From contig ONKQ01000006.1 in assembly GCA_900318465.1 (NCBI GenBank), positions 1 to 64,000 on the forward strand: a stretch of DNA of 64,000 bases, in the 5' to 3' direction. Under the pieces are notes generated by a model that saw only the letters and a program-made list of their open reading frames with translations, was not told where the DNA came from and made no database searches. Below are positions 1-64,000 of the stretch, in pieces; position 1 is the stretch's first letter; each line of letters opens with the position of its first letter. Both the position numbers and the translations under genes were made by a program. Source of the DNA: an uncultured Bacteroidales bacterium (GTDB taxonomy: Bacteria; Bacteroidota; Bacteroidia; Bacteroidales; F082).

Positions 1-582
1 AATCAGCGCGTTTACCGTGTTACAATACATCAACAAAACAAACAACAAACCTATTGGTCAAATTAAATATGCGCTACTTTAATTCCGCCAACGAGTAAGA
101 AGAAATATGTGAATTGGAAGAATCTTTCGCTAGTTTATTAATTGCTAAATTTAGTAGATAACCCCAAGTTTTTCGGATTTGCAATCTGAGAACCTTAAAT
201 ATCGACATTGTAATGTCAAACGAAGAAGAGTCAGCAAGAAGGCTCGGTGTGAGTATCGCGTCCATTTCCTCTAAATTGTATCAACAAACCACATCAACCC
301 CGCATAATACACCGGCAAGCAAGTAACATCCTCGTTTTCTGATAGTCCTGTGAACAATACTTTTGCAAAAATCGCAAAATCTATTTCGTCTAAAACTGCA
401 AGAATCGCAAAATGTTTTCCTCGTTTTGCCCTTTGTCCCGCCTCATTTGTCCAAAAATCACCTGACTTTTTGACACAAATTCCCCTCAATTCACGGAAAA
501 ACACTACCTTTGCACGAATTTTGCGCAAACTGCAATTTATCGGAATTTTAAATCTTAAATCTTGAATATTAAATAACTGAAT
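1..582. other. Intergenic region upstream of secA, no convincing gene
   Basis: I see no supportable gene here. Short open frames on both strands lack family features, and one overlaps the likely secA promoter. A Bacteroidota -7 box TACCTTTG lies at 505-512 (+); no TTG is found at the usual 19-bp spacing. The stretch around 359-413 repeats the phrase ATCGCAAAAT twice. The region may hold decayed sequence from a neighbour outside the window. Confidence 0.5.
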
Positions 583-3888
<3,306 letters not shown>

Positions 3889-3906
3889 GCGACATTCAAC
3901 CTAATT

Positions 3907-3946
3907 AAAACCGAGCGGAATCTTGTGGGGTTCCGCTCGGTTTTTG
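3907..3946 (+). terminator. Rho-independent terminator of secA
   Basis: The arms ACCGAGCGGAA and TTCCGCTCGGT form a perfect stem around a short loop and are followed by a T run. An almost identical hairpin sits at 5534-5570, downstream of the secA 3' copy. Confidence 0.92.
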
Positions 3947-3968
3947 ATTTCCTGCAAAAGAAATCCGG

Positions 3969-5306
3969 TTACTTTTCTTTCAAAAACCGCTTCAACAAAA
4001 AGGCGAGAAAATAGGGAAAAGTGTAAAACTTCTCGTTCCAGCCGATGTTTTTATATCCGAATTTGATGCCGTATTTCACATCGGGATAAGAATTCCATTT
4101 GATGAGGTTGTTCAGTGAGGCCGTGGCTCCGTCTTTCGCCTTCACCTCGACGGGAATCAGCGAGTTGGCATCCCTTACGAAGAAATCCATCTCAAGGGCT
4201 GGGCTATCGTGCTTGTAGTAATACAACTGCTCATACCCCGACTTTCTCAGCATCTCGCCAACCACATTTTCATATATGGCACCTTTGTATGTGCCGAAAT
4301 TCTTGTTGGCGCGAAGGTCGTCTTGTGCTTCCTCGTCAAGAGAGGCAATCAGCAGCCCCGTGTCGTGGTAGTAGATTTTGTAGCACTCAGCGTCATAATT
4401 GCCTTTCAGCGGCAGCTCCACATTGCTCAAACAATAGCAAACATTGACCACACCAGCCTGTTTCAGCCAGTCCACGGCACCGATGTATTCCCTGTTTCGC
4501 GCACCTTTGGCAATCTTCGTGATTTGGTATTTCTTATTTTCCTTTGCCAGAAAAGTCGGAATGTGGCCATAAACCGCGAGGACTTTCGCCTTGTCGGTCT
4601 CCTTGGCGTATTTGGTGATGTCTTCCTCGTAATCTTTCAAAAATTGCCGTTGCAGTTTCAGCACTCCGCCAAAATGGCCGTTGTCGATGTACATTTTGAC
4701 CACCTCGGGCATACCTCCGAGCGTCATATAGTCGCGGAAAATGCCCATGAAGGTGTCCAATTCAAGTTGCGAGAACGGCTTCAGCGAAAGCATGTGCGCG
4801 TAAAGGTCCTCAACCTGTTCCTTGGAATAACCCTTGGCCCAAAGAAACTCCTCGAAATCCATCGAAAACATATCATAATCCTCTTTGAAGCCCACCGCAT
4901 TCGACTCGATTTCCTCGTAATAAATGCCCATCAACGAACCCGAACAAATCACATCGAAACGCCCGTCTTGGCAAAACGACTTGAGCGAAGTGGCGCAATC
5001 GGGACATTTTTGCAACTCGTCGAAAAACAGCAGTGTCTTGTTGGGAATAATTCTCCACGAGGGTTCAAGCACTGTGATATTCTTGATGATCTGGTCCACC
5101 TCGTAGCCGTCGTCGAAGATGGTGCGGAATTTCTTCTGAAGCACAAAATTTATCTCCAACACCGATTCGTAGTTGGCACGACCAAAAGCCTTAATCGACT
5201 CGGTTTTCCCGATTTGTCGGGCACCTCGCACAATCAAAGGTTTTCTATCGGGATTCTGTTTCCATTCTACAAGAAACTTATCTATCTTTCTTTCAAGTAG
5301 TTCCAT
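3969..5306 (-). CDS. AAA ATPase with C-terminal DUF4143 domain
   Basis: A P-loop ATPase of the family very common in Bacteroidota accessory DNA; the biochemical role is unknown. The product is 445 residues from the ATG at 5306 (a second ATG 9 bases upstream is possible). It has Walker A GARQIGKT (28-35), Walker B-like LLFFDELQKCP, and a C-terminal DUF4143 part with a nuclease-fold-like EMDFFV...IPVEVKAK signature. Similar proteins have been grouped with toxin-like or mobile cargo genes, but that is only an association. The gene is alone, antisense to secA, and lies exactly between two copies of the secA 3' end. A -7 box TATTTTTG at 5329-5336 and three phased repeats lie upstream. Confidence 0.9.
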   Translation of the reverse strand: MELLERKIDKFLVEWKQNPDRKPLIVRGARQIGKTESIKAFGRANYESVLEINFVLQKKFRTIFDDGYEVDQIIKNITVLEPSWRIIPNKTLLFFDELQKCPDCATSLKSFCQDGRFDVICSGSLMGIYYEEIESNAVGFKEDYDMFSMDFEEFLWAKGYSKEQVEDLYAHMLSLKPFSQLELDTFMGIFRDYMTLGGMPEVVKMYIDNGHFGGVLKLQRQFLKDYEEDITKYAKETDKAKVLAVYGHIPTFLAKENKKYQITKIAKGARNREYIGAVDWLKQAGVVNVCYCLSNVELPLKGNYDAECYKIYYHDTGLLIASLDEEAQDDLRANKNFGTYKGAIYENVVGEMLRKSGYEQLYYYKHDSPALEMDFFVRDANSLIPVEVKAKDGATASLNNLIKWNSYPDVKYGIKFGYKNIGWNEKFYTFPYFLAFLLKRFLKEK

Positions 5307-5311
5307 AGCAA

Positions 5312-5386
5312 TCAATCACATTTTCTGCCACAAAAATACTCAAAAAATCACATTTTCGGACATTTTTTCAATCGAAAAATCACATT
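5312..5386 (-). promoter_or_regulatory. Promoter with three 11-bp repeats phased at 32 bp
   Basis: The sequence AATCACATTTT occurs at 5312-5322, 5344-5354 and 5376-5386, exactly 32 bp apart, about three helical turns. A -7 box TATTTTTG (minus strand) lies at 5329-5336 between the first two. The layout fits binding sites for a regulator of the ATPase gene; which protein binds is unknown. Confidence 0.5.
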
Positions 5387-5425
5387 TTTTGAAAAAAAAT
5401 ACACCTAACCAATCTGCGTGGAGAA

Positions 5426-5568
5426 GAAAGTGGGCCGCAACGACCCCTGCCCTTGCGGAAGCGGCAAGAAGTACAAGCAATGCCACGGACGGTTTGAAAG
5501 CGCTATGGAATAAGCGACATCTAACCTAGTGAAAACCGAGCGGAATCTTGTTGGGTTCCGCTCGGTTT
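5426..5568 (+). pseudogene. Orphan duplicate of the secA 3' end and terminator
   Basis: In frame it encodes a SEC-C tail, [13 protein letters not shown] followed by [15 protein letters not shown] and a stop. This is the secA C-terminus with one N-to-S change; the other coding differences are silent. An in-frame TAA lies a few codons upstream and there is no start, so it is not expressed as a gene. The terminator hairpin (5534-5570) is conserved too. It resembles the leftover gene end seen when an element integrates into a gene's 3' end and brings a replacement end. Confidence 0.9.
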
Positions 5569-5588
5569 GCTTTTATTGTCATCGAAAA

Positions 5589-6221
5589 TTATTGTAATTC
5601 AGATGATAGTATCTTTGCTTTTTCCTTCTCATATTCCTCTTGCGTCAAAATCCCTTCATCTAACAATTGTTTTAACTCCCGAAGTTTATCCGCTTTTGAC
5701 TGGGCATCGGAATAAGAACCTTCTTTGCTTGTCTCTTTAGGATTGGTTACTACATCCTTCTTTGGAATGGCCTTGTAGTTAATCGTATAAAGGAAATGGT
5801 CATAGTCAATCTTTGAAACACCTTTCTCATTGACATCTGGCTTCCACCACGCCCCTGTAATGCCATCAACAACAACTCCCCAAGGAAGTGGGATGTATGT
5901 GCTTGGAACAATGCCGGTCCACCCAACCAATGTTCCCACAAAAGCCCAGCCGCGAAAAGCCTTTTTTGTGAAATGTGTTGTTTCAGGCTCACAATTTTCT
6001 TCTTGAACTGTAATGGACAACTTGTCTGCATCCCTTCTTTTTACCAAGAAATTGGCTTCGCCTTGCCCCTTGTACTGCCCGTCCACAGAAATGGTGGCAT
6101 CAGGATGACCTGGAATCTGAACTTTTGCATTGTATTTCGCTCCTCCAATAATGGTGGCACAACTTGAGAACGACAACGCAATCGCTACAGAAAACAAGAA
6201 AAGTAAAATTCTTTTTTTCAT
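5589..6221 (-). CDS. Lipoprotein with C-terminal SHOCT-like domain
   Basis: A 210-residue predicted lipoprotein of unknown function. The start at 6221 places a charged N-terminus (MKKR) and hydrophobic stretch directly before a lipobox ending in SFSSC. The middle has PEGA-like beta sequence (HPDATISVDGQYKGQG) and a glycine/tryptophan-rich hydrophobic stretch, reminiscent of small envelope lipoproteins. The C-terminus (LRELKQLLDEGILTQEEYEK) matches the short SHOCT helical domain. An earlier in-frame ATG at 6266 would add 15 residues ahead of the signal peptide and is less likely. It lies just beyond the duplicated secA terminator. Confidence 0.75.
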   Translation of the reverse strand: MKKRILLFLFSVAIALSFSSCATIIGGAKYNAKVQIPGHPDATISVDGQYKGQGEANFLVKRRDADKLSITVQEENCEPETTHFTKKAFRGWAFVGTLVGWTGIVPSTYIPLPWGVVVDGITGAWWKPDVNEKGVSKIDYDHFLYTINYKAIPKKDVVTNPKETSKEGSYSDAQSKADKLRELKQLLDEGILTQEEYEKEKAKILSSELQ

Positions 6222-6290
6222 ATTTGTTCTTTGGCTTCCAGCTCCCAAAAGCGCAGGAGAATCCATTGTTCCCCGATTAGTTATGACAAA

Positions 6291-6468
6291 AGAAGCGTGG
6301 AACTGTATGCCACATTTGCAAGTCGAAGGTCCTGAGAATTACCCAATAAAGACAAATATGGCTGTATATAGCATTCCACGCATAACGCAGAAACTATCAT
6401 GCCAACTGCCTTTATTGAAGTCATTGAATTCTCAGGTTCTCGACTTACAAGACAAGCATAACGCTTCT
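6291..6468. repeat. Long imperfect inverted repeat (MITE-like or structured RNA)
   Basis: The arms pair in several blocks: AGAAGCGT (6291-6298) with ACGCTTCT (6461-6468), AGTCGA (6321-6326) with TCGACT (6440-6445), CCTGAGAATT (6331-6340) with AATTCTCAGG (6427-6436), and CAATAAA (6344-6350) with TTTATTG (6411-6417). The whole could fold as a roughly 178-bp cruciform. No transposase is present. Confidence 0.55.
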
Positions 6469-6585
6469 ATATGACGGACTTGGCTCGCCAAATCCATCGG
6501 CAAAAATAAGAAAAAGGTATGAAACGGAAAGGAAAAATGGAGTTTTTTTGTTTGCAGCGTAGGTTCAACTCATCCAAAAACATAG

Positions 6586-6648
6586 TTAGCGCAGTAGTTC
6601 GAGGCTTAATTGGTGCGCTAACCTATATAAAAAATAGGGTTAGCGCAC
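6586..6648. repeat. Triple TTAGCGC motif with hairpin
   Basis: TTAGCGCAGTAG (6586-6597, +), the inverted form GTGCGCTAACC (6613-6623) and GGTTAGCGCAC (6638-6648, +) form three copies of one motif. The last two make a near-perfect hairpin around an A/T loop. There is no long T run, so it is more likely an operator or recombination site than a terminator. Function unknown. Confidence 0.5.
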
Positions 6649-6860
6649 TAATTTACGTAAGGAAACTTTCCAATGAAAACCGAAAAATATGCCCAAGAAA
6701 CATGATTTTTAGGCTTTCGTGGACACATTTTCACCGAATTACAAAACAAAAACTGCGTTTTCCAATAAATCTATAAACAAACATCCATGAAACAGCATCA
6801 TTCCAGACACGTTTAAAGAAAAAAAGTTATTTTTGCACCGTTATCAAATCCATCTTTATC

Positions 6861-9410
6861 ATGAAAAAACTCTTTTTTACTTTAATGCTGGCGCTTACCT
6901 TAAGCATCGGCTTTGCACAAAAGCATGTCCTCGTTGAAGAACTGACCGGCACTTGGTGCCAATGGTGCCCAAGAGGTGTCTATTATGGTGATTCCCTGTG
7001 TTTTACCTACGACAATGTCATTTTCGTCGCCATCCATTGCAGCGACCCGATGACAAATGATGATTATTATCACGCTTCGGGACTTGTTGGCGCACCATCG
7101 GCCAACATCGGACGGCGTTTTCTGGCACAGGAAACCCAAACCTGGTTTGCCAAAGTGGAACAGGAAAGCCAGACGCCGTCAAAAGCCTACATAACAATCC
7201 ATTGCGACTATGATCCTGCGACACGACAACTGACTGCCGACGTTGGAGCCATGGCCTTGGAAAACATGAACGGCGACTACCGTTTCGCGGCCATCCTCAT
7301 CGAAGACGGCGTGACAGGGCCAGCACCCGCCTACAACCAAACCAACTCCTACAGCGGTGGCGGCCACGGCCCGATGGGTGGCTACGAGAATTTGCCCAAC
7401 CCCATTCCCGCCGAGCGTATTGCATACGACCATGTGGGGCGTCAACTGCTTTGCGATTATAATGGAGTGCCAGGCTCTTTCCCATCATCGTTGCAAGCTT
7501 CACAATCAGCCCACTACGAGTTTACCTGCATTTTGGATGAGAATTGGGATTACAACTATGTGAGCGTAATAGGCTTGCTCATCGCCCCCGACGGCTCCGT
7601 AGAGAATGCCGTAAAGAGTTTCTATCTCAATGGCGACAACACCGCAGCTCCTCTGTTTACATCGACACCTAAGACCGAAGCCTACGCCAACCTCAATTAC
7701 CTTTACAATGTCTATTTCCACGACCCCGACAACAAGAATCTCACCATCAGCCTTGCCCAAGGCCCAAGTTGGCTGACTTTGGAGCAATATGATGGAAAGT
7801 CGGCCTGCCTCTACGGAACACCAGACCAACCAGGCAATTATGAAGTGAGCCTCATGCTTTCCGATGACATTCACAGCACCTATCAGGACTTCACCATCGT
7901 TGTTGACGAACCTCTCAGTGGCAGTTGGGAATATGTGGGGCCTCGTGGTTTCTCCCAAGCCGCATTTCAAGTTTTCAGCATAAAGCAGGATAACGATGGG
8001 GATTTGTATGTTTTTGGAAACCAAAGCAATATGCCTGTGTTATACAAAAACGTCGCAGGCACCGACACGTGGGAACGGATGGGCAACATCAACACGTCTT
8101 GTTCCGTCTCGGCTGGTGGCATGGATGTGGCCTCCAACGGCGACGTTTATGTGGCCTACTCCGACCAATCTGACACTGGTTATGCTTTTAAATGGGACGG
8201 CAGCCATTGGACAGCCGTTGGTAGCGCTTTTGGCAGCGTTGAAACGCATATTGTCCTCGACAACAACGACTTGCCCTATCTTATTGCCCGCGATATTTCG
8301 CAAAATTACATCGGGGTCGTCTTCAAATTGGAGAATAATAGTTGGGTGCCTCTGAGCGGTACGGGAATCTATGCACCAAGCAGCGAATATGCCTGCCATC
8401 AGGATTTGGTCTTCGACAGCAACAACACGCCTTACATCGCATACGCCGACTACATGGCCAGCAATCTACTAAAAGTCAGGAAGTTTGAAAACGGAGAATG
8501 GACTCTCGTGGGCAATGGCATCGACAACATTTATTTCTACCAAAGTCTTGCGCTCGATGAGAACGACATGCCTTACCTTGCCTATTGCGCCTATCCTTCT
8601 TACCATCTCAGGGCCGTCCGCTTTAACGGTAGCGATTTTGAGAGTCTTGGCGACAACTTGGCCGAAGGAGCTGTATCGGAACTCAACGCTTGCTTCAACG
8701 AGGGCAAGTTTACGGTGGCTTTCGTCAACGAGGGACAATCCAACTACTTGAGTGTCATGCAATACGATAGCGATTGGAGTTATGTCGGTCCGAGTCTCGT
8801 CTCAGAAGGTGCCATGGACGACCCGTTCATTATTGCCAACGATGGAGTTCTTTTCGTGGCCTATGCCGATGACGGTTTGCAGGGTTATGCCTCCTGCATG
8901 AAATATGCTGAGGTCACCATCCTCTATCCGCCTACCGACTTCGCTGCCGAGGTTTTTGGCAACGACAATGTCCGTTTGACTTGGAATTTGCCCGTTGAAG
9001 GCGCTCCAAACAATTACAATCTTTACCGAGATGACGCACTCATTGCCACCGTTACCGAATTGACTTACAGTGATTACAATATTCCCTCAGGCACACACCG
9101 CTACACCCTTTCGGCGGTCTATCCCGAAGGCGAGTCGGTGCAAGTCGGCCCCGTCGTGGTGGAAACCACTGAAGGCGTTGAGGACAACGAAATACATTTC
9201 ATCCTTTACCCGACCATCACTGCTTCGACTTTAACCATCGAAAGCCAAAGCCAAGGCGTTGTTACGCTATATAATACTATTGGACAACAACTTATGGAAG
9301 TTCGCATTGATGCAGACCACAACCTCGTTGATGTTTCTACGTTTCCCGATGGAATGTATTTCCTAAAAATGACGAATGGAAGGACAATTAAGATTATCAA
9401 AAACTCATAA
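6861..9410 (+). CDS. T9SS cargo protein with Omp28/thioredoxin-like N-terminus
   Basis: An 849-residue secreted protein. A signal peptide ends near residue 20 (IGFAQ). Next comes an Omp28-like thioredoxin fold with a CxxC (C33, C36: TWCQWC). An Ig-like putative cadherin/He_PIG segment follows around residues 270-350. A long stretch of repeats with Trp and Gly (SWEYVG, EWTLVG, WSYVG) suggests a beta-propeller at about 355-685. A fibronectin-III-like part at about 690-765 leads into a type A C-terminal sorting domain (LYPTITASTLTIES ... DGMYFLKM ... IKIIKNS). It is therefore expected to cross the outer membrane by T9SS and be anchored or released at the surface. The substrate is unknown. The -7 box is at 6828-6835. 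Confidence 0.85.
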   Translation: MKKLFFTLMLALTLSIGFAQKHVLVEELTGTWCQWCPRGVYYGDSLCFTYDNVIFVAIHCSDPMTNDDYYHASGLVGAPSANIGRRFLAQETQTWFAKVEQESQTPSKAYITIHCDYDPATRQLTADVGAMALENMNGDYRFAAILIEDGVTGPAPAYNQTNSYSGGGHGPMGGYENLPNPIPAERIAYDHVGRQLLCDYNGVPGSFPSSLQASQSAHYEFTCILDENWDYNYVSVIGLLIAPDGSVENAVKSFYLNGDNTAAPLFTSTPKTEAYANLNYLYNVYFHDPDNKNLTISLAQGPSWLTLEQYDGKSACLYGTPDQPGNYEVSLMLSDDIHSTYQDFTIVVDEPLSGSWEYVGPRGFSQAAFQVFSIKQDNDGDLYVFGNQSNMPVLYKNVAGTDTWERMGNINTSCSVSAGGMDVASNGDVYVAYSDQSDTGYAFKWDGSHWTAVGSAFGSVETHIVLDNNDLPYLIARDISQNYIGVVFKLENNSWVPLSGTGIYAPSSEYACHQDLVFDSNNTPYIAYADYMASNLLKVRKFENGEWTLVGNGIDNIYFYQSLALDENDMPYLAYCAYPSYHLRAVRFNGSDFESLGDNLAEGAVSELNACFNEGKFTVAFVNEGQSNYLSVMQYDSDWSYVGPSLVSEGAMDDPFIIANDGVLFVAYADDGLQGYASCMKYAEVTILYPPTDFAAEVFGNDNVRLTWNLPVEGAPNNYNLYRDDALIATVTELTYSDYNIPSGTHRYTLSAVYPEGESVQVGPVVVETTEGVEDNEIHFILYPTITASTLTIESQSQGVVTLYNTIGQQLMEVRIDADHNLVDVSTFPDGMYFLKMTNGRTIKIIKNS

Positions 9411-9448
9411 ATCAAGTTGTAAAGTTTTTTCATTTTTTTATTTTGGAG

Positions 9449-9483
9449 GAGACTGTCTGGTGCAAGTCGGGCAGTCTTTTTTT
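9449..9483 (+). terminator. Terminator after the T9SS cargo gene
   Basis: AGACTGTC and GGCAGTCT pair (one G-U) around a 12-base loop and are followed by seven Ts. Confidence 0.8.
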
Positions 9484-9504
9484 GATGGAATTTCAGATTT
9501 TTTC

Positions 9505-9534
9505 TTGCGGATTGGAATTATTGTAATATATTTG
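9505..9534 (+). promoter_or_regulatory. Bacteroidota-type promoter of the 9559 lipoprotein gene
   Basis: TTG at 9505-9507, then 19 bp, then TATATTTG at 9527-9534: a complete -33/-7 pair about 24 bases before the ATG. It fixes the start at 9559 and rules out the longer upstream frame. Confidence 0.8.
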
Positions 9535-9558
9535 CACCGAAATAAATGCATTCTAACT

Positions 9559-10584
9559 ATGAAAAAGGTTGCTTCAATATTTGTTTTTACAATTTTTATG
9601 CTGCTTGTTTCGTGTCGGCAAGATTTCAATCTTCAGGCTGAATACAAGGTAGTTCCGGTGGTTTATGGATTGCTTGATGCCAATGCCGATACCAATTTCA
9701 TCAAGGTGACGCGCTCATTTTATGTGTTGAACGACGACGCCACCCAAGTCGCGATGAATCCCGACTCGAGTGACTATCGCGGCAAGCTTGATGTGCGTCT
9801 CACTGAGTTTTGCAATGGCGATAGTGTCCGCCAGATTATCTTGGACACGATTACGATAGGGAACAAACAGCCAGGCAATTTCTATGCGCCCAAACAGAAA
9901 CTGTACTATACGACGGAACGACTCCGCAAAAACACGAAGGACGAAAAATATCAATACAAACTCACCATCGTGCTTCCCGACCGCACTCTGGTTTCAACGA
10001 CGGATATGGTGGGCTCAAACGGTTTTCGGGTGAAGAGTCTGGCGGTCAATTATTCGCTGGAGTATTTTGGCGTCAATAGGCCTTTGGAGTTCTATCCCGC
10101 CCCCAACGCGATTTCATACGAAGTCAGAATGACTTTTACTTTCAAGGAACAAAGGCATCCTGGCGGAGATTCAATTCCGCGTACAATGGATTGGAAATTA
10201 GCTACTTATTCCAATTTTTATCTTGCGTCCTGCATGGTCGACAATTATTATCGGGTCACGTATCGTCCCGAAAGGTTCTATGAGCAGTTGGTGGATTTCC
10301 TTGGTGCTGACACGGCTGTTGCCGGACTGAAGCGTTTCATCGGCGATTATCCTGTTGAAATCATCGTTTCGGCGGCAGGAGAGGAATTGACACGTTATCT
10401 CGAATGGAGTTCTGTCGGCAACTATGGCACTATGGGTGGCAATGATTTTACGCTCATCGATGGAGGAACGGGCGTGTTCTCTTCGCGCATGACGACACGA
10501 AGCAGGGTGCGCCTGGCAGGAACCACGGTGCCTGAATTGATGGCGCACAGAAACTGGGGCTTCAAGTTTACGGGCGGCGATTAG
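9559..10584 (+). CDS. DUF4249-like outer-envelope lipoprotein
   Basis: A 341-residue predicted lipoprotein: MKKVASIF, a hydrophobic core, and lipobox LLVSC with the Cys at 19. The body is beta-rich and begins with KVVPVVYGLLDANADTNFIKV, which resembles the DUF4249-type lipoproteins of Bacteroidota. These are often found beside TonB-dependent receptors, but none is present here. An in-frame extension to 9376 would overlap the upstream gene and the promoter, so it is rejected. The stop overlaps the convergent methyltransferase gene by 4 bases. Role unknown. Confidence 0.75.
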   Translation: MKKVASIFVFTIFMLLVSCRQDFNLQAEYKVVPVVYGLLDANADTNFIKVTRSFYVLNDDATQVAMNPDSSDYRGKLDVRLTEFCNGDSVRQIILDTITIGNKQPGNFYAPKQKLYYTTERLRKNTKDEKYQYKLTIVLPDRTLVSTTDMVGSNGFRVKSLAVNYSLEYFGVNRPLEFYPAPNAISYEVRMTFTFKEQRHPGGDSIPRTMDWKLATYSNFYLASCMVDNYYRVTYRPERFYEQLVDFLGADTAVAGLKRFIGDYPVEIIVSAAGEELTRYLEWSSVGNYGTMGGNDFTLIDGGTGVFSSRMTTRSRVRLAGTTVPELMAHRNWGFKFTGGD

Positions 10585-11318
10585 GATGGCCGTGTCATTT
10601 CAGCCATGATGATGCCGCCGGCCACTGAAGCATTGAGCGATTCGGTCTGACTGTTGCCCATGCGGGGAATGGTGACAGGGTGGGAGAGTAGTGGCAGCAG
10701 GTTTTCGCGGATGCCATGCGATTCGCTTCCGATGACGATGACGCCATTGGGTTTTTGTTTCATTTCAAACAAGTTTTCGCCTTCAAGCAAAGCGCCATAG
10801 ATGGCCTTGCCTTGGCTGCGCTGCTCGGTGAGAAACGCGGGCAGTCCTTTTTCTATTACGTTGATTCTGAACAAGGAACCCATCGTAGCTTGAACGACTT
10901 TTGGATTCCACACCTCCACGCAATCATGGCTGCATACAATGTCGCGGATGCCGAACCACTCCGCAGTGCGGATGAGGGTGCCCATGTTACCAGGGTTGGC
11001 GATGCCGTCCAAGGCGAGGATGAAGCGCGGGTTTGCGGAAAGTTGTTGTTTTACAGGTGTTTTCACTACGGCAAGGATGCCTGGCGGCGTATCCTGACCA
11101 CTCATCTGGGCCATCTGTACCTCGCTGACTGTTTCGGCTTGTGGAAAAGTTTCATTCCAAACTGTTGTAGCATAGAGTGCTGTGGTTGTGAAGTCAGAGT
11201 GGAGTAGTTCTTCAACCATTTTGCGCCCTTCCACTACGAAGAGGCCGAGTTCCTTGCGGAACTTCTGTTGGCGTAGCGAGCCGACTTGTTTTATTTCGTT
11301 TTTGGTGACCATAGTCAA
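10581..11318 (-). CDS. TrmH/SpoU-family RNA 2'-O-methyltransferase
   Basis: It probably methylates ribose 2'-OH groups in rRNA or tRNA using S-adenosylmethionine. The 245-residue protein has an N-terminal substrate-binding part (KFRKELGLFVVEGRKMVEEL) and the three SPOUT motifs: LDGIANPGNMGTLIRTAEWF, VIVIGSESHGI, and IPRMGNSQTESLNASVAGG. These form the trefoil-knot cofactor site. The target nucleotide cannot be told from sequence. An alternative ATG lies two codons in (11312). It is followed tail to tail by the lipoprotein gene with a 4-base overlap. Confidence 0.9.
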   Translation of the reverse strand: MTMVTKNEIKQVGSLRQQKFRKELGLFVVEGRKMVEELLHSDFTTTALYATTVWNETFPQAETVSEVQMAQMSGQDTPPGILAVVKTPVKQQLSANPRFILALDGIANPGNMGTLIRTAEWFGIRDIVCSHDCVEVWNPKVVQATMGSLFRINVIEKGLPAFLTEQRSQGKAIYGALLEGENLFEMKQKPNGVIVIGSESHGIRENLLPLLSHPVTIPRMGNSQTESLNASVAGGIIMAEMTRPS

Positions 11319-11345
11319 AAAAAAGCTGCCTCACGGATGAGGCAG
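11317..11345 (-). terminator. Terminator of the [12 protein letters not shown] operon
   Basis: On the minus strand GCTGCCTCA and TGAGGCAGC form a perfect 9-bp stem with a 3-base loop followed by eight Ts. It sits immediately upstream of the TrmH-like gene start, separating the two transcription units. Confidence 0.9.
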
Positions 11346-11373
11346 CCACAAAAGTATGAAAAAGTTCTGATGC

Positions 11374-11823
11374 TCATTCGGCGAAGACGGAGAAATCGAC
11401 ATCCACGAGCACTTCCTTGTGCAGGCGGATCTTAGCGGTGTAGTCGCCAACTTCCTTGATGGCGTCTTCGTTGAGGACGATTTGCTTGCGGTCCACCTCG
11501 ATATTGGTGGCTTCCTTGATAGCGTTGGCGATCATGATGCTGTTGACCGAGCCGAAAATCTTGCCGCTGGTACCAGCCTTGGCGGGGATTTGCAGCTTCA
11601 GGCCTTCCAAAGCCTTGGCTTTGTCGAGGGCTTCGTTCTTGATCTTTTCTTCCTTGTGGGCCTGTTGGCGAATCTCCTCGGCAAGGATCTTGCGGTTGCG
11701 CTCGGTGGCGAGGATGGCCATTCCCTTAGGGATGAGGAAGTTGCGGCCATAGCCAGGTCTCACGGTCACGATGTCATTCTTGTAACCTAAATTGGCGACG
11801 TCTTGTTTCAGAATAATATCCAT
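11374..11823 (-). CDS. rplI: 50S ribosomal protein L9
   Basis: 149 residues, the normal length. The N-terminal rRNA-binding signature is present (MDIILKQDVANLGYKNDIVTVRPGYGRNFLIPKG, residues 1-34), then the long connecting helix and a C-terminal domain. Last gene of [12 protein letters not shown], 18 bases after rpsR, in the order typical of Bacteroidota. A terminator follows at 11317-11345. Confidence 0.97.
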   Translation of the reverse strand: MDIILKQDVANLGYKNDIVTVRPGYGRNFLIPKGMAILATERNRKILAEEIRQQAHKEEKIKNEALDKAKALEGLKLQIPAKAGTSGKIFGSVNSIMIANAIKEATNIEVDRKQIVLNEDAIKEVGDYTAKIRLHKEVLVDVDFSVFAE

Positions 11824-11841
11824 TGTGTGTCCTCCTTCAAA

Positions 11842-12114
11842 TTATTTCAAACAGTCAGCTACAAAAGGCATGAGGGCGAGGTGGCGGGCACGTTTGATGG
11901 CCTGGGCGACCTTGCGCTGGTATTTCATGGAAGTGCCGGTGATGCGGCGGGGCAGGATCTTGCCTTGCTCGTTGACGAACTTCAGCAAAAAGTCGGCGTC
12001 TTTGTAGTCGATGTACTTGATGCGGTTCTTCTTGAAACGGCAGTATTTCTTTCTTTTGGTATCGACAGCTATGGGGGTCAGATACTTGATGTCGTTGTTG
12101 TTCACTTGTGCCAT
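11842..12114 (-). CDS. rpsR: 30S ribosomal protein S18
   Basis: 90 residues with the S18 core: [40 protein letters not shown] and [11 protein letters not shown]. It binds next to S6 on the platform of the small subunit. It lies 27 bases after rpsF and is co-transcribed with it and rplI. Confidence 0.97.
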
Positions 12115-12141
12115 GTCTCTTTCGTTTTTATGGGTTCAACA

Positions 12142-12513
12142 TTAGGCTTGCGCTTCGGTTTCGGCGGCGGGGGCGTTCTCGGCCTCGGCTGCTTTCTTGC
12201 GTCTCTTCTCGTTGTAGGCGATGGCGTGCTTGTCAAGCTTCACGGTGAGGAAGCGCAACACGCGCTCGTCACGGCGGAACTCGGTTTCGACATCGGCGAT
12301 GATTTCACCCTCGGCCTTGTACTCTATCAACTGATAGAAGCCCGTGGATTTCTTCTGGATGGGGTAGGCTAATTTCTTCATGCCCCAGCTCTCTTCATGA
12401 ATGATTTCTGCGCCCTTCTGGCCCAGATAATCTTCATACTTCTTTACCGCTTCCTTCATCTGATCGTCAGACAAAACGGGAGTTAAAATGAAAACGGTTT
12501 CGTACTGATTCAT
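12142..12513 (-). CDS. rpsF: 30S ribosomal protein S6
   Basis: 123 residues. It begins [20 protein letters not shown] and contains [19 protein letters not shown], both S6 hallmarks, followed by an Ala/Glu-rich tail. First gene of the [12 protein letters not shown] operon, with a full consensus promoter 56 bases upstream. In many bacteria the S6:S18 pair regulates this operon through its leader; I see no clear leader structure here. Confidence 0.97.
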
Positions 12514-12569
12514 AATTTGTTGATTGTTAATGATTTAGTTATTTGTTCTGCGTTCCGAAAAACGTGGTG

Positions 12570-12599
12570 CAAAAGTACGACTTTTTTCTTAATCTACAA
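12570..12599 (-). promoter_or_regulatory. Promoter of rpsF operon
   Basis: Minus strand: TTG at 12599-12597, 19 bp, TACTTTTG at 12577-12570. A perfect Bacteroidota -33/-7 arrangement; the -33 element overlaps the end of the upstream membrane-protein gene. Confidence 0.85.
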
Positions 12600-12989
12600 C
12601 ACTTTAGTCGAAAAAAAGTTATTTTCTTTGGCCAACAGGACAACGCCTATGGCAAATGCTGTTTCTATTATTACAAAAACTATAGTTGCTCCTGTTGAAA
12701 AACCACGACTGACAACGAAAGGTTTGGCTTTGATGATTTTTTTCCATCTACCCGATTTGCCAAAATACCTTTCGAATACTAATCCGCAACCCATAATAAT
12801 AGCTAAGCCAACAAATATTGACCATTTACCAGTCAAAGGAATCATTGAGAACATGACGAAGAGAGCAATTCCCACGGATAGGAAAAAGCCAATGCTAAAA
12901 GCGGCGGCAAACTCATAAGAACCTAAGTAAAAGGGCCATTTCCGATAAAAATTGTAAAAATGATAAAACAAAACATCTAAGAATTTCAT
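12594..12989 (-). CDS. Small integral membrane protein of unknown function
   Basis: 131 residues with about three hydrophobic segments (FAAAFSIGFFLSVGIALFVM, WSIFVGLAIIMGCGLVF, ATIVFVIIETAFAIGVVLLA) and a basic loop (GKSGRWKKIIKAK). I do not recognise the family. It starts 5 bases after wecB ends, so it probably belongs to the radC-wecB transcript. Its 3' end overlaps the rpsF promoter. Confidence 0.65.
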   Translation of the reverse strand: MKFLDVLFYHFYNFYRKWPFYLGSYEFAAAFSIGFFLSVGIALFVMFSMIPLTGKWSIFVGLAIIMGCGLVFERYFGKSGRWKKIIKAKPFVVSRGFSTGATIVFVIIETAFAIGVVLLAKENNFFSTKVL

Positions 12990-12994
12990 GCTTG

Positions 12995-14134
12995 TTACAT
13001 TTCTTGTTGGAGCATCTCGTTCAAAATGAACTCTGCTGCATGGCTGTCGCCGAAAATTTCAGGGAACTTGGTCGGCGGATTGTCGTTGAAATGTTGCCAA
13101 GCCTGCATGATGCGGCTTTCGTTGGCATCGGCGAGGATGGCGTTGCCAGTCTGCACGATTTCAATCCATTCCGTCTCAGGCCTGAGGATGATGCAGGGCT
13201 TTTTGAAGAAATAGGCCTCTTTTTGCACGCCGCCTGAATCGGTCATGACCAAACGCGCATGACGCTCCAAGGCTATCATCTCCAAGAAAGACACAGGAGG
13301 GATGATGCTGATGTTTGGCGAACTGAAAAGCTGTTCTTGTTTTGCGGCTTCAAGGTTGGTTTTCAATAGTTTATTTGTGCGAGGATGCAGAGGTAGCACA
13401 ACGTGATATTGTTCTGAAAGCGTGAGGAGTGCGGAGAAAATGGCATCGAGTCTTTCGGGGTAGTCGGTGTTGGTGTCACGGTGTATGGTGGCGAGGATGA
13501 AAGGCCTGTCCTTCAATCCAAGCTTGTTGATGATGTTGGTTTTTGTTTCGGCGATTTCGGCGAAATGCAAACTGTTGTCATACATGATGTCGCCGCAATG
13601 GTACACTTTCGGATTGTCGATGGTGTAAGGCGGCTCGTTGATGAGTGCGAAGCCTTCACGTTGCAGATTCTCCACTCCAGCTTGGGTAGGCGAGAAGAGC
13701 AGGGTGGAGCAGTGGTCGCACACGATGCGGTTGATTTCCTCCGGCATGGCTTTGTTGAACGAGCGCAGTCCAGCCTCCACGTGGGCGATGGGAATATGTA
13801 TTTTGGCGGCGGCCACGGCACCGGCGAGGGTCGAGTTGGTGTCGCCGTATAGAACAATGAAGTCGGGCTGTTCCTTGAGCAAGATTCCTTCGATGCCTTC
13901 AGTCATGCGGGCGGTTTGCACTCCATGCGAGGCCGAGCCGACGTGCAGGTTGTAGTCGGGACGTGGAATGCCAAGTTCGTCGAAAAAGACGGCTGACATG
14001 TTGTCGTCGTAGTGCTGTCCAGTGTGGACGATGATTTCCTGTATCTTGTTGGCATAGTGCGTCTTGATGGCGCGACTCAACGCGGCGGCTTTGATGATTT
14101 GGGGTCTTGCCCCGATGATGGTGACGATTTTCAT
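12995..14134 (-). CDS. wecB: UDP-N-acetylglucosamine 2-epimerase (non-hydrolysing)
   Basis: Interconverts UDP-GlcNAc and UDP-ManNAc in the cytoplasm, supplying ManNAc sugars for surface polysaccharide. 379 residues, the usual length, with GARPQIIKAAALSRAI at the N-terminus, HTGQHYDDNMS, YGDTNSTLAGAVAAAK, HVEAGLRSFNKAMPEEINR, and VMTDSGGVQKEAYFFKKPC near the end. These form the nucleotide and sugar site. It lies 18 bases after radC. The nearest polysaccharide genes are 20 kb away or more, so its product may feed several pathways. Confidence 0.95.
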   Translation of the reverse strand: MKIVTIIGARPQIIKAAALSRAIKTHYANKIQEIIVHTGQHYDDNMSAVFFDELGIPRPDYNLHVGSASHGVQTARMTEGIEGILLKEQPDFIVLYGDTNSTLAGAVAAAKIHIPIAHVEAGLRSFNKAMPEEINRIVCDHCSTLLFSPTQAGVENLQREGFALINEPPYTIDNPKVYHCGDIMYDNSLHFAEIAETKTNIINKLGLKDRPFILATIHRDTNTDYPERLDAIFSALLTLSEQYHVVLPLHPRTNKLLKTNLEAAKQEQLFSSPNISIIPPVSFLEMIALERHARLVMTDSGGVQKEAYFFKKPCIILRPETEWIEIVQTGNAILADANESRIMQAWQHFNDNPPTKFPEIFGDSHAAEFILNEMLQQEM

Positions 14135-14152
14135 GATGTTCTGCTTGAGGTT

Positions 14153-14851
14153 TTATAGCTCCAACTCTCCTTTTTCATAAAAGCTATGGTAGTTGCCACG
14201 ACTGAAGATGATGTGGTCGATGACGATGATGTCCAAAATGGTGCCGGCAGCGGTGAATTTCTTGGTGAGGCGTATGTCTTCGGCACTGGGTTTGAGGTTT
14301 CCCGAAGGATGGTTGTGGGCAATGATGATTTTCGACGCGCCTATGTTGATGGCATTTTTGAAAATGATGCGCGGGTCGGCAACGGTGTGCGTAATGCCTC
14401 CTTTGCTCACACATTCGATTTTCAGGATGGTTTGTGACGTGTTTAGGTACATCACGAGGAAATGCTCTTGGCTGAAGTCGTCCACGTAGGGCAAGAAGCG
14501 TTTGTAGGCCTCTTTTGAATTGGTGAGTTTGTCGGGGCGGGTGGCTTCGCTGCTGAGCAGGCGTCGACCGAGTTCGAGACCGGCCATGACGGTGATGGCT
14601 TTGGCGGGACCGATGCCCCTGTGTTTCGTCCAATCAGCCAAGGTGAGGTCGGAAAGGGTGATGAGGTTGTTTCCAACCGATTCGAGGACGCTGCCGGCTA
14701 ATCCGACTGCGGTCTGCTCACTGTTGCCCGAACCGATGAGGATGGCGATCAGCTCGGCATCGGTGAGGGCGGCCTTGCCACGACTCATCATTTTTTCGCG
14801 TGGACGGTCGTCGGGTGCCCAGTCTTTGATGGATTTCTTTTCGGTGCTCAT
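14153..14851 (-). CDS. radC: RadC/JAB-domain protein
   Basis: 232 residues. An N-terminal HhH-like part (RGKAALTDAELIAILIGSG, HRGIGPAKAITVMAGLELG) precedes the JAB1/MPN-type domain with HNHPSGNLKPSAEDIRLTKK, the RadC metal-site motif. The historical 'DNA repair' label is doubtful and the true function of the family is unsettled. The start at 14851 is chosen because a promoter (-33 CAA 14903-14905, -7 14877-14884, minus strand) lies just upstream, within the longer open frame. First gene of radC-wecB-membrane protein. Confidence 0.92.
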   Translation of the reverse strand: MSTEKKSIKDWAPDDRPREKMMSRGKAALTDAELIAILIGSGNSEQTAVGLAGSVLESVGNNLITLSDLTLADWTKHRGIGPAKAITVMAGLELGRRLLSSEATRPDKLTNSKEAYKRFLPYVDDFSQEHFLVMYLNTSQTILKIECVSKGGITHTVADPRIIFKNAINIGASKIIIAHNHPSGNLKPSAEDIRLTKKFTAAGTILDIIVIDHIIFSRGNYHSFYEKGELEL

Positions 14852-14876
14852 GTTGGGTTGAGTTGGCTTGTTGGGG

Positions 14877-14905
14877 CAAAAGTACGTTTTTTTCGGATAC
14901 CTCAA
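14877..14905 (-). promoter_or_regulatory. Promoter of radC
   Basis: Minus strand TTG at 14905-14903, 18 bp, TACTTTTG at 14884-14877. Confidence 0.75.
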
Positions 14906-14907
14906 CC

Positions 14908-14939
14908 AAAAAAGCCTCTCCTACTTGGATAGAAGAGGC
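14908..14939 (-). terminator. Terminator of rpsT
   Basis: On the minus strand GCCTCT (14939-14934) pairs with AGAGGC (14919-14914), followed by TTTTTT. It ends just upstream of the radC promoter. Confidence 0.8.
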
Positions 14940-14969
14940 AAAACTAACTCTATGATGAAAAACACTATT

Positions 14970-15224
14970 TTACGCTAATTTGGCGACGTGCTTCGTCATC
15001 TTCGACTTCAGGTTGGCGGCCTTGTTGCGGTGGATGATGCCACGCTTGGCCACTCTGTCGATGATGGAGTAAATCTTGGAAAGTTGGGCTTCGGCCTCGC
15101 TCTTGTTGGTCAAGGCGCGGAACTTCCTGACTTCGTTACGCATGTTCTTTGCATAGTAGCGGTTGTGCAAACGTCTCTTTTCGCTTTGGCGAACTCTCTT
15201 TAATGCATCTTTGTGATTTGCCAT
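14970..15224 (-). CDS. rpsT: 30S ribosomal protein S20
   Basis: 84 residues, all-helical and lysine/arginine-rich, beginning MANHKDALKRVRQSEKRRLH and containing GIIHRNKAANLKSKMTKHV, the S20 signature. Single gene with its own -7 box TAATTTTG (15269-15262, minus) and terminator. Confidence 0.97.
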   Translation of the reverse strand: MANHKDALKRVRQSEKRRLHNRYYAKNMRNEVRKFRALTNKSEAEAQLSKIYSIIDRVAKRGIIHRNKAANLKSKMTKHVAKLA

Positions 15225-15332
15225 ATCTATTTTTCTTTATTATTTCTCTTTTTTCGGGCTGCAAAATTACAACTTTTTTGTGACATACGACGCAATGAAG
15301 CGAAAAAAAATTCTTTGGGTATTAAAATGGCT

Positions 15333-16625
15333 TTAAAATGTTGGTTTTCCGACAAATGCCATTTTTTCTTCATTGTCGCGACGTAAGATTTCGTCCAGCA
15401 TTACATTGGTAAAGGTGTTTTTCTCCAAACCTTTGGCATTGAGGGTGATGGGGATGTAGTTCTCGCCATACCCCCGTGCCACTCCTTTGCTGTCGATACG
15501 TTCGATGAGCATCCGTTGGCTTCGGCCTTGCATCATTTCAAAGTATTTGGTCTTGTTCTCCAACGAAATCTGGCGCATCGCCTCACTGCGTTCGGTTTTC
15601 ACCTTTTCGGGAACTTGGTTCGCCATGATGGCGGCTTTTGTCCCCGTGCGCACCGAATATTTAAAGGTGTGGATGTGGCTGAAGCCGATTTCGCGGGCGA
15701 AGTCGCAACTTTCCTTGAAGGTCTGTTCCGTTTCGCCAGGGAAGCCCACGATGATGTCGGTGGTGAGGTTGAAGTCGGGGCGGAAAGTCTTGATGCGCTG
15801 GCACATTTCGCGGAATTGATTGGCTGTGTAATGTCGGTTCATGCGTTTCAGGGTGTCGTCGGAGCCGCTTTGCAGGCAGATGTGCATGTGCGGTGCGAGT
15901 TTTTCGTGTTGGAACAAAGCCAAAAAACGGTCGCTGAACTGGTCCGGCTCGATGGACGAAACGCGCACGCGGAAGTCGCCTTCGATTTCCAAGATGTTTT
16001 CCGCAAGTTGTTCAAAATTAGTGTTTTCGTGCTGGTAACGCCCCATGTTTACGCCCGTCAGCACGATTTCCTTGAAGCCGTGGTCAAGCACTTCGCGCAC
16101 GTTGTTGTAAATGTCCTCGACGGGACGGCTCGTCGCTCTGCCGCGCACCATCGGGATGATGCAATAGGAGCAGAAGTTGTTGCAACCGTCGTGTATTTTG
16201 ATGAGGCTACGGGTGTGGAAAGTGTCGAAGGCGGGCTGGTAGCTGAACAGGTCGCGGTCGTAGCCTTCGGGGTCGCTGTGGCCGTTGCGGAAATGTTCGT
16301 CGATGATGTCGAACAGGGCCGCTTTGCGCTCGTTGTCGATGACATAGTCCGACAAGCCCGATTGCAAAAGTTCCTCCTTCCGATGGTTCACCATGCAACC
16401 CGTGACGGCAATCAGCGCTTCGGGATGACTACGCCTGATTTGCCGAATGGCCTGTCGGCATTTCTGGTCGCTCGTGTTGGTGACGGTGCAGGTGTTCACG
16501 ACGAAGACGTCTGCCGCGCTGTCGCCATCGGCAATCTCATATCCCGCCGCCTTGAACCGCGAAGCCAAGGCATCGGTTTCATATAGGTTGACGCGGCAAC
16601 CGAGGGTTTTGAAGGAGATTTTCAT
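15333..16625 (-). CDS. mtaB: tRNA t6A37 methylthiotransferase MtaB
   Basis: Radical SAM enzyme that adds the 2-methylthio group to N6-threonylcarbamoyl-A37 of tRNAs. 430 residues. The N-terminal UPF0004 domain holds the auxiliary cluster cysteines (LGCRVN, VNTCTVTN, TGCMV), the radical SAM motif is GCNNFCSYCIIPMVRG, and a TRAM-like tail follows (RSQRMLIERI ... GYGENYIPI). The sequence FKTLGCRVNLYETDA is the MtaB rather than MiaB type. Its start overlaps the stop of the upstream miaB-like gene by 4 bases (ATGA), implying translational coupling. Confidence 0.93.
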   Translation of the reverse strand: MKISFKTLGCRVNLYETDALASRFKAAGYEIADGDSAADVFVVNTCTVTNTSDQKCRQAIRQIRRSHPEALIAVTGCMVNHRKEELLQSGLSDYVIDNERKAALFDIIDEHFRNGHSDPEGYDRDLFSYQPAFDTFHTRSLIKIHDGCNNFCSYCIIPMVRGRATSRPVEDIYNNVREVLDHGFKEIVLTGVNMGRYQHENTNFEQLAENILEIEGDFRVRVSSIEPDQFSDRFLALFQHEKLAPHMHICLQSGSDDTLKRMNRHYTANQFREMCQRIKTFRPDFNLTTDIIVGFPGETEQTFKESCDFAREIGFSHIHTFKYSVRTGTKAAIMANQVPEKVKTERSEAMRQISLENKTKYFEMMQGRSQRMLIERIDSKGVARGYGENYIPITLNAKGLEKNTFTNVMLDEILRRDNEEKMAFVGKPTF

Positions 16626-18007
16626 TTCACCAACACCCCCTCAATCGATAACGGCGAAGCCGAAGTCACCTTTACCTTCACAATCTGCCCGATGAGGCTC
16701 GTGTCTTTCGAGGCAAAACGGATGACGATTTTGCCTTCGGTGTGGCCGGTGAGGTAGCCGTTTTTGCGGTCGTGGCTCTCCACGAGCATCTTCACGGTCT
16801 TTCCGATGAGGCCTTGGTTATAGACGAGGCTGTGTTTCATCAGTTCCTCGGTGAGGCGGTGGTAACGCTGGCGTTTCACTTCCTTGGGCACATCGTCGTC
16901 CCACTCGGAGGCCACCGCGCCCGGGCGCACGCTGTATTGCGCGATGAACGCCATGTTGTACTTGAACTCCTCCATGGCCTTGCGCGTATTCTCAAACTCC
17001 TCTTCGGTTTCGTGCGTGAAGCCCACGATGATGTCGGTGAAGATGGTGGCGGTGGGGAGTTTCTCGCGGATGGTCTGGATGATGTGGCGGTAGGTGGCCA
17101 AGTCGTGGTGGCGGTTCATGCGTTGCAGCATGTTCTCGTCGCCACTTTGGATGGGGATGTGGATTTGCTTGCCGAGGCAGTCGTATTGCGCCATCACCTC
17201 GATCACGTCGTCCTTCATGTCGCGGGGATGCGGCGCGGTGTAATACACCCAAAACTCCTTGCCGCTGGCCTTGCCGAACTCACCCACGCGGCGCAAAAGT
17301 TCCGAAAAATCAATCTCTTCGCCTTTCTTGTCGAGGCCGTAGGAATTGACGTTTTGTCCCAACAAAGTGATGCTCTTGTAGCCCTTTTCGACCAACTCCT
17401 TCAGTTCGGCCAAAATCTCTTCCGAGGGTCTCGAAACCTCGCGGCCACGGGTGTAAGGCACGGCGCAATAGGTGCAGAACTTGTTGCAGCCGTTCTGAAT
17501 CGGGATGAAGGCCTCGAAATTGGAGGTTTGCGTCGGCATAATCGACCAAAACTTGTCCATGTTGGCCGAGGGGTTGATTTTGTCGTTTTTGTGGAACAGC
17601 GGCGCAATGGGCTTGACAACAGGCTGAAATCCAATCTCTTCTCCGAAAAGCAACGATGCTGGTGTGACGATGCCGTATTGCCTGATCATGTCGGGCAGTT
17701 TGGGCAGGTCGTTCATCGGGAAGACCAAGTCGAAGAGTTTGAGGAAACGCTCGCGGTCGGCGGGCAACACGCATCCCGACACGAAAGTGATGACGCTTTG
17801 GCGGTGCTTCATCGCGTTCCATTTCTCAATTCGGCCATACACCTTGTCGATGCCTTTCTGCCGCACCGAGCAGGCAATGATGCCGAGGATGGTGGCCTCG
17901 TCTTCGTTTTCGGTCTGCACGAAGCCCATGCCGTTGAGCACCGTGCGCACGCGCTCCGAGTCACTCAAGTTCATCTGGCAGCCTAAGGGGAGGAGGTAAT
18001 ATTTCAT
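16622..18007 (-). CDS. miaB: MiaB-like tRNA methylthiotransferase
   Basis: Radical SAM methylthiotransferase, most likely acting on i6A37 of tRNA. 461 residues: LGCQMNLSDSERV, a second cluster cysteine in IIACSVRQKGIDKVYGR, a third in SGCV, radical SAM GCNKFCTYCAVPYTRGRE, and a C-terminal TRAM domain. The second cysteine lacks the usual N-T before it (normally NTCxIR). A roughly 40-residue insertion precedes the radical SAM core. It may therefore be a divergent MiaB or a related subfamily. Co-transcribed with mtaB. A -7 box TACTTTTG is at 18108-18101 (minus). The leader just upstream contains heptamer repeats. Confidence 0.85.
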   Translation of the reverse strand: MKYYLLPLGCQMNLSDSERVRTVLNGMGFVQTENEDEATILGIIACSVRQKGIDKVYGRIEKWNAMKHRQSVITFVSGCVLPADRERFLKLFDLVFPMNDLPKLPDMIRQYGIVTPASLLFGEEIGFQPVVKPIAPLFHKNDKINPSANMDKFWSIMPTQTSNFEAFIPIQNGCNKFCTYCAVPYTRGREVSRPSEEILAELKELVEKGYKSITLLGQNVNSYGLDKKGEEIDFSELLRRVGEFGKASGKEFWVYYTAPHPRDMKDDVIEVMAQYDCLGKQIHIPIQSGDENMLQRMNRHHDLATYRHIIQTIREKLPTATIFTDIIVGFTHETEEEFENTRKAMEEFKYNMAFIAQYSVRPGAVASEWDDDVPKEVKRQRYHRLTEELMKHSLVYNQGLIGKTVKMLVESHDRKNGYLTGHTEGKIVIRFASKDTSLIGQIVKVKVTSASPLSIEGVLVK

Positions 18008-18034
18008 TCAGTTGATAGTTGACAGTTGACAGTT
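18004..18034. repeat. AGTTGAC heptamer tandem repeat
   Basis: About four 7-base units of AGTTGAC type directly upstream of the miaB-like start. Related heptamer arrays occur at 34205-34238 and 36000-36044. Confidence 0.6.
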
Positions 18035-18177
18035 GATGTTTGTAGGGCTGTCACATGGATGCTGAGTTTGTCGAAGCATCGTGTCAGCCGAATTGGGGTG
18101 CAAAAGTATGGTATTATTCACAATTTTTGACTTTGTTTGGCAAAAAAGATGTACTTTTGCACATAAAAATATGGATT

Positions 18178-18417
18178 ATGATTGATAATTATCAAGAACA
18201 AACCACGGTATTCAATCCTATGCAACTTCAATTGCTTCGGATGTTTTCCTATGTTCGGACCGAGGAGCAGATGAAGGAAATAAAAGCCGCTTTGTGTGAT
18301 TATTTCTTTACGAAAGTGGGCGAGGGCATGGATGCATTGGAGGCATCGGGTCAATGGAGCAGGGAGAAAGAGGAAGAGGTTTTGAAAGAGCCAATCCACA
18401 CGCCATACAATTACTGA
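18178..18417 (+). CDS. Putative antitoxin paired with PIN toxin
   Basis: 79 residues, acidic and helical (RTEEQMKEIKAALCDYFFTK), of no family I can name. It lies one base before a PIN-domain gene and has its own promoter box TACTTTTG at 18152-18159. In such pairs the small upstream gene is usually the antitoxin that binds the PIN ribonuclease and represses the promoter. I see no obvious DNA-binding fold (ribbon-helix-helix or AbrB). The ATG at 18178 is preferred over the in-frame extension to 18055, which would run through the promoter. Confidence 0.7.
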   Translation: MIDNYQEQTTVFNPMQLQLLRMFSYVRTEEQMKEIKAALCDYFFTKVGEGMDALEASGQWSREKEEEVLKEPIHTPYNY

Positions 18418-18418
18418 T

Positions 18419-18835
18419 ATGATGCGTATTGTATTGGATACCAATTGTTTAATTGCGTCTTTGTCAAGGACGAGTGCGAGCTATGATGTTTGGAAAGGCT
18501 TGCATGAAGGAAAATATGTTTTGTGCGTTTCCACGGATATTCTGAATGAGTATCAGGAGATTATTGAACAGAAAACCACGCCAGAAATTGCGGAAAACGT
18601 CATCCAATACTTGATAAACAGTGAGTTTGTGGAGTTCATTACCCCTTATTTCCATTTCGACATGATTGTTGGTGACCGAGACGACAACAAGTTTGCTGAT
18701 TGTGCGTTTGCTGCCAATGCCATGTTCATCGTTTCGGAGGACAAGCATTACAAAGTGCTTGAAAGAATTGCCTTCCCTCGTTTGTTAGTAATCAGACTGA
18801 TGCAGTTCGTGCAAAAACTTAGGTCTCAACCGTAA
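18419..18835 (+). CDS. PIN-domain ribonuclease toxin
   Basis: 138 residues, COG1569-type PIN domain, probably an endoribonuclease toxin. The acidic metal site is visible: D in VLDTNCLIASLS, E in ILNEYQEII, and two Asp in VGDRDDNKFADCAF. Starts with ATG ATG (18419 or 18422), one base after the putative antitoxin. Its 3' end overlaps the convergent lipoate ligase gene by 10 bases. The RNA target cannot be predicted. Confidence 0.85.
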   Translation: MMRIVLDTNCLIASLSRTSASYDVWKGLHEGKYVLCVSTDILNEYQEIIEQKTTPEIAENVIQYLINSEFVEFITPYFHFDMIVGDRDDNKFADCAFAANAMFIVSEDKHYKVLERIAFPRLLVIRLMQFVQKLRSQP

Positions 18836-19788
18836 ACTAAACAAACAATATCTCTCACAATCTCATTGTCCTCGCGCAAAACAGGAACGTGTTTCGTGCT
18901 GCACCCTTTCAGTAATCGTTCTGCTTCTGCAATGCTTTCAGTGTCAAGGCAATCCGAGGCAATTTGGACATCCATGATGATGGCGTTGGCTTCGTCAATT
19001 TCAAGTGCGATTTCCACGCCGCCCCATGGAAAACGGGCTTTTTTCGTGGTCTTGAACTGCTCCCATCGACCAAACAAGAAATCTCGCGAAGAGATTGCCG
19101 ACTTGATGGTTTGCACCTCGCTTATATTAATTAAGGTGTCGAAATCCAAAACCTCGGCCTTGCCTCCATAAACCTTTTCAAACGAGGCAATCAAAGGCTG
19201 CTTGATGTTTTCGGAAGTGAGTTCAGGGACGAGTTCGCTGAGGTTGATGACCCTTGAGACCACGCTTTTCACGCCGTTTTTCATCAGCTTGGCTTTATCG
19301 ACTATGAGGTAACGCTGCATCATCGCGCCGTCGGTCTTGATGAGGATGGTGCCGTGGTGCAGGTCGTTTTGTTTGCCTTTGGCGAAGGCGTTGCCGCTGA
19401 ACTTGCGCCCTTCGCAGGTGAGGTCGTTGCGGCCAGAGATTTCGGTTTTTAGGCCGTAGGAGAGGAGCGCGTCCTGAATCACGGAGAGTTGCTTCTTCAC
19501 GTCATACAGTTTTTTGTCGGCGACAAAAGAGAAATTGATGTTGCCCAAATCGTGATATACCGCTCCACCGCCCGTGCCACGCCGCATGAGGTAGCCGCCT
19601 TCGTCAAGCAACAACTTGACGTTGCATTCCGAATAAGGGTTTTGGTTGTAGCCAATGACCACGGTCTGTTGGTTCTTCCAAAGGTACATGGTTACGGTGT
19701 CTTCCTCTTGGTTGTCAGTGAGATATTGCTCCACGGCGCGATTGAGGAAGGGGTTGTATTGGTTGCTGATGATGATTTGAAGTTTCAT
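18826..19788 (-). CDS. lplA: Lipoate-protein ligase A
   Basis: Activates lipoate with ATP and attaches it to lysines of 2-oxoacid dehydrogenase and glycine cleavage proteins. 320 residues: RRGTGGGAVYHDLGNINFSF is the lipoate/ATP site, then GRNDLTCEGRKFSGNAFA with the binding lysine, and HHGTILI. A C-terminal accessory domain is present (FPWGGVEIALEIDEANAIIMDV). The start at 19788 (MKLQIIISNQYNPFLN) is preferred over an 18-residue upstream extension. -7 box TACTTTTG at 19847-19840 (minus). Confidence 0.93.
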   Translation of the reverse strand: MKLQIIISNQYNPFLNRAVEQYLTDNQEEDTVTMYLWKNQQTVVIGYNQNPYSECNVKLLLDEGGYLMRRGTGGGAVYHDLGNINFSFVADKKLYDVKKQLSVIQDALLSYGLKTEISGRNDLTCEGRKFSGNAFAKGKQNDLHHGTILIKTDGAMMQRYLIVDKAKLMKNGVKSVVSRVINLSELVPELTSENIKQPLIASFEKVYGGKAEVLDFDTLINISEVQTIKSAISSRDFLFGRWEQFKTTKKARFPWGGVEIALEIDEANAIIMDVQIASDCLDTESIAEAERLLKGCSTKHVPVLREDNEIVRDIVCLVYG

Positions 19789-20099
19789 TCGATCCAAATT
19801 AGACAAAACAATTCTTTGAACGCATTGAGATTTAAATTGCAAAAGTAAGTTTTTCCATCAAATTGTAAAACTGTAATGCAATTTTTGTGGTTTTGCACTT
19901 GGGAATGATGGAACTCATGTGGAGAAAGACTTTTCGTTTTCAGGATTGGTGGAAGAATGAAACTGCGAGAGATTTCGCGGTCAGCCTACCTTTTCTTTAG
20001 CGTAGTGTGGTTCACTCTCGCAGAAGTGGTGAAAAAACAGCAAAATGTTTGCTTATCGGAAAACTTTTCATAACTTTGCGGCCTGAAAACACTGAAAAA
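19789..20099. other. Intergenic region between lplA and the HigB-like gene
   Basis: It contains divergent promoters for lplA (minus) and the toxin gene (plus). A perfect 9-bp inverted repeat, CTGCGAGAG at 19963-19971 and CTCTCGCAG at 20015-20023, lies 45 bp upstream of the toxin promoter. No gene seen. Confidence 0.6.
20049..20078 (+). promoter_or_regulatory. Promoter of toxin-antitoxin operon
   Basis: TTG at 20049-20051, 19 bp, TAACTTTG at 20071-20078, ending 21 bases before the ATG at 20100. Confidence 0.85.
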
Positions 20100-20429
20100 A
20101 TGGCAATAAAGGTTGCATATATGCAAGAAGCCCTTGATTTCTTGAAAGAAATTGACAGTTCGGCATCCAAGAAACTGACTTACAACATTGAGAAAGTGAA
20201 GTTGGGAGTCAAGGATACCGAAGTGTTCAAGAAGCTCACAGGCACCAACATTTGGGAGTTCCGCACAATCCATTGCGGAAACTGCTACAGATTGCTCTCC
20301 TTTTGGGACACAAGGACAAACACGCTAATTGTGGCTACACATGGCTTTGTGAAGAAATCTGACAAGACACCCCAAAGGGAAATTGATAAGGCGGAAATGC
20401 TTAAAAAAGAATATTTTGAGGACAAATAA
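20100..20429 (+). CDS. RelE/HigB-like toxin (phage-derived Gp49-like family)
   Basis: 109 residues: QEALDFLKEIDSSASKKLTYNIEK, then LTGTNIWEFRTIHCGNCYRLLSFWD, LIVATHGFVKKSDKTPQREI and a lysine-rich tail. This order of motifs is typical of the HigB-type (DUF891/Gp49-like) mRNA interferases. It is followed after 12 bases by an Xre-type regulator, giving the toxin-first order of HigBA modules. The ATG at 20100 follows a consensus promoter; an in-frame extension to 20007 would cross that promoter. Confidence 0.87.
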   Translation: MAIKVAYMQEALDFLKEIDSSASKKLTYNIEKVKLGVKDTEVFKKLTGTNIWEFRTIHCGNCYRLLSFWDTRTNTLIVATHGFVKKSDKTPQREIDKAEMLKKEYFEDK

Positions 20430-20441
20430 ACAAACGGTGAT

Positions 20442-20762
20442 ATGAAACTGTACACGCAAGAAGAAGTGCTTGACGAAATTGTTGGTCCCATCGGCACTCC
20501 AGAAAGGGACGAGTTCGAGGCCAGGTTGAAAAAGGAAGTGGACGAATACTTCATCGGCGAGGCCATCAAGGAAACCCGCAAGAAACAGGGACTTACCCAA
20601 GAGCAGCTCGGAGAGCGTATGGGTGTGAAGAAATCGTATGTCTCGAAGATGGAGAGCGGGCGAAACATCGCTTACTCCACCATCATGCGGGCGTTCAAGG
20701 CGTTAGGCGTTCCCTCTGCCAGCCTTGACCTTGGCTCATTCGGTCGCGTTGCCCTCTGGTGA
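20442..20762 (+). CDS. Xre-family HigA-like antitoxin
   Basis: 106 residues. The C-terminal half is a lambda-repressor-type HTH (KKQGLTQEQLGERMGVKKSY, then VSKMESGRNIAYSTIMRAFKALG). The N-terminal half probably binds the toxin. Together with the upstream gene it should repress its own promoter. A terminator follows at 20792-20826. Confidence 0.88.
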   Translation: MKLYTQEEVLDEIVGPIGTPERDEFEARLKKEVDEYFIGEAIKETRKKQGLTQEQLGERMGVKKSYVSKMESGRNIAYSTIMRAFKALGVPSASLDLGSFGRVALW

Positions 20763-20791
20763 CGGATAGGCAGCACTCTACGCACAAGGAC

Positions 20792-20826
20792 AAGGCCGTT
20801 CTTTTCAATGGGAACTGCCTTTTTTT
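20792..20826 (+). terminator. Terminator of the HigBA-like operon
   Basis: AAGGC-C-GTTC pairs with GAAC-T-GCCTT (one internal mismatch) followed by a seven-base T run. Confidence 0.75.
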
Positions 20827-20870
20827 GGATTGAACAAAAGGTCTTCGCAAAATGTGGGGCAAAATGGCAA

Positions 20871-20908
20871 TAAAAAATCCCTAACTGTTTGATATTCAGA
20901 TAGGGATT
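20871..20908 (-). terminator. Terminator of tRNA-Glu
   Basis: Minus strand AATCCCTA (20908-20901) pairs perfectly with TAGGGATT (20883-20876), followed by TTTTTA; it starts 13 bases after the tRNA 3' end. Confidence 0.8.
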
Positions 20909-20920
20909 CTTTGTTTGTTG

Positions 20921-20994
20921 TAGTCTCTCCGGGATTTGAACCCGAGTTACCAGGATGAAAACCTGACGTCCTGACCAGACTAGACGAAGAGACC
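20921..20994 (-). tRNA. tRNA-Glu (anticodon TTC)
   Basis: 74 nt cloverleaf. The acceptor arm GGTCTCT pairs with AGAGACT (one G-U), the anticodon loop is TTTTCAT with anticodon TTC, and the T loop is GGTTCAAATCC. No CCA is encoded. It has a consensus promoter (21020-21049) and its own terminator, so it is a single-gene unit. Confidence 0.95.
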
Positions 20995-21019
20995 ACTTCG
21001 TGTGTCAGTTTTGACGTTG

Positions 21020-21049
21020 CAAAAGTAGATAAAATTTCGTTACCTGCAA
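21020..21049 (-). promoter_or_regulatory. Promoter of tRNA-Glu
   Basis: Minus strand TTG at 21049-21047, 19 bp, TACTTTTG at 21027-21020. Confidence 0.85.
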
Positions 21050-21108
21050 CATTTTGGGCGAAAATTTTTTTTCTAACTTTTTATTGTGTTGATAATCAAT
21101 TGGTAGTG

Positions 21109-21909
21109 TTATTCAAAAATCAGCGATACTTGGAAGAGTTTGTTGCGCAGTTGCTCGATGGGGGCGGTGTAGATGAAGGCTTCGTTCTTCACGATGTCCA
21201 AAATTCCGAAACTCATCTTGACTTCAATGCCCATCTTGAACCATTGGTTGTAGATGTCGAAACCTGCTCCAAGTTCGCCAGCCACATCAAAACGCTTGGT
21301 GACCAAGTTGTTGATGAATTCCTGACCGCTGGCGTTGGTCATCTTGTTTTCCTTCTGCGACGCGAGGTCGATTTTCGGGTTGATGCCGCCCATGATGTAC
21401 GCCCCAATGTTGTTGTAACGTTTCGAGCGGTATTTGATATTGAGCGGGAATTCGACGAAAGTGGTGCCGATGGACTTGGTGAAACTCTTCATGGTCACTT
21501 CGCCATTAAGGTCCATGATGGCCACATCGTAACGCATTCGGCGCTCGCTGAAGCTCAACGAGGGGATGAAACGCAGGTCGAAATAGCGCCCCAAACGCTT
21601 GCTGCCGATGATACCCACCGTGAAACCTGGCGTTTGCGCTGTCTCCATGTTGTAGACAAATAGGCCTTGCGTGTTGGAAATGCTGATGGGGCCACCTGGC
21701 CATGAGTCAGGGGCGAGTTGGATGCTTTGGTAGTTTTCCACGGTCTTGACGGTGTACATCATCTGGTTGTAGGCCAGCAGAAAACCGAAATGGTAAGGCT
21801 CGTTCTCGTAGTTGGCCAAATAATGGACAGTGCGGCGTTGGGCTTGTACAGGAACAGCCAAAACTGTGAGCAACAGCACAAAGGCAGATATTTTCAATGC
21901 TTTTTTCAA
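21109..21909 (-). CDS. porT: PorT-like outer-membrane beta-barrel protein
   Basis: Probable T9SS component of the outer membrane. 266 residues with a signal peptide (MKKALKISAFVLLLTVLAVP ... AQ), HFGFLLAYNQMMYTVKTVEN near the N-terminus, then alternating beta strands (PGFTVGIIGSKRLGRYFDLRF, TTFVEFPLNIKYRSKRYNNI) and a C-terminal Phe-Glu end. The outer-membrane beta-barrel class is clear. The specific PorT call rests on the sequence pattern plus its place downstream of ubiE, a neighbourhood I recall for porT in other Bacteroidota. It could be another small barrel. Confidence 0.7.
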   Translation of the reverse strand: MKKALKISAFVLLLTVLAVPVQAQRRTVHYLANYENEPYHFGFLLAYNQMMYTVKTVENYQSIQLAPDSWPGGPISISNTQGLFVYNMETAQTPGFTVGIIGSKRLGRYFDLRFIPSLSFSERRMRYDVAIMDLNGEVTMKSFTKSIGTTFVEFPLNIKYRSKRYNNIGAYIMGGINPKIDLASQKENKMTNASGQEFINNLVTKRFDVAGELGAGFDIYNQWFKMGIEVKMSFGILDIVKNEAFIYTAPIEQLRNKLFQVSLIFE

Positions 21910-21979
21910 GGTGATTCTGTTTTGATTATTGTGGATAACGATAGAGATGCTCTTTTATTGCGGAAATTTTTCAAAAAAA

Positions 21980-24769
21980 TCATTCCTCCTCATTGATGAT
22001 GTGAATGTCGCGTTGCGGGAATGGGATGTTGATGCCGTTGGCGTTCAAGGCGTTGTAAATCACCTCTTTGGCACGGTCGATGTATGCGATACGCTCGGCA
22101 GCGAGGACGTATTGCTTCACCCAGACTTCCACACCGCTGTCGCCAAACTCGCCGAATACCACATAAATGCCTTTTTTCGGCTCCACAATTTCACGCCCGT
22201 AGGCATCTTTGGTGCGCATCACCTGCATGGCATCCAAAATGATTTCACGCACACGTTGGATGTCGGTGCCGTAGGCCACGCTCACCGTTATCTTGAGGAA
22301 TTCGTAGGAGTTGCTCTTGGTCAGGTTGGTGAAGTTCTTTGCGAAAAGTGCAGCGTTGAGGAACGATACCGTCGTGCCGTTGATGGTTTCCACTTGGGTG
22401 CTTTGGTAACTGATGTCGGTGACCGTTCCGCGCACCCCGTCGCACTCAATCCAGTCGCCGATTTTCAGGCGGCCCGTCATGAGTTGGATGCCGTAGATGA
22501 AGTTGTTGATGATGTCCTTGAGGGCCAAACCGACACCAGCCGAGAAACCACCGGCCACGAGGCTCAGCGAACCCGTCGGGATGTGCATCGTGATGATGAC
22601 AACGATGGCGTAAATCATCCAAACCGTTACACTGATGAGGCTGTCGCCCAACGAGAGGTTGATTTCGTTCTTGCGGATGCTCTTGCGGTTGTTTTTGCGG
22701 AGAAACATGGAATAACGGCCCTGCCGCCAGAGGTAGTGGATGGCCTTGTTCGCATAGCGGAAAACGAACACGAGACATGACAAAAGGATGACGCCATAGA
22801 AGGAAAGCCTGAACGTATCAACGCCTTTCGAATTGGTGAGATGAATGAAAGGCTTGTAGTAGAGGGTATGGTAGAGATCGTCGAAATCGAAGATGTCAAG
22901 GCCGAGATGGAAACAGAACGGCACCGACATCAAAGCAAGCACGGGAAGCACCACTTCCTTGATGAGGTCGTAGAACCACGTGGCACCGAAAAGCAAAGCC
23001 TCCTTGTCGGAGCCGCTTACGTAGGTGATACGTTCTCGGTAATGGTCGAGGCGGCGTTTCATCCGCTTTTCCTTATAGCGGCTGATGAGGTGCCAGATAG
23101 TGGTCATGGTGTGGATGGCGGCCAACTGGAAATACCACCAGACGAGGATGAACAAAGCGGCAAAAATATAGCCTGCTATGGCTAACAAAAGTGCGATGGC
23201 TGTAACGGAAAGCGAGGCCCATCCCATGAAACGGTCGCTCTTTTCGGCAAGTTTGCCATGCTTGTGACAGGCCCAAAGCTGCCAGATGGAAAAGACAATC
23301 AGCAGGGGAGGGAAGATGAAGTTCAGCATCGTGTTGGGCAAGAAGATGGAGCGGCATCCGATGACGCCTATGGCCATGAGGATGGTTGGCAAATAGAGCA
23401 TCACGCTGTTTTTGAGTTGTTCCGGCTTCAGCCTGATGAGCAATGCGGCTATGATGGCGGCGAGCAACCACATGAAAGTGTTGGTGAGCTTGATGGCTTT
23501 CTCGTACAAGTCGTTGTTGTCGATAAAATTGGAAGAGTTGTTGAAGATGACAAATAGCAGGATGCCAGCCAGCAAGGTCAGATAACGTCGCTGTTGTTTG
23601 GCGATGGCTTTCTTGACGGGTTTGATGAAATGGAAGATGGGTAAGAGAACAAGAGCGGCTATGAGCCAGTTAAACAACAATCCGGCAAGCATGTAGACAA
23701 TGACGAGAAGCAAAGCCAAATACTCCCAATTGGCATTTTCCAACAAATCCTCATCTTCAACTTTGTCCGTCGGGTTCGCAATGGTGCTTGTCGTGTCAGT
23801 CGAGGCGGTCAGTGTGGAATCTTCCTCAAATGGGGGTATGGGTAATACGTCGGTGATGGAAAGGCTGTCAGTGACTATTGGGGCAATGGCAACGTTCGAG
23901 GAGTCTTGGCTCACAATGGAGTCGTCATAAAGGCCATATTTGTTTATTACGTCTTTAACGGCCTCATTCCAATACCGTTTCGGGTCGGAAAGGATGACGG
24001 GCCAAGGGGTTTGCCCTTCGATGAAGATGCGGGTTTGCAGCAGTTTGTAGTATTTTTGGGCGTAGTCGTAGGATTCCTTCAAGCGCAGGTAGACTTCCTC
24101 ATAGTGGATGCTGTCGGCCATGATGACGGTTCGGCTTTCGGCATACATTTTCAGCAGTTCGGTGGCAAAATAGAGGCAGGTGTCGCGGTCGTGCTCGCCT
24201 TTTTTGTCGAGGACAAAGACCCTCGCAATGGAGTCGGTTGTGTTTTGCGCCTCGGCCATGAGGTCGATGCGGTTGTCTCTGTTGAGTTTGAGGTGTTGGT
24301 GCAAAGTGTCGTTGTGGAAGGCGAGGCTGTCGGGTAGGTTTTTGACTTTCGCGATTTCAGGAGGAAGCCGGCGCAGCGACTCGACGAGGCGGGCGTAGCG
24401 GTCGATCTCGATGTCCAAGTTAATCATGATACGGTCGTAAGGCGTCTTGTCCTTGGTAAACTCTTCAAACTCATTCTTGACCTTCTCCAAGGCGAAACAG
24501 AGGTCGAGGGTGTATTCCTGTTTCTGCGAGTAGAGGCGCAGCGAAAGCTCGTTGCACTCTTTCATGATGTCCACCATCCTTTGGTGCTGGTTGTCGTAAT
24601 TGCTTGTGATTTTGTCCTTTGTCAGCGACATTTGGAAGTATTCTCGTCGTAGGTTATTCCTCAGGACTTGAAGCCTTTCGTTGAGGGTTTCGACAGGCTC
24701 ATTCTCGGCGAAGAGCGGCACGACGATGGCCAAAACCGCAATGATGATGGTTAAGTATCTCTTTTTCAC
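21980..24769 (-). CDS. Large MscS-family mechanosensitive channel (MscK-like)
   Basis: Inner-membrane channel that probably releases solutes on osmotic downshock. 929 residues: signal sequence, a roughly 300-residue periplasmic coiled-coil-rich domain, several transmembrane helices (about 345-690), then the MscS core. The core has a pore-helix region SLVAGGFSAGVGLALKDIIN, the beta domain motif LKIGDWIECDGVRGTVTDIS and a cytoplasmic alpha/beta domain to the C-terminus. The size matches MscK/KefA-like members rather than MscS (about 290 residues). A -7 box TACTTTTG is at 24797-24790. It sits between ubiE and porT on the same strand. Confidence 0.92.
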   Translation of the reverse strand: MKKRYLTIIIAVLAIVVPLFAENEPVETLNERLQVLRNNLRREYFQMSLTKDKITSNYDNQHQRMVDIMKECNELSLRLYSQKQEYTLDLCFALEKVKNEFEEFTKDKTPYDRIMINLDIEIDRYARLVESLRRLPPEIAKVKNLPDSLAFHNDTLHQHLKLNRDNRIDLMAEAQNTTDSIARVFVLDKKGEHDRDTCLYFATELLKMYAESRTVIMADSIHYEEVYLRLKESYDYAQKYYKLLQTRIFIEGQTPWPVILSDPKRYWNEAVKDVINKYGLYDDSIVSQDSSNVAIAPIVTDSLSITDVLPIPPFEEDSTLTASTDTTSTIANPTDKVEDEDLLENANWEYLALLLVIVYMLAGLLFNWLIAALVLLPIFHFIKPVKKAIAKQQRRYLTLLAGILLFVIFNNSSNFIDNNDLYEKAIKLTNTFMWLLAAIIAALLIRLKPEQLKNSVMLYLPTILMAIGVIGCRSIFLPNTMLNFIFPPLLIVFSIWQLWACHKHGKLAEKSDRFMGWASLSVTAIALLLAIAGYIFAALFILVWWYFQLAAIHTMTTIWHLISRYKEKRMKRRLDHYRERITYVSGSDKEALLFGATWFYDLIKEVVLPVLALMSVPFCFHLGLDIFDFDDLYHTLYYKPFIHLTNSKGVDTFRLSFYGVILLSCLVFVFRYANKAIHYLWRQGRYSMFLRKNNRKSIRKNEINLSLGDSLISVTVWMIYAIVVIITMHIPTGSLSLVAGGFSAGVGLALKDIINNFIYGIQLMTGRLKIGDWIECDGVRGTVTDISYQSTQVETINGTTVSFLNAALFAKNFTNLTKSNSYEFLKITVSVAYGTDIQRVREIILDAMQVMRTKDAYGREIVEPKKGIYVVFGEFGDSGVEVWVKQYVLAAERIAYIDRAKEVIYNALNANGINIPFPQRDIHIINEEE

Positions 24770-24811
24770 GTTGTTTCAGTTTTTCCGCGCAAAAGTAGGG
24801 AAAAAAACAAT

Positions 24812-25510
24812 TCATTTGCTTTTTATTACCGAATAAAGCGTGGCGATACCGTGGCCGAAGTGCCGCATGGTGCCTTCAGTTAAACCGGCAGAGGAGAGCA
24901 AACGAAGAAATTCAAAGGGTTTTGGAAACCGCTCCACTGATTCGGGCAGGTAGGTGTAGGCACTCGCGTCTTTCGAGACACATTTTCCGATTTTTGGAAG
25001 TATATGTTTGAAATACAAGCGATAAAGTTGCTTGACGGGAAATCTTTCTGGCATCGAGAACTCCAAGATGAAAGCCTGTTCATTGGGCTTCAGCACACGC
25101 TGGATTTCGGAAAGACCTTGTTTCAAGTTCTCGAAATTCCTCACCCCGAAGGCCACCGTGACGGCATCAAAACTGTTGTCCTCGAAAGGCAAGGCAGCCG
25201 CGTCGCCCAGGCGCAGTTCGATTTGGTTTTCAAGACCTTTTTTCTTGACTTTCTCCATCCCAATCGCTAACATTTTTTCGGAAATGTCCATTCCGATAAT
25301 TTGCGCTTGCGGATTACGTTTTGCCAATTGGATGGCCAAGTCCGCTGTGCCTGTCGCGAGGTCGAGGATGGTCTTGGGATAGTAGAAGGACACGATTTTC
25401 GCGGTCTTCCGTCGCCACACCTTGTCTATATTAAGGGATAACAAATGATTGAGCGCATCGTATTTCGGCGAGATGCGGTCGAACATGGTTGCGATGGGAG
25501 AATCACTCAT
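24812..25510 (-). CDS. ubiE: Demethylmenaquinone methyltransferase
   Basis: Methylates demethylmenaquinone in the last step of menaquinone synthesis (also called menG). 232 residues. It has FDRISPKYDALNHLLSLNID, the SAM motif LDLATGTADLAIQLAKRNP, GMDISEKMLAIGMEKV, and FGVRNFENLKQGLSEIQRVL. The start at 25510 (MSDSPIATMFD) overlaps the stop of the GT9 gene by 8 bases, indicating coupling; a start 12 codons upstream is also open. Confidence 0.94.
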   Translation of the reverse strand: MSDSPIATMFDRISPKYDALNHLLSLNIDKVWRRKTAKIVSFYYPKTILDLATGTADLAIQLAKRNPQAQIIGMDISEKMLAIGMEKVKKKGLENQIELRLGDAAALPFEDNSFDAVTVAFGVRNFENLKQGLSEIQRVLKPNEQAFILEFSMPERFPVKQLYRLYFKHILPKIGKCVSKDASAYTYLPESVERFPKPFEFLRLLSSAGLTEGTMRHFGHGIATLYSVIKSK

Positions 25511-26600
25511 GGCCGACCAGTTTTTTGATGATTTGGCTTGGTGCAATGCCGTTCAAGCAAGCGTAATCGCCTCTGAAACAGGGCTTGTTGCCATAAACGG
25601 AACAAGGTCGGCAGGGCAAATCGAGTTGGATGCAATCGCTTGGTTTTTGGTTCCAGCCCAAGAATCCGGCGTAAGGATGGGTGCCGCCCCAAATGGAAAC
25701 CACCCGCGTCCCGACCAAAGAAGCCAAATGCATGTTGGCGGAGTCCATCGAAAGCATCACGTCTAACTGGCTCATCAACGCGAGTTCCATCGCAAATTGA
25801 TTTCTGGATTGCTTCGTCGTTTCTCCTCGCAATGACGCGAAGCGGCATTCGTCATTGCGAGCGGAGCGAAGCAATCCACTTGTTGACGAATTTGGATTTT
25901 GTGCGGGCTGCACATTCAGGTATTTGGCGCAAAGCTTCGCAATCTGCCGTTTTTCCTCCTCGCCACCGCCGAAAAGAAAAACCTTGGTGTTTTCCCTTTC
26001 GCTCAAGGCCTTGATGACTTGCTCCATTTTTTCCATTGGATAGACTTTGGCAGGATGCTTGGCAAACGGAGCAATACCAATCCAAGTTTCATTGGTCGCT
26101 TTTTGCGTCCCGCAAAAAGAAGAATAATCAAGTTTGGTGAAAGTTGATTTGATTGAGAAACCCAACTGTTCCAACACTTTGGCATACCGCTCAAAAGAAG
26201 TGGCCTGCTGCTCGAAGACCTTGTTTTTCTGTCGTGTCAAAGCCTTTTTCCCTTTGCGTCCCTTGTCGATTTTGGCGACTTTTTTCCCGAACAAGCGGCA
26301 AACAAACCTCAACCATTGTGTACGCAAAACATCATGGAAGTCAGCGATATAGTCAAAGTCTTTGAATTGAATGTCGCGCAAAAGTCGGTTCAGGCCAAAC
26401 AAGCCTTTGTGCCTCCCGCTGAGGTCGGCGGCGAAGATATGAACATTGTTGGGCAAACGTTCAAACATAGGTCTCGCCATTTCGCGGCTCAACATAGTGA
26501 TCTCCAAATCAGGGTATTGCACGGCCAAATCATGAACGACAGGCACCGTCATGGCAATGTCGCCCAAGGCCGAGAACCGTATGATGAGGAGCTTTTTCAT
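25503..26600 (-). CDS. Glycosyltransferase family 9 (heptosyltransferase-like)
   Basis: Probably adds a heptose or similar sugar to the lipopolysaccharide core on the inner face of the inner membrane. 365 residues: LIIRFSALGDIAMTVPVVHD at the N-terminus, IGIAPFAKHPAKVYPMEKM in the middle, and SMDSANMHLASLVGTRVVSIWGGTHP in the C-terminal nucleotide-sugar site. A palindromic repeat (25806-25877) is inserted in frame and adds about 24 residues at roughly 242-265, between two normal parts of the fold. It overlaps the DUF4254 gene upstream by 4 bases and ubiE downstream by 8. Confidence 0.9.
   Translation of the reverse strand: MKKLLIIRFSALGDIAMTVPVVHDLAVQYPDLEITMLSREMARPMFERLPNNVHIFAADLSGRHKGLFGLNRLLRDIQFKDFDYIADFHDVLRTQWLRFVCRLFGKKVAKIDKGRKGKKALTRQKNKVFEQQATSFERYAKVLEQLGFSIKSTFTKLDYSSFCGTQKATNETWIGIAPFAKHPAKVYPMEKMEQVIKALSERENTKVFLFGGGEEEKRQIAKLCAKYLNVQPAQNPNSSTSGLLRSARNDECRFASLRGETTKQSRNQFAMELALMSQLDVMLSMDSANMHLASLVGTRVVSIWGGTHPYAGFLGWNQKPSDCIQLDLPCRPCSVYGNKPCFRGDYACLNGIAPSQIIKKLVGHE
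25806..25877. repeat. Palindromic repeat inserted in frame in the GT9 gene
   Basis: The 72-bp element begins GGATTGCTTCG and ends CGAAGCAATCC, with further internal pairing (CGCAATGACG with CGTCATTGCG). On the minus strand it encodes GLLRSARNDECRFAS followed by LRGETTKQS without a stop. Similar sequences recur in many bacterial genomes as dispersed palindromes; a degraded relative lies at 38058-38133. Confidence 0.85.
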
Positions 26601-27208
26601 TTTTGCCCGTAAAGCACAGGGTTCAATGCGGGATCGTTATACATCTTCATCTGCTTATAGACCTTCATCACCTTTTCGCCCGTTTTGTAGCACTCCATCA
26701 GCTGGTCGATGGCGGTGCAAAGGTCGGTGTTTTGCTCTTGTAAAACGCGCAGTTTTTCCTCGCATTTTGTCTTGTGTTCTTCGCTGATGTCGGCGCGTTC
26801 TACCTCGGCATTCATGTGGTAGATTTTCAGTTGCAAAATCGAAAGCCTATCGATGGCCCATGCGGGACTTTCCGTGTTGAGCGTGGCGTTTTCTTTGGGT
26901 TCAACACGTTGGAAAAGAAGAAGATAGTAACCATCAATCATCTCCACGATGTCTGTCCTGTCTTGGTTCGACTTGTCGATGCGGCGCTTCAAAGCCAAAG
27001 CCTCCACAGGGTCGATGTTTGGGTCGCGGATGAGGTCTTCCAAGTGCCACTGCACCGTGTCGATCCACACCTTATTATAAAGGTACCATTCGATGGTCAG
27101 TCTTTCGTAAGGGTTTTCGCAAGGATGGTCCACATCGTCAAACTTATGATAGTCGGCGATGGCTTGGTTGAAGATGGGAAGAATCGGTTCGGTGGAGAGG
27201 ATGATCAT
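26597..27208 (-). CDS. DUF4254 protein
   Basis: 203 residues of the DUF4254 family, function unknown. Mostly helical, with HPCENPYERLTIEWYLYNKVW near the N-terminus, the signature of the family, and a coiled-coil-like Glu/Lys stretch toward the C-terminus. It overlaps the GT9 gene by 4 bases, so a role connected to lipopolysaccharide assembly is a reasonable guess. A dispersed repeat lies directly upstream. Confidence 0.8.
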   Translation of the reverse strand: MIILSTEPILPIFNQAIADYHKFDDVDHPCENPYERLTIEWYLYNKVWIDTVQWHLEDLIRDPNIDPVEALALKRRIDKSNQDRTDIVEMIDGYYLLLFQRVEPKENATLNTESPAWAIDRLSILQLKIYHMNAEVERADISEEHKTKCEEKLRVLQEQNTDLCTAIDQLMECYKTGEKVMKVYKQMKMYNDPALNPVLYGQK

Positions 27209-27221
27209 GGTGATGTTTTTT

Positions 27222-27317
27222 TAATGCGGAATGCAGAATGCGGAATTAGGAATATCGCGATGCGACGTTGGGCTTTGCCTTTATTCCGTATTCCGCATTC
27301 ATAATTCCGCATTTTTA
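27222..27317. repeat. Dispersed repeat, copy A
   Basis: Starts with AATGCGGAATGCAGAATGCG and ends with the complementary phrase ATTCCGCAT. A central core at 27255-27288 matches copy B (33042-33075) at 30 of 34 bases. Both copies are in the same orientation and occupy intergenic gaps. Confidence 0.8.
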
Positions 27318-27319
27318 AA

Positions 27320-28528
27320 TTAGTGAAGTTTGGCTAATGCAGCCTTAATGCGCTTCACGGCCTCGATGAGTTTGTCCTCGCTCGTGGCATACGACAGGCG
27401 GATGCAGTCGTCGTTGCCGAAGGCGTTGCCGGCCACGCAAGCCACATGGGCATTGTAGAGCAGCCACATGCAGAGGTCGTCGCTACCCTTGATGGTGGTT
27501 TCGCCGTCGGTCTTTCCGTAGAACGACTTCATTTCAGGGAACACATAGAACGCACCGGCGGGAGTGTTGCACTTCACGCCAGGGATTTCGTTCAGCAGTT
27601 TCACGAAGGTGTCGCGGCGGTGGCGGAAGGCTTTCAGCATTTCTTGGATTTCCGTTGAGTTCTCGGGGCTGAGTTCCATGGCCTTGGCTGCGGCGGCTTG
27701 CGCGATGGTGCAAATGCCGGAGGTGATTTGGCCTTGGATCTTGTTGGTGGCTTTCACGATGGCTTGTGGTGCAGCGATGTAGCCGATGCGCCAACCCGTC
27801 ATGGCATAGCCTTTGGCCACGCCGTTGACGAGGACGAGGCGGTCTTTCAGGAAATCGAACTGCCCCATGCTCTCGTGCTTTTGCTCGTATTGGATGAACT
27901 CATAAATCTCGTCGGAGATGATGATGATTTGTGGATATTTCTTCAAGACTTCGGCGATGGCGGTCAGTTCGGCCTTGGTGAACACGCTGCCGCTGGGGTT
28001 GCAAGGCGTGTTGATCATAAACACCTTGGTCTTGGGCGTGATGGCCTTTTCGAGTTGCTCGGCGGTGATCTTGAAGTCATGGGCGATGTCGCTCTTGACC
28101 ATGACGGGCACGCCACCAGCCAATTTCACCATTTCGGGGTAGGAAACCCAGAACGGGGCGGGGATGATGACCTCGTCGCCGTCGTTGACGACCGCCAGCA
28201 GCACATTGTTGATGGCTTGTTTGGCACCATTGGAAACCAGCACGTCAGTCTCCTTGTAGTCGAGGCCGTTGTCGCGTTTCAGCTTGTTGGCGATGGCCTT
28301 GCGCAGCGCGGGCGTGCCGGGCACTGGCGGGTAGTGCGTGTCGTTGTTGTTGATGGCGTCCACACCGGCTTGCTTGGCCGATTCGGGCGTGTTGAAGTCG
28401 GGTTCGCCGATGCTCAGGCTGATGACGTCGATGCCTTGGGCTTTCAGTTCACGGCTCTTGTTGGTCATGGCTAAGGTTGCCGATTCAGCCATGTTCAAAA
28501 CTCTGTTGGAAAGGATGATTTCGCTCAT
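27320..28528 (-). CDS. aspC: Aspartate aminotransferase-like class I aminotransferase
   Basis: PLP-dependent transfer of an amino group between aspartate (or a related amino acid) and 2-oxoglutarate. 402 residues. It has SLSIGEPDFNTPESAK, YPPVPGTPALRKAIA, NTPCNPSGSVF and the PLP lysine in VNGVAKGYAMTGWRIGY (the residue two before Lys is Val rather than the common Phe/Ser context), plus IRLSYATSEDKLIEAV at the C-terminus. The exact substrate is not fixed by sequence. Single gene with a -7 box TACCTTTG at 28584-28577. Confidence 0.93.
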   Translation of the reverse strand: MSEIILSNRVLNMAESATLAMTNKSRELKAQGIDVISLSIGEPDFNTPESAKQAGVDAINNNDTHYPPVPGTPALRKAIANKLKRDNGLDYKETDVLVSNGAKQAINNVLLAVVNDGDEVIIPAPFWVSYPEMVKLAGGVPVMVKSDIAHDFKITAEQLEKAITPKTKVFMINTPCNPSGSVFTKAELTAIAEVLKKYPQIIIISDEIYEFIQYEQKHESMGQFDFLKDRLVLVNGVAKGYAMTGWRIGYIAAPQAIVKATNKIQGQITSGICTIAQAAAAKAMELSPENSTEIQEMLKAFRHRRDTFVKLLNEIPGVKCNTPAGAFYVFPEMKSFYGKTDGETTIKGSDDLCMWLLYNAHVACVAGNAFGNDDCIRLSYATSEDKLIEAVKRIKAALAKLH

Positions 28529-28675
28529 GATTTATAAATGTTGATTGTTGAATTGTTTATTTGTTGAAATGAAAGGCAAAGGTAGGCCTTTTTTTGATAG
28601 GGTCGGAGGAAAACGGAGAAAATTTGATGATTGGCGGAAAAACCTGCAATCCAAGGGTGTTGAAAGAGGACGCTA

Positions 28676-29005
28676 AATTGACTTCGTCAGCGATGACAAC
28701 ACGGGCGATTTCAAGACCATCATTTGGAGGGATACTGAATTGGCTGTTTTGGAGGAGAGTTCGGAGAAAATTGAAAACGGTTCACCAAAATGTTCACCAA
28801 AACGGGCGAAAGCTCGGAGAAAATTGAAAAAAGTACCCAGAAAATGGTCACTAATCAAGATTTAAAGTTGGTAGAAATAGCAGAAAACTTGGTAGAAAAT
28901 CCAGAAACTTTGGTAGAAAACCAAGAAACCTTTGTAGAAAAAATTGAAAAGTTGGTAGAAGGAATGTTGGAAGGAAAATCGCGGCAGCGTGTGTTGATTC
29001 GATAA
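28676..29005 (+). pseudogene. Remnant of an AlbA_2-type regulator gene (C-terminal part)
   Basis: In one frame the stretch reads DDNTGDFKTIIWR ... VLEESSEKIEN, and after a frame change SSEKIEKSTQKMVTNQDLKL and a Glu/Val-rich tail. This resembles the C-terminal end of AlbA_2/Schlafen-like ATP-binding regulators, whose tails carry S/TEK repeats. An in-frame stop lies directly before it, there is no start, and the frame is broken, so I read it as a decayed end. Identification is tentative. Confidence 0.4.
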
Positions 29006-29074
29006 AATGCTTTGCATAATAACAAACAATCGAAATAATCTGTATTTTTGCAAATTGTAAACACCAATTATAAT

Positions 29075-30193
29075 ATGAAATTCAAGTCAATAAGCGCAAG
29101 AAACAAACGGACGGGATGGAACGTGGAGAACATGCAGTTCAATCCTATGCTTACACTTTTGGTGGGCGCATCGGGTGTGGGCAAAACCAAAATTCTAAAT
29201 ATCATAAGGATGCTGACTCGTGTTGCAAGAGGCGAATCCTTTAATGGATTTGAGTGGGAGATTGAGTTTGAACAGAATGGAAGAAACTATGTGTGGGAAG
29301 GCGAGTTTGCAATTATCGAAGTAAACCAGCCTCTGATGAGAGATATGGAAGTTGGTAATGATGAGGCACCTATTGTGAGAGAAATGGTTTTAGATAATGG
29401 GGAAGAAATGATAAAGCGCTCATCTGACGGAATTCGCTATAAAGGCAATGATTTGGTTAAATTGGATAATTCCAAAAGCGTAGTTGAACTTTTAAAGGAG
29501 GAGTCTTCCATAAAACCCATTTATGACGGTTTTAAACAGTGTTATGCTTTGGAAGTGGCAGACAGTTCTCTCCGGTTTGCTCCTATGGCTTCGATGTATA
29601 AGAATATGACATTTGATGCGATGCAGATAAAACAAATGAGCAACATCTCTCCATTGGAGAAATTGTATTTTCTTCGTGTGAACAAGTTGAAAGAGTTTGA
29701 TTTAATCTGTCAGGCGTTCCATAGTATTTTTCCTAACGTGGAACAAATTGATGTGTTGCTATCCAAAGCATTTGATGATTTTTTCACCGTAGTTGCAAGG
29801 ATAAAGGAGAAGGGTGTTGAGCCTTGGATTGAACACTTTGATATTTCTTCTGGAATGTTTCGTACATTGCTGCAAATCACCGCAATGGTCATGGCTAATG
29901 ACGGCGATGTGATTATGATTGACGAGTTTGAGAACGGTTTGGGCGTGAACTGTATCAACGAATTGGCCGACCTTATCATGGAACCCGAAGCCAATATCCA
30001 AGTAGTGATGACCAGCCACCATCCTTATATCATCAATGCCATACCTGTCAAAGATTGGAAGATTCTTACGCGCAATGGAAGCGATGTGCAAGTTCACACC
30101 GCCGATGAACTTCATATCGGTGAACACTCGAAGCATGAGGCGTTTATGCAGTTGCTTCAAACACGTGAATACAAGACTGGAACCAGAAACTAA
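29075..30193 (+). CDS. AAA/ABC-type ATPase of a two-gene defence-like module
   Basis: 372 residues. Walker A is GASGVGKT (31-38), Walker B VIMIDEFENGL near the C-terminus, and the switch-like TSHHPYIIN follows; the arrangement is that of AAA_15/AAA_21 and OLD-type ATPases. Such ATPases often work with a TOPRIM or HNH nuclease encoded next door in anti-phage systems (for example RloAB/AbiL-like or PARIS). The ATG at 29075 is chosen because the open frame's earlier codons overlap a -7 box TATTTTTG (29043-29050). The gene is AT-rich compared with its flanks. The partner starts 8 bases downstream. Confidence 0.8.
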   Translation: MKFKSISARNKRTGWNVENMQFNPMLTLLVGASGVGKTKILNIIRMLTRVARGESFNGFEWEIEFEQNGRNYVWEGEFAIIEVNQPLMRDMEVGNDEAPIVREMVLDNGEEMIKRSSDGIRYKGNDLVKLDNSKSVVELLKEESSIKPIYDGFKQCYALEVADSSLRFAPMASMYKNMTFDAMQIKQMSNISPLEKLYFLRVNKLKEFDLICQAFHSIFPNVEQIDVLLSKAFDDFFTVVARIKEKGVEPWIEHFDISSGMFRTLLQITAMVMANDGDVIMIDEFENGLGVNCINELADLIMEPEANIQVVMTSHHPYIINAIPVKDWKILTRNGSDVQVHTADELHIGEHSKHEAFMQLLQTREYKTGTRN

Positions 30194-30201
30194 CAGGCAA
30201 G

Positions 30202-30894
30202 ATGAACTTCTATATTGTAGTTGAAGGCGATCAGACCGAGTTGTCAGTTTATCCAGCATGGCTTTCCATCCTGGCACCGACCTATACGCGCATTGAAAAC
30301 GCTTGGAATGTAGGCGAGAACAACTATTACATTTTCAGCGGCGGTGGTATACCATCCATCTATACGCATGTAAAAAACGCCGTTTTGGACATCAATTCCA
30401 TCAATAGCAAAGGCGAGTCGCGATACGATTATCTGTTGGTCTGCCTGGATACGGAAGAGGAGACTCGGGAATATATTCTTGGGCAGATAAACAAGGAGTT
30501 ACAATCGAACAATGTTGCCTTGCAAGATGCCGACTTGATAGTGTTTGAACATAAAGTTAGCATGGAAACATGGTTTTTGGGCAATCAGAATGTATTCAAA
30601 GACAATCCGCAAAATGCTGAATATTTGGAATATATCAAGTATTACAATGTGGGTCATGACAATCCCGAAGAGATGGGAAACATGGATGAAAACAAATTTG
30701 CAACCACGGCAAAGTTTCATCTTCGCTATCTGAAAAGGATGTTAGAGGAAAGGAACATGACCTATTCGAAAAACAATACAATTGTCGTGCAGCAGCAAGC
30801 CTATTTACAACAATTGATTAGTCGCTATAAAATTACCGGGCACATTGCTACCTTCGGCAGTTGGTATGACTTCGTGAAAGCCCATTTCAGATGA
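30202..30894 (+). CDS. TOPRIM/RloB-like partner of the ATPase
   Basis: 230 residues. The N-terminus NFYIVVEGDQTEL fits the first TOPRIM motif (hydrophobic-VEG-xxE), DYLLVCLDTEEET supplies acidic residues where the second motif is expected, and VFEHKVSMETWFLGNQ resembles the xxxE-W-hL-x stretch of RloB/DUF4276/DUF4435-type proteins. It may be a nuclease whose activity is controlled by the upstream ATPase. The family assignment is inferred from motifs only. It is followed by a 31-codon open frame and then the GIY-YIG gene. Confidence 0.6.
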   Translation: MNFYIVVEGDQTELSVYPAWLSILAPTYTRIENAWNVGENNYYIFSGGGIPSIYTHVKNAVLDINSINSKGESRYDYLLVCLDTEEETREYILGQINKELQSNNVALQDADLIVFEHKVSMETWFLGNQNVFKDNPQNAEYLEYIKYYNVGHDNPEEMGNMDENKFATTAKFHLRYLKRMLEERNMTYSKNNTIVVQQQAYLQQLISRYKITGHIATFGSWYDFVKAHFR

Positions 30895-30929
30895 TATTAT
30901 ACGCATTTGTTATAATATAGTTGTTATCA

Positions 30930-31025
30930 ATGAAAGAATATACACTGATAGATTTTGTTCCCCGTGAACAAATAGAAAAATATAGAGACTGGGAAATCTC
31001 TTTTGATTGGGAAGTTGTCCGATAA
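30930..31025 (+). CDS. Possible 31-residue small protein
   Basis: ATG to TAA frame of 31 codons (MKEYTLIDFVPREQIEKYRD, then WEISFDWEVVR), 35 bases after the TOPRIM-like gene. The composition is protein-like with charged and aromatic residues. It could be a real small gene of the module or the broken start of a lost gene. Confidence 0.3.
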   Translation: MKEYTLIDFVPREQIEKYRDWEISFDWEVVR

Positions 31026-31075
31026 AATGTACGAAAAAATGTCAGGAAAAGATGAATAAGGAAAACAGGAGAAAC

Positions 31076-31103
31076 TTGAAATAGTGAATTTGTTGTATTT
31101 TTG
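31076..31103 (+). promoter_or_regulatory. Promoter of the GIY-YIG gene
   Basis: TTG at 31076-31078 and TATTTTTG at 31096-31103, spacing 17 bp (slightly short). It suggests that the GIY-YIG gene can be transcribed on its own. Confidence 0.55.
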
Positions 31104-31135
31104 CACCATTAGGTTTTAAGTTGCTATAAATAAAT

Positions 31136-32407
31136 ATGAGAACGCATAAGTTAAAAGAATTCATTTTTGAGTCGGATTTAGTTAAACTGAATAGAAACAA
31201 TGCCGATTTTAGCGCATATAATGCTGTGATTATTACCAATACAAATATAGCAGATTCATTACTTCACGCAAAATACTTGTCTGTGTATGATGGATTTATT
31301 GTTGAACTACATAAAGGCGATGTCATAGGTACCCTTTCGCTTTCTAAAAAAACAATTTCTGCTCCAATAACTTCCGCTCCTAAAAACTGTCAAATAACAG
31401 ATACGCGTGATTATCAGAGATTTCAATATCAAATTCAGTTAATCACACCTCAAGATAATTATTATTTGTTTCCAAAGATAGACAACCTTCTGTTTAATCA
31501 AAAGTTCTTTTACGATGATGACATTACCTTATGCAAATCATTCGAGTCAAACCAAGAAATATCAGAATGCCTCCAAAAGGAGGTGGAACATTTCGTAGAA
31601 AGCAAGTTCAGTTATCTTGTTACAGACGATGTGTTCACTGGTGAAAAACGAATAGTATGGAAAAACTGGTATGAATTGTGTTTTGATGGTGCGGAAACAT
31701 ACCCTTATATTATTCTACAGAATTCCAAAGAACAATTCGTAATGAAGTACCACAAAAAGGACTTCTCTGCACATAAATTTGATAGAGGTGACAGACTTCT
31801 TTTTTTGTTTGAAGACAATCAATGTATAAATGTTCAATTGAGAGCGAAAGAATCTAATACCGATAAAATAAACTATAAACAAATTTCGTTTTCATTGCTT
31901 CCTCAAGACATGGTTTCGTTCTCATCGAAATCGTTGATAAGAATTCGTTTTGAGTTCCTTAATGGCGATGAAAGCCTTGATTTGAAACCAAAAAATGAGA
32001 CGGTTACTCTTTCCTTTAAACTATATTTCCAAAAATACATTAAAGCATTAGGTGAGTGTGGGGTGAGTATCGAAAGATTTTTTTCTTTAAACGAACATGT
32101 AAAACATCATACAAACGAATCTAATAAAGAATCGAAAGACTCTTCTTGTTTTGTATATCTAATGAAAGATGAATCAAATGGTTTTTATAAAATAGGCATT
32201 TCAAACAAACCTGAATATAGAGAAAGAACTTTACAGAGTGAAAAACCGACAATAGTGCTTTTGTGTGCTAAAAAATTCCCTTCAAGAGTTATTGCCGATT
32301 CCATTGAGTCAGCACTGCATAAAGCATACGGATATAAAAGGTTGAGAGGAGAATGGTTTGAGTTGGACAACAAAGATGTAACCGAAATTATTGCAACTCT
32401 TTCTTAA
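31136..32407 (+). CDS. Large protein with C-terminal GIY-YIG (T5orf172-like) domain
   Basis: 423 residues. The C-terminal ~90 residues match the T5orf172/Mug113 GIY-YIG group: FVYLMKDESNGFYKIGIS, PEYRERTLQSEKP (the Arg), SIESALHKAYGYKRLRGEWF (Glu and the RGEWF end). The N-terminal 320 residues are a beta/alpha region I do not recognise, perhaps a sensor or DNA-binding part. GIY-YIG proteins cut DNA, and ones with such large unknown N-termini occur in defence and mobile DNA. The gene is AT-rich and next to the ATPase/TOPRIM-like pair. Confidence 0.75.
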   Translation: MRTHKLKEFIFESDLVKLNRNNADFSAYNAVIITNTNIADSLLHAKYLSVYDGFIVELHKGDVIGTLSLSKKTISAPITSAPKNCQITDTRDYQRFQYQIQLITPQDNYYLFPKIDNLLFNQKFFYDDDITLCKSFESNQEISECLQKEVEHFVESKFSYLVTDDVFTGEKRIVWKNWYELCFDGAETYPYIILQNSKEQFVMKYHKKDFSAHKFDRGDRLLFLFEDNQCINVQLRAKESNTDKINYKQISFSLLPQDMVSFSSKSLIRIRFEFLNGDESLDLKPKNETVTLSFKLYFQKYIKALGECGVSIERFFSLNEHVKHHTNESNKESKDSSCFVYLMKDESNGFYKIGISNKPEYRERTLQSEKPTIVLLCAKKFPSRVIADSIESALHKAYGYKRLRGEWFELDNKDVTEIIATLS

Positions 32408-32455
32408 TATGCTGATCGTTATCATTATCTTATTTATCTTTATAAACGGAAAAAA

Positions 32456-32974
32456 ATGAACACCTGGATTATCTATTCGTTAATGAGCGCGGGGCTGCTG
32501 CTGATGGTCGCCGCGATGATACTTTTGTCCCGACTGATTCGGATGAAAGACGCAGAACTTCGCAACGGTAGCAAAATGGAACTGAAGGTGCAAGCCTTGA
32601 AAATCATTATGCCGCTGAAGGTGCAAGCCTACGAGCGTTTCTTGCTCTTTCTCGAAAGGGCGCAACTGCCCCAGTTGGTGAAACGAATTTATGTGCCTGG
32701 TATGGAGAAGGGTGCGTTCCATCTGCAACTTTTGCAGAATGTGCGCGAGGAGTTTGAACACAACCTTGCCCAGCAACTATATGTTTCCAATTCCACTTGG
32801 AATGCCGTTGTGAACGCGAAAGAAGAACTTGTCAACCAAATCAATACGACTTTTGAGCAGTTGAAGGAAGAGGAGGATGTGTCCATTTTGGCGCAGAGCC
32901 TCGTGGCCTTGCCCAATCCGATGGTGGAACAGGCCGTGGCCGTTTTGAAGCGCGATTTTGAAAGGCTTTTGTAA
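32456..32974 (+). CDS. Conserved single-pass membrane protein
   Basis: 172 residues: one N-terminal transmembrane helix (WIIYSLMSAGLLLMVAAMIL) then a helical cytoplasmic or periplasmic part rich in Glu, Leu and Arg (PLKVQAYERFLLFLERAQLP). It resembles an uncharacterised Bacteroidota family, but I cannot name a function. A dispersed repeat directly follows its stop. Confidence 0.7.
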   Translation: MNTWIIYSLMSAGLLLMVAAMILLSRLIRMKDAELRNGSKMELKVQALKIIMPLKVQAYERFLLFLERAQLPQLVKRIYVPGMEKGAFHLQLLQNVREEFEHNLAQQLYVSNSTWNAVVNAKEELVNQINTTFEQLKEEEDVSILAQSLVALPNPMVEQAVAVLKRDFERLL

Positions 32975-33087
32975 ATGCGGAATGCAGAATGCGGAATGCA
33001 GAATTCGGAATTCGGAAATCGAAGATTCGACGTAGTCAATGTCGCGATGCGCTGATGGGCTTTGCCCTTATTCCGCATTCCGAATTT
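32974..33087. repeat. Dispersed repeat, copy B
   Basis: Begins with the same AATGCGGAATGCAGAATGCG phrase as copy A, continues with extra GAATTCGG units, shares the 34-bp core at 33042-33075 (4 mismatches) and ends in ATTCCGCATTCCGAATT, complementary to its start. Confidence 0.8.
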
Positions 33088-33155
33088 ATCCACATTGCTC
33101 CAAAAACAATAATTCGACGTTTCATCCGTTTTTCAACCAATAAACACACATTGTA

Positions 33156-34199
33156 ATGAAATTCACCGCTACCCAAATCGCCGGAATCCTTGAAGGCAAG
33201 GTGGAAGGCAATCCCAACGCCGAGGTCTGGAACGTGGCCAAAATCGAGGAAGGCGCACCCGGCATGATCAGTTTTCTGGCCAATCCGAAATACACTCATT
33301 ATATTTACGAAACGCAGTCGAGCATCGTCATCGTGAACGAGGATTTCGAGGCCACGGCTCCCATCCAAGCCACTTTGATTCGTGTGCAGGATGCTTACGC
33401 TTCGTTTGCCAAACTATTGGCTTTCTACGACCAAATGACGCAGAACAAGCAAGGCGTTTCGTCTTTGGCTTTCGTTTCCAAATCAGCGCAATGCGGTGAA
33501 AACCTGTATCTTGGCGAGTTTGCCTTTGTGGGCGAGAACGCCAAAATTGGCAACAATGTGAAACTATATCCGCAGGTGTATGTCGGCGACGGCTGCACGA
33601 TTGGCGACAATACGGTGCTGTATCCGGGCGTGAAATTATATAGGAATACGGTTGTCGGGAAGAATTGCATCCTCCACGCGGGCGCAGTGCTTGGTGCGGA
33701 TGGTTTCGGCTTTGCGCCGCAGCCCGATGGGCATTACGAGAAGATTCCACAAGTGGGCAACGTGGTCGTCGAGGACAATGTGGAAATCGGGGCCAACACC
33801 ACCATCGATCGCTCCACGATGGGTTCGACGCATGTCCGCAAAGGTGTAAAACTCGACAATTTGGTGCATTTGGCGCACAATGTGGAAGTAGGTGAAAATT
33901 CGGCTCTCGCGGCCCAAGTGGGCGTGAGCGGTTCGACGCATCTGGGAAAGAATTGCGTGGTGGGTGGCCAGTCGGGCTTCGTGGGGCATATCAATATTGC
34001 CGACGGCTCGAAATTCGGCGGACAAAGTGGTATTATGGGTAGCATAAAGCAAGAAAATCAAGAGTTTATGGGCACACCGATTCAGCCTTTGCGCCAATAT
34101 CTGGTTTCCAATGCGCGTTTTCGCCATATTGATGAAATGGCCCGAAAGTTGGAAAAACTTGAAAAGGAATTGGAAACACTAAAAAACTCCCATCTTTAA
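33156..34199 (+). CDS. lpxD: UDP-3-O-acyl-glucosamine N-acyltransferase LpxD
   Basis: Third step of lipid A synthesis: adds the N-linked 3-hydroxyacyl chain using acyl-ACP. 347 residues. The N-terminal uridine-binding domain ([20 protein letters not shown]) is followed by a left-handed beta helix of hexapeptide repeats ([20 protein letters not shown]), with the catalytic-His region [15 protein letters not shown] and a C-terminal helix. It precedes lpxC and lpxA in the same direction; a ydcF-like gene on the other strand lies between. Confidence 0.96.
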
Positions 34200-34204
34200 G
34201 CTCT

Positions 34205-34238
34205 TAACTTTCAACTTTCAACTCTCAACTTTCAACTT
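34205..34238. repeat. TCAACTT heptamer tandem repeat
   Basis: Five 7-base units of the form CAACTTT/CAACTCT between the convergent lpxD and ydcF-like genes. Confidence 0.65.
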
Positions 34239-34240
34239 TA

Positions 34241-34927
34241 TTAAATCCAACCTTTGATTCGATAGTACGCCAGCGCAAGGTGCTCTCGTAAGCAGGTAAT
34301 TTCTAATTTCAAATAATTGAAAAAAGTGTAGCGCATTTTGACGCTTTCCACCGAGGGAATGGCTTCATTTCCACCAAGTTTCTGCTTTTTCAGCGACAAG
34401 TCGAAATCGACGGTGGCGGGGTAGGCGGCCTTGCCTATGACGTTTTGGAATCCCACTTTGTTGAGACACTTCACCGTGCGTCTGACATGTTCGGGTGACG
34501 TGACGACAATGACTTGTTTTTCAGATAGTTTCGGATATTTGGACATGAGTTCCAAGGCTTGCGAGCGCGTGTTGGCACCTTCGGTCATGTAAAGGATGCT
34601 ATCAATGCCATCTTGACGTAAAAGTCGGGTCATTTCAGCTTGGCAGAGGGAGTCTTCGGGATGCACCAAAATGACGGGAACCTCGAAATGTCGGGCCAAA
34701 GTCGCAGTGTGGTAAAGGCGCATCAGGTTATCCTCCGATGGCATTCCGGCACCGCCGAGCATGACGATGGTTTCAGGGCGGCTGACGCTTGTTTCTTCGT
34801 TGGGATTTTGGCCCAAATTGTACCACCAATAAAACGGTTTTGAAGTGAATGCAAGCGCAATCATGGTCGCAAAAACAATGCCGAGACCGAAAAAAAGTAC
34901 TTTTATGGTTTTTACTAAATGGCTCAT
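34241..34927 (-). CDS. YdcF/ElyC-like DUF218 membrane protein
   Basis: 228 residues. One N-terminal transmembrane helix (VKTIKVLFFGLGIVFATMIA) and a DUF218 domain: ETIVMLGGAGMPSEDNLMRL, ILVHPEDSLCQAEMTRLLRQ, EGANTRSQALELMSK, QVIVVTSPEHVRRT. This Rossmann-like fold is linked in some bacteria to envelope polysaccharide metabolism; the reaction is not established. The start at 34927 leaves a 39-base leader after the -7 box (34974-34967); the earlier in-frame start would overlap that box. Confidence 0.85.
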   Translation of the reverse strand: MSHLVKTIKVLFFGLGIVFATMIALAFTSKPFYWWYNLGQNPNEETSVSRPETIVMLGGAGMPSEDNLMRLYHTATLARHFEVPVILVHPEDSLCQAEMTRLLRQDGIDSILYMTEGANTRSQALELMSKYPKLSEKQVIVVTSPEHVRRTVKCLNKVGFQNVIGKAAYPATVDFDLSLKKQKLGGNEAIPSVESVKMRYTFFNYLKLEITCLREHLALAYYRIKGWI

Positions 34928-34983
34928 TATGTGTAAATTCTGCTTTTTTGCTGTTATAAAAACAAGCAAAAGTAGCGTTTTTT

Positions 34984-35014
34984 TTGGTGCTTGTAGAATA
35001 ATTCCCTATTTTTG
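34984..35014 (+). promoter_or_regulatory. Promoter of lpxC
   Basis: TTG at 34984-34986, 20 bp, TATTTTTG at 35007-35014; the ATG is at 35054. It is divergent from the ydcF-like gene's promoter. Confidence 0.7.
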
Positions 35015-35053
35015 CCCGTTTTTTGTGGAGAAAGTCCACCCTAATTTTATTTT

Positions 35054-35968
35054 ATGACTGAAAAACAGTGTACACTCAAAAATAGAGTCAGCGTTTCGGG
35101 AGCAGGTCTCCACACGCGTCAATGCGGCACGCTGACTTTCAATCCGGCTCCAGTAAATTCAGGAATTCGTTTTCGTAGAATCGACCTCGACAACCAGCCC
35201 ATCATTGAGGCTGACGCGGATAATGTCATTGATACAGCACGTGGTACCACACTCGGCAAAGGTGGCGTGAAGATTTACACCGTTGAGCATGTTTTGGCCG
35301 CTTTGCGTGGCATGGGCATCGACAATGTGATGATTGACATCGACGTGGAGGAAACCCCCATCATGGACGGTAGCAGCAAGTATTTCGTGGAAGCCATCCA
35401 TAAGGCAGGCATTCTGGAACTTGATGCGCCGCGCAATTATTTGGTCATCGAGGAGCCGATTTCTTACAAGAATGAGGTTTTGGGTATTGAGCTTACCATT
35501 GAGCCGTGCGACCATTTTGAGATTGACGTGAAAGTGAAATACAACACCAAGGTTTTGGATGAGCAACATGCTTCTTTGCACGACTTGAAAGAGTTTGAGC
35601 GTGAGATTGCTCCCTGCCGCACGTTTGTCTTCCTTCATGAGTTGGAGACGTTGATTTCGCGTAATCTTATCAAGGGTGGTGACTTGACCAATGCCATCGT
35701 GTTTGTCAACCGCAACGTTTCCGCCGAGGAACTTGACCACATTGCGGCCTTCTTCAAGAAGCCCAAAGTAACTGTCAAGGAAGGTGGTATTTTGAACAAC
35801 GTGGAGCTTTATTTCGACAATGAGCCGGCACGTCACAAGTTGTTGGATGTCATCGGCGATCTTACCTTAGTCGGTCGTCCCATTTTGGGCAAGGTGACCG
35901 CCGTGAAGCCCGGCCATTTCTCCAATACCTCTTTTGCGCGTAAAATCAAGCACACATTATTATATTAG
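35054..35968 (+). CDS. lpxC: UDP-3-O-acyl-N-acetylglucosamine deacetylase LpxC (not fused to FabZ)
   Basis: Zn-dependent deacetylase, the committed step of lipid A synthesis. 304 residues with the zinc ligands H79 (VEHVLAAL), H261 and D265 (HKLLDVIGDL), and the catalytic KPGHFSNT near the end. In many Bacteroidota LpxC is fused to a FabZ dehydratase domain (about 460 residues). Here a stop follows KIKHTLLY and no FabZ frame continues downstream, so this is a stand-alone LpxC. lpxA follows after a repeat-filled gap. Confidence 0.95.
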   Translation: MTEKQCTLKNRVSVSGAGLHTRQCGTLTFNPAPVNSGIRFRRIDLDNQPIIEADADNVIDTARGTTLGKGGVKIYTVEHVLAALRGMGIDNVMIDIDVEETPIMDGSSKYFVEAIHKAGILELDAPRNYLVIEEPISYKNEVLGIELTIEPCDHFEIDVKVKYNTKVLDEQHASLHDLKEFEREIAPCRTFVFLHELETLISRNLIKGGDLTNAIVFVNRNVSAEELDHIAAFFKKPKVTVKEGGILNNVELYFDNEPARHKLLDVIGDLTLVGRPILGKVTAVKPGHFSNTSFARKIKHTLLY

Positions 35969-36044
35969 ACTGCGGGACTTCGAGACTGCGTGACAAATCA
36001 ACTCTAAACTCTCAACTTTCAACTTTCAACTCTAAACTTTCAAC
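35968..36044. repeat. Short tandem repeats between lpxC and lpxA
   Basis: Two kinds: GACTGCGGGACTTCGAGACT-type units at 35968-35994, also seen near 51840, and AACTCTA/TCAACTT heptamers at 36000-36044. No gene. Confidence 0.65.
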
Positions 36045-36045
36045 T

Positions 36046-36831
36046 ATGAACATGGCCTATATCCATCCCAACGCCCGCATCGCGGATGACGTGAAGATTG
36101 AGGCGTTTGCCTGGATTGGCGAGGACGTTGAAATTGGTTCCGGCACTTGGATTGGCCCCAATGCTGTCATTATGGACGGTGCCCGCATCGGTAAAAACTG
36201 CAAGATTTTTCCAGGTGCTGTTATTTCTGCCATTCCGCAAGACCTTAAATATCAAGGTGAAACCACTTATTGTTACATCGGCGACGGCACTACGGTGCGT
36301 GAGTCGGCTACGGTCAACAAAGGCACGGCAGCCTCAGGCAAGACCGTGGTAGGCAAGGATTGTCTGCTGATGGCTTTTACCCATGTGGCGCATGATTGTT
36401 ACCTTGGCGACCATGTCATCATGGCCAACGCTGCTACCTTGGCGGGTCACGTCACCGTTGACGACTGGGCCATTTTCGGTGGTTTGGCGGCGGTGAGCCA
36501 ATTTTGCCGCATAGGTTCGCATGTGATGATTTCGGGAGGTGCATTGGTGAACAAGGACATACCGCCGTTTGTGAAGACGGGACCGGGTCATCCTGTGAGC
36601 TATGTCGGCGTCAATTCCATCGGTCTGATACGTCGTGGCTTCTCCCGCGAGCGCATCAATGCCATTCAGGACATTTATCGTGTCATCTATAGCGTGGGCA
36701 TGAATATCAGCCAGTCGATTCAGTACATCCGCGAGAACCTTCCCGTTTCGGAAGACCGCGATTTCATCCTTAATTTCGTGGAAAGTTCCAAGATTGGCAT
36801 CATGAAGAATGCCGTGAGGAACGAGGATTAA
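36046..36831 (+). CDS. lpxA: UDP-N-acetylglucosamine O-acyltransferase LpxA
   Basis: First step of lipid A synthesis: transfers a 3-hydroxyacyl chain from ACP to UDP-GlcNAc. 261 residues: hexapeptide beta helix (IHPNARIADDVKIEAFAWIG), the catalytic His in AFTHVAHDCYLGDHVIM, and a C-terminal helical domain (INAIQDIYRVIYSVGMNISQ). Starts ATGAACATG, so 36046 or 36052. It ends 2 bases before the convergent glycosyltransferase gene. Confidence 0.96.
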   Translation: MNMAYIHPNARIADDVKIEAFAWIGEDVEIGSGTWIGPNAVIMDGARIGKNCKIFPGAVISAIPQDLKYQGETTYCYIGDGTTVRESATVNKGTAASGKTVVGKDCLLMAFTHVAHDCYLGDHVIMANAATLAGHVTVDDWAIFGGLAAVSQFCRIGSHVMISGGALVNKDIPPFVKTGPGHPVSYVGVNSIGLIRRGFSRERINAIQDIYRVIYSVGMNISQSIQYIRENLPVSEDRDFILNFVESSKIGIMKNAVRNED

Positions 36832-36833
36832 GC

Positions 36834-37967
36834 CTATTCCATTACTTGTTTATAGACCTCAAAAATCTGATTTCCAATGATTTCATTGGAGAAAGTGCTG
36901 ATGGCATACTCGCGAATGGCTTCACGGTCGTATTCTCGGCAATGGTCGAGCATTTGGTTCATGCCTTGCAGCAAAGCTTCTTCGTCGCCTTGCGGGATGA
37001 GGATGCCACGCTCAGGCGAAAGAATTTCTGCAATGCCACCCACGGAGGTGCTTAGCACAGGAACGCCGCTCGCAAAAGCCTCCACGATGACGCAGGGCAG
37101 GTTCTCGAAATTGGAGAACAGCACGAAAAAGTCGGCTTTTTGATAGGCTTCAGCGACCTCGGCGGAGGTTTTCTTGCCGTGGAAAACGACGCAGTCCGAA
37201 AGGTTGTGCTCTTTCACAAATGCTTTAAATTCAGGAGCTTCATAGTCGTGGATGACGTGCAACTCGAAGTCGTCGCGCTGCTGGCGAAGTCGTTCAATGG
37301 TTCGCAAAATGCCGCTGAAATTCTTGGCTTCGTCACGCAAGGTGGAGATGTGGAGGATGCGCTTTTTCTGCTCAGTTTTGGCTTCGCCTAAACGGAACAT
37401 ATCGGTATTCACCAAATTGTAAATCACGCGGAAACGGTTCTTCACGCCGTGGCCTTCCATGCAATGCTGCAAGTCAAGACTGACAGGCATGATAAGTTCA
37501 GCATTGTTGGCAATCTTGACGATTTTCTTCTTCAACGAACCGACCAAAACATCCTTGTTTTGAGGTTGATAGATGGTCCAATGCTCGGTGAGGACATATT
37601 TGTAGCCAAAAAGTTTTTTCCACAGCAAAGCGACTTGCCCAAGCGGGTAGGTGACGTGCAAATGAATCAAATCAGGCTCAAAGAAACGTTTTTTGATGTA
37701 ATTGAGGCCATATTGGTACATCCGCAGCATTTTCAGTTTGCGAATCGCATTGACCTTTGGCGGACGGATGTAAATCTGCACATGGGTGTGGTGTTGCCCT
37801 TTTATCTCCTTGACCTCGAATGATTTGGTCATATTCTTGCCGTCGCAGACGGAGAGGATGACCGAGTGACATTCTTCGGGCAGTGCGTCAATCATTCGGA
37901 CGCAGAAGTTGCCCAAGGTGGGGTCGTCGGGCGTGGGAAACCAACTTAGCAGGTGCAGGATGTTCAT
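36834..37967 (-). CDS. Glycosyltransferase family 4
   Basis: Transfers a sugar from a nucleotide donor, probably in surface polysaccharide synthesis. 377 residues in a GT-B fold: MNILHLLSWFPTPDDPTLGN at the N-terminus, RILHISTLRDEAKNFSGILR at the start of the donor domain, and FSNFENLPCVIVEAFASGVP with the E-x7-E donor motif, followed by ERGILIPQGDEEAL. The start at 37967 gives the normal GT4 N-terminus; a 16-residue extension has no family match. Confidence 0.9.
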   Translation of the reverse strand: MNILHLLSWFPTPDDPTLGNFCVRMIDALPEECHSVILSVCDGKNMTKSFEVKEIKGQHHTHVQIYIRPPKVNAIRKLKMLRMYQYGLNYIKKRFFEPDLIHLHVTYPLGQVALLWKKLFGYKYVLTEHWTIYQPQNKDVLVGSLKKKIVKIANNAELIMPVSLDLQHCMEGHGVKNRFRVIYNLVNTDMFRLGEAKTEQKKRILHISTLRDEAKNFSGILRTIERLRQQRDDFELHVIHDYEAPEFKAFVKEHNLSDCVVFHGKKTSAEVAEAYQKADFFVLFSNFENLPCVIVEAFASGVPVLSTSVGGIAEILSPERGILIPQGDEEALLQGMNQMLDHCREYDREAIREYAISTFSNEIIGNQIFEVYKQVME

Positions 37968-38138
37968 TTTTTCTTTTGTTTTGTTGTTGCCTGTCGGGGT
38001 GCTGCCGTAGGTCACGACCTACGGTTACTGAAGTGTCGTCCCTTCGGGACGTGGTTTTGTGTCGCTTTGCATCATTGACTCGCTTCGCATCGTCGAATCA
38101 GAGATTTGCGAGGAGGAACGACGAAGCAATCCAGACAT
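37968..38138. repeat. Cluster of palindromes between a glycosyltransferase and a methyltransferase
   Basis: Three elements: CCGTAGGTC/GACCTACGG (38005-38024), GTCCCTTCGGGAC (38038-38050), and a degraded relative of the GT9-internal palindrome (38058-38133, ending ACGACGAAGCAATCC). No gene. Confidence 0.7.
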
Positions 38139-38948
38139 TTATTCTATTCTAATCGATTTGATTTCAATTTCAAAGTATTTGTGAGGTTTTTCGTAAGGCA
38201 CGAGTTTGTGGGTAGGGAAGTCGTCGGGAAGATAGACGGCGCACAAGGTGTTGGAAACGTGGTAGATGTGCTTGCGTTTTTCGGTGGGCGCACCGTCGAG
38301 GATGGCTGCCATCACATCCCAGCGGATGGTTTCGGGGTCGAGGGCGTAGTCGTGCCAAATGATGATGCTATGGTCGTTTTTCAGGAGTTTGAAAGCGGTT
38401 TCGGTGTCCTTTTTCACGCTTTCGTAATGGTGGTCGCCGTCGATGAAAACCATATCGTATTTGCCGAAATGTGGCGCAAAGTCGAAGGTTTGCGAATCGC
38501 CGTAAAGTTGCTCCACGTTGGACAAATCCTTGTTGAAGAAACTATGTAAGTCGGCATATAACTTATTGTTAATCAGTTTGATAATATCTTCTTTTGGTAG
38601 GTTGAAGGTGACGCAATGCTCGGCAACATCGGCCAAATTGGCTACACTCTCGCCGCGCCAAGTGCCGATTTCAAAGTAGTCTTGCACCTCGTATTTTTTG
38701 GCCAAAGCCCTCAACAAGGCAATGTCGATGGGCATAGTGGCTCCCGAAAGATAAGCGTAAGGCTTGGCTATTTCGTGGAAGTTGGGAAACAACTCGTTGA
38801 TTTCCAGCAAGGGAAGCCCGTCTTTGAGGCCGTATTTTCTGATGACTTCTTCCTTATTGCTGCCTTCGTCTTGCAAAACGAGGTTGAGCAAATAAGGATG
38901 CCTGATGATGCGCCCGATGGCTTTGGTGAATTTCTGTATCTTATTCAT
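38139..38948 (-). CDS. Class I SAM-dependent methyltransferase (Methyltransf_24-like)
   Basis: 269 residues. The SAM site is in YFEIGTWRGESVANLADVAE, the acidic loop in YDMVFIDGDHHYESVKKDTE, and IIIWHDYALDPETIRWDVM follows. The neighbouring glycosyltransferase and flippase suggest methylation of a polysaccharide sugar, but this is inference. It overlaps the flippase gene upstream by 8 bases. Confidence 0.82.
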   Translation of the reverse strand: MNKIQKFTKAIGRIIRHPYLLNLVLQDEGSNKEEVIRKYGLKDGLPLLEINELFPNFHEIAKPYAYLSGATMPIDIALLRALAKKYEVQDYFEIGTWRGESVANLADVAEHCVTFNLPKEDIIKLINNKLYADLHSFFNKDLSNVEQLYGDSQTFDFAPHFGKYDMVFIDGDHHYESVKKDTETAFKLLKNDHSIIIWHDYALDPETIRWDVMAAILDGAPTEKRKHIYHVSNTLCAVYLPDDFPTHKLVPYEKPHKYFEIEIKSIRIE

Positions 38949-40236
38949 TTTCTGTGTTTTGTTTCAAGAAATGTTGCTTGAGTTCGCCGATATAGTTCCG
39001 TATCTCGCCCTTGGTCAAAAGGAAATCGCGCCCCTTGAAACGCGACTCCTTGACGAAGAACACGAACAGGAAAATGGCGTTCACGGTATATGAAATCGCC
39101 GAGGTGATGGCCGCGCCTGTAACGTTGTATTTTGGTATCAAGGTGAATCCGCATACGAAGGTGGCGACTAATCCGCAGATGGCGGCAAAAGTGTTCATCT
39201 GATAACGCCCGATGCCCGAATAATAGTGTCCGAGGATGAGGAAAATGCAATAGAGCAGGATGCCCGGCGCGAGGATGCGGATGAGATGGGCCATCTCGCC
39301 GAAGTCTTTGCCGAAGACAAAAACGTAAAACTCGGCGGGCAGCAGGCATAACACCGCAACGCCCACCGTCGAAATGAGCAGGCAGATTTTGCTCAAATCG
39401 AGGGTGAGTTTTTGTGAGTAAGTGCGGTCGTCGGCATTGGCAATGCGGGCGTATTGCACCAAGGCGATGCTGTTGCTGATGACCCAAATGGCCTCGGCCA
39501 ACGAAACCGAGCGAGAAAAGACCCCCACCTGACCTCTTCCGATATAACTATCTAATAAATAATAACTTAACCTAAGATTGAAAAACTGCACAAAATGCCC
39601 CGTCTGGTTGAGGAAGCCGTATTTGAACAGGTCTTTTAATGCCGATTTGTAATCTTTGTCCTTGTCATTTCGAAGGTTGGCATATTCCTCTCGCAACATC
39701 CACACACCCAATAGGAAAGTGCCCCCGTAGGCGGCGTAAAGTCCGATGATGTAGCCGTAGATGTCGGACTTTTTCAGCGCAATGTAATACACTGCCAATG
39801 TGATGGTTAGCAGGACGGGCTGGAGCAGTGTGTTGTAGTTGGCCTTCTGGATTTCCTCCTTTCCGACCAAGAAGCGGAAATTGATGTTGCTGAGCGAGGA
39901 GATGAACGACAGAATAGTCACGTGAACGACCAAATCAGGCTCCAACATCGGATAGAAAAGCCTGATACTGAAGCCCATAATCACAGCAATCAAAGCGGAC
40001 CAAACCACCGATGCGACCAAAATCTTCTTGAACGAATGGCGTGGGGCGAGGTAGATAATGCTGGCACCGCACACGATTTCTGAGAAGATGAGGATGAACG
40101 TGATGGAGGCCAGCACTAACGACTGTGTCCCCGACCCCGTGTCGCCCAAGGTCTGCGAGATGATAATGGCGATGAGGAAGTTGAGCGCGGCGGCCAACAT
40201 CTTCGTTCCGAAAGTATTTAGGATTTTTTTGAACAC
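38941..40236 (-). CDS. Polysaccharide flippase (Wzx/MVF-like)
   Basis: Integral membrane transporter that probably moves lipid-linked oligosaccharides to the periplasm. 431 residues with about 12 hydrophobic segments, including MLAAALNFLIAIIISQTLGD, the typical first helix, and paired helices through the C-terminus. First gene of a three-gene minus-strand unit with the methyltransferase (8-base overlap) and the glycosyltransferase. Confidence 0.88.
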   Translation of the reverse strand: MFKKILNTFGTKMLAAALNFLIAIIISQTLGDTGSGTQSLVLASITFILIFSEIVCGASIIYLAPRHSFKKILVASVVWSALIAVIMGFSIRLFYPMLEPDLVVHVTILSFISSLSNINFRFLVGKEEIQKANYNTLLQPVLLTITLAVYYIALKKSDIYGYIIGLYAAYGGTFLLGVWMLREEYANLRNDKDKDYKSALKDLFKYGFLNQTGHFVQFFNLRLSYYLLDSYIGRGQVGVFSRSVSLAEAIWVISNSIALVQYARIANADDRTYSQKLTLDLSKICLLISTVGVAVLCLLPAEFYVFVFGKDFGEMAHLIRILAPGILLYCIFLILGHYYSGIGRYQMNTFAAICGLVATFVCGFTLIPKYNVTGAAITSAISYTVNAIFLFVFFVKESRFKGRDFLLTKGEIRNYIGELKQHFLKQNTENE

Positions 40237-40326
40237 GGAGACAATTTATTGTTGTTGATAAAACGGGTCCAATCTTTACCTTAATTTATGCAACGGCAAA
40301 ATTACAGAAATAATTGCAATCACGTG

Positions 40327-40360
40327 AAAAAGCCGAGAAAAGTCCCCACTTCTCTCGGCT
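40327..40360 (-). terminator. Terminator of the ADP-ribosylglycohydrolase operon
   Basis: Minus strand AGCCGAGA and TCTCGGCT (positions 40360-40353 and 40338-40331) form a perfect 8-bp stem followed by TTTT. Confidence 0.8.
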
Positions 40361-40388
40361 TGGTTCACAATCTTTATAGTGCTTTTTG

Positions 40389-41243
40389 TTATTTCAAGAT
40401 GTTGGGCAGGCGGTACTCGCTGCGCTGTTCCATCTCCTTCAGGATGGCCTTGAAGTCATCGGGAATGAGGCTCCAAATCTTCAAGGCGATGTCGTCCGGA
40501 ATTTCCTTGTAGAACGCTTCCGCGATGCCGCCCGTGATGCAGGCGAGGGTGTCGCTGTCGCCTCCCAATGAGACCGCCAGTCTGATGGCCGACTCGAAAT
40601 CAGTGCTGTCAAAGAAGGCCACCATGGCTTCGGGTACCGTACCTTGACATGAGGAATCCCAGTCGTAAACGGGACGGATTTCGTCGCAAGTTCGGTTGAG
40701 GTTGTAGCCGTATTTTGTTGAGATGTAATTTCTTATCTCTTCCTTGCTCTTGCCGTTGCGGGCCATGAAGATGGCCGCAGCCGTCGATTGCGCCCCTTTG
40801 ATGCCTTCGTGATGGCTGTGGGTGATGGCGGCAGAAAGTCCAGCCACGCGCTCGGTCTCCTCAAGGGTGTCGAACATCCAGCCGTTGGCACTGCAACGCA
40901 TGGCGGCACCGTTACCGAATGAGTTGTAGGGATGACGTGTCCCTGGTTTGAAGTCGCGACTCCCATAATCACCCAATTCTTCAGGATGGAACAGCCAGCG
41001 ATGGAACCCGCCGCCATATCCGCCCATAGGACAGGGATACTTTTTTGCAAAGTCCAAAAACGAGGCTTCCAAAGTGTCCATACTGTGTTGAGGGTCGTTG
41101 AGCAGCCAATTGGCCACGGCCATCGTCATAATGCTGTCGTCAGTGTAGTTGCTCTGCGGGCTGAACAGTGGGAAATGCGTCGTCTTTATGTTGTGAAATT
41201 CATATACCGAACCAACGGTATCTCCTATGATTGCTCCTAACAT
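40389..41243 (-). CDS. ADP-ribosylglycohydrolase family protein
   Basis: Probably removes ADP-ribose from proteins or other targets with Mg2+ help. 284 residues of the DraG/ARH fold: MLGAIIGDTVGSVYEFHNIK, the metal-binding TDDS at 34-37, the AAAIFMARNGKSKEEIRNYI helix region, and GGDSDTLACI (227-236) with the second Asp-Ser-Asp metal motif. Both metal motifs are intact, so it should be active. It is the last gene of a minus-strand unit with a vWA/macro-like protein and an NrtR-like Nudix regulator. Confidence 0.92.
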   Translation of the reverse strand: MLGAIIGDTVGSVYEFHNIKTTHFPLFSPQSNYTDDSIMTMAVANWLLNDPQHSMDTLEASFLDFAKKYPCPMGGYGGGFHRWLFHPEELGDYGSRDFKPGTRHPYNSFGNGAAMRCSANGWMFDTLEETERVAGLSAAITHSHHEGIKGAQSTAAAIFMARNGKSKEEIRNYISTKYGYNLNRTCDEIRPVYDWDSSCQGTVPEAMVAFFDSTDFESAIRLAVSLGGDSDTLACITGGIAEAFYKEIPDDIALKIWSLIPDDFKAILKEMEQRSEYRLPNILK

Positions 41244-41382
41244 GGTGCTTAAATGTTGATTGTTTAATTGTTTAATTGTTGGGCCGATGGTATGGCCTAT
41301 AGCCTATGGCCAGCTTCATCCAAGGCGTGAAAACAGAGCTTTTGGGTGAAGCGGGCCATGAGCTATCAGCCATGGGCCATAG

Positions 41383-42459
41383 TTACACCAGCTCCTTCCA
41401 AAAATCCATTGGCAAATGGATGTTCTCCACATCTACGGCACCGGCAAACAATGGCGCAATTTCCCTCGGCGTGAATCCAGCGATGCCGCATCCGATTTTG
41501 GTGACCAAGAAAGTCAACTCGGGATGTTGCTTGGCGAAGGCAATGAACTCCTCCACGTAAGGAAGGATGGTGTTCGGGCCGCCCTGCATGGTCGGGATGG
41601 CATAGCTTTGTCCTTGCAAACCAACGCCTTGACCCATGATGGCACCGAACTTCTCAACAGCGATACGCGCTGCCCCACCACCGTGCATACCGCGCAAATT
41701 GCTGCCAAAGACGAAGATTTCATTTCTTTTGAGGCTTTTGATGAACTCAGGCGTGATGCGGTTTTGGAACTCGCTCATATCGCGATAGTTACGGTTCTCG
41801 CGGTTCGATTGGGAACGGAACAACTTGCGGGCGATGCTCGACATGCCAGCCGTCTTTGCGGATTCTGTCGAGATGCGGCTGTACATCATCGTGCGCGACT
41901 TGCGTTCCTTTTCCCAAGCTTCGGTCATGCCTGCTTCATCGTCGCGGAAGGCCATTTGGTTTTCGATGGAGAGCGAGGCGGAAGTGGCCTGCACGTCTTG
42001 GTTGGTGCCGATGTAAGCGAAGTTCCAGCCTTCCTCGTCTTTCATGCGCTCCACCAAGGCTTTGATGGCCGCACCGCTATATTCCCTCGATGCGTTTTCA
42101 AGTCCGTCGGTGATGATGGTCACCACGGCGGTGGCGTCTTCCTTGTCCTTGATGTCCTTGTACAAGGCGTTGATGGACAGTCCCATAGCGTCATATAGGG
42201 GTGTACCGCAGCAGGGACGATAGTCGTTTGAGGTCAGCTCCTTGACTTCGGCGACGGGCACCTTGTCGTAAACCATGCGTTTCTCGCAGTTGCAGAAAAT
42301 CATCAGCGAGACAAAATGCTCTTGTGTGTCGTTGAAGCGGTCTTGTGCGGAGCGGATGCCGTCCACGGTTTCATTGAAGCCTGAGATGGCGGCCTTGGCG
42401 ATGCTGCCCATCGAACCGCTCTTGTCGAGGATGATCAGATTGTAAATTTGTGTTTTCAT
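41383..42459 (-). CDS. vWA domain protein fused to a macro-like domain
   Basis: 358 residues. The N-terminal von Willebrand A domain has an intact MIDAS start (LDKSGSMG, D12-S14-S16) and a late Asp (TIITDGLEN). From about residue 235 a second domain reads NEIFVFGSNLRGMHGGGAAR ... TKIGCGIAGFTPREIA. This is of the A1S_2505/macro-like group, a fold that in relatives binds ADP-ribose. The two domains are joined by a basic, Ser/Arg-rich linker. It stands 30 bases after the Nudix regulator and upstream of the ADP-ribosylglycohydrolase, supporting a role around ADP-ribose. Function not established. Confidence 0.8.
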   Translation of the reverse strand: MKTQIYNLIILDKSGSMGSIAKAAISGFNETVDGIRSAQDRFNDTQEHFVSLMIFCNCEKRMVYDKVPVAEVKELTSNDYRPCCGTPLYDAMGLSINALYKDIKDKEDATAVVTIITDGLENASREYSGAAIKALVERMKDEEGWNFAYIGTNQDVQATSASLSIENQMAFRDDEAGMTEAWEKERKSRTMMYSRISTESAKTAGMSSIARKLFRSQSNRENRNYRDMSEFQNRITPEFIKSLKRNEIFVFGSNLRGMHGGGAARIAVEKFGAIMGQGVGLQGQSYAIPTMQGGPNTILPYVEEFIAFAKQHPELTFLVTKIGCGIAGFTPREIAPLFAGAVDVENIHLPMDFWKELV

Positions 42460-42488
42460 AATGATCTAATTGTTTAATTGTTAGTGGG

Positions 42489-43292
42489 TTAGAATTCAAG
42501 TTTAAAATTGCCGTCTTCCTTCAGCTCGTCGTAGCGTCGCTTGTTGAAGCGGAACTTGGTGCCCCAGCGGCGGGTGGAACGGCTGTCGTCGCTCGCGTTG
42601 GAATAGGAAGCATGAGGGTTAGGGATAGAATCGCTAAACAGCGCGTCGATGCTCATGCTGCGCATCTCATTGTGGCTGCCATAGAAATTAGTCGGCGATT
42701 CTTCAACTTCTTCGAGGATGCCGGTTTGCAGCATTTTTTTGTGGAAATTGCGTCGGTCGAATTGTATGCCAAGAATGGCCTCATAGAGCCGTTGCAGTTC
42801 AGGGATGGTAAACTCATTGTCCAACAAGCCGAACCCAATCGGCTCGAAATGAAGGTCTTCGCGCAACTTCTGCATGGCTTTTCGCAGGATAAGGTCGTGG
42901 TCGAAGGCGAGGCGAGGCACGTCATTAAGGCTGAACCATTGGGCTTTTGCCGCATCGTCGCCACCGCTGACTTTAGACTTCTTGGCCAAGGCATAGAAGG
43001 CAATGGTGATGACGCGGGAGCGGGGGTCGCGGTCGACGTCGGAGAAGGCCCCGACTTGTTTCAGGTAGTTGAGGTCAAGCCCCGTTTCTTCCTTCAGTTC
43101 GCGCAAAGCTCCTTGTTCGGCAGTCTCATCCATGTTGAGAAAACCGCCGGGAAAAGCCCATGCGCCTTTGTAGGGTTCCAATCCGCGCTCGATGAGCAGG
43201 ATTTTCAGGTCGCGACCGTCGAAACCAAACACCACGCAATCGGTTGTCACTGCGGGGCGCGGGTAATCATAAGTGTAATGTCCTTTTTGCAT
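42489..43292 (-). CDS. NrtR-like Nudix/winged-helix regulator
   Basis: 267 residues. An intact Nudix box lies at 50-72 (GFLNMDETAEQGAL then RELKEETGL), so hydrolase activity is possible. The C-terminal part (FTIPELQRLYEAILGIQFDR) matches the winged-helix tail of NrtR/AraR-type regulators, in which the Nudix domain senses ADP-ribose, a nucleotide or a sugar. Three palindromes flank its promoter, pointing to autoregulation. It heads the vWA-ADP-ribosylglycohydrolase operon. It may instead be an AraR-type sugar regulator. Confidence 0.85.
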   Translation of the reverse strand: MQKGHYTYDYPRPAVTTDCVVFGFDGRDLKILLIERGLEPYKGAWAFPGGFLNMDETAEQGALRELKEETGLDLNYLKQVGAFSDVDRDPRSRVITIAFYALAKKSKVSGGDDAAKAQWFSLNDVPRLAFDHDLILRKAMQKLREDLHFEPIGFGLLDNEFTIPELQRLYEAILGIQFDRRNFHKKMLQTGILEEVEESPTNFYGSHNEMRSMSIDALFSDSIPNPHASYSNASDDSRSTRRWGTKFRFNKRRYDELKEDGNFKLEF

Positions 43293-43294
43293 CT

Positions 43295-43428
43295 TGTGTA
43301 AATTTGACGCAAAATTACGGTTTTTTTCTTTACCCGCAACATAATTTGTGTAAAATTTACACTTTTATTATAGGAAAATAATATAATGTTTTGATTTATA
43401 ATTGTTTATAATGTGTAATTTATACACA
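43295..43428 (-). promoter_or_regulatory. Nudix-operon promoter with three palindromic operator candidates
   Basis: Promoter, minus strand: TTG 43339-43337, 19 bp, TAATTTTG 43317-43310. Palindromes: TGTGTAAATTTGACGCA (43295-43311, imperfect, overlapping the -7/start region), GTGTAAAATTTACAC (43348-43362, perfect around a central A, just upstream of -33) and TGTGTAATTTATACACA (43412-43428, perfect 6-bp arms). All share TGTGTAA. Site placement suits repression by the encoded regulator. The third site also lies at the end of the antiporter gene upstream. Confidence 0.7.
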
Positions 43429-43439
43429 ATATAAACAGT

Positions 43440-45002
43440 CTAATCTGCAACATCAAAATTTCCTGATTCCACCTTATTATTAATAGCGCCAGGCTTGTCT
43501 TGATGCGCTATAATTTCGGTGATGACCTCGGAATTGAAAACCTCGTCCATAAATTCCTTGGTGTGGCGTTTGTGCCGCGACTTGTCTTTTTCCTTGGTCT
43601 TGGTGACGAAATTCTTCATCTTTTGGTTGAAACTGAACAAGCGAAGATAAAAGCGGTATAGTCCTTTTTCTTTGTCTATCAATGGAATAAGCAAGGAGTT
43701 GATGACGATGGTGAAGAGAATGACCGAGAAGACGATATTCCTCACAAACAAGGCCATTTCGGTATCGGGGATGTAGATGAGAGCTTGCGTGGCCAACACT
43801 GCCGCTGTCAGTCCTTTTGGGTTCAGTGCCGACATGAAGACCAACTCTTTTTCAGGGATGCCTTCTTTCTTGGAGATGGCGAACCGTACGGCAGGGATTC
43901 TGACAATGAACAACAAAACACTGATACCCAATCCAATGACGATGGGTTCCCAACTGTTCAGTTGGATGGAGATGCCGACGTAAATGAAGAAGAAAGTCTT
44001 GAGCAGAAGTACCAATTCCGAAAAGAGGGAACGCTCGGTTTCGTTCAGGTTGACGGGCACTTTTGCAACGAATTTCTTGAGCCATGCGTTGTAGATGCTG
44101 TCAATGTTGGCCAACCCAATGCCGAAGGCCAAGGCCGCGATGGCACCGCTGAAGCCCATCCACTCGTTGAGTCCATAGATGATGAACACAAAGGCCGGCG
44201 TGGTGAGGATGGAGTATTTGATGTTGCGGATTTGGTCGAGAATCAAGGCCCAAAAGATGGCACCGAGGAGTCCCATCACCGTGGCCAAAATGAACGAGGA
44301 GAAGATGTTGCCGAGAATGGCGCCAAACTCAAGGTGCTTGCTTTGTATGGCTTGCATCAAGGCCAAGGCCAAAACGATGCTGAACACGTTGCCGATGGCG
44401 GCTTCAAGGATGAGCATGATAGCGGGTTTTTCGGACATGTGCATCTGCCTGACGATGGGGATGACCACAGCTGAGGCCGTGCCGCCCAACATGCAGCCGA
44501 GAATCATGCTGACCACCGGATTCAACTTTAGGACCAACCAACCGATGAGCCAGATGGCGACAGCCGACAGAATGAAATTCAGCGCAGTGAGTTTCAAGGC
44601 TCCTCCAAAAGAGTCCTTTAATGCGCTGAACCTCAGCTGTGTACCACTCTCAAACAAGATGGTGACCAAAGTGATGCCCGAAAACAGGCTGCCCGCATTG
44701 CCGAGACTTTCCGGCGAAAGCCAATGAAACACGGGACCGATGAGCAAACCAATGATGATGAGAAACAGCACATCGGGGATGCGCTTGCGGCTGAAGATTT
44801 CGCTGAAGAGGTGCGCCGTGAAGATGAGCAGGCCGATGATGGCGATGGTAAGCCCGATTTCGCGCGACGAACTGCCTTTCGACACCTGCTCCATGACAGC
44901 ATCCACAGTTTCAGGCCGACTGACAGCTTCTGCAATTTGCGTGATGGAGTCGTTAAGTCTTGACAATGTATTGGTGGTGGGGATGAGGTCGGATTGGATC
45001 AT
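43440..45002 (-). CDS. Cation/H+ antiporter (CPA-type)
   Basis: Exchanges Na+ or K+ for protons across the inner membrane. 520 residues with about 12 transmembrane helices, including IGLTIAIIGLLIFTAHLFSE, GGTASAVVIPIVRQMHMSEK (the unwound-helix region) and SALNPKGLTAAVLATQALIY near the pore. An acidic/basic cytoplasmic tail of about 80 residues follows. It lies 11 bases after the porin gene on the same strand, so the two may be co-transcribed. Confidence 0.88.
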   Translation of the reverse strand: MIQSDLIPTTNTLSRLNDSITQIAEAVSRPETVDAVMEQVSKGSSSREIGLTIAIIGLLIFTAHLFSEIFSRKRIPDVLFLIIIGLLIGPVFHWLSPESLGNAGSLFSGITLVTILFESGTQLRFSALKDSFGGALKLTALNFILSAVAIWLIGWLVLKLNPVVSMILGCMLGGTASAVVIPIVRQMHMSEKPAIMLILEAAIGNVFSIVLALALMQAIQSKHLEFGAILGNIFSSFILATVMGLLGAIFWALILDQIRNIKYSILTTPAFVFIIYGLNEWMGFSGAIAALAFGIGLANIDSIYNAWLKKFVAKVPVNLNETERSLFSELVLLLKTFFFIYVGISIQLNSWEPIVIGLGISVLLFIVRIPAVRFAISKKEGIPEKELVFMSALNPKGLTAAVLATQALIYIPDTEMALFVRNIVFSVILFTIVINSLLIPLIDKEKGLYRFYLRLFSFNQKMKNFVTKTKEKDKSRHKRHTKEFMDEVFNSEVITEIIAHQDKPGAINNKVESGNFDVAD

Positions 45003-45013
45003 GATAGGTGGGT

Positions 45014-47119
45014 TTAGTTGAACAACCTCCAGTTGACGCCGATGAAGATTTTGCTACTGCGCATGGGGTAGTGGGGCGCGATGAAGGCATTGTAGTTGCC
45101 CGTGAGCAGGAACATGTTGCTGTACGAAACAAACACATTGGCTTTCTTTATCTTGAGGGCTATGGCAAGGTCGATGTAGGGGAAGTTTCCGATTTCTACG
45201 TCGTTTTGGAGGTAAAATGTGCGTGTGGCAGGCATGAAAGCGTCGGCGTGGAATTTGGTGAAGTAGGTCACCGTCAGCATGGGCTGCAAGGTGGCTGCCT
45301 TGCGGAAGATGGGTTGGGAATAGGAGAATCTCAACCGACCCAAGAACAAAGGCAGGTGTATCACATCTTCGTTGCTTGCTTTCTGTACGCAGGCAAAACC
45401 TTCAAAATCAAAGCGTTTCAGGCTTTGGCGGAAACTGAGATAGGCCTCGCGGATGCTGAACATGCCATCGTATTGCGTGGGACGTGCTTCGGTGCCAAAG
45501 TAGATGTATTGGGCGATGCTGGTTTGTTTCACACCGATGCAATACTCGCGGAAGGTGTACTTGAGGTCGAAGGTGAGGTAGGTCGAGGCACGGAAGTCGT
45601 TCTCCCAACGGAAATGGTTGGAGTAGTAGCTTTCCTCGAACCAGCTGGCCGACTGCCGCTTGATTTCGGCGTTGAAGATGGCGGCGCCAAAGTTGCGCTC
45701 TGTTGTGCCCAAAAACTGTTTCCATTGCCCCCTGATGTCGAAATCGCCGATATGGTAGCCCAAAGTGACAAGGTCGGCTTGCCCCGTGATGCGCGTGGAG
45801 CGGAACAGATTGATGATGATGCCACCGTTGACGCTAAGTTGTTGGTAGTTGCGGACGGTGACAGATTCACCCTCAATGTAGTCATAATGCCTTAGCTTGT
45901 AAAAACCGTGCGTAAGGCCGGCGTAAAGGAAGAAAGGTATGTCGTCGTTGTATTTCTGATAGCCTAAACTATTCCATTTCAATGTGTTGCGTATGGCTTG
46001 CACAACAACGGAATCGGTGGTCTTGGTTGGGTTGAAAAGCGAGTCATGGGGTTGGTAAAACGCCACGGAAGGTGAGCTCTCGTTGTAGGTTAGGCTGTTG
46101 CGTTGGAAGTTGAACTCATGGCAGATGCGTCCCAAGGTGAATTTCCGTGTTTTGGTCTCGTAACGGACGGGTTGGCTGTCGATGATGCTGTCTCGCAAAG
46201 GCATGATGGAGTCAACCATCAGAGAGTCAATCATTAAGGAGTCAACGCTCGGAGAAACAATTCTTAGGGAATCAATAGTGAGGCTGTCGAGGGTAGGGCG
46301 GGGAAGTGGTTTCTCAACAACGGTTTTCGTGGTTTGCGGCAGCAGGTTGAAATAATGTTCGAACCCTATGCCGCTCGATTTGATGAAGGTGGTCGCGTTG
46401 CTGAGGTTGGTAGTGATGACGGAGTTGTCGGTTTCAGTGTGAGAAATGTAAGTCTCATCGTTCACAATGCCGCCGTTTTCCTGCATATCCAACTTGTTTC
46501 GATAGGCGTAAAACAACGCTGCATATCGTTGGTTTTCAGTAAAATAATGTGCATTAATCCAAAAGTAGTTGTTGGTCGACTTGTTGTTTTTGAAGACGCC
46601 TGGCGACATCTCCGACTTGATGGCAAACGACACGAACAGTCGCCGCAGGAATTGCCGTCCGAAGCGGACGTTGAGATGTTGCTCCTTGTCGCCCGAGGTC
46701 ATCACATAGCGCACTTCGGAATAAGGCAACACGCTTTGGTAACAGATTATGTTGCGCTCATTTTGGATGAAGGCGTTATAGGCTGGTAGGCTCATGTCGA
46801 AACCTGTGTCTCTCAAGTTCTTGAATCGCATCGACTTATGCGCCAATCCAGTGTTGCTCAGTGTGTTGTAAACGGTATGCTCTTTCTCCAAAGGCTCGAA
46901 AATGGGTGCATGGAAGGTGCTTGTGTCAACGACTTTTGTGCTTTTCAAGAAAATGCTGTCGAAATGGTAACTTGTGTAGGTGACGAAGGTGGAATCGATG
47001 GGAAACGAAGGGACGGCTTTCGGTTTTTTGGGCACAACAGAATCTTGGGAAGGCTCTTGAGAAAAACCTAACAAACTGAATGTCAAAATAATGAATATGT
47101 AAAGTAGTCGTTTCCGCAT
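45014..47119 (-). CDS. Bacteroidota 'putative porin' beta-barrel protein
   Basis: 701 residues with a signal peptide (MRKRLLYIFIILTFSLLGFS) and a large C-terminal beta-barrel rich in alternating aromatic strands, ending NWRLFN. The stretch RFGRQFLRRLFVSFAIKSEM and YFWINAHYFTENQRYAALFY belong to the family called putative porin (PF14121-type). A low-complexity segment around residue 280-310 (SLTIDSLRIVSPSVDSLMID) repeats DSLxI/V units in a periplasmic or surface loop. Function in nutrient uptake is assumed, not shown. Confidence 0.82.
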   Translation of the reverse strand: MRKRLLYIFIILTFSLLGFSQEPSQDSVVPKKPKAVPSFPIDSTFVTYTSYHFDSIFLKSTKVVDTSTFHAPIFEPLEKEHTVYNTLSNTGLAHKSMRFKNLRDTGFDMSLPAYNAFIQNERNIICYQSVLPYSEVRYVMTSGDKEQHLNVRFGRQFLRRLFVSFAIKSEMSPGVFKNNKSTNNYFWINAHYFTENQRYAALFYAYRNKLDMQENGGIVNDETYISHTETDNSVITTNLSNATTFIKSSGIGFEHYFNLLPQTTKTVVEKPLPRPTLDSLTIDSLRIVSPSVDSLMIDSLMVDSIMPLRDSIIDSQPVRYETKTRKFTLGRICHEFNFQRNSLTYNESSPSVAFYQPHDSLFNPTKTTDSVVVQAIRNTLKWNSLGYQKYNDDIPFFLYAGLTHGFYKLRHYDYIEGESVTVRNYQQLSVNGGIIINLFRSTRITGQADLVTLGYHIGDFDIRGQWKQFLGTTERNFGAAIFNAEIKRQSASWFEESYYSNHFRWENDFRASTYLTFDLKYTFREYCIGVKQTSIAQYIYFGTEARPTQYDGMFSIREAYLSFRQSLKRFDFEGFACVQKASNEDVIHLPLFLGRLRFSYSQPIFRKAATLQPMLTVTYFTKFHADAFMPATRTFYLQNDVEIGNFPYIDLAIALKIKKANVFVSYSNMFLLTGNYNAFIAPHYPMRSSKIFIGVNWRLFN

Positions 47120-47180
47120 CTGTTGGAAATCACGCTGTAAAATTAGTAAAAAAGTTGTGAATAATAGCCAACTGCTTTTT

Positions 47181-47828
47181 TCAATCCGTCTTTTCGTTGG
47201 ATTTGAATGTCGTTCCTTGGCTTGTCTGAATCAGTTTCAAGGTGCCGATGCTGACGAAATCGGCAAGTATGGCTTCGGCCTTGCGTTTCCCGATATGGGC
47301 CAATTGTTGAAACTCTTTCGTCGTGATTTCTTGGTTTTCAGTGAGATAACGGAGCAACAAGGTTTCTGCTTCACTGAAGGTGATTTTTGCGGCATGATGG
47401 TATTTTTCCGCTTGCCACACCTTGACCAATACATTGTCGGCCACAAGATTCTCATCGGCCACACGGATAAACACCTTGTAATGTCCCTCATGGTCAGGGG
47501 CTTTGTGTTTGTCTTTCAAGTCTTTAGGGATGATGACCTCAAGCACGGCCTTGCCTCCAACGTTCCATTCTTTAGTATTATAGTCGACTGGGGGCTGGCA
47601 ATACATTTCGGCGGCGGCCTCAATCATGTGTATTTCCTCGGCTGAGCGCACTCCGGCAATGGTACCGTTGTCTTTCACGCCCACCAACAAACGTCCGCCA
47701 TCGGTATTGGCAAAGGCGGCGAGCGAGCGGGCAATCTTGCGGCTGTCCGAAATCTCAAACTTGAAGTCGAGGGTTTGGTGCTCTCCTTCGCTGATCAGGT
47801 CTTGTATGTGATGGCTTCGGGTTTTCAT
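47181..47828 (-). CDS. AlbA_2 (Schlafen-like) domain protein
   Basis: 215 residues: the AlbA_2 region is HQTLDFKFEISDSRKIARSL and AAFANTDGGRLLVGVKDNG, followed by a C-terminal winged-helix-like part (LLLRYLTENQEITTKEFQQL). Proteins of this group are putative transcription regulators or RNA/DNA-binding enzymes. Single gene, -7 box TATTTTTG at 47844-47837 (minus). An AT-rich gap lies upstream. Confidence 0.85.
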   Translation of the reverse strand: MKTRSHHIQDLISEGEHQTLDFKFEISDSRKIARSLAAFANTDGGRLLVGVKDNGTIAGVRSAEEIHMIEAAAEMYCQPPVDYNTKEWNVGGKAVLEVIIPKDLKDKHKAPDHEGHYKVFIRVADENLVADNVLVKVWQAEKYHHAAKITFSEAETLLLRYLTENQEITTKEFQQLAHIGKRKAEAILADFVSIGTLKLIQTSQGTTFKSNEKTD

Positions 47829-48405
47829 TCGGGCTGCAAAAATACGGAATTAAATGATAGGGTGGGAGAGCCGTTTTCAGCCCCGCTGCGAGGCTTTGTC
47901 TTACGGATGAATTTACAGGTCAAAATGTGTCAGAAAATGAAAATATGACGTTTTTTGAAGTCGGTTTTTGCGACGGTTTCAAAATATTACAAATGTAAAT
48001 ATACAAAAACTAAATACATAATAATCAGAAACATACAAATATATTTACAAAAATAAATATTCAGGATACAGAATTGTAAACATTTGAGAAATATAAATGT
48101 ATATCAAATTCTTTACAATAAAGTAATAAAACACTTATTATCAAATATTTATATAATATTATATAAAGTAAAGTAATAAATAATCGAAGAAAAATACCAA
48201 TATTTAAAGATTTAAGATTTATATATTTAATAATTTGAAATTCAATTATATAGATATAAATACTTAAAAAATTACTTCAATGGATTTTGTGAATTCTACA
48301 TATTTACAAAAATAAACTTCTCAAAGATGGTTTTGTAAAACAAAAATGTATACTTTTGTAACCGAAATTGAATGTGAAAATTGAAAATTATAAGGGGTTA
48401 TCATC
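47829..48405. other. AT-rich intergenic region
   Basis: From about 47930 to 48360 the sequence is overwhelmingly A/T with only isolated G/C, and no gene is seen. The 16-base phrase TATTTACAAAAATAAA occurs at 48042-48057 and 48301-48316. There are no clear DnaA boxes (TTATCCACA-like). The -7 box TACTTTTG at 48351-48358 probably serves the Xre gene. Confidence 0.6.
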
Positions 48406-48849
48406 ATGGAATATACTGAAATGAAGGATCGCATTGCGCACATCATCCGTGCCAAAAATATGACTGCCGCCGAGTTTGCCCTGCGTCTTGGCATACAACC
48501 TTCGAATGTCTCTCACCTCCTCGCGGGACGCAACAACCCCAGCCTTGAGTTCGTCAAGAAGTTGAAGGAAACTTTTCCCGAGTACAATTTGGATTGGATT
48601 GTTATGGGCAAAGGCCCGATGACGGTGTCGGAGCCTTTCGTCGAGCCGAAAGTTGTGGCTGAAACTGTGGAATCCTCAAGAATTGCACCTGAAACGGAGG
48701 TTGATGCGATGGAAGGCACGCTGTTTGCGCCTGATACCACGCCCAAACCTATCGTCGAAAAGCCACTTCCCTTGCCCAACAACCGTGATTTGACCCAAAT
48801 CATCATGGTTTACGCCGACCATTCGTTTGAGGTTTTGTCGCCCCGCTGA
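48406..48849 (+). CDS. Xre-family regulator
   Basis: 147 residues. The N-terminal HTH reads IIRAKNMTAAEFALRLGIQP then SNVSHLLAGRNNPSLEFVKK, with a CI-repressor-like extension (YNLDWIVMGKGPM). The C-terminal half is Pro/Glu/Thr-rich and ends in a hydrophobic segment. It may regulate its own promoter in the AT-rich region upstream, but no clear operator is visible. Confidence 0.85.
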   Translation: MEYTEMKDRIAHIIRAKNMTAAEFALRLGIQPSNVSHLLAGRNNPSLEFVKKLKETFPEYNLDWIVMGKGPMTVSEPFVEPKVVAETVESSRIAPETEVDAMEGTLFAPDTTPKPIVEKPLPLPNNRDLTQIIMVYADHSFEVLSPR

Positions 48850-48948
48850 TGGTATTTATGGGTTTCAAAGTCTTGCGCCGAAATAATACGCTTATATTAA
48901 TAGGTGTGAAGAGATTTTTTTGTACTTTTGCACACTTTTCTGAACGCA

Positions 48949-49971
48949 ATGCAAACGGAACAATTCTACGAACAATTTGACGCTATTTTGTTGACACTCA
49001 AACGGTTTGCTTTGGCTTGCCATGTCAACCCTGACGGCGATGCCATTGGGTCGATGCTGGCTATGGCTGAGTTTCTTCGGCTGAAAGGCCATGAGGTCAA
49101 GATGGTGTGTCCCAACACATTCCCTGAATTTTTGGCTTGGATGCCCGGTGCCAACGACATCTTGGTCTTTGAGCGCGAGGACGAGGCTTGCAAGGCTGCC
49201 ATCGCCGAGGCTGAGGCTATCATGATGCTGGATTTCAACAATTTGGCTCGTAGCGCAGTGTTGCATAACGAGATTGGGAAGACCCGTTGCCCACGCATCT
49301 TGGTCGACCATCACATTGACCCCGATTTGGAGCATATAACTTGTTATTATTCAGAGACTCACGTTTCGAGTGCTTCGGAAATTGTGACTGAAATCGTGTT
49401 GCATTACGGTGAGCAATATCTCACTGAAAGCGTGGCCACCAACCTTTTTGTCGGTATTATGACCGATACAGGTTGCTTCTCGCATTCCATCTATCATCCG
49501 CGCACCTTTGAATTGGCTGGCAAGTTGGTCGGGAAGTCGATGCCTTACAACTATATCCACCGGATGATTTATGACAGTTTCACGGAAAACCGTCTTCGTT
49601 TGTTGGCTTACGCCATCGGGCATAAGATGGAGGTGCTTCCGGATTATGCTGTGGCTATCATCTCACTGACAATGAAAGAGTTGAATAGATTCAACTTTCA
49701 GCCAGGCGACACCGAGGGCATCGTGAATTTCCCGCTTTCGATGAAGAAAATCAAGATGGCTGTGCTTGTCACAGAGCGTCAGGACCAAATCAGGCTGTCG
49801 TTCCGCTCGAAAGACTCGTTTTCTGTCAACGACTTGGCAAGCAAGCATTTCAAAGGCGGCGGCCACACCAACGCGGCGGGCGGAAGCACTACCGTCATCA
49901 ATATGAAAACGACCATCAAAAGGCTGAAAGCCATTCTGCCTGAATATGAGGAGTTGCGCTATGATGAATAA
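48949..49971 (+). CDS. nrnA: DHH-family phosphoesterase NrnA-like
   Basis: Bifunctional nanoRNase/pAp phosphatase: degrades 2-5 nt RNA and 3'-phosphoadenosine-5'-phosphate. 340 residues with the DHH motifs: CHVNPDGDAIGSMLAMAEF, LDFNNLARSAVL, ILVDHHIDPDLEH, and the C-terminal DHHA1 GGGHTNAAGGS. The start at 48949 lies 18 bases after a -7 box (48923-48930); the earlier frame overlaps it. It overlaps the downstream FKBP gene by a few bases. Confidence 0.92.
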   Translation: MQTEQFYEQFDAILLTLKRFALACHVNPDGDAIGSMLAMAEFLRLKGHEVKMVCPNTFPEFLAWMPGANDILVFEREDEACKAAIAEAEAIMMLDFNNLARSAVLHNEIGKTRCPRILVDHHIDPDLEHITCYYSETHVSSASEIVTEIVLHYGEQYLTESVATNLFVGIMTDTGCFSHSIYHPRTFELAGKLVGKSMPYNYIHRMIYDSFTENRLRLLAYAIGHKMEVLPDYAVAIISLTMKELNRFNFQPGDTEGIVNFPLSMKKIKMAVLVTERQDQIRLSFRSKDSFSVNDLASKHFKGGGHTNAAGGSTTVINMKTTIKRLKAILPEYEELRYDE

Positions 49972-50485
49972 GGCTAAATATTTGATATTGTTGCTGTTGG
50001 TTTCGCTTTTTGCCTGCAATGAAAAGCCGAAAAAGCCCGTGGAGATTCCCAAAAAAGAGATGAAACAGAGCATGGAAACCGCCAACCGTTACCTGCTGAA
50101 CGAGGAGGAAGAGGAGATTGAGAATTACGTGCAGCGTCATGGCTTGGAGATGGTGAGGACGGGGACGGGTTTGCGTTATCAGATTATTCGGCAAGGTGAT
50201 GGAAAACAAATTGCGAACGGTGATGTTGTCAGCCTTGATTATGAGCTTCAATCGCTGAAGGGAGAAATGATTTATTCCTCTGATAAAGAAGGTGTTAAGA
50301 CTTTCAAAGTGGGCGAGGGTGGTGTCGAGTCGGGGCTAAATGAGGCGATGGCTTACCTGCATTATGGCGATGTGGCCAAGCTCATCATCCCCTTCCATCT
50401 GGCATACGGCTTGCATGGCGACGACAACAGGATTCCTGAGTACGCCACTTTGGTTTATACGATAAAAGTAATAGAAAATCAATAA
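49961..50485 (+). CDS. FKBP-type prolyl isomerase lipoprotein (GldI-like)
   Basis: 174 residues from the ATG at 49961 (or 49964), overlapping the end of nrnA. Lipobox LLLLLVSLFAC anchors it in the envelope. One FKBP domain: YQIIRQGDGKQIANGDVVSL ... FKVGEGGVESGLNEAMAYL ... IPFHLAYGLHG. GldI of Flavobacterium, required for gliding and T9SS, is of this type, so a role in secretion is plausible. First of four consecutive FKBP lipoproteins. Confidence 0.82.
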   Translation: MMNKAKYLILLLLVSLFACNEKPKKPVEIPKKEMKQSMETANRYLLNEEEEEIENYVQRHGLEMVRTGTGLRYQIIRQGDGKQIANGDVVSLDYELQSLKGEMIYSSDKEGVKTFKVGEGGVESGLNEAMAYLHYGDVAKLIIPFHLAYGLHGDDNRIPEYATLVYTIKVIENQ

Positions 50486-50488
50486 GTT

Positions 50489-51790
50489 ATGAAGAATAGA
50501 TATTCACTGATTATCTTGATTTGCCTTTCTGCAATGTTGACTTCTTGCAATCAAGGCAAGTTTCCTGGTTACACGAAAACAGCCGATGGACTGTACTATA
50601 AATTCCATCAGCAGAATAACTCGGCTCCCAAGGCCCAGTTGACCGATTTCTTGAAGTTGGATATGGCTTGCTATCTGCATGACTCCCTGTACTATGACTT
50701 TCGGAATCAAAGCAATGCGCTCTATTCGCAACTGTCTGAGTCGATGTTTGCGGGCGACTTGCAGGAGGCTTACGCCATGCTGCACGTCGGCGATTCGGCT
50801 TCGTTTTATGTGAAAGCCGACTCCATTGCCCTCCTTTGTTACGACCAAGACCCTGCCGCAGTGGGCCTCACTCCCGACGACTATTTCCGCTATGAAATGA
50901 AACTGCTTGAGGTAAAGACGGAGGAAGAGTTTAAAGCTGAGATAGAGCAAATGAAGCAACGGATGATGGAAACCTCACACGCTGAATTGGCTGCCTATAT
51001 CCAACGCGAAAACATTAAAGTAACCCCTGATGAATCAGGTATTTACATTGTACCTATGGAGAAAGGAAGGGGGCGTTGCCCAGTTCAAGGCGAGAAGGTG
51101 GAACTTGATTTTGCCGCCTATCTGCTCAACGGAAAAGAGGTTGGATCCACTTTTGACATGGACAGGAAATTCACGTTTGTGCTTGGTGAGAACATGGTGA
51201 TTCCGGGCTGGGAGGCAGTGTTGCCCAAGATGCACCTTGGCGAGCGCGTCAAGGCCATCATCCCGTTTGAGATGGCTTACGGAGAGTATCAGGTGGGCGA
51301 GGTGCCGTCCTATTCCAATATGGTTTACGACATCAAATTGTTGAAAATCACGTCGCAAGCAGAGGTTCTCAAGCAAGCCGAGGAAGAGAAGAAGGCTTTG
51401 AAAGCCAAGTCGGAGCAGGCGTTTTGGGACTTTGTGAAGGACAACAAAATTATAACGGTCACGCAGAGTGGTCTGTTTTACGCCGTGGCTGATACCACCG
51501 CAGGCGCGAAGGTGGAATTGGGACAAACGGCCCGCATTCGATTCGATGCCACCTATTTGGACGGTACGCCGTTGGGCAGTTCCGAGCAGTTGGGCGGTAC
51601 TTACGATGTGAAGTACGGCGACCATTCCGTTTTTCGCGGCCTTGAGGAAGCCATCGGATTGTTGCGCGTGGGCGAGAAGGGGCGTTTCGTGATTCCTTAC
51701 ACCTTGGCCTACGGCGAGAACCCTTACGGCAACATTCCCGCTTACAGCAATCTGGTGTTTGACTTGGAGTTGGTTGATATTATCGAATAA
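50489..51790 (+). CDS. FKBP-type lipoprotein with multiple FKBP modules
   Basis: 433 residues. Signal peptide and lipobox (CLSAMLTSC). Region 1 (about 25-150) is a degenerate FKBP-like domain (PGYTKTADGLYYKFHQQN), region 2 (about 165-285) has FVLGENMVIPGWEAVLPKMH and IPFEMAYGEYQVG, region 3 (about 310-433) has GGTYDVKYGDHSVFRGLEEA and IPYTLAYGENPYGNIP. Aromatic residues of the usual active site are partly lost in regions 1 and 3, so some modules may be chaperone-only. It starts 3 bases after the first FKBP gene. Confidence 0.82.
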   Translation: MKNRYSLIILICLSAMLTSCNQGKFPGYTKTADGLYYKFHQQNNSAPKAQLTDFLKLDMACYLHDSLYYDFRNQSNALYSQLSESMFAGDLQEAYAMLHVGDSASFYVKADSIALLCYDQDPAAVGLTPDDYFRYEMKLLEVKTEEEFKAEIEQMKQRMMETSHAELAAYIQRENIKVTPDESGIYIVPMEKGRGRCPVQGEKVELDFAAYLLNGKEVGSTFDMDRKFTFVLGENMVIPGWEAVLPKMHLGERVKAIIPFEMAYGEYQVGEVPSYSNMVYDIKLLKITSQAEVLKQAEEEKKALKAKSEQAFWDFVKDNKIITVTQSGLFYAVADTTAGAKVELGQTARIRFDATYLDGTPLGSSEQLGGTYDVKYGDHSVFRGLEEAIGLLRVGEKGRFVIPYTLAYGENPYGNIPAYSNLVFDLELVDIIE

Positions 51791-51831
51791 GTCAGTTTAA
51801 GTAGATGAGTATGTTTAGTTTACATAATGGA

Positions 51832-51925
51832 CTTTGAGACTGCGAGACTGCGGGGCTGCGGGACAACGAGTCGAACAAATACCCGAAGTCCTACGTCCCG
51901 AAGTCCCACGTCCCACGTCCTGAAG
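51832..51925. repeat. Short tandem repeats (GACTGCG / CCCGAAGTC types)
   Basis: Left part GAGACTGCGAGACTGCGGGG and right part with repeated CGTCCC(G/C)AAGTCC units, each near-periodic at 7-10 bases and partly complementary. The same words occur at 35968-35994. It sits in the gap between two FKBP genes. Confidence 0.7.
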
Positions 51926-51978
51926 TCAAAAGATATTGCAGAATAATTCCGAATAGTAACATATTAAATTATTTCAAA

Positions 51979-52905
51979 ATGAAGAAAAATTTCATGTTCG
52001 TGGCTCTTGCTGCCATGATGCTGACAGGCGTAATGACCGCTTGCAGCCAAGAGAAAGTGCCGTATGAAGGCTATCAGAAGACCGAAAACGGCCTGTATTA
52101 TCGTTTCTACAACAAGAACGAAGGTGCCACTCCCCAAATTGGAGAGTTGATTGATGTCCAGTTAGGTTGTGTCGTCAATGACACGATGCCCGTCATCCCG
52201 GTGATGCCCAACACGCTCCAACTCATGGAGCCGATGTTCCCGGGCGACATCTTTGAAGGTCTTGCTATGACACACGCGGGCGACTCTGTGTCGTTCATCG
52301 TCAACATCGACTCGACGTTCCGCACCTTCTTTGGTCAGCCTACGCTGCCTGAGCAGTTCAAGTCGACCGACGTGATGCGTTTCGACATCCGTATCGACGA
52401 CATCTATCCTGAAAGCCTGTACCTTTCGCGTATGGCTGCCAAGAATAAAAAGGCTGTGACTGAGCGTGTTGCCAAGATGGTTGCCGATCACGCAGAAGAA
52501 AGTGCCCAAGCTGCACAAGCCCTGACAGAATACCTTGCCAAGAAAAAAATTGTGGCAGAACCCACGGAATCAGGGCTTTACTATGTGATGACACAACCGG
52601 GCAATGGTGAGAAACCTGTAGAAGGACAACTGGTTTCGGTGCATTACACAGGCACACTGCTTGACGGCACCAAGTTCGACTCGTCATACGACCGCGAGCA
52701 GCCGATTCAGTTCCCTTTGGGCATAGGTCAGGTCATTCCCGGCTGGGACGAGGGTATCGCACTCATGTCGAAAGGTGAAAAGGGTATGCTTTACATCCCT
52801 TACTACCTCGGCTATGGCGACCGCGCTGCAGGCGAATTGATTAAGCCTTTCTCCAACCTCGTTTTTGAGGTGGAACTTGTTGATTTTGAAGACATGCCGC
52901 GATGA
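51979..52905 (+). CDS. FKBP-type prolyl isomerase lipoprotein, canonical active site
   Basis: 308 residues with lipobox (LTGVMTAC), an N-terminal FKBP-like region (EGYQKTENGLYYRFYNKNEG) and a C-terminal FKBP domain with the complete motif set: VHYTGTLLDGTKFDSSYD, IGQVIPGWDEGIALMSKGEK, IPYYLGYGDRAAG. It is the only member of the cluster with the full canonical site and is the best candidate for real prolyl isomerase activity in the periplasm. It overlaps the next gene by 4 bases (ATGA). Confidence 0.87.
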   Translation: MKKNFMFVALAAMMLTGVMTACSQEKVPYEGYQKTENGLYYRFYNKNEGATPQIGELIDVQLGCVVNDTMPVIPVMPNTLQLMEPMFPGDIFEGLAMTHAGDSVSFIVNIDSTFRTFFGQPTLPEQFKSTDVMRFDIRIDDIYPESLYLSRMAAKNKKAVTERVAKMVADHAEESAQAAQALTEYLAKKKIVAEPTESGLYYVMTQPGNGEKPVEGQLVSVHYTGTLLDGTKFDSSYDREQPIQFPLGIGQVIPGWDEGIALMSKGEKGMLYIPYYLGYGDRAAGELIKPFSNLVFEVELVDFEDMPR

Positions 52906-54215
52906 GCAAGAATCTAAAGTCAATAATTGCCGTTGCGCTGTTGCTGTTATTGGCCTCGTGCAAGAACGACTCCATGTTTCCGGGCTACGAGCAGATGGAA
53001 TCGGGTGCATACATGAAGTTCCACGAGCGTCATACCGAAGGCGATTTGCCTCGCATTGGCGATGGCGTGACCATTGAGATGTCACAATTCTTCAACGACA
53101 CCATGCTGTTCACCACGGCAGGTGATGCGCCGCTTGAGATAGAGATTAAGAAAGGCGATTTCGTTGGCGACGTGACGGATGCCATACGCATGATGCATGT
53201 CGGCGACTCGGCGAGTTTGGTCGTGCTTTCCGACTCGGTGTTTCTCACTGTGATGCAGATGAATGTGCCTGCGGAATACATGGGGAAACCTATCTATTAT
53301 GAAATCAAGCTGTTGTCGATCAAGCCTTTGGAAGTCATCCAAGCCGAGCGTAGTGCTATGTTGGATAGTCTTCGCATGGTGGAGAACGATTATCTTGTGG
53401 GCTTGCAGGCCGACAAGAAAAACGTCGTCACCGAATCGGGACTGATTGTGATGGAAAAGACGGGCAAGGGCAAGATGGCCCAGTTGGGCGACTACATCAA
53501 CTTCGACCTGATGCTGTGCAGCATCGATGGCGACACGATGATCAACTCATTCGGGGTGGAACCCATTGAGATGCAATATGGCGAGGAGTTCATTTGCCAG
53601 GGCTTCAACGAGGCTTTTGGCATGGTGCCCGTGGGCGGTTCGATGCGTTTCGTCATTCCTTCGGAACTGGGCTTCGACAGCGTGGGCTACCAAGGCTATA
53701 TCAAGCCATACGCGCCGTTGGTGGTCAGGCTGAAAATGAACGAGGTGCTCGACCAAGCTGCATACGATGCCAAGCAGGTGCGTATTCAGGCTGAGAAACA
53801 GGCCGAAAAAGACCGCCAGCAAAAGCAGGAAGCGCAGCTTTTGGAAAACTATGTCAAGGCCAACGGCATCACCGTAGAACCCACTGAAACAGGAATTTAC
53901 ATCGTTCCCATTAATGTGGTTGAAGGCAATATGGCCAAATGGGGCGACAAAGTCATGGTGCATTACACCTTGAGCAACCTGAAGGGCGATTTGGTGGAGT
54001 CGAGCTACGACTATGGCGAGCCGATGTCGTTCACGATTGGTCAGGGTGAGATGATTTCTGCCATTGAGGAGGCTTTGATGACCATGTCGCCAGGCACGAA
54101 GGTCAAATTGGTGACGCCTTCATCGCAAGCCTTTGGTGAGATTGAGATTGACAAGGATATGCTTCCGGCTTATTCACCGCTGCTGATCGAACTGGAATTG
54201 GTCGCTATCGAATAA
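52902..54215 (+). CDS. FKBP-type lipoprotein with three FKBP-like regions
   Basis: 437 residues: lipobox LLLLASC, then PGYEQMESGAYMKFHERHTE, a second region with FGVEPIEMQYGEEFICQGFN and VIPSELGFDSVGYQ, a helical linker rich in Lys/Gln/Glu, and a third region with MVHYTLSNLKGDLVESSYDY and LVTPSSQAFGEI. The second and third lack several canonical aromatic residues. Translationally coupled to the previous gene (ATGA overlap). It closes the run of four FKBP lipoproteins; the terminator is at 54240-54275. Confidence 0.82.
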   Translation: MSKNLKSIIAVALLLLLASCKNDSMFPGYEQMESGAYMKFHERHTEGDLPRIGDGVTIEMSQFFNDTMLFTTAGDAPLEIEIKKGDFVGDVTDAIRMMHVGDSASLVVLSDSVFLTVMQMNVPAEYMGKPIYYEIKLLSIKPLEVIQAERSAMLDSLRMVENDYLVGLQADKKNVVTESGLIVMEKTGKGKMAQLGDYINFDLMLCSIDGDTMINSFGVEPIEMQYGEEFICQGFNEAFGMVPVGGSMRFVIPSELGFDSVGYQGYIKPYAPLVVRLKMNEVLDQAAYDAKQVRIQAEKQAEKDRQQKQEAQLLENYVKANGITVEPTETGIYIVPINVVEGNMAKWGDKVMVHYTLSNLKGDLVESSYDYGEPMSFTIGQGEMISAIEEALMTMSPGTKVKLVTPSSQAFGEIEIDKDMLPAYSPLLIELELVAIE

Positions 54216-54239
54216 AGAAGGAACGCGTTCAATCTATGT

Positions 54240-54275
54240 AAAAACGCCGTCAAGAGAAGTCTTGGCGGCGTTTTT
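54240..54275. terminator. Bidirectional terminator
   Basis: AAAAACGCCGTCAAGA and TCTTGGCGGCGTTTTT are complementary (one G-U) with A and T runs on either side, so it can serve both the FKBP operon (+) and the convergent T9SS gene (-). Confidence 0.9.
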
Positions 54276-54283
54276 GTATTCCT

Positions 54284-55717
54284 TTACTCTTTTACCACTT
54301 TATCAGTAAAAGTCTTTCCATTGTTGAGTGTTACTTTCATCAGATACTGACCAACCGCAAGGCCTTCCAGTCCGATGCTTTCAAGGCCCTGCGTCTGGGT
54401 TTGCAACAGGCGGCCTTGCAGGTCGTAAAGCTCGATTCGGGCAGGCTGCACGTCGGGTGAATAACTCAGGTGGAGTTCGTTTTTGGCGGGGTTGGGGTAG
54501 AAGGCGTAGGGACGGATGAAAGCTTGGTTTTCAGGAACATCCCAAAGCTCGTCTTTGATGATGACCACGGAAATGCCTCCTGGATTCTCTCCATATTTAT
54601 ATGAGCCTATTGCCACTTTCCCGTCATGCAAGACGGCCATACAGGTGGCAAAATGAAACATGTCAGGCTCAAGGAAATAGCGTGTCCAACGAGTATCCAA
54701 ATCCGCGTCATAGCAAACAAGTGCCAATTGGTTAAAACACCCTGTGCCTGTCATGAAGCCATAATAAATAGTGTCTGGTGCAGCAACTATGGCTTGTATG
54801 GGACCAATGCTATTGTAAGGATATTCCTCTTCAAACAAACTGATTTTCAGAAGATTGAATTGATTGTCAAGTTTTGCCAAGGCTGTACAACTATGGGATA
54901 CGTTTTGTCGGAATCGAGATGCCAAAATATGAATCGAATCGTTGTAGGGAACGATATATTCTTGCATCCCCCCCACGAACCAATTGGTGTTGTTCGTTTT
55001 GTAATACTCATAATCTCCAACGACGTGAAATAATGAGTCCATGAAATAGGCTTGCAACCCACCTCCTATTTTTTTCCCAAAATAATAATAAGTCAAGGGT
55101 GCATTGGTGAACAATCCTGTATGTTTGGGTTGCAATAGTAAGCCGCTATCCATTTCCATTTCCTTTCTGTGTTTTATCGTTCCATCGATTCCTATCCGAA
55201 GCATGTTGAAGTATTGAGACCCCCAATAGGATGCGATAATGTCGCCTTGGGGATCGATGAAAAGGTCTGAAGCTGTGATGATGAAATCGTCGAGATAGCT
55301 CTCAACAGGTATTTCAAAGTGGTCCATTAGGTTCAGGTTATTGTCAAGGAAGGTGAGCCTGATATAGGTGGTGCTGTCGCTTTCTTCTTGCTCAAAACGG
55401 CCATAGAGAAAAGCGCCCTCCATATCGGGAATGGGTTCAAACAGCGTTTTCAACGGAACATTGTTCGAGGCGATGAGCAGAGAATCCAACAATTCACCAG
55501 TCATGGAAACCTTGTAAAACATGTTGCCAATACCGGAACCCGAGAAGGCTTCCTCAAACATGGGACACGACAAAATCAGGCAGTTGTCGCTGGTTTCCAC
55601 AATGTTATGGAAATTGAAGTACTTTCCGTTTTCATGCCAAAACTCTGTCACGATTTCTTGGGCTTGGCAAAATGTTGCTGTTGTCAACAAGGCGAAAATG
55701 AATGTTAGTTTTTTCAT
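54284..55717 (-). CDS. T9SS cargo protein with type A sorting domain
   Basis: 477 residues. Signal peptide MKKLTFIFALLTTATFCQAQ, a beta-rich body of unknown fold that may be propeller-like, and a C-terminal sorting domain: YPNPAKNELHLSYSPDVQPA, IELYDLQGRLLQTQTQGLE, VGQYLMKVTLNNGKTFTDK. Exported by Sec then T9SS. The body matches no family I can name. -7 box TACTTTTG at 55752-55745 (minus). Confidence 0.83.
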   Translation of the reverse strand: MKKLTFIFALLTTATFCQAQEIVTEFWHENGKYFNFHNIVETSDNCLILSCPMFEEAFSGSGIGNMFYKVSMTGELLDSLLIASNNVPLKTLFEPIPDMEGAFLYGRFEQEESDSTTYIRLTFLDNNLNLMDHFEIPVESYLDDFIITASDLFIDPQGDIIASYWGSQYFNMLRIGIDGTIKHRKEMEMDSGLLLQPKHTGLFTNAPLTYYYFGKKIGGGLQAYFMDSLFHVVGDYEYYKTNNTNWFVGGMQEYIVPYNDSIHILASRFRQNVSHSCTALAKLDNQFNLLKISLFEEEYPYNSIGPIQAIVAAPDTIYYGFMTGTGCFNQLALVCYDADLDTRWTRYFLEPDMFHFATCMAVLHDGKVAIGSYKYGENPGGISVVIIKDELWDVPENQAFIRPYAFYPNPAKNELHLSYSPDVQPARIELYDLQGRLLQTQTQGLESIGLEGLAVGQYLMKVTLNNGKTFTDKVVKE

Positions 55718-55869
55718 AATGCTACGATTTTAATGTTGTTGCGACAAAAGTATAGAAAAAATCCGCGATTTTTTCAATAGAAAACCCAGAGTATTGCTTT
55801 TTCTTGACCAGAAAAACGCAATTATTTGCAGAACAACATGTTGAAAATTGACAAAGTATTGGTTTTTCT

Positions 55870-57528
55870 TCAAGAAATGAAGTCGGAAAAGGCTTCCAAT
55901 CCTGACTTTTTGCGGATGTTGGTGCGGTATTTTGTTACCGTATTGGCACTCAAGTCGAGGAGTTGGGCCACTTCCTTAACACGGAAGCCAAGGAGAGAAA
56001 AGATAGCTACCTTGCATTCAGCCTCGTTCAGTTCGGGATAGGTTGCTTTTAGTTTTTCCATGGCCTGCGGATAACTCGTCTCAAATTCCGTTAGGATGCG
56101 TTCTGCCGCTTTGTCTGACTTGAAAAGAGCCATGGCCCGTTGTTGCATGGCCTGCAAGGAGTGTTGCGAATGTTGCTCCAATTCCGATTGCAACCGTTGG
56201 ATAATATCTTGGAACTTCATCGCCTCGATTTCCTTCTCCTTACGATAATGGTAGGCTAGCCAAAGAGCAATTGTGAGAGCTGTTAAGGTCAAGGCAAGCA
56301 ACATATAGAGCCGTAGGCGCTTGGCTTGTTGATCAGTCTGCAACCGTATCATTTCGAATTTCTTCTCGTATTCATTCTTTACTTTTTCCACAGCTTTAGG
56401 TCCATCTTTCAAGGCTTTTTGCATTTCAATATATAGGTTGGCATAGTGCAAAGCCTTCTCAGAATCACCTAAGGCCTCAAATGACTTGTAGAGCCTATAA
56501 TACAGCAATGAGTTTTCGTCGTTTGGGACAATCTGGAAGCGCCGTTCTGTGAGGAAATCTATTTGTTTTTCAGAAAAATAGATACACGAATCAAATTGCT
56601 TGAGATTGTAATAAGCATTGCCTAATTGGGAATAAAATCCGTCCTTATACCTGAACATTGGTTCTTCATACATCGCCAAGCCTTGTTGGCACTCCGAAAT
56701 CGATTGTCGAAGCAAGCGTTGACCATCTTCCTCTGTCTCAAATTGTTGATTTCTAAACAAGCGCTCGTAGAACTTGGACATGGAGAGAGGGTATAAGATG
56801 CACAAATCCTTGTCATCGGCTTTTTCAGCAGCTTCCAATCCGATGCGGTAATATAATTGGCAACTGTCGTATTTCGTTTTGGTTAAATAAGCGTTTCCCA
56901 ACATAAATGCCGCGAGGGAATGCATAGCATATTTTTGCTTTTCAGCGAAATAACTTTCGGCAATTTTCAAGTGATGAAAGCCTTCTTCGCTATAATCAGC
57001 ATCCAAATAGGTCATGCCCAACCGCCAATGTAGTCTGTATTTGTATGTTTCAAGCCAATCTTGTTCTGTGGTTGGTTTGGGGCAAAAACGGATGAAACGC
57101 TCGTCAACATGCTTGCATTGGTCAATGCTCTCCACGGCCTTTTGCAGCCAATCGAGTTTGTATTGCTCGCCTTTGCCCATTTTGAAGGCAATTCTTGAAA
57201 GAGCCTCGCAAGTCCGAGCCTCGAAATATTTGTCTTTCCCGCCAACAAAAAAGCTTTCGGCCACTTGTAGTAAACTATCGGTTTCGTTGTCGTATTTGAA
57301 AAGAGCGTCGTATACGCAGACTCGCAGCAGGCAATAATGCGCCCGTTCCTTTTCGGAAAGCATGTCAAGATTCAGTGTGTCAAGAATTTGCAAAATGCTA
57401 TCGGGCTTTTGGATAAAATAGCCTTCTACTTCGTAAAGCACATCCTCTTCCAGGCTTGGAACTATTGGCTTTTTGCATGAGACGAAAGCCAAAACAAGCA
57501 AAAACACTATTGACAAAACCTTTTTCAT
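55870..57528 (-). CDS. Membrane-bound TPR/LuxR-type regulator
   Basis: 552 residues. It has a signal-like N-terminus with lipobox (VLAFVSC, C18), a long TPR-like helical region (about 30-390), one transmembrane helix at 407-426 (YMLLALTLTALTIALWLAY), a coiled coil, and a C-terminal LuxR-type HTH at about 495-548 (LNEAECKVAIFSLLGFRVKE, then VAQLLDLSANTVTKYRTNIR). This architecture is common in Bacteroidota regulators of envelope or polysaccharide genes. The start codon at 57528 lies only four bases after the -7 box of an exact promoter, so translation is probably leaderless. Confidence 0.83.
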   Translation of the reverse strand: MKKVLSIVFLLVLAFVSCKKPIVPSLEEDVLYEVEGYFIQKPDSILQILDTLNLDMLSEKERAHYCLLRVCVYDALFKYDNETDSLLQVAESFFVGGKDKYFEARTCEALSRIAFKMGKGEQYKLDWLQKAVESIDQCKHVDERFIRFCPKPTTEQDWLETYKYRLHWRLGMTYLDADYSEEGFHHLKIAESYFAEKQKYAMHSLAAFMLGNAYLTKTKYDSCQLYYRIGLEAAEKADDKDLCILYPLSMSKFYERLFRNQQFETEEDGQRLLRQSISECQQGLAMYEEPMFRYKDGFYSQLGNAYYNLKQFDSCIYFSEKQIDFLTERRFQIVPNDENSLLYYRLYKSFEALGDSEKALHYANLYIEMQKALKDGPKAVEKVKNEYEKKFEMIRLQTDQQAKRLRLYMLLALTLTALTIALWLAYHYRKEKEIEAMKFQDIIQRLQSELEQHSQHSLQAMQQRAMALFKSDKAAERILTEFETSYPQAMEKLKATYPELNEAECKVAIFSLLGFRVKEVAQLLDLSANTVTKYRTNIRKKSGLEAFSDFIS

Positions 57529-57532
57529 GTCA

Positions 57533-57562
57533 CAAAAGTACATAAAACTATTATATCAGCAA
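57533..57562 (-). promoter_or_regulatory. Promoter of the TPR/LuxR regulator (leaderless)
   Basis: Minus strand TTG at 57562-57560, 19 bp, TACTTTTG at 57540-57533. Transcription should begin at or within a few bases of the ATG at 57528. Confidence 0.8.
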
Positions 57563-57667
57563 CACCTCCGCTACCCGCAAGGCTTGAATCAAGTTCCTTT
57601 TTTTTCGACATATATCGTACCCCCTCCAAACGCCCAATGAGTGAAAAGTTTTTTTCATCAATGAGAA

Positions 57668-57883
57668 TCAAGCAGGTAAAAGAAACAAATCGTCCATTTT
57701 AACTTGCGACCGCATGGCAATCTCATTTTCATTGTAATGCTGCTGGACGTAGCCGCTGTAGAGTGCGACATGGGCGGCACAGCGCACTATCAGCCGTGCC
57801 TCGTGCTGCGGGCTGTGGCAAGAGACAAGCACATTGGCCACAAGCACCCAAAACAAACCTGTTATGCAATGGCGGAATTTCAT
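57668..57883 (-). CDS. Small putative lipoprotein coupled to O-antigen ligase
   Basis: 71 residues: hydrophobic N-terminus and lipobox (GLFWVLVANVLVSC) then a short charged tail. Its ATG overlaps the O-antigen ligase stop in an ATGA, the arrangement of a coupled gene. No family is recognised; it might be a tail fragment, but the lipobox and coupling favour a real small lipoprotein. Confidence 0.5.
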   Translation of the reverse strand: MKFRHCITGLFWVLVANVLVSCHSPQHEARLIVRCAAHVALYSGYVQQHYNENEIAMRSQVKMDDLFLLPA

Positions 57884-59346
57884 GGCAACTTTTCCTCGGT
57901 CTGCCCATCGGTCACGGCTACAAATTCTTCCTTGTCAGCGTAATACACATCAATGGCGGCAATCAGCGCGGCAAGGCTCCAAACGGGAATGGCCAATTTG
58001 TCGGTGTCCAAGAAGTTGTTGAGGAAACCATGAACGAAATAGCTGAAGAAGGCAAGGGTGGCACCGAGAACGAGGATCTTTGCTTTCCTGTTCTTGCATC
58101 GGCTGTAAGTCTTGATGCCACAATAGATAGTCACAACGACGAGGACGACGACGAGAAGCGAGCCTATGACGCCTTGCTCGGCCAAAGGACCGAAATACTC
58201 GGAGTGGGCATTGCCACCATCGCCGGCATTGGTGCTGATGATGGTCTTCTCCTTCGACATCTGGTAAGGCGCGTAGACGAATTGGTAAGTGCCAGGCCCC
58301 CAGCCGAAAACAGGCCGCTCGTTGAACAGGCGGAAGGCCGACTGCCAGCGGTTGATGCGCTCAAGGTTGGAGGCATCGGTGGAGATGTTGGTGATGCTCT
58401 GGATGTTTTCCACAAGGTCGCCCGAAGCGTCTTGGTTGTTCTTCTCCAATGTGTCGATGATTTGGTTTTGGAAAGTGAGGAACAAGCCCACCAGAATGAT
58501 GGCGACGGCAGCAATCCAGCGGAACTTGATTTTGAACAATATGCACATCAAGACCGCAATGGCCGCAATCATGCTCAGCCAGGCTGCACGGCAGTTGGAG
58601 AGCATAAGTGCCACACTGAGCAGCACCACCACGCCGATGATGACGAGCTTGCGACTCGGCTTGATATTGGGCAGGAAAGCGTAGGTCAAGGCGAGGATGA
58701 GATAGATGGCCAAAGCCGCGCCGTAGGCCGTGTGGTCGTTATAGAAAGGCGACATCACCCAGTGGGCCGAGTCGCCGTCGAAGCCATACTGCGCGTGATG
58801 GATGATGGTGTAGATGCACACGATGCACAGGGCCGAAATGTAGAGCCAAATGAACCAATGGATGTTTTTCGGGTTCTTGAAAAGGATGGCGCAAAGGAAG
58901 AAGGCTGGTACCACAAACCACAGCCTTGCAAGGATGAACTTCAGCGACACCAAAGGCATCTCGCTCGTGATGGTGGTCACGATCATCCACGCGAACATGC
59001 AGTAGATGACGATGGCAATAGGATGATGGGAAATGCGTTTGTCGTACTTGCCGTCGTAAAGCATTTTGGCCAAGAAGAGCACAAGGATGCCCATCAGCAA
59101 CGGCTCGGCGGGCAGCGAGATGGCCAATCCAGCCTCAAGTGCTTTCAAGTTGACCGAAAGCGGCACACAGAACGAGGTGAGCATCAGCACTTTGTCTAAT
59201 GAGAAGATGTAGAGCAGCAGCACACCCAAAACGACGGGCAGGGCAAAAAAGAGATAGGTGTTCTTCTTCACGACGAAGAACAGCCCCACGGCGATAAAGA
59301 GTGCCGCGATGAGGTAAAGCCATGCTATCTTTGCCCGTTTCTCCAC
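57880..59346 (-). CDS. O-antigen ligase-family protein
   Basis: Integral membrane protein that probably joins O-antigen or similar polysaccharide to the lipid A core, or polymerises it. 488 residues with about 10-12 transmembrane helices and a large periplasmic loop after helix 8 that carries the WaaL-like motif RPVFGWGPGTYQFVYAP and GDGGNAHSEYFGPLAEQGVIG. Both appear in O-antigen ligase domains. Co-transcribed with the two Wzz-like genes upstream. Confidence 0.9.
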   Translation of the reverse strand: MEKRAKIAWLYLIAALFIAVGLFFVVKKNTYLFFALPVVLGVLLLYIFSLDKVLMLTSFCVPLSVNLKALEAGLAISLPAEPLLMGILVLFLAKMLYDGKYDKRISHHPIAIVIYCMFAWMIVTTITSEMPLVSLKFILARLWFVVPAFFLCAILFKNPKNIHWFIWLYISALCIVCIYTIIHHAQYGFDGDSAHWVMSPFYNDHTAYGAALAIYLILALTYAFLPNIKPSRKLVIIGVVVLLSVALMLSNCRAAWLSMIAAIAVLMCILFKIKFRWIAAVAIILVGLFLTFQNQIIDTLEKNNQDASGDLVENIQSITNISTDASNLERINRWQSAFRLFNERPVFGWGPGTYQFVYAPYQMSKEKTIISTNAGDGGNAHSEYFGPLAEQGVIGSLLVVVLVVVTIYCGIKTYSRCKNRKAKILVLGATLAFFSYFVHGFLNNFLDTDKLAIPVWSLAALIAAIDVYYADKEEFVAVTDGQTEEKLP

Positions 59347-59349
59347 AAC

Positions 59350-60285
59350 TTATTTGGTTTCGCCAACGAAGCGGTTGCGGTTCTCAATGATGAAGATGAC
59401 TACGATGGAGAGCAACAAGGCACCCAAGGCACTCAGCGCGACGACCACCCAACGCACGGGGAAGGCCTTCTTGTCGGCGGGGAACGGCTCGGTGACGATG
59501 TTGGAGTAGGTGAGGTGCGAGTTGAAGAAACGCAGGTTCTGCTCGTAGTCTCTCTTGATGAGCGAATAGGTGTTGGCCTCGGCGATGATCTTGGTCTCCA
59601 AGTCGACGGCATCGGCACCGTATTGTTCGAGGTTCGACTTCAGGTCGGTGGCTTTCGAAGAGCCGTTGATGAAACCGCGCGTCACCTCGCGGAGCTGGCC
59701 GGAATAGTTGAGCACACCGTAATTGGTGGCAAGGTTGGTAAGGTCCTGTTTCAGCGAGTCGATGTCGCGCTGCTTCAACTTGAGCTGCATGTCGTACATG
59801 GCAACCACTTCAGCCACCTTTTGAGTGTGCAGGTCGTGTACCTTCTGGTCGTAGAATTTCAAAATGTCTTTGGCAATGTTGCAGGCCACCATGGGGTCTT
59901 TGTCCATCACGGTGATGCTGACGGCCTCGTAGGGCGTCTTGCCAATCTTGATTTTGCTGCGGTACTCGTTGAGCATGTAAGTCCGGGCAAACTTGTAGTT
60001 CTTGTCGATCTTGTAGTCCGTCCAGAGGTCATACTTCTCGATGATGGAGTCCGTGATGGACTGCGAGTTGATGATTTGCAGCATTTGTTCGGTCTCGCTC
60101 TCGTCGGAATAGGGGCTGATGTTGGCGGGATAGGCCACGGCCTCCGACTTGAATAAAGGCGTGATGAACATTGAACTGGAAAAAATGGCACCACAGATGG
60201 CCGCTGCCAAGGTGATGATGGCGATGTGCCATTTCCATTTCAGGATGATTTGTACTAATGAAAGGTTGTTGAAGTTGTTATCCAT
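59350..60285 (-). CDS. Wzz-type chain-length determinant, copy 2
   Basis: 311 residues from the ATG at 60285 (an earlier frame overlaps the upstream gene). Two transmembrane helices flank a coiled-coil periplasmic part: WKWHIAIITLAAAICGAIFS near the N-terminus and RWVVVALSALGALLLSIVVI near the C-terminus. It controls polysaccharide chain length with the ligase next door. No tyrosine-kinase domain is fused. Confidence 0.85.
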   Translation of the reverse strand: MDNNFNNLSLVQIILKWKWHIAIITLAAAICGAIFSSSMFITPLFKSEAVAYPANISPYSDESETEQMLQIINSQSITDSIIEKYDLWTDYKIDKNYKFARTYMLNEYRSKIKIGKTPYEAVSITVMDKDPMVACNIAKDILKFYDQKVHDLHTQKVAEVVAMYDMQLKLKQRDIDSLKQDLTNLATNYGVLNYSGQLREVTRGFINGSSKATDLKSNLEQYGADAVDLETKIIAEANTYSLIKRDYEQNLRFFNSHLTYSNIVTEPFPADKKAFPVRWVVVALSALGALLLSIVVIFIIENRNRFVGETK

Positions 60286-60325
60286 TGGTATTCTTGTTGT
60301 TTTCAAAATGTTGTCAGTTAAGGGT

Positions 60326-61399
60326 TTATGCTGTTTTTGCTTTTTCTCTCTTTGGGGTCGTGGAGGCCGCTCCTTCCTCGGCCTTGTCACGAAAAAAGTG
60401 GCGCGAGCGGTCGTAGGCCACGATGCAGAAAAGGAGCAGCAGGAAGGTGCTCAACACCGTGACTACCACGATAATCCAACGCACGGGATAGCTCTTGCGC
60501 TCGGCTTGGAAGGCAGAGGTGACTACGAACTTGCGCGGGATGTCTTGCGTGGCGTCCATCTTGGCCTCTTCGTATTTTGATTTGACCAACGAGAGTTGCA
60601 AACGGTCGTTGTCCAAGCGCTCGTTGATGGCGTAGGAAGCACCACCATATTCGGCAAGGATGTCCAATTGTTCTTGTATGTTCCTGATGCCTTGGGTGTT
60701 GCCTTTGCCAAGCTCGACGGCCATCTGGCGACTGAGCATCTCCACTTGCGACTCATAGTCAAACACGCCGAGCTTGCGCAAGGTATTCAGCGAGTCTTCC
60801 AACTGGGCCATCTCTGCGCAGAGCAAGTTGTATTCGTCTTCCACGAGCCTGAAAGCCTTCACCGCCACTTCCTTTTGGATTTGGTTCATCGTACTGTCGA
60901 AAATCTCGGCAATGTCGTTGGCCATCCGTGCCGAAAGTGCGGGGTCGGAATCAAGGACGGTGATTTTCACGGCGTTGTATTCCGTGCGGCGGAACTTGAT
61001 TCGGCTGTCGTAAAGTTTGTTGAGTCTGGTGTAGGGATACTTGCTGTCGGGCTTGATGTTATAATGCTCCATGAGGTTGAAGCGGGAGATGACCTTGTCG
61101 CGCACACGGTTTGAGTTCAGCACTTGCAGCATTTGCTCGGTCTGCTCGTCCTCGCCGAAGTTCATGATGTCTTTCTCCGACTGGTAAGTGGTGCTGATGA
61201 GCACTTTGGAGGTGGAGTTGCTGGAGGTGGGGTAGATTACCGTCGTTGACTTGTACAGTGGAGTGATGAAAAAAGGTGCACTGAAAATGACGGCACAAAA
61301 GGCGGCCACTGAAAGAATGATGAGGATGGGTCGTCTATAGTCTACCAAAAGCCTGCATAAGTATTTGGAACTGTATGAGTTAGGTTGTCTATCGTCCAT
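60326..61399 (-). CDS. Wzz-type chain-length determinant, copy 1
   Basis: 357 residues: N-terminal helix RPILIILSVAAFCAVIFSAP, coiled-coil periplasmic domain (AVKAFRLVEDEYNLLCAEMA), C-terminal helix RWIIVVVTVLSTFLLLLFCI and a basic tail. Paralog of the next gene (same layout and matching starts such as FFITPLYKS/FITPLFKS). Its promoter is at 61422-61451. Confidence 0.85.
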   Translation of the reverse strand: MDDRQPNSYSSKYLCRLLVDYRRPILIILSVAAFCAVIFSAPFFITPLYKSTTVIYPTSSNSTSKVLISTTYQSEKDIMNFGEDEQTEQMLQVLNSNRVRDKVISRFNLMEHYNIKPDSKYPYTRLNKLYDSRIKFRRTEYNAVKITVLDSDPALSARMANDIAEIFDSTMNQIQKEVAVKAFRLVEDEYNLLCAEMAQLEDSLNTLRKLGVFDYESQVEMLSRQMAVELGKGNTQGIRNIQEQLDILAEYGGASYAINERLDNDRLQLSLVKSKYEEAKMDATQDIPRKFVVTSAFQAERKSYPVRWIIVVVTVLSTFLLLLFCIVAYDRSRHFFRDKAEEGAASTTPKREKAKTA

Positions 61400-61421
61400 A
61401 GATTCAGTATAAATGAGTTGT

Positions 61422-61451
61422 CAAAGGTAGGGAATTTCGTTGAAATGGCAA
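61422..61451 (-). promoter_or_regulatory. Promoter of the wzz-wzz-ligase unit
   Basis: Minus strand TTG at 61451-61449, 19 bp, TACCTTTG at 61429-61422; it lies between the flippase and the first Wzz gene, so this unit can be transcribed separately from the flippase. Confidence 0.8.
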
Positions 61452-61466
61452 TCAAAAATATGGTTT

Positions 61467-62957
61467 TCAGTCATTTTTTCCTTTGGGCAGCGCCAAGGCG
61501 ATGATTTCCTTGAGGCTGAGCAATCGGGTGAGGAAAATGGCAGCGCAATTGACCGCAAACGCGATGACGAAGCCCATCATCCAATTGATATTCAGTTGCT
61601 TGACGAGGAAGGTGACCAAGGCTACGGTGGCAAGGAAAACAACAACGTGAATCCAATAGCGACCGTGTATTTCCAACTTCAGGATGCGTTTGGCGAGAAG
61701 GTATTGCATGAAGGCTGTGACTGCTTGCACGGAAAGGCTGGTGCAGGCCGCTCCCACCGCCTTGAATCGCGGTATCACAATTAGGTTCAGCAAGATATTG
61801 ATGACCACGCCCGCAGCCGCCACAAGGTTGAGTTGTTTGAGGCTTCCATTGGCGGTGAGCAAGGTTCCGAAAACGTAAGTCGTTGACAGACAGAAGAAAC
61901 TTCCCATCAACAGGGGAAACACGTTGGCGTATTGCCCGATGCGTATTAGGTAAGCGGCTTCGGTTTCGGCCTCTTCGGGGCTATACATCATCAGCATGAT
62001 TTCTTGGCGATAGAACACGCACATAATCAATACGATACCTGCCATAGCCACAATGACATTAAACGAGGTCTTGACCAAGTTGTTGAGTTCCAGCTTGTTC
62101 TTCAGCGTGGCGGCAAACATGGGCAACAGCATGATAGCGAAGAGGTTGGAGATGTTGTTGCCCGCATCGAAGAGGCGGTAGGCGCGACTATAAACGCCAG
62201 CTTGGGTGCCTTGGTCGTCCAAAAGTCGTTCAAGCAGGACGGGTTCGATGCGGCTATAGACGCTCATCAGCAGCACAAGCAAGGCGAAAGGCAGGCTTTG
62301 CCGCAGTATCTCCTTGAAAAACTGGAAATTGATTTTGAAACTGAGTTTCTCGACATGGCGTAGCACAATGGTCAAGGCGAAGACGATGGTGCAGACGTAA
62401 GCCAAAGTTTGGGCTTGCAGGAACCAGATGACGTTGAACTTTTCCTTCGGGAACCAGCCGCTCCACAGCACAAGGCTCATGATGACAATGGCCAAAACGC
62501 GGTCGAAAACACTTAAAATACTGTCTTGCTTGAAGAGCAACAAACCTTGTATGTTTGAGCGGAGATAGAGGATGAACGACAACAGGATTTGGTTCAATCC
62601 ACACCAGCACAACAACTTGAATTTCAGTCCTTCGCAATAGCCGAGCAGATAGCCGACGATGAAGATGACAACGGCATAAAGCAGCCCGAGCAGCAGCTTG
62701 ATTTCGGTAAGTCCGCCGAAGTGTTTGGAAAGGTTTTTCGGGTCTTGCGCGACGGCGCGGCTGTTGAAGTTGGTGATGCCGAGGTCGAGCAATATATAAA
62801 AGAGGTAGGAGAAGTTGAGCAGGGCCTGGTAGGTGCCGTAGGACGCATCGCCAATCAGGTTTTGCACCTCACGGTCGATGCCGAGAATCCAGAACGGCTT
62901 CACCAACAAATTGAGAAACAAGAGGAAAATGATATTCTTGATAAAGCGGTTCTGCAT
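61467..62957 (-). CDS. Polysaccharide flippase (Wzx-like)
   Basis: 496 residues with about 14 hydrophobic segments (IIFLLFLNLLVKPFWILGID, LLLGLLYAVVIFIVGYLLGY and others). Members of this MVF/Wzx-type group move lipid-linked repeat units across the inner membrane. It stands upstream of two Wzz-like genes and an O-antigen ligase, completing the Wzy/Wzx-type toolset except for a clear polymerase. It starts 6 bases after the nuclease gene's stop. Confidence 0.87.
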   Translation of the reverse strand: MQNRFIKNIIFLLFLNLLVKPFWILGIDREVQNLIGDASYGTYQALLNFSYLFYILLDLGITNFNSRAVAQDPKNLSKHFGGLTEIKLLLGLLYAVVIFIVGYLLGYCEGLKFKLLCWCGLNQILLSFILYLRSNIQGLLLFKQDSILSVFDRVLAIVIMSLVLWSGWFPKEKFNVIWFLQAQTLAYVCTIVFALTIVLRHVEKLSFKINFQFFKEILRQSLPFALLVLLMSVYSRIEPVLLERLLDDQGTQAGVYSRAYRLFDAGNNISNLFAIMLLPMFAATLKNKLELNNLVKTSFNVIVAMAGIVLIMCVFYRQEIMLMMYSPEEAETEAAYLIRIGQYANVFPLLMGSFFCLSTTYVFGTLLTANGSLKQLNLVAAAGVVINILLNLIVIPRFKAVGAACTSLSVQAVTAFMQYLLAKRILKLEIHGRYWIHVVVFLATVALVTFLVKQLNINWMMGFVIAFAVNCAAIFLTRLLSLKEIIALALPKGKND

Positions 62958-62963
62958 TTCCGG

Positions 62964-64000
62964 TCAGTTTATATCGTCAGACAGCAGTCTTTTCAGGTCC
63001 TCAATGTTGGGCAGGGCTTTGCGGAGGTTTTCGGGCATGTCGTCAGAGGTGTGATAGGTTGCCACGCCCATGGGTTTGTTGTATTCCTTTATCACGTATT
63101 CAACGTATGCTTTGTTGGCCGATTTGCAAAGCACGATTCCGATGGAAGGGTTTTCGTGCGGTTTCTTCACATGGTCGTCAAGGATTTGCAAATAGCCCAT
63201 CAGTTGACCCAAATATCCGCTTTTGAACTCGCCTGTTTTCAGTTCAACGACCACAAGGGCATTAAGTTCACGGTTGAAGAAAATCAAGTCGGGGAACAAT
63301 TCCACTCCGTAAATTTCCAAATGATACTGGTTGCCTACAAAAGTGAAATCTTTCCCGAAAGTCATGATGAACTTCTTGATATTCTGTACAATCTGCTGTT
63401 CCACAATTCTTTCATCAACATCTTCCTTGTCGCGTTCCCCAATTTCCTCCACATTGATGAAATTTAGCGTATAAGAGTCTTTGAACATCATTACGGCCTT
63501 GCGAGCCAAATTTGAGTTGGGAAAGGTCTGCACGAAATTGTTGGGCAATTTTTCTTGGTTTTCGTAGGCTTGCCGCTTGATGAGCCTTTCCAAAGCCTCG
63601 ACCGACAAGTGTTCCTCTGCTGTACGGTGGATGTAATAGTAACGGGCATACACTTCTTTTTGCAACGAAACAATCCTTATATGGTGAGAAAAAGGTACTT
63701 TGAAAAAGTCCTCGATTGGGAATTCCGCTATGTTTGGAATAGATATTGTGTTGTATATATCAATGTGATAATCAGATGTTTGTAATTTTCCAGACGCAAC
63801 TGGAAAATTTGATTGTTCTTGAGATTCGTCAATAATAATAGGATTATTGGAGGCATTTTCAATTTTTCCAGACGCAACTGGAAAATCAGCGTCCAACATT
63901 TTCCATGCTTCATAGAATTTCCGCATCTCGTAAAGGTTGGAAGAAGAAAAACCTCTCAATCCTGGAAGTTCTTTACGAAGTTGTTCGCTAATCTTATCCA
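62964..64000 (-). CDS. YhcG-type PD-(D/E)xK nuclease (DUF1016), partial
   Basis: The frame runs off the window end (the missing N-terminus lies beyond 64000). Visible parts: an N-terminal helical domain (ISEQLRKELPGLRGFSSSNL, YEMRKFYEAW), the variable segment with two copies of FPVASGK, and a C-terminal nuclease domain with LFPDLIFFNRELNALVVVEL and K in VVELKTG. A role in restriction or mobile DNA is suggested for the family. The two FPVASGK copies are encoded by 22-bp palindromes (63786-63807 and 63864-63885). Confidence 0.85.
   Translation of the reverse strand, partial: DKISEQLRKELPGLRGFSSSNLYEMRKFYEAWKMLDADFPVASGKIENASNNPIIIDESQEQSNFPVASGKLQTSDYHIDIYNTISIPNIAEFPIEDFFKVPFSHHIRIVSLQKEVYARYYYIHRTAEEHLSVEALERLIKRQAYENQEKLPNNFVQTFPNSNLARKAVMMFKDSYTLNFINVEEIGERDKEDVDERIVEQQIVQNIKKFIMTFGKDFTFVGNQYHLEIYGVELFPDLIFFNRELNALVVVELKTGEFKSGYLGQLMGYLQILDDHVKKPHENPSIGIVLCKSANKAYVEYVIKEYNKPMGVATYHTSDDMPENLRKALPNIEDLKRLLSDDIN
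63786..63885. repeat. Two in-frame 22-bp palindromes in the yhcG-like gene
   Basis: TTTTCCAG-ACGCAA-CTGGAAAA occurs identically at 63786-63807 and 63864-63885, 78 bp apart; each encodes FPVASGK on the minus strand without breaking the frame. They lie in a variable spacer between the helical and nuclease domains. Confidence 0.8.

What the first reader, a model, noticed from the sequence alone, without database searches (positions are those of the whole stretch)
40389..43292. Operon joining an NrtR-like Nudix regulator, a vWA/macro-like fusion and an ADP-ribosylglycohydrolase
All three proteins point to ADP-ribose: the regulator family can sense ADP-ribose or related ligands, macro-like folds bind it, and ADP-ribosylglycohydrolases remove it from targets. 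The vWA part adds a metal-dependent protein-binding module. No ADP-ribosyltransferase is present, so the system may respond to external or phage-encoded ADP-ribosylation or guard NAD metabolism. I know of no described system with this exact set.
Basis: partly seen in the sequence, partly recalled or inferred. Interest (0 to 1): 0.75.

Follow-up and report, generated by a model that had tools for sequence, protein, structure and literature searches.

The report
Self-regulated ADP-ribose clearing operon
Three neighbouring bacterial genes form one self-controlled unit that probably senses ADP-ribose tags and removes them, perhaps undoing damage done by phages or rival bacteria; a related set-up was predicted in print in 2022 but, as far as I saw, not tested.

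Summary
Three minus-strand genes form an operon: a NrtR-type Nudix/winged-helix regulator, a vWA domain fused to an 'A1S_2505' domain, and an ARH3-like ADP-ribosylglycohydrolase (ARG). AlphaFold and Foldseek give the A1S_2505 domain a compact macro fold (nearest Poa1p and TARG1); sequence profiles barely detect this. The operon has its own switch: three operators around a Bacteroidetes-type promoter, including the genome's only perfect copy of the motif, conserved in close relatives. The regulator keeps the Nudix catalytic glutamates that NrtR and AraR have lost, so it may hydrolyse its own ligand. Elsewhere the A1S domain is fused to ARG, Nudix, a DSP phosphatase or an HTH, or lies beside KptA, so an ADP-ribose theme is well supported. 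PMC9503650 (2022) already predicted ARG operons with Nudix regulators and vWA 'chaperones' that counter viral ADP-ribosylation, so the idea is not new. The Bacteroidales form, the vWA-macro fusion, the operator array and the catalytic-looking regulator appear to be. Best reading: an ADP-ribose-inducible de-ADP-ribosylation module. Its opponent (phage, rival bacterium or own metabolism) is undetermined. New variant of a predicted kind.

The parts
42489..43292 (-). NrtR-type regulator, 267 aa: Nudix domain (residues 14-137) plus winged-helix DNA-binding domain (from residue 153) and a C-terminal extension
   Evidence: Pfam; PDB: AraR 5bs6 4.4e-45, 3gz5 4.6e-26 (that 3gz5 is SoNrtR is recalled)
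43077..43145 (-). Nudix box GX5EX7REUXEEXGU, intact
   Evidence: Window sequence; strict box in 30 of 34 NrtR proteins of L032-L068, the other four keep Glu/Asp at the catalytic positions; impaired in NrtR/AraR according to PMC4666351
41860..42459 (-). vWA domain (residues 1-200) with complete MIDAS (DxSGS, T86, D118)
   Evidence: Alignment A2; MIDAS pattern in 35 of 35 vWA proteins of L032-L068; Foldseek vWA/integrin-I and TFIIH vWA folds
41386..41793 (-). A1S_2505 domain (residues 223-358), macro fold
   Evidence: NCBIfam NF049995; AlphaFold pLDDT 95.8; eight of the nine best PDB Foldseek hits are Poa1p or TARG1/C6orf130
40389..41243 (-). ADP-ribosylglycohydrolase (ARG/ARH3-like), motifs TDD (34-36) and GGDSDT (227-232) present
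   Evidence: PF03747 1.2e-33; ARH3 8e-17; motifs in 24 of 24 ARG of L032-L068
43348..43362 (.). Operator O2, perfect GTGTAAAATTTACAC, the only perfect site in the genome
   Evidence: conserved position in relatives
43296..43310 (.). Operator O3, beginning at the last base of the -7 box
43413..43427 (.). Operator O1, 65 bp upstream of O2
43310..43317 (-). -7 box TAATTTTG
   Evidence: TAnnTTTG with TTG 15-22 nt before it in 35 of 40 upstream regions examined, no shuffled control; consensus recalled
43337..43339 (-). -33 TTG, 19 nt before the -7 box
   Evidence: 19 nt in 33 of the 35 regions
40330..40361 (-). Terminator-like hairpin 27 nt after the ARG stop codon, followed by U run
   Evidence: -23.3 kcal/mol for 40322-40366, z -4.75; inverted repeat I4; not listed by the consensus scan
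41282..41378 (-). Long imperfect hairpin between vWA-A1S and ARG, single copy in the genome
   Evidence: z -4.99; one copy

Best explanation
An autoregulated, ADP-ribose-inducible clearance operon. Apo-NrtR dimers sit on three operators that flank and cover the promoter and keep the operon low. When ADP-ribose or a close derivative accumulates, it binds the Nudix domain, the winged helices move and transcription rises. The ARG protein cuts ADP-ribose off proteins or nucleic-acid ends. The vWA-macro protein docks on modified proteins through its metal-dependent vWA domain and binds or hydrolyses a second ADP-ribose linkage with its macro fold. The Nudix domain of the regulator, which keeps its catalytic glutamates, may then split free ADP-ribose into AMP and ribose-5-phosphate, resetting the switch. 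Shown here: gene order, domains, intact active-site motifs, predicted macro fold, operator-promoter geometry, conservation and reshuffling. Inferred: ligand, repression, all enzyme activities, docking. Guessed: that the source is a phage or competitor ADP-ribosyltransferase.
For: Conserved cassette. Reshuffled fusions of the same macro-like domain: ARG-A1S in L009 and L011 and Nudix-A1S in L010; ARG, Nudix, vWA and an A1S protein in one cluster in L073, L074 and L079; A1S-DSP phosphatase in L085. Predicted macro fold nearest to Poa1p and TARG1, several entries ADP-ribose-bound. Operator array: 3 of the genome's 11 near-matches, including the only perfect one, lie in this promoter, at constant positions in close relatives. 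R91 aligns with SoNrtR's ADP-ribose contact Arg98, which is Gly in AraR. Nudix, MIDAS and ARG motifs kept. Terminator-like hairpin after ARG.
Against: No activity, ligand or repression tested. SoNrtR's Asn43 (alpha-phosphate contact) is Leu38 here, and the closest solved relative binds arabinose. Canonical macro profiles do not detect the domain; no PDB Foldseek hit reaches E 0.001, although probabilities are near 0.99 for the best. No partner is obligatory: ARG is absent downstream in 7 of 30 loci with room; L064 and L008/L274 have NrtR and vWA without A1S beside them; in G028 and G090 ARG lies on another contig. Across 26 genus genomes presence of A1S and of ARG is not associated (Fisher p = 1.0; vWA-ARG 0.10; A1S-vWA 0.03). 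More distant regulators (L009, L068) show no such operators. A long hairpin lies between genes 2 and 3, so ARG may be regulated separately.
Confidence: 0.58

Rival explanations
1. Host defence against phage ADP-ribosyltransferases, the purpose proposed for ARG-centred operons in PMC9503650: phage ARTs modify host proteins, and the operon detects and reverses this.
For: No ART or sirtuin among the four neighbours typed; the component set matches the published prediction; architectures are reshuffled among relatives, and the regulator, vWA and ARG lie together in only 6 of 26 genus genomes, patchy as conflict systems are; phages carry the A1S module in 451 of 50,697 records, and a BFVD phage protein named ART-PolyVal-like (cr116_1) contains a domain that matches the A1S model.
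Against: PADLOC gives nothing for ARG and vWA-A1S and only PDC-S07 for the Nudix. Ordinary chromosomal context with Na/H antiporter and porin neighbours shared by many relatives. Some vWA or A1S homologue is present in 22 of 26 genus genomes. Phage carriage fits counter-defence equally well.
Confidence: 0.35
2. Orphan immunity against ADP-ribosylating toxins of rival bacteria: an inducible relative of the immunity glycohydrolases BAH (against Bxa) and Tri1 (against Tre1; that pairing recalled).
For: BAH, an ARH1-family hydrolase, neutralises the Bacteroides ART toxin Bxa (PMC11699363 abstract and passages). The window ARG hits the Tri1 model weakly (4.6e-11).
Against: The Tri1 score is far below its cut-off (42 versus 490). 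No toxin or secretion gene among the four neighbours typed. In the passages read, the known immunity genes sit beside their toxin, and no ligand-sensing regulator is mentioned.
Confidence: 0.2
3. Housekeeping recycling of NAD by-products such as O-acetyl-ADP-ribose or ADP-ribose; no conflict involved.
For: In L073 a SIR2 gene lies between ARG and Nudix; the genome has two SIR2 genes; Nudix relatives of the regulator are near-universal in the family (90 of 100 genomes at 1e-30), and the operon's regulator is the only one at that threshold in this genome; macro and ARH3 enzymes hydrolyse O-acetyl-ADP-ribose (recalled).
Against: A vWA protein-docking module and its fusion to the macro domain are not expected for small-molecule recycling; no SIR2 or NAD biosynthesis gene among the four neighbours typed.
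Confidence: 0.25
4. RNA-end repair: the macro domain removes the 1''-phosphate or terminal ADP-ribose left by KptA/Tpt1.
For: Nearest solved fold is Poa1p; one relative has KptA directly upstream of an A1S gene (L275); ARH3-like and macro enzymes remove ADP-ribose from RNA phosphate ends (PMC11833690 abstract and passages).
Against: No KptA found in this genome; no RNA ligase among the four neighbours typed.
Confidence: 0.1
5. Sugar regulator of the AraR/XylR type with chance neighbours.
For: AraR is the closest solved structure (157.7 versus 95.3 bits for 3gz5); AraR_C hit 1.3e-6.
Against: Cleft-filling residues of AraR (Phe36, Leu67, Gly89) are Leu38, Glu69 and Arg91 here; Nudix box intact; operators concentrate at its own promoter; recurring ADP-ribose partners.
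Confidence: 0.04

Closest known systems
ARG-centred host systems predicted in PMC9503650 (2022), section 3.8
   Same: ARG without a coupled ART, Nudix-HTH regulator, vWA protein, optional macro domain; same proposed logic of ADP-ribose-released repression
   Different: No phosphatase in the window operon (DSP phosphatases occur with ARG or A1S in relatives); vWA and macro-like domains fused into one protein; Bacteroidales, not named in that text (0 occurrences of 'Bacteroid'); operators and promoter mapped here; Nudix catalytic motif intact. Supplements and figures of the paper not seen
NrtR (Shewanella) and AraR (BT0354, 5bs6) regulators
   Same: Nudix plus winged helix; AraR also uses tandem operators (PMC4666351 passages)
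   Different: Intact Nudix box; dedicated ADP-ribose clearing operon instead of NAD or arabinose genes; longer C-terminal extension
A1S_2505 family (NF049995), phage N4 gp13, Poa1p/TARG1 macrodomains
   Same: Same A1S domain in phages; macro fold
   Different: Here fused to vWA in a host operon; sequence too far for canonical macro profiles. Two Erwinia phage records already label the matching gene a Poa1p-type macro domain
BAH/Bxa and Tri1/Tre1 immunity pairs
   Same: ARH-type hydrolase that can undo ADP-ribosylation
   Different: No toxin gene among the neighbours typed; sensor-regulator and vWA-macro partner present

Membership tests
ARG-centred anti-ADP-ribosylation systems (PMC9503650) | ARG gene not coupled to an ART or sirtuin | tested here: met
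   Pfam of the operon and four neighbours at 38941-47828; but SIR2 lies in the cluster of relative L073
ARG-centred anti-ADP-ribosylation systems (PMC9503650) | Nudix (or WYL) HTH one-component regulator (stated for over 42% of systems) | tested here: met
   operators. Repression itself not tested
ARG-centred anti-ADP-ribosylation systems (PMC9503650) | Peptide-binding chaperone such as vWA | tested here: met
   vWA with MIDAS; chaperone activity not testable
ARG-centred anti-ADP-ribosylation systems (PMC9503650) | Phosphatase (R-P type) coupled to ARG, stated for a little over 55% of systems | tested here: not met
   None among the operon and four neighbours; DSP/R-P phosphatases with ARG or A1S in L268 and L085. 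Not obligatory in the paper
ARG-centred anti-ADP-ribosylation systems (PMC9503650) | Protects against viral ADP-ribosylation | not testable with these tools
   A proposal in section 3.8 as read
NrtR family | Nudix plus NrtR winged helix | tested here: met
   PF21906 66 bits over cut-off 27
NrtR family | Impaired Nudix box | tested here: not met
   Box intact; impairment in NrtR stated in PMC4666351
NrtR family | ADP-ribose contacts of SoNrtR (Arg41, Asn43, Lys76, Arg98) | tested here: inconclusive
   Arg41 and Arg98 kept as R36 and R91; Asn43 and Lys76 are L38 and E69 (my mapping, chain numbers offset by three)
NrtR family | NCBIfam equivalog for the ADPR-responsive repressor (NF050029) at its cut-off | tested here: not met
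   131 versus 400 bits
AraR (Bacteroides) | Nucleotide cleft filled by Phe36, Leu67, Gly89; arabinose genes nearby | tested here: not met
   L38, E69, R91; no sugar catabolic gene among four neighbours typed
Macro domain superfamily (A1S_2505 domain) | Macro fold | tested here: met
   Predicted model; eight of the nine best Foldseek hits are Poa1p or TARG1/C6orf130: probability 0.99-1.00, TM 0.56-0.63, E 0.011-0.046; none reaches E 0.001
Macro domain superfamily (A1S_2505 domain) | Sequence-profile match to PF01661-type macro | tested here: not met
   No Pfam hit; hhalign 0.2%
Macro domain superfamily (A1S_2505 domain) | ADP-ribose binding | not testable with these tools
   Conserved G-S-N-x2-G-x-H and IGCGIAG loops only
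Tri1 / DraG equivalogs | NCBIfam cut-off | tested here: not met
   42 versus 490 and 40 versus 337 bits

The most novel reading that the evidence does not exclude
A bacterial ADP-ribosylation damage response with a self-resetting switch: the repressor is itself an ADP-ribose pyrophosphatase that senses and destroys the signal, and the vWA-macro protein is a receptor that grips ADP-ribosylated proteins while ARG and the macro domain strip them. The A1S module would be a mobile ADP-ribose 'eraser/reader' shared by hosts and phages and plugged into sensors, erasers, docking domains and DNA-binding domains.
Probability: 0.27. Interest if true: 0.8.

Novelty: new variant of a known kind. Interest (0 to 1): 0.5.

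Why it matters
Host systems that reverse foreign ADP-ribosylation were predicted in 2022; I saw no test of them in the papers and passages read. This operon gives a compact three-gene version with a mapped promoter and operator array, a defined candidate ligand and a macro-fold module that recurs in phages. That makes the ligand, the enzyme specificity and the phage question directly testable, and it offers a natural candidate for an ADP-ribose-responsive expression switch.

Tried and rejected
Sugar-regulator reading: rejected on residues, operator distribution and partners. Direct sequence proof of macro homology: failed (hhalign 0.2%; PDB profile E = 0.1), so the macro claim rests on a predicted fold. 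DarT or KptA in the own genome as ADP-ribose source: none found; SIR2 twice; other ART families were not searched. Repeat-family idea for the hairpin between genes 2 and 3: only one copy in the genome. Simple co-occurrence of gene presence across the genus: A1S with ARG p = 1.0, vWA with ARG p = 0.10, A1S with vWA p = 0.03; only physical linkage and fusion are informative. PADLOC: only PDC-S07 for the Nudix protein. Literature searches (listings; passages or sections of five papers) showed no description of this operon apart from the prediction in PMC9503650. The library holds open-licence papers only; the original NrtR regulon paper was not held.
Full report
What is there. The window comes from a 3.67-Mb, 132-contig genome. 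The 39 loci found with the middle protein in the named collection are mostly Bacteroidales MAGs, many with rumen or gut labels, so the genome is probably a rumen-type Bacteroidales (inference). Three minus-strand genes follow one another: regulator 42489-43292, vWA-A1S 41383-42459, ARG 40389-41243. A terminator-like hairpin follows the ARG stop codon. Four neighbours were typed: upstream a Na/H antiporter, a porin and a Schlafen AlbA_2 protein, downstream a polysaccharide flippase-like gene.

Regulator. Pfam gives NUDIX and NrtR_WHD over their cut-offs. The best solved relatives are AraR 5bs6 (4.4e-45), 2fml (2.4e-33) and 3gz5 (4.6e-26, SoNrtR by recall). According to PMC4666351 (passages and section 14) the Nudix box is impaired in NrtR and AraR. 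Here it is intact, and in L032-L068 it is intact in 30 of 34 NrtR proteins; of the other four, one has Asp for Glu and three have His or Arg for the late Gly. AraR fills the nucleotide cleft with Phe36, Leu67 and Gly89; the window protein has Leu38, Glu69 and Arg91, and Arg91 aligns with SoNrtR Arg98, which contacts ADP-ribose (my mapping). Against this, SoNrtR Asn43 is Leu38, and the NCBIfam model for the ADPR-responsive repressor scores 131 against a cut-off of 400. RDPR is present in 34 of 34. The ligand is therefore probably a nucleotide sugar, but this is inference.

Switch. GTGTAAANTTTACAC with up to two mismatches occurs 11 times in the genome (control 7); the single perfect site and two others lie within 132 bp upstream of the regulator. 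Of the 33 regulator-bearing loci in L032-L065, 31 have two or more such sites (up to three mismatches) between -300 and +60; L041 has none and L042 one, and in both the called start lies further upstream. The two sites nearest the start are 52-53 bp apart in most loci, the outer pair mostly 64-65 bp. A TAnnTTTG box with TTG 15-22 nt before it (Bacteroidetes promoter consensus, recalled; no shuffled control) was found in 35 of 40 upstream regions, with 19 nt in 33 of them; in 34 of the 35 an operator-like site begins 7 nt after the start of the box. The 40 include the window and apparently four pairs of copies of the same locus; the five misses are L009, L041, L042, L043 and L065. More distant regulators (L009, L068) show no such sites.

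vWA-A1S. No Pfam match up to E 0.1. MIDAS residues are kept in 35 of 35 vWA proteins of L032-L068; the full-length AlphaFold model has pLDDT 94.7 and matches vWA folds. The C-terminal domain alone (73-sequence alignment) gave pLDDT 95.8 and pTM 0.90. Its PDB Foldseek list has no hit at E 0.001 or better, but eight of the nine best hits are Poa1p or TARG1/C6orf130 (probability 0.99-1.00, E 0.011-0.046), and most of the 50 listed are macrodomains; exceptions include a Bacteroides protein of unknown function, designed serine hydrolases and a PTS protein. Sequence methods do not carry this: PDB profile search E = 0.1 to macroH2A, hhalign 0.2% against 13 Bacteroidales macro domains.

ARG. ARH3 is the closest solved type (8e-17); the TDD and GGDSDT motifs are kept in 24 of 24 ARG proteins of L032-L068. 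Scores for the Tri1 and DraG equivalogs are far below cut-off.

Linkage. Of 39 loci (L032-L065) carry the vWA-A1S protein or its vWA part; L064 has vWA without A1S, and L036, L059 and L063 are cut by contig ends. NrtR is directly upstream in 33 of 34 and ARG directly downstream in 24 of 34; 7 of the 30 loci with at least 1.2 kb downstream have no ARG there. The other five loci (L066-L070) carry other arrangements. The cassette persists where flanks differ. Reshuffling: ARG-A1S (L009, L011), Nudix-A1S (L010), Nudix and A1S as overlapping genes (L015, L031), an A1S protein divergent from vWA (L013, L014, L017-L019; the N-terminal part was typed in L013 only, HTH/sigma-70 region-4-like near cut-off), ARG, Nudix, vWA and an A1S protein of that size together (L073, L074, L079), A1S-DUF1810 (L068 typed, L067 alike), A1S-DUF7666 (L070); A1S-DSP phosphatase (L085), ARG-DSP-ARG (L268), A1S next to KptA (L275), SIR2 between ARG and Nudix (L073). 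In 100 genomes of the family, 29 have a vWA or A1S match and 6 the full-length fusion. In the 26 genomes of the genus A1S and ARG lie within 5 kb in 8 of the 11 that have both, A1S and vWA in 12 of 16, and regulator, vWA and ARG together in 6; presence of A1S and ARG is not associated. In 296 genomes of the phylum 4 have A1S at E <= 1e-10, this genome included. In phages A1S occurs in 451 of 50,697 records, including N4, and the model matches a domain of a BFVD phage protein named ART-PolyVal-like.

Known or new. PMC9503650 section 3.8 (read in full) predicts ARG-centred host systems with Nudix or WYL regulators, phosphatases, vWA and other chaperones and optional macro domains, released by ADP-ribose, to reverse viral ADP-ribosylation. 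The window operon meets the ARG, Nudix-HTH and vWA features, lacks the phosphatase (which the paper does not require), and adds a vWA-macro fusion in a lineage that text does not name (figures and supplements not seen). I therefore rate it a new variant of a predicted kind. Whether the opponent is phage, rival toxin or own NAD by-products cannot be told from sequence: SIR2 in the L073 cluster and two SIR2 genes in this genome favour metabolism; BAH/Bxa (PMC11699363, abstract and passages) shows that the toxin reading is realistic in Bacteroides; patchy occurrence of the whole operon and phage carriage of A1S fit conflict. PMC12846349 (passages) describes a Poa1p-like macro protein in a Pseudomonas phage; I did not test whether it is an A1S protein.

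Noticed in passing
41282-41378: Long imperfect hairpin (z -4.99) between vWA-A1S and ARG, single copy in the genome; possible attenuator or processing site that uncouples ARG.
   Followed up: partly
41257-41280 and 42459-42482: The same 16-nt AT-rich repeat TAATTGTTTAATTGTT (plus strand) lies just before the start codons of both downstream genes.
   Followed up: no
L268:3364-5928: 854-aa protein with two ARG domains flanking a DSP-type phosphatase, on a stretch with two A1S genes and a Nudix gene.
   Followed up: partly
L275:631-5493: Cluster of R-P/DSP phosphatase, KptA, A1S protein and a GP30.3-NT5C fusion, with PP2C and vWA a few kb on; looks like a phage or mobile ADP-ribose island.
   Followed up: partly
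L085:1533-2903: A1S domain fused to a DSP-PTPase on a 77-kb viral contig that also has ARG, GP30.3-NT5C and vWA (L157).
   Followed up: partly
L269:1510-2964: 484-aa protein with an HTH, an ARG domain and a weak C-terminal A1S match: regulator and erasers in one chain.
   Followed up: partly
L067:5713-6771 and L068:3534-4595: A1S fused to DUF1810 (Pfam-typed in L068), which hints at an ADP-ribose role for that uncharacterised domain; L068 also has NrtR and vWA-A1S nearby.
   Followed up: no
L013:817-1908 and L018:1486-2586: A1S at the end of a protein whose first half looks like a sigma-70 region-4/HTH protein (typed in L013), divergent from vWA: a possible ADP-ribose-sensing transcription factor.
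   Followed up: no
47181-47828: Schlafen AlbA_2-domain protein upstream of the porin; not linked to the operon by any test here.
   Followed up: no
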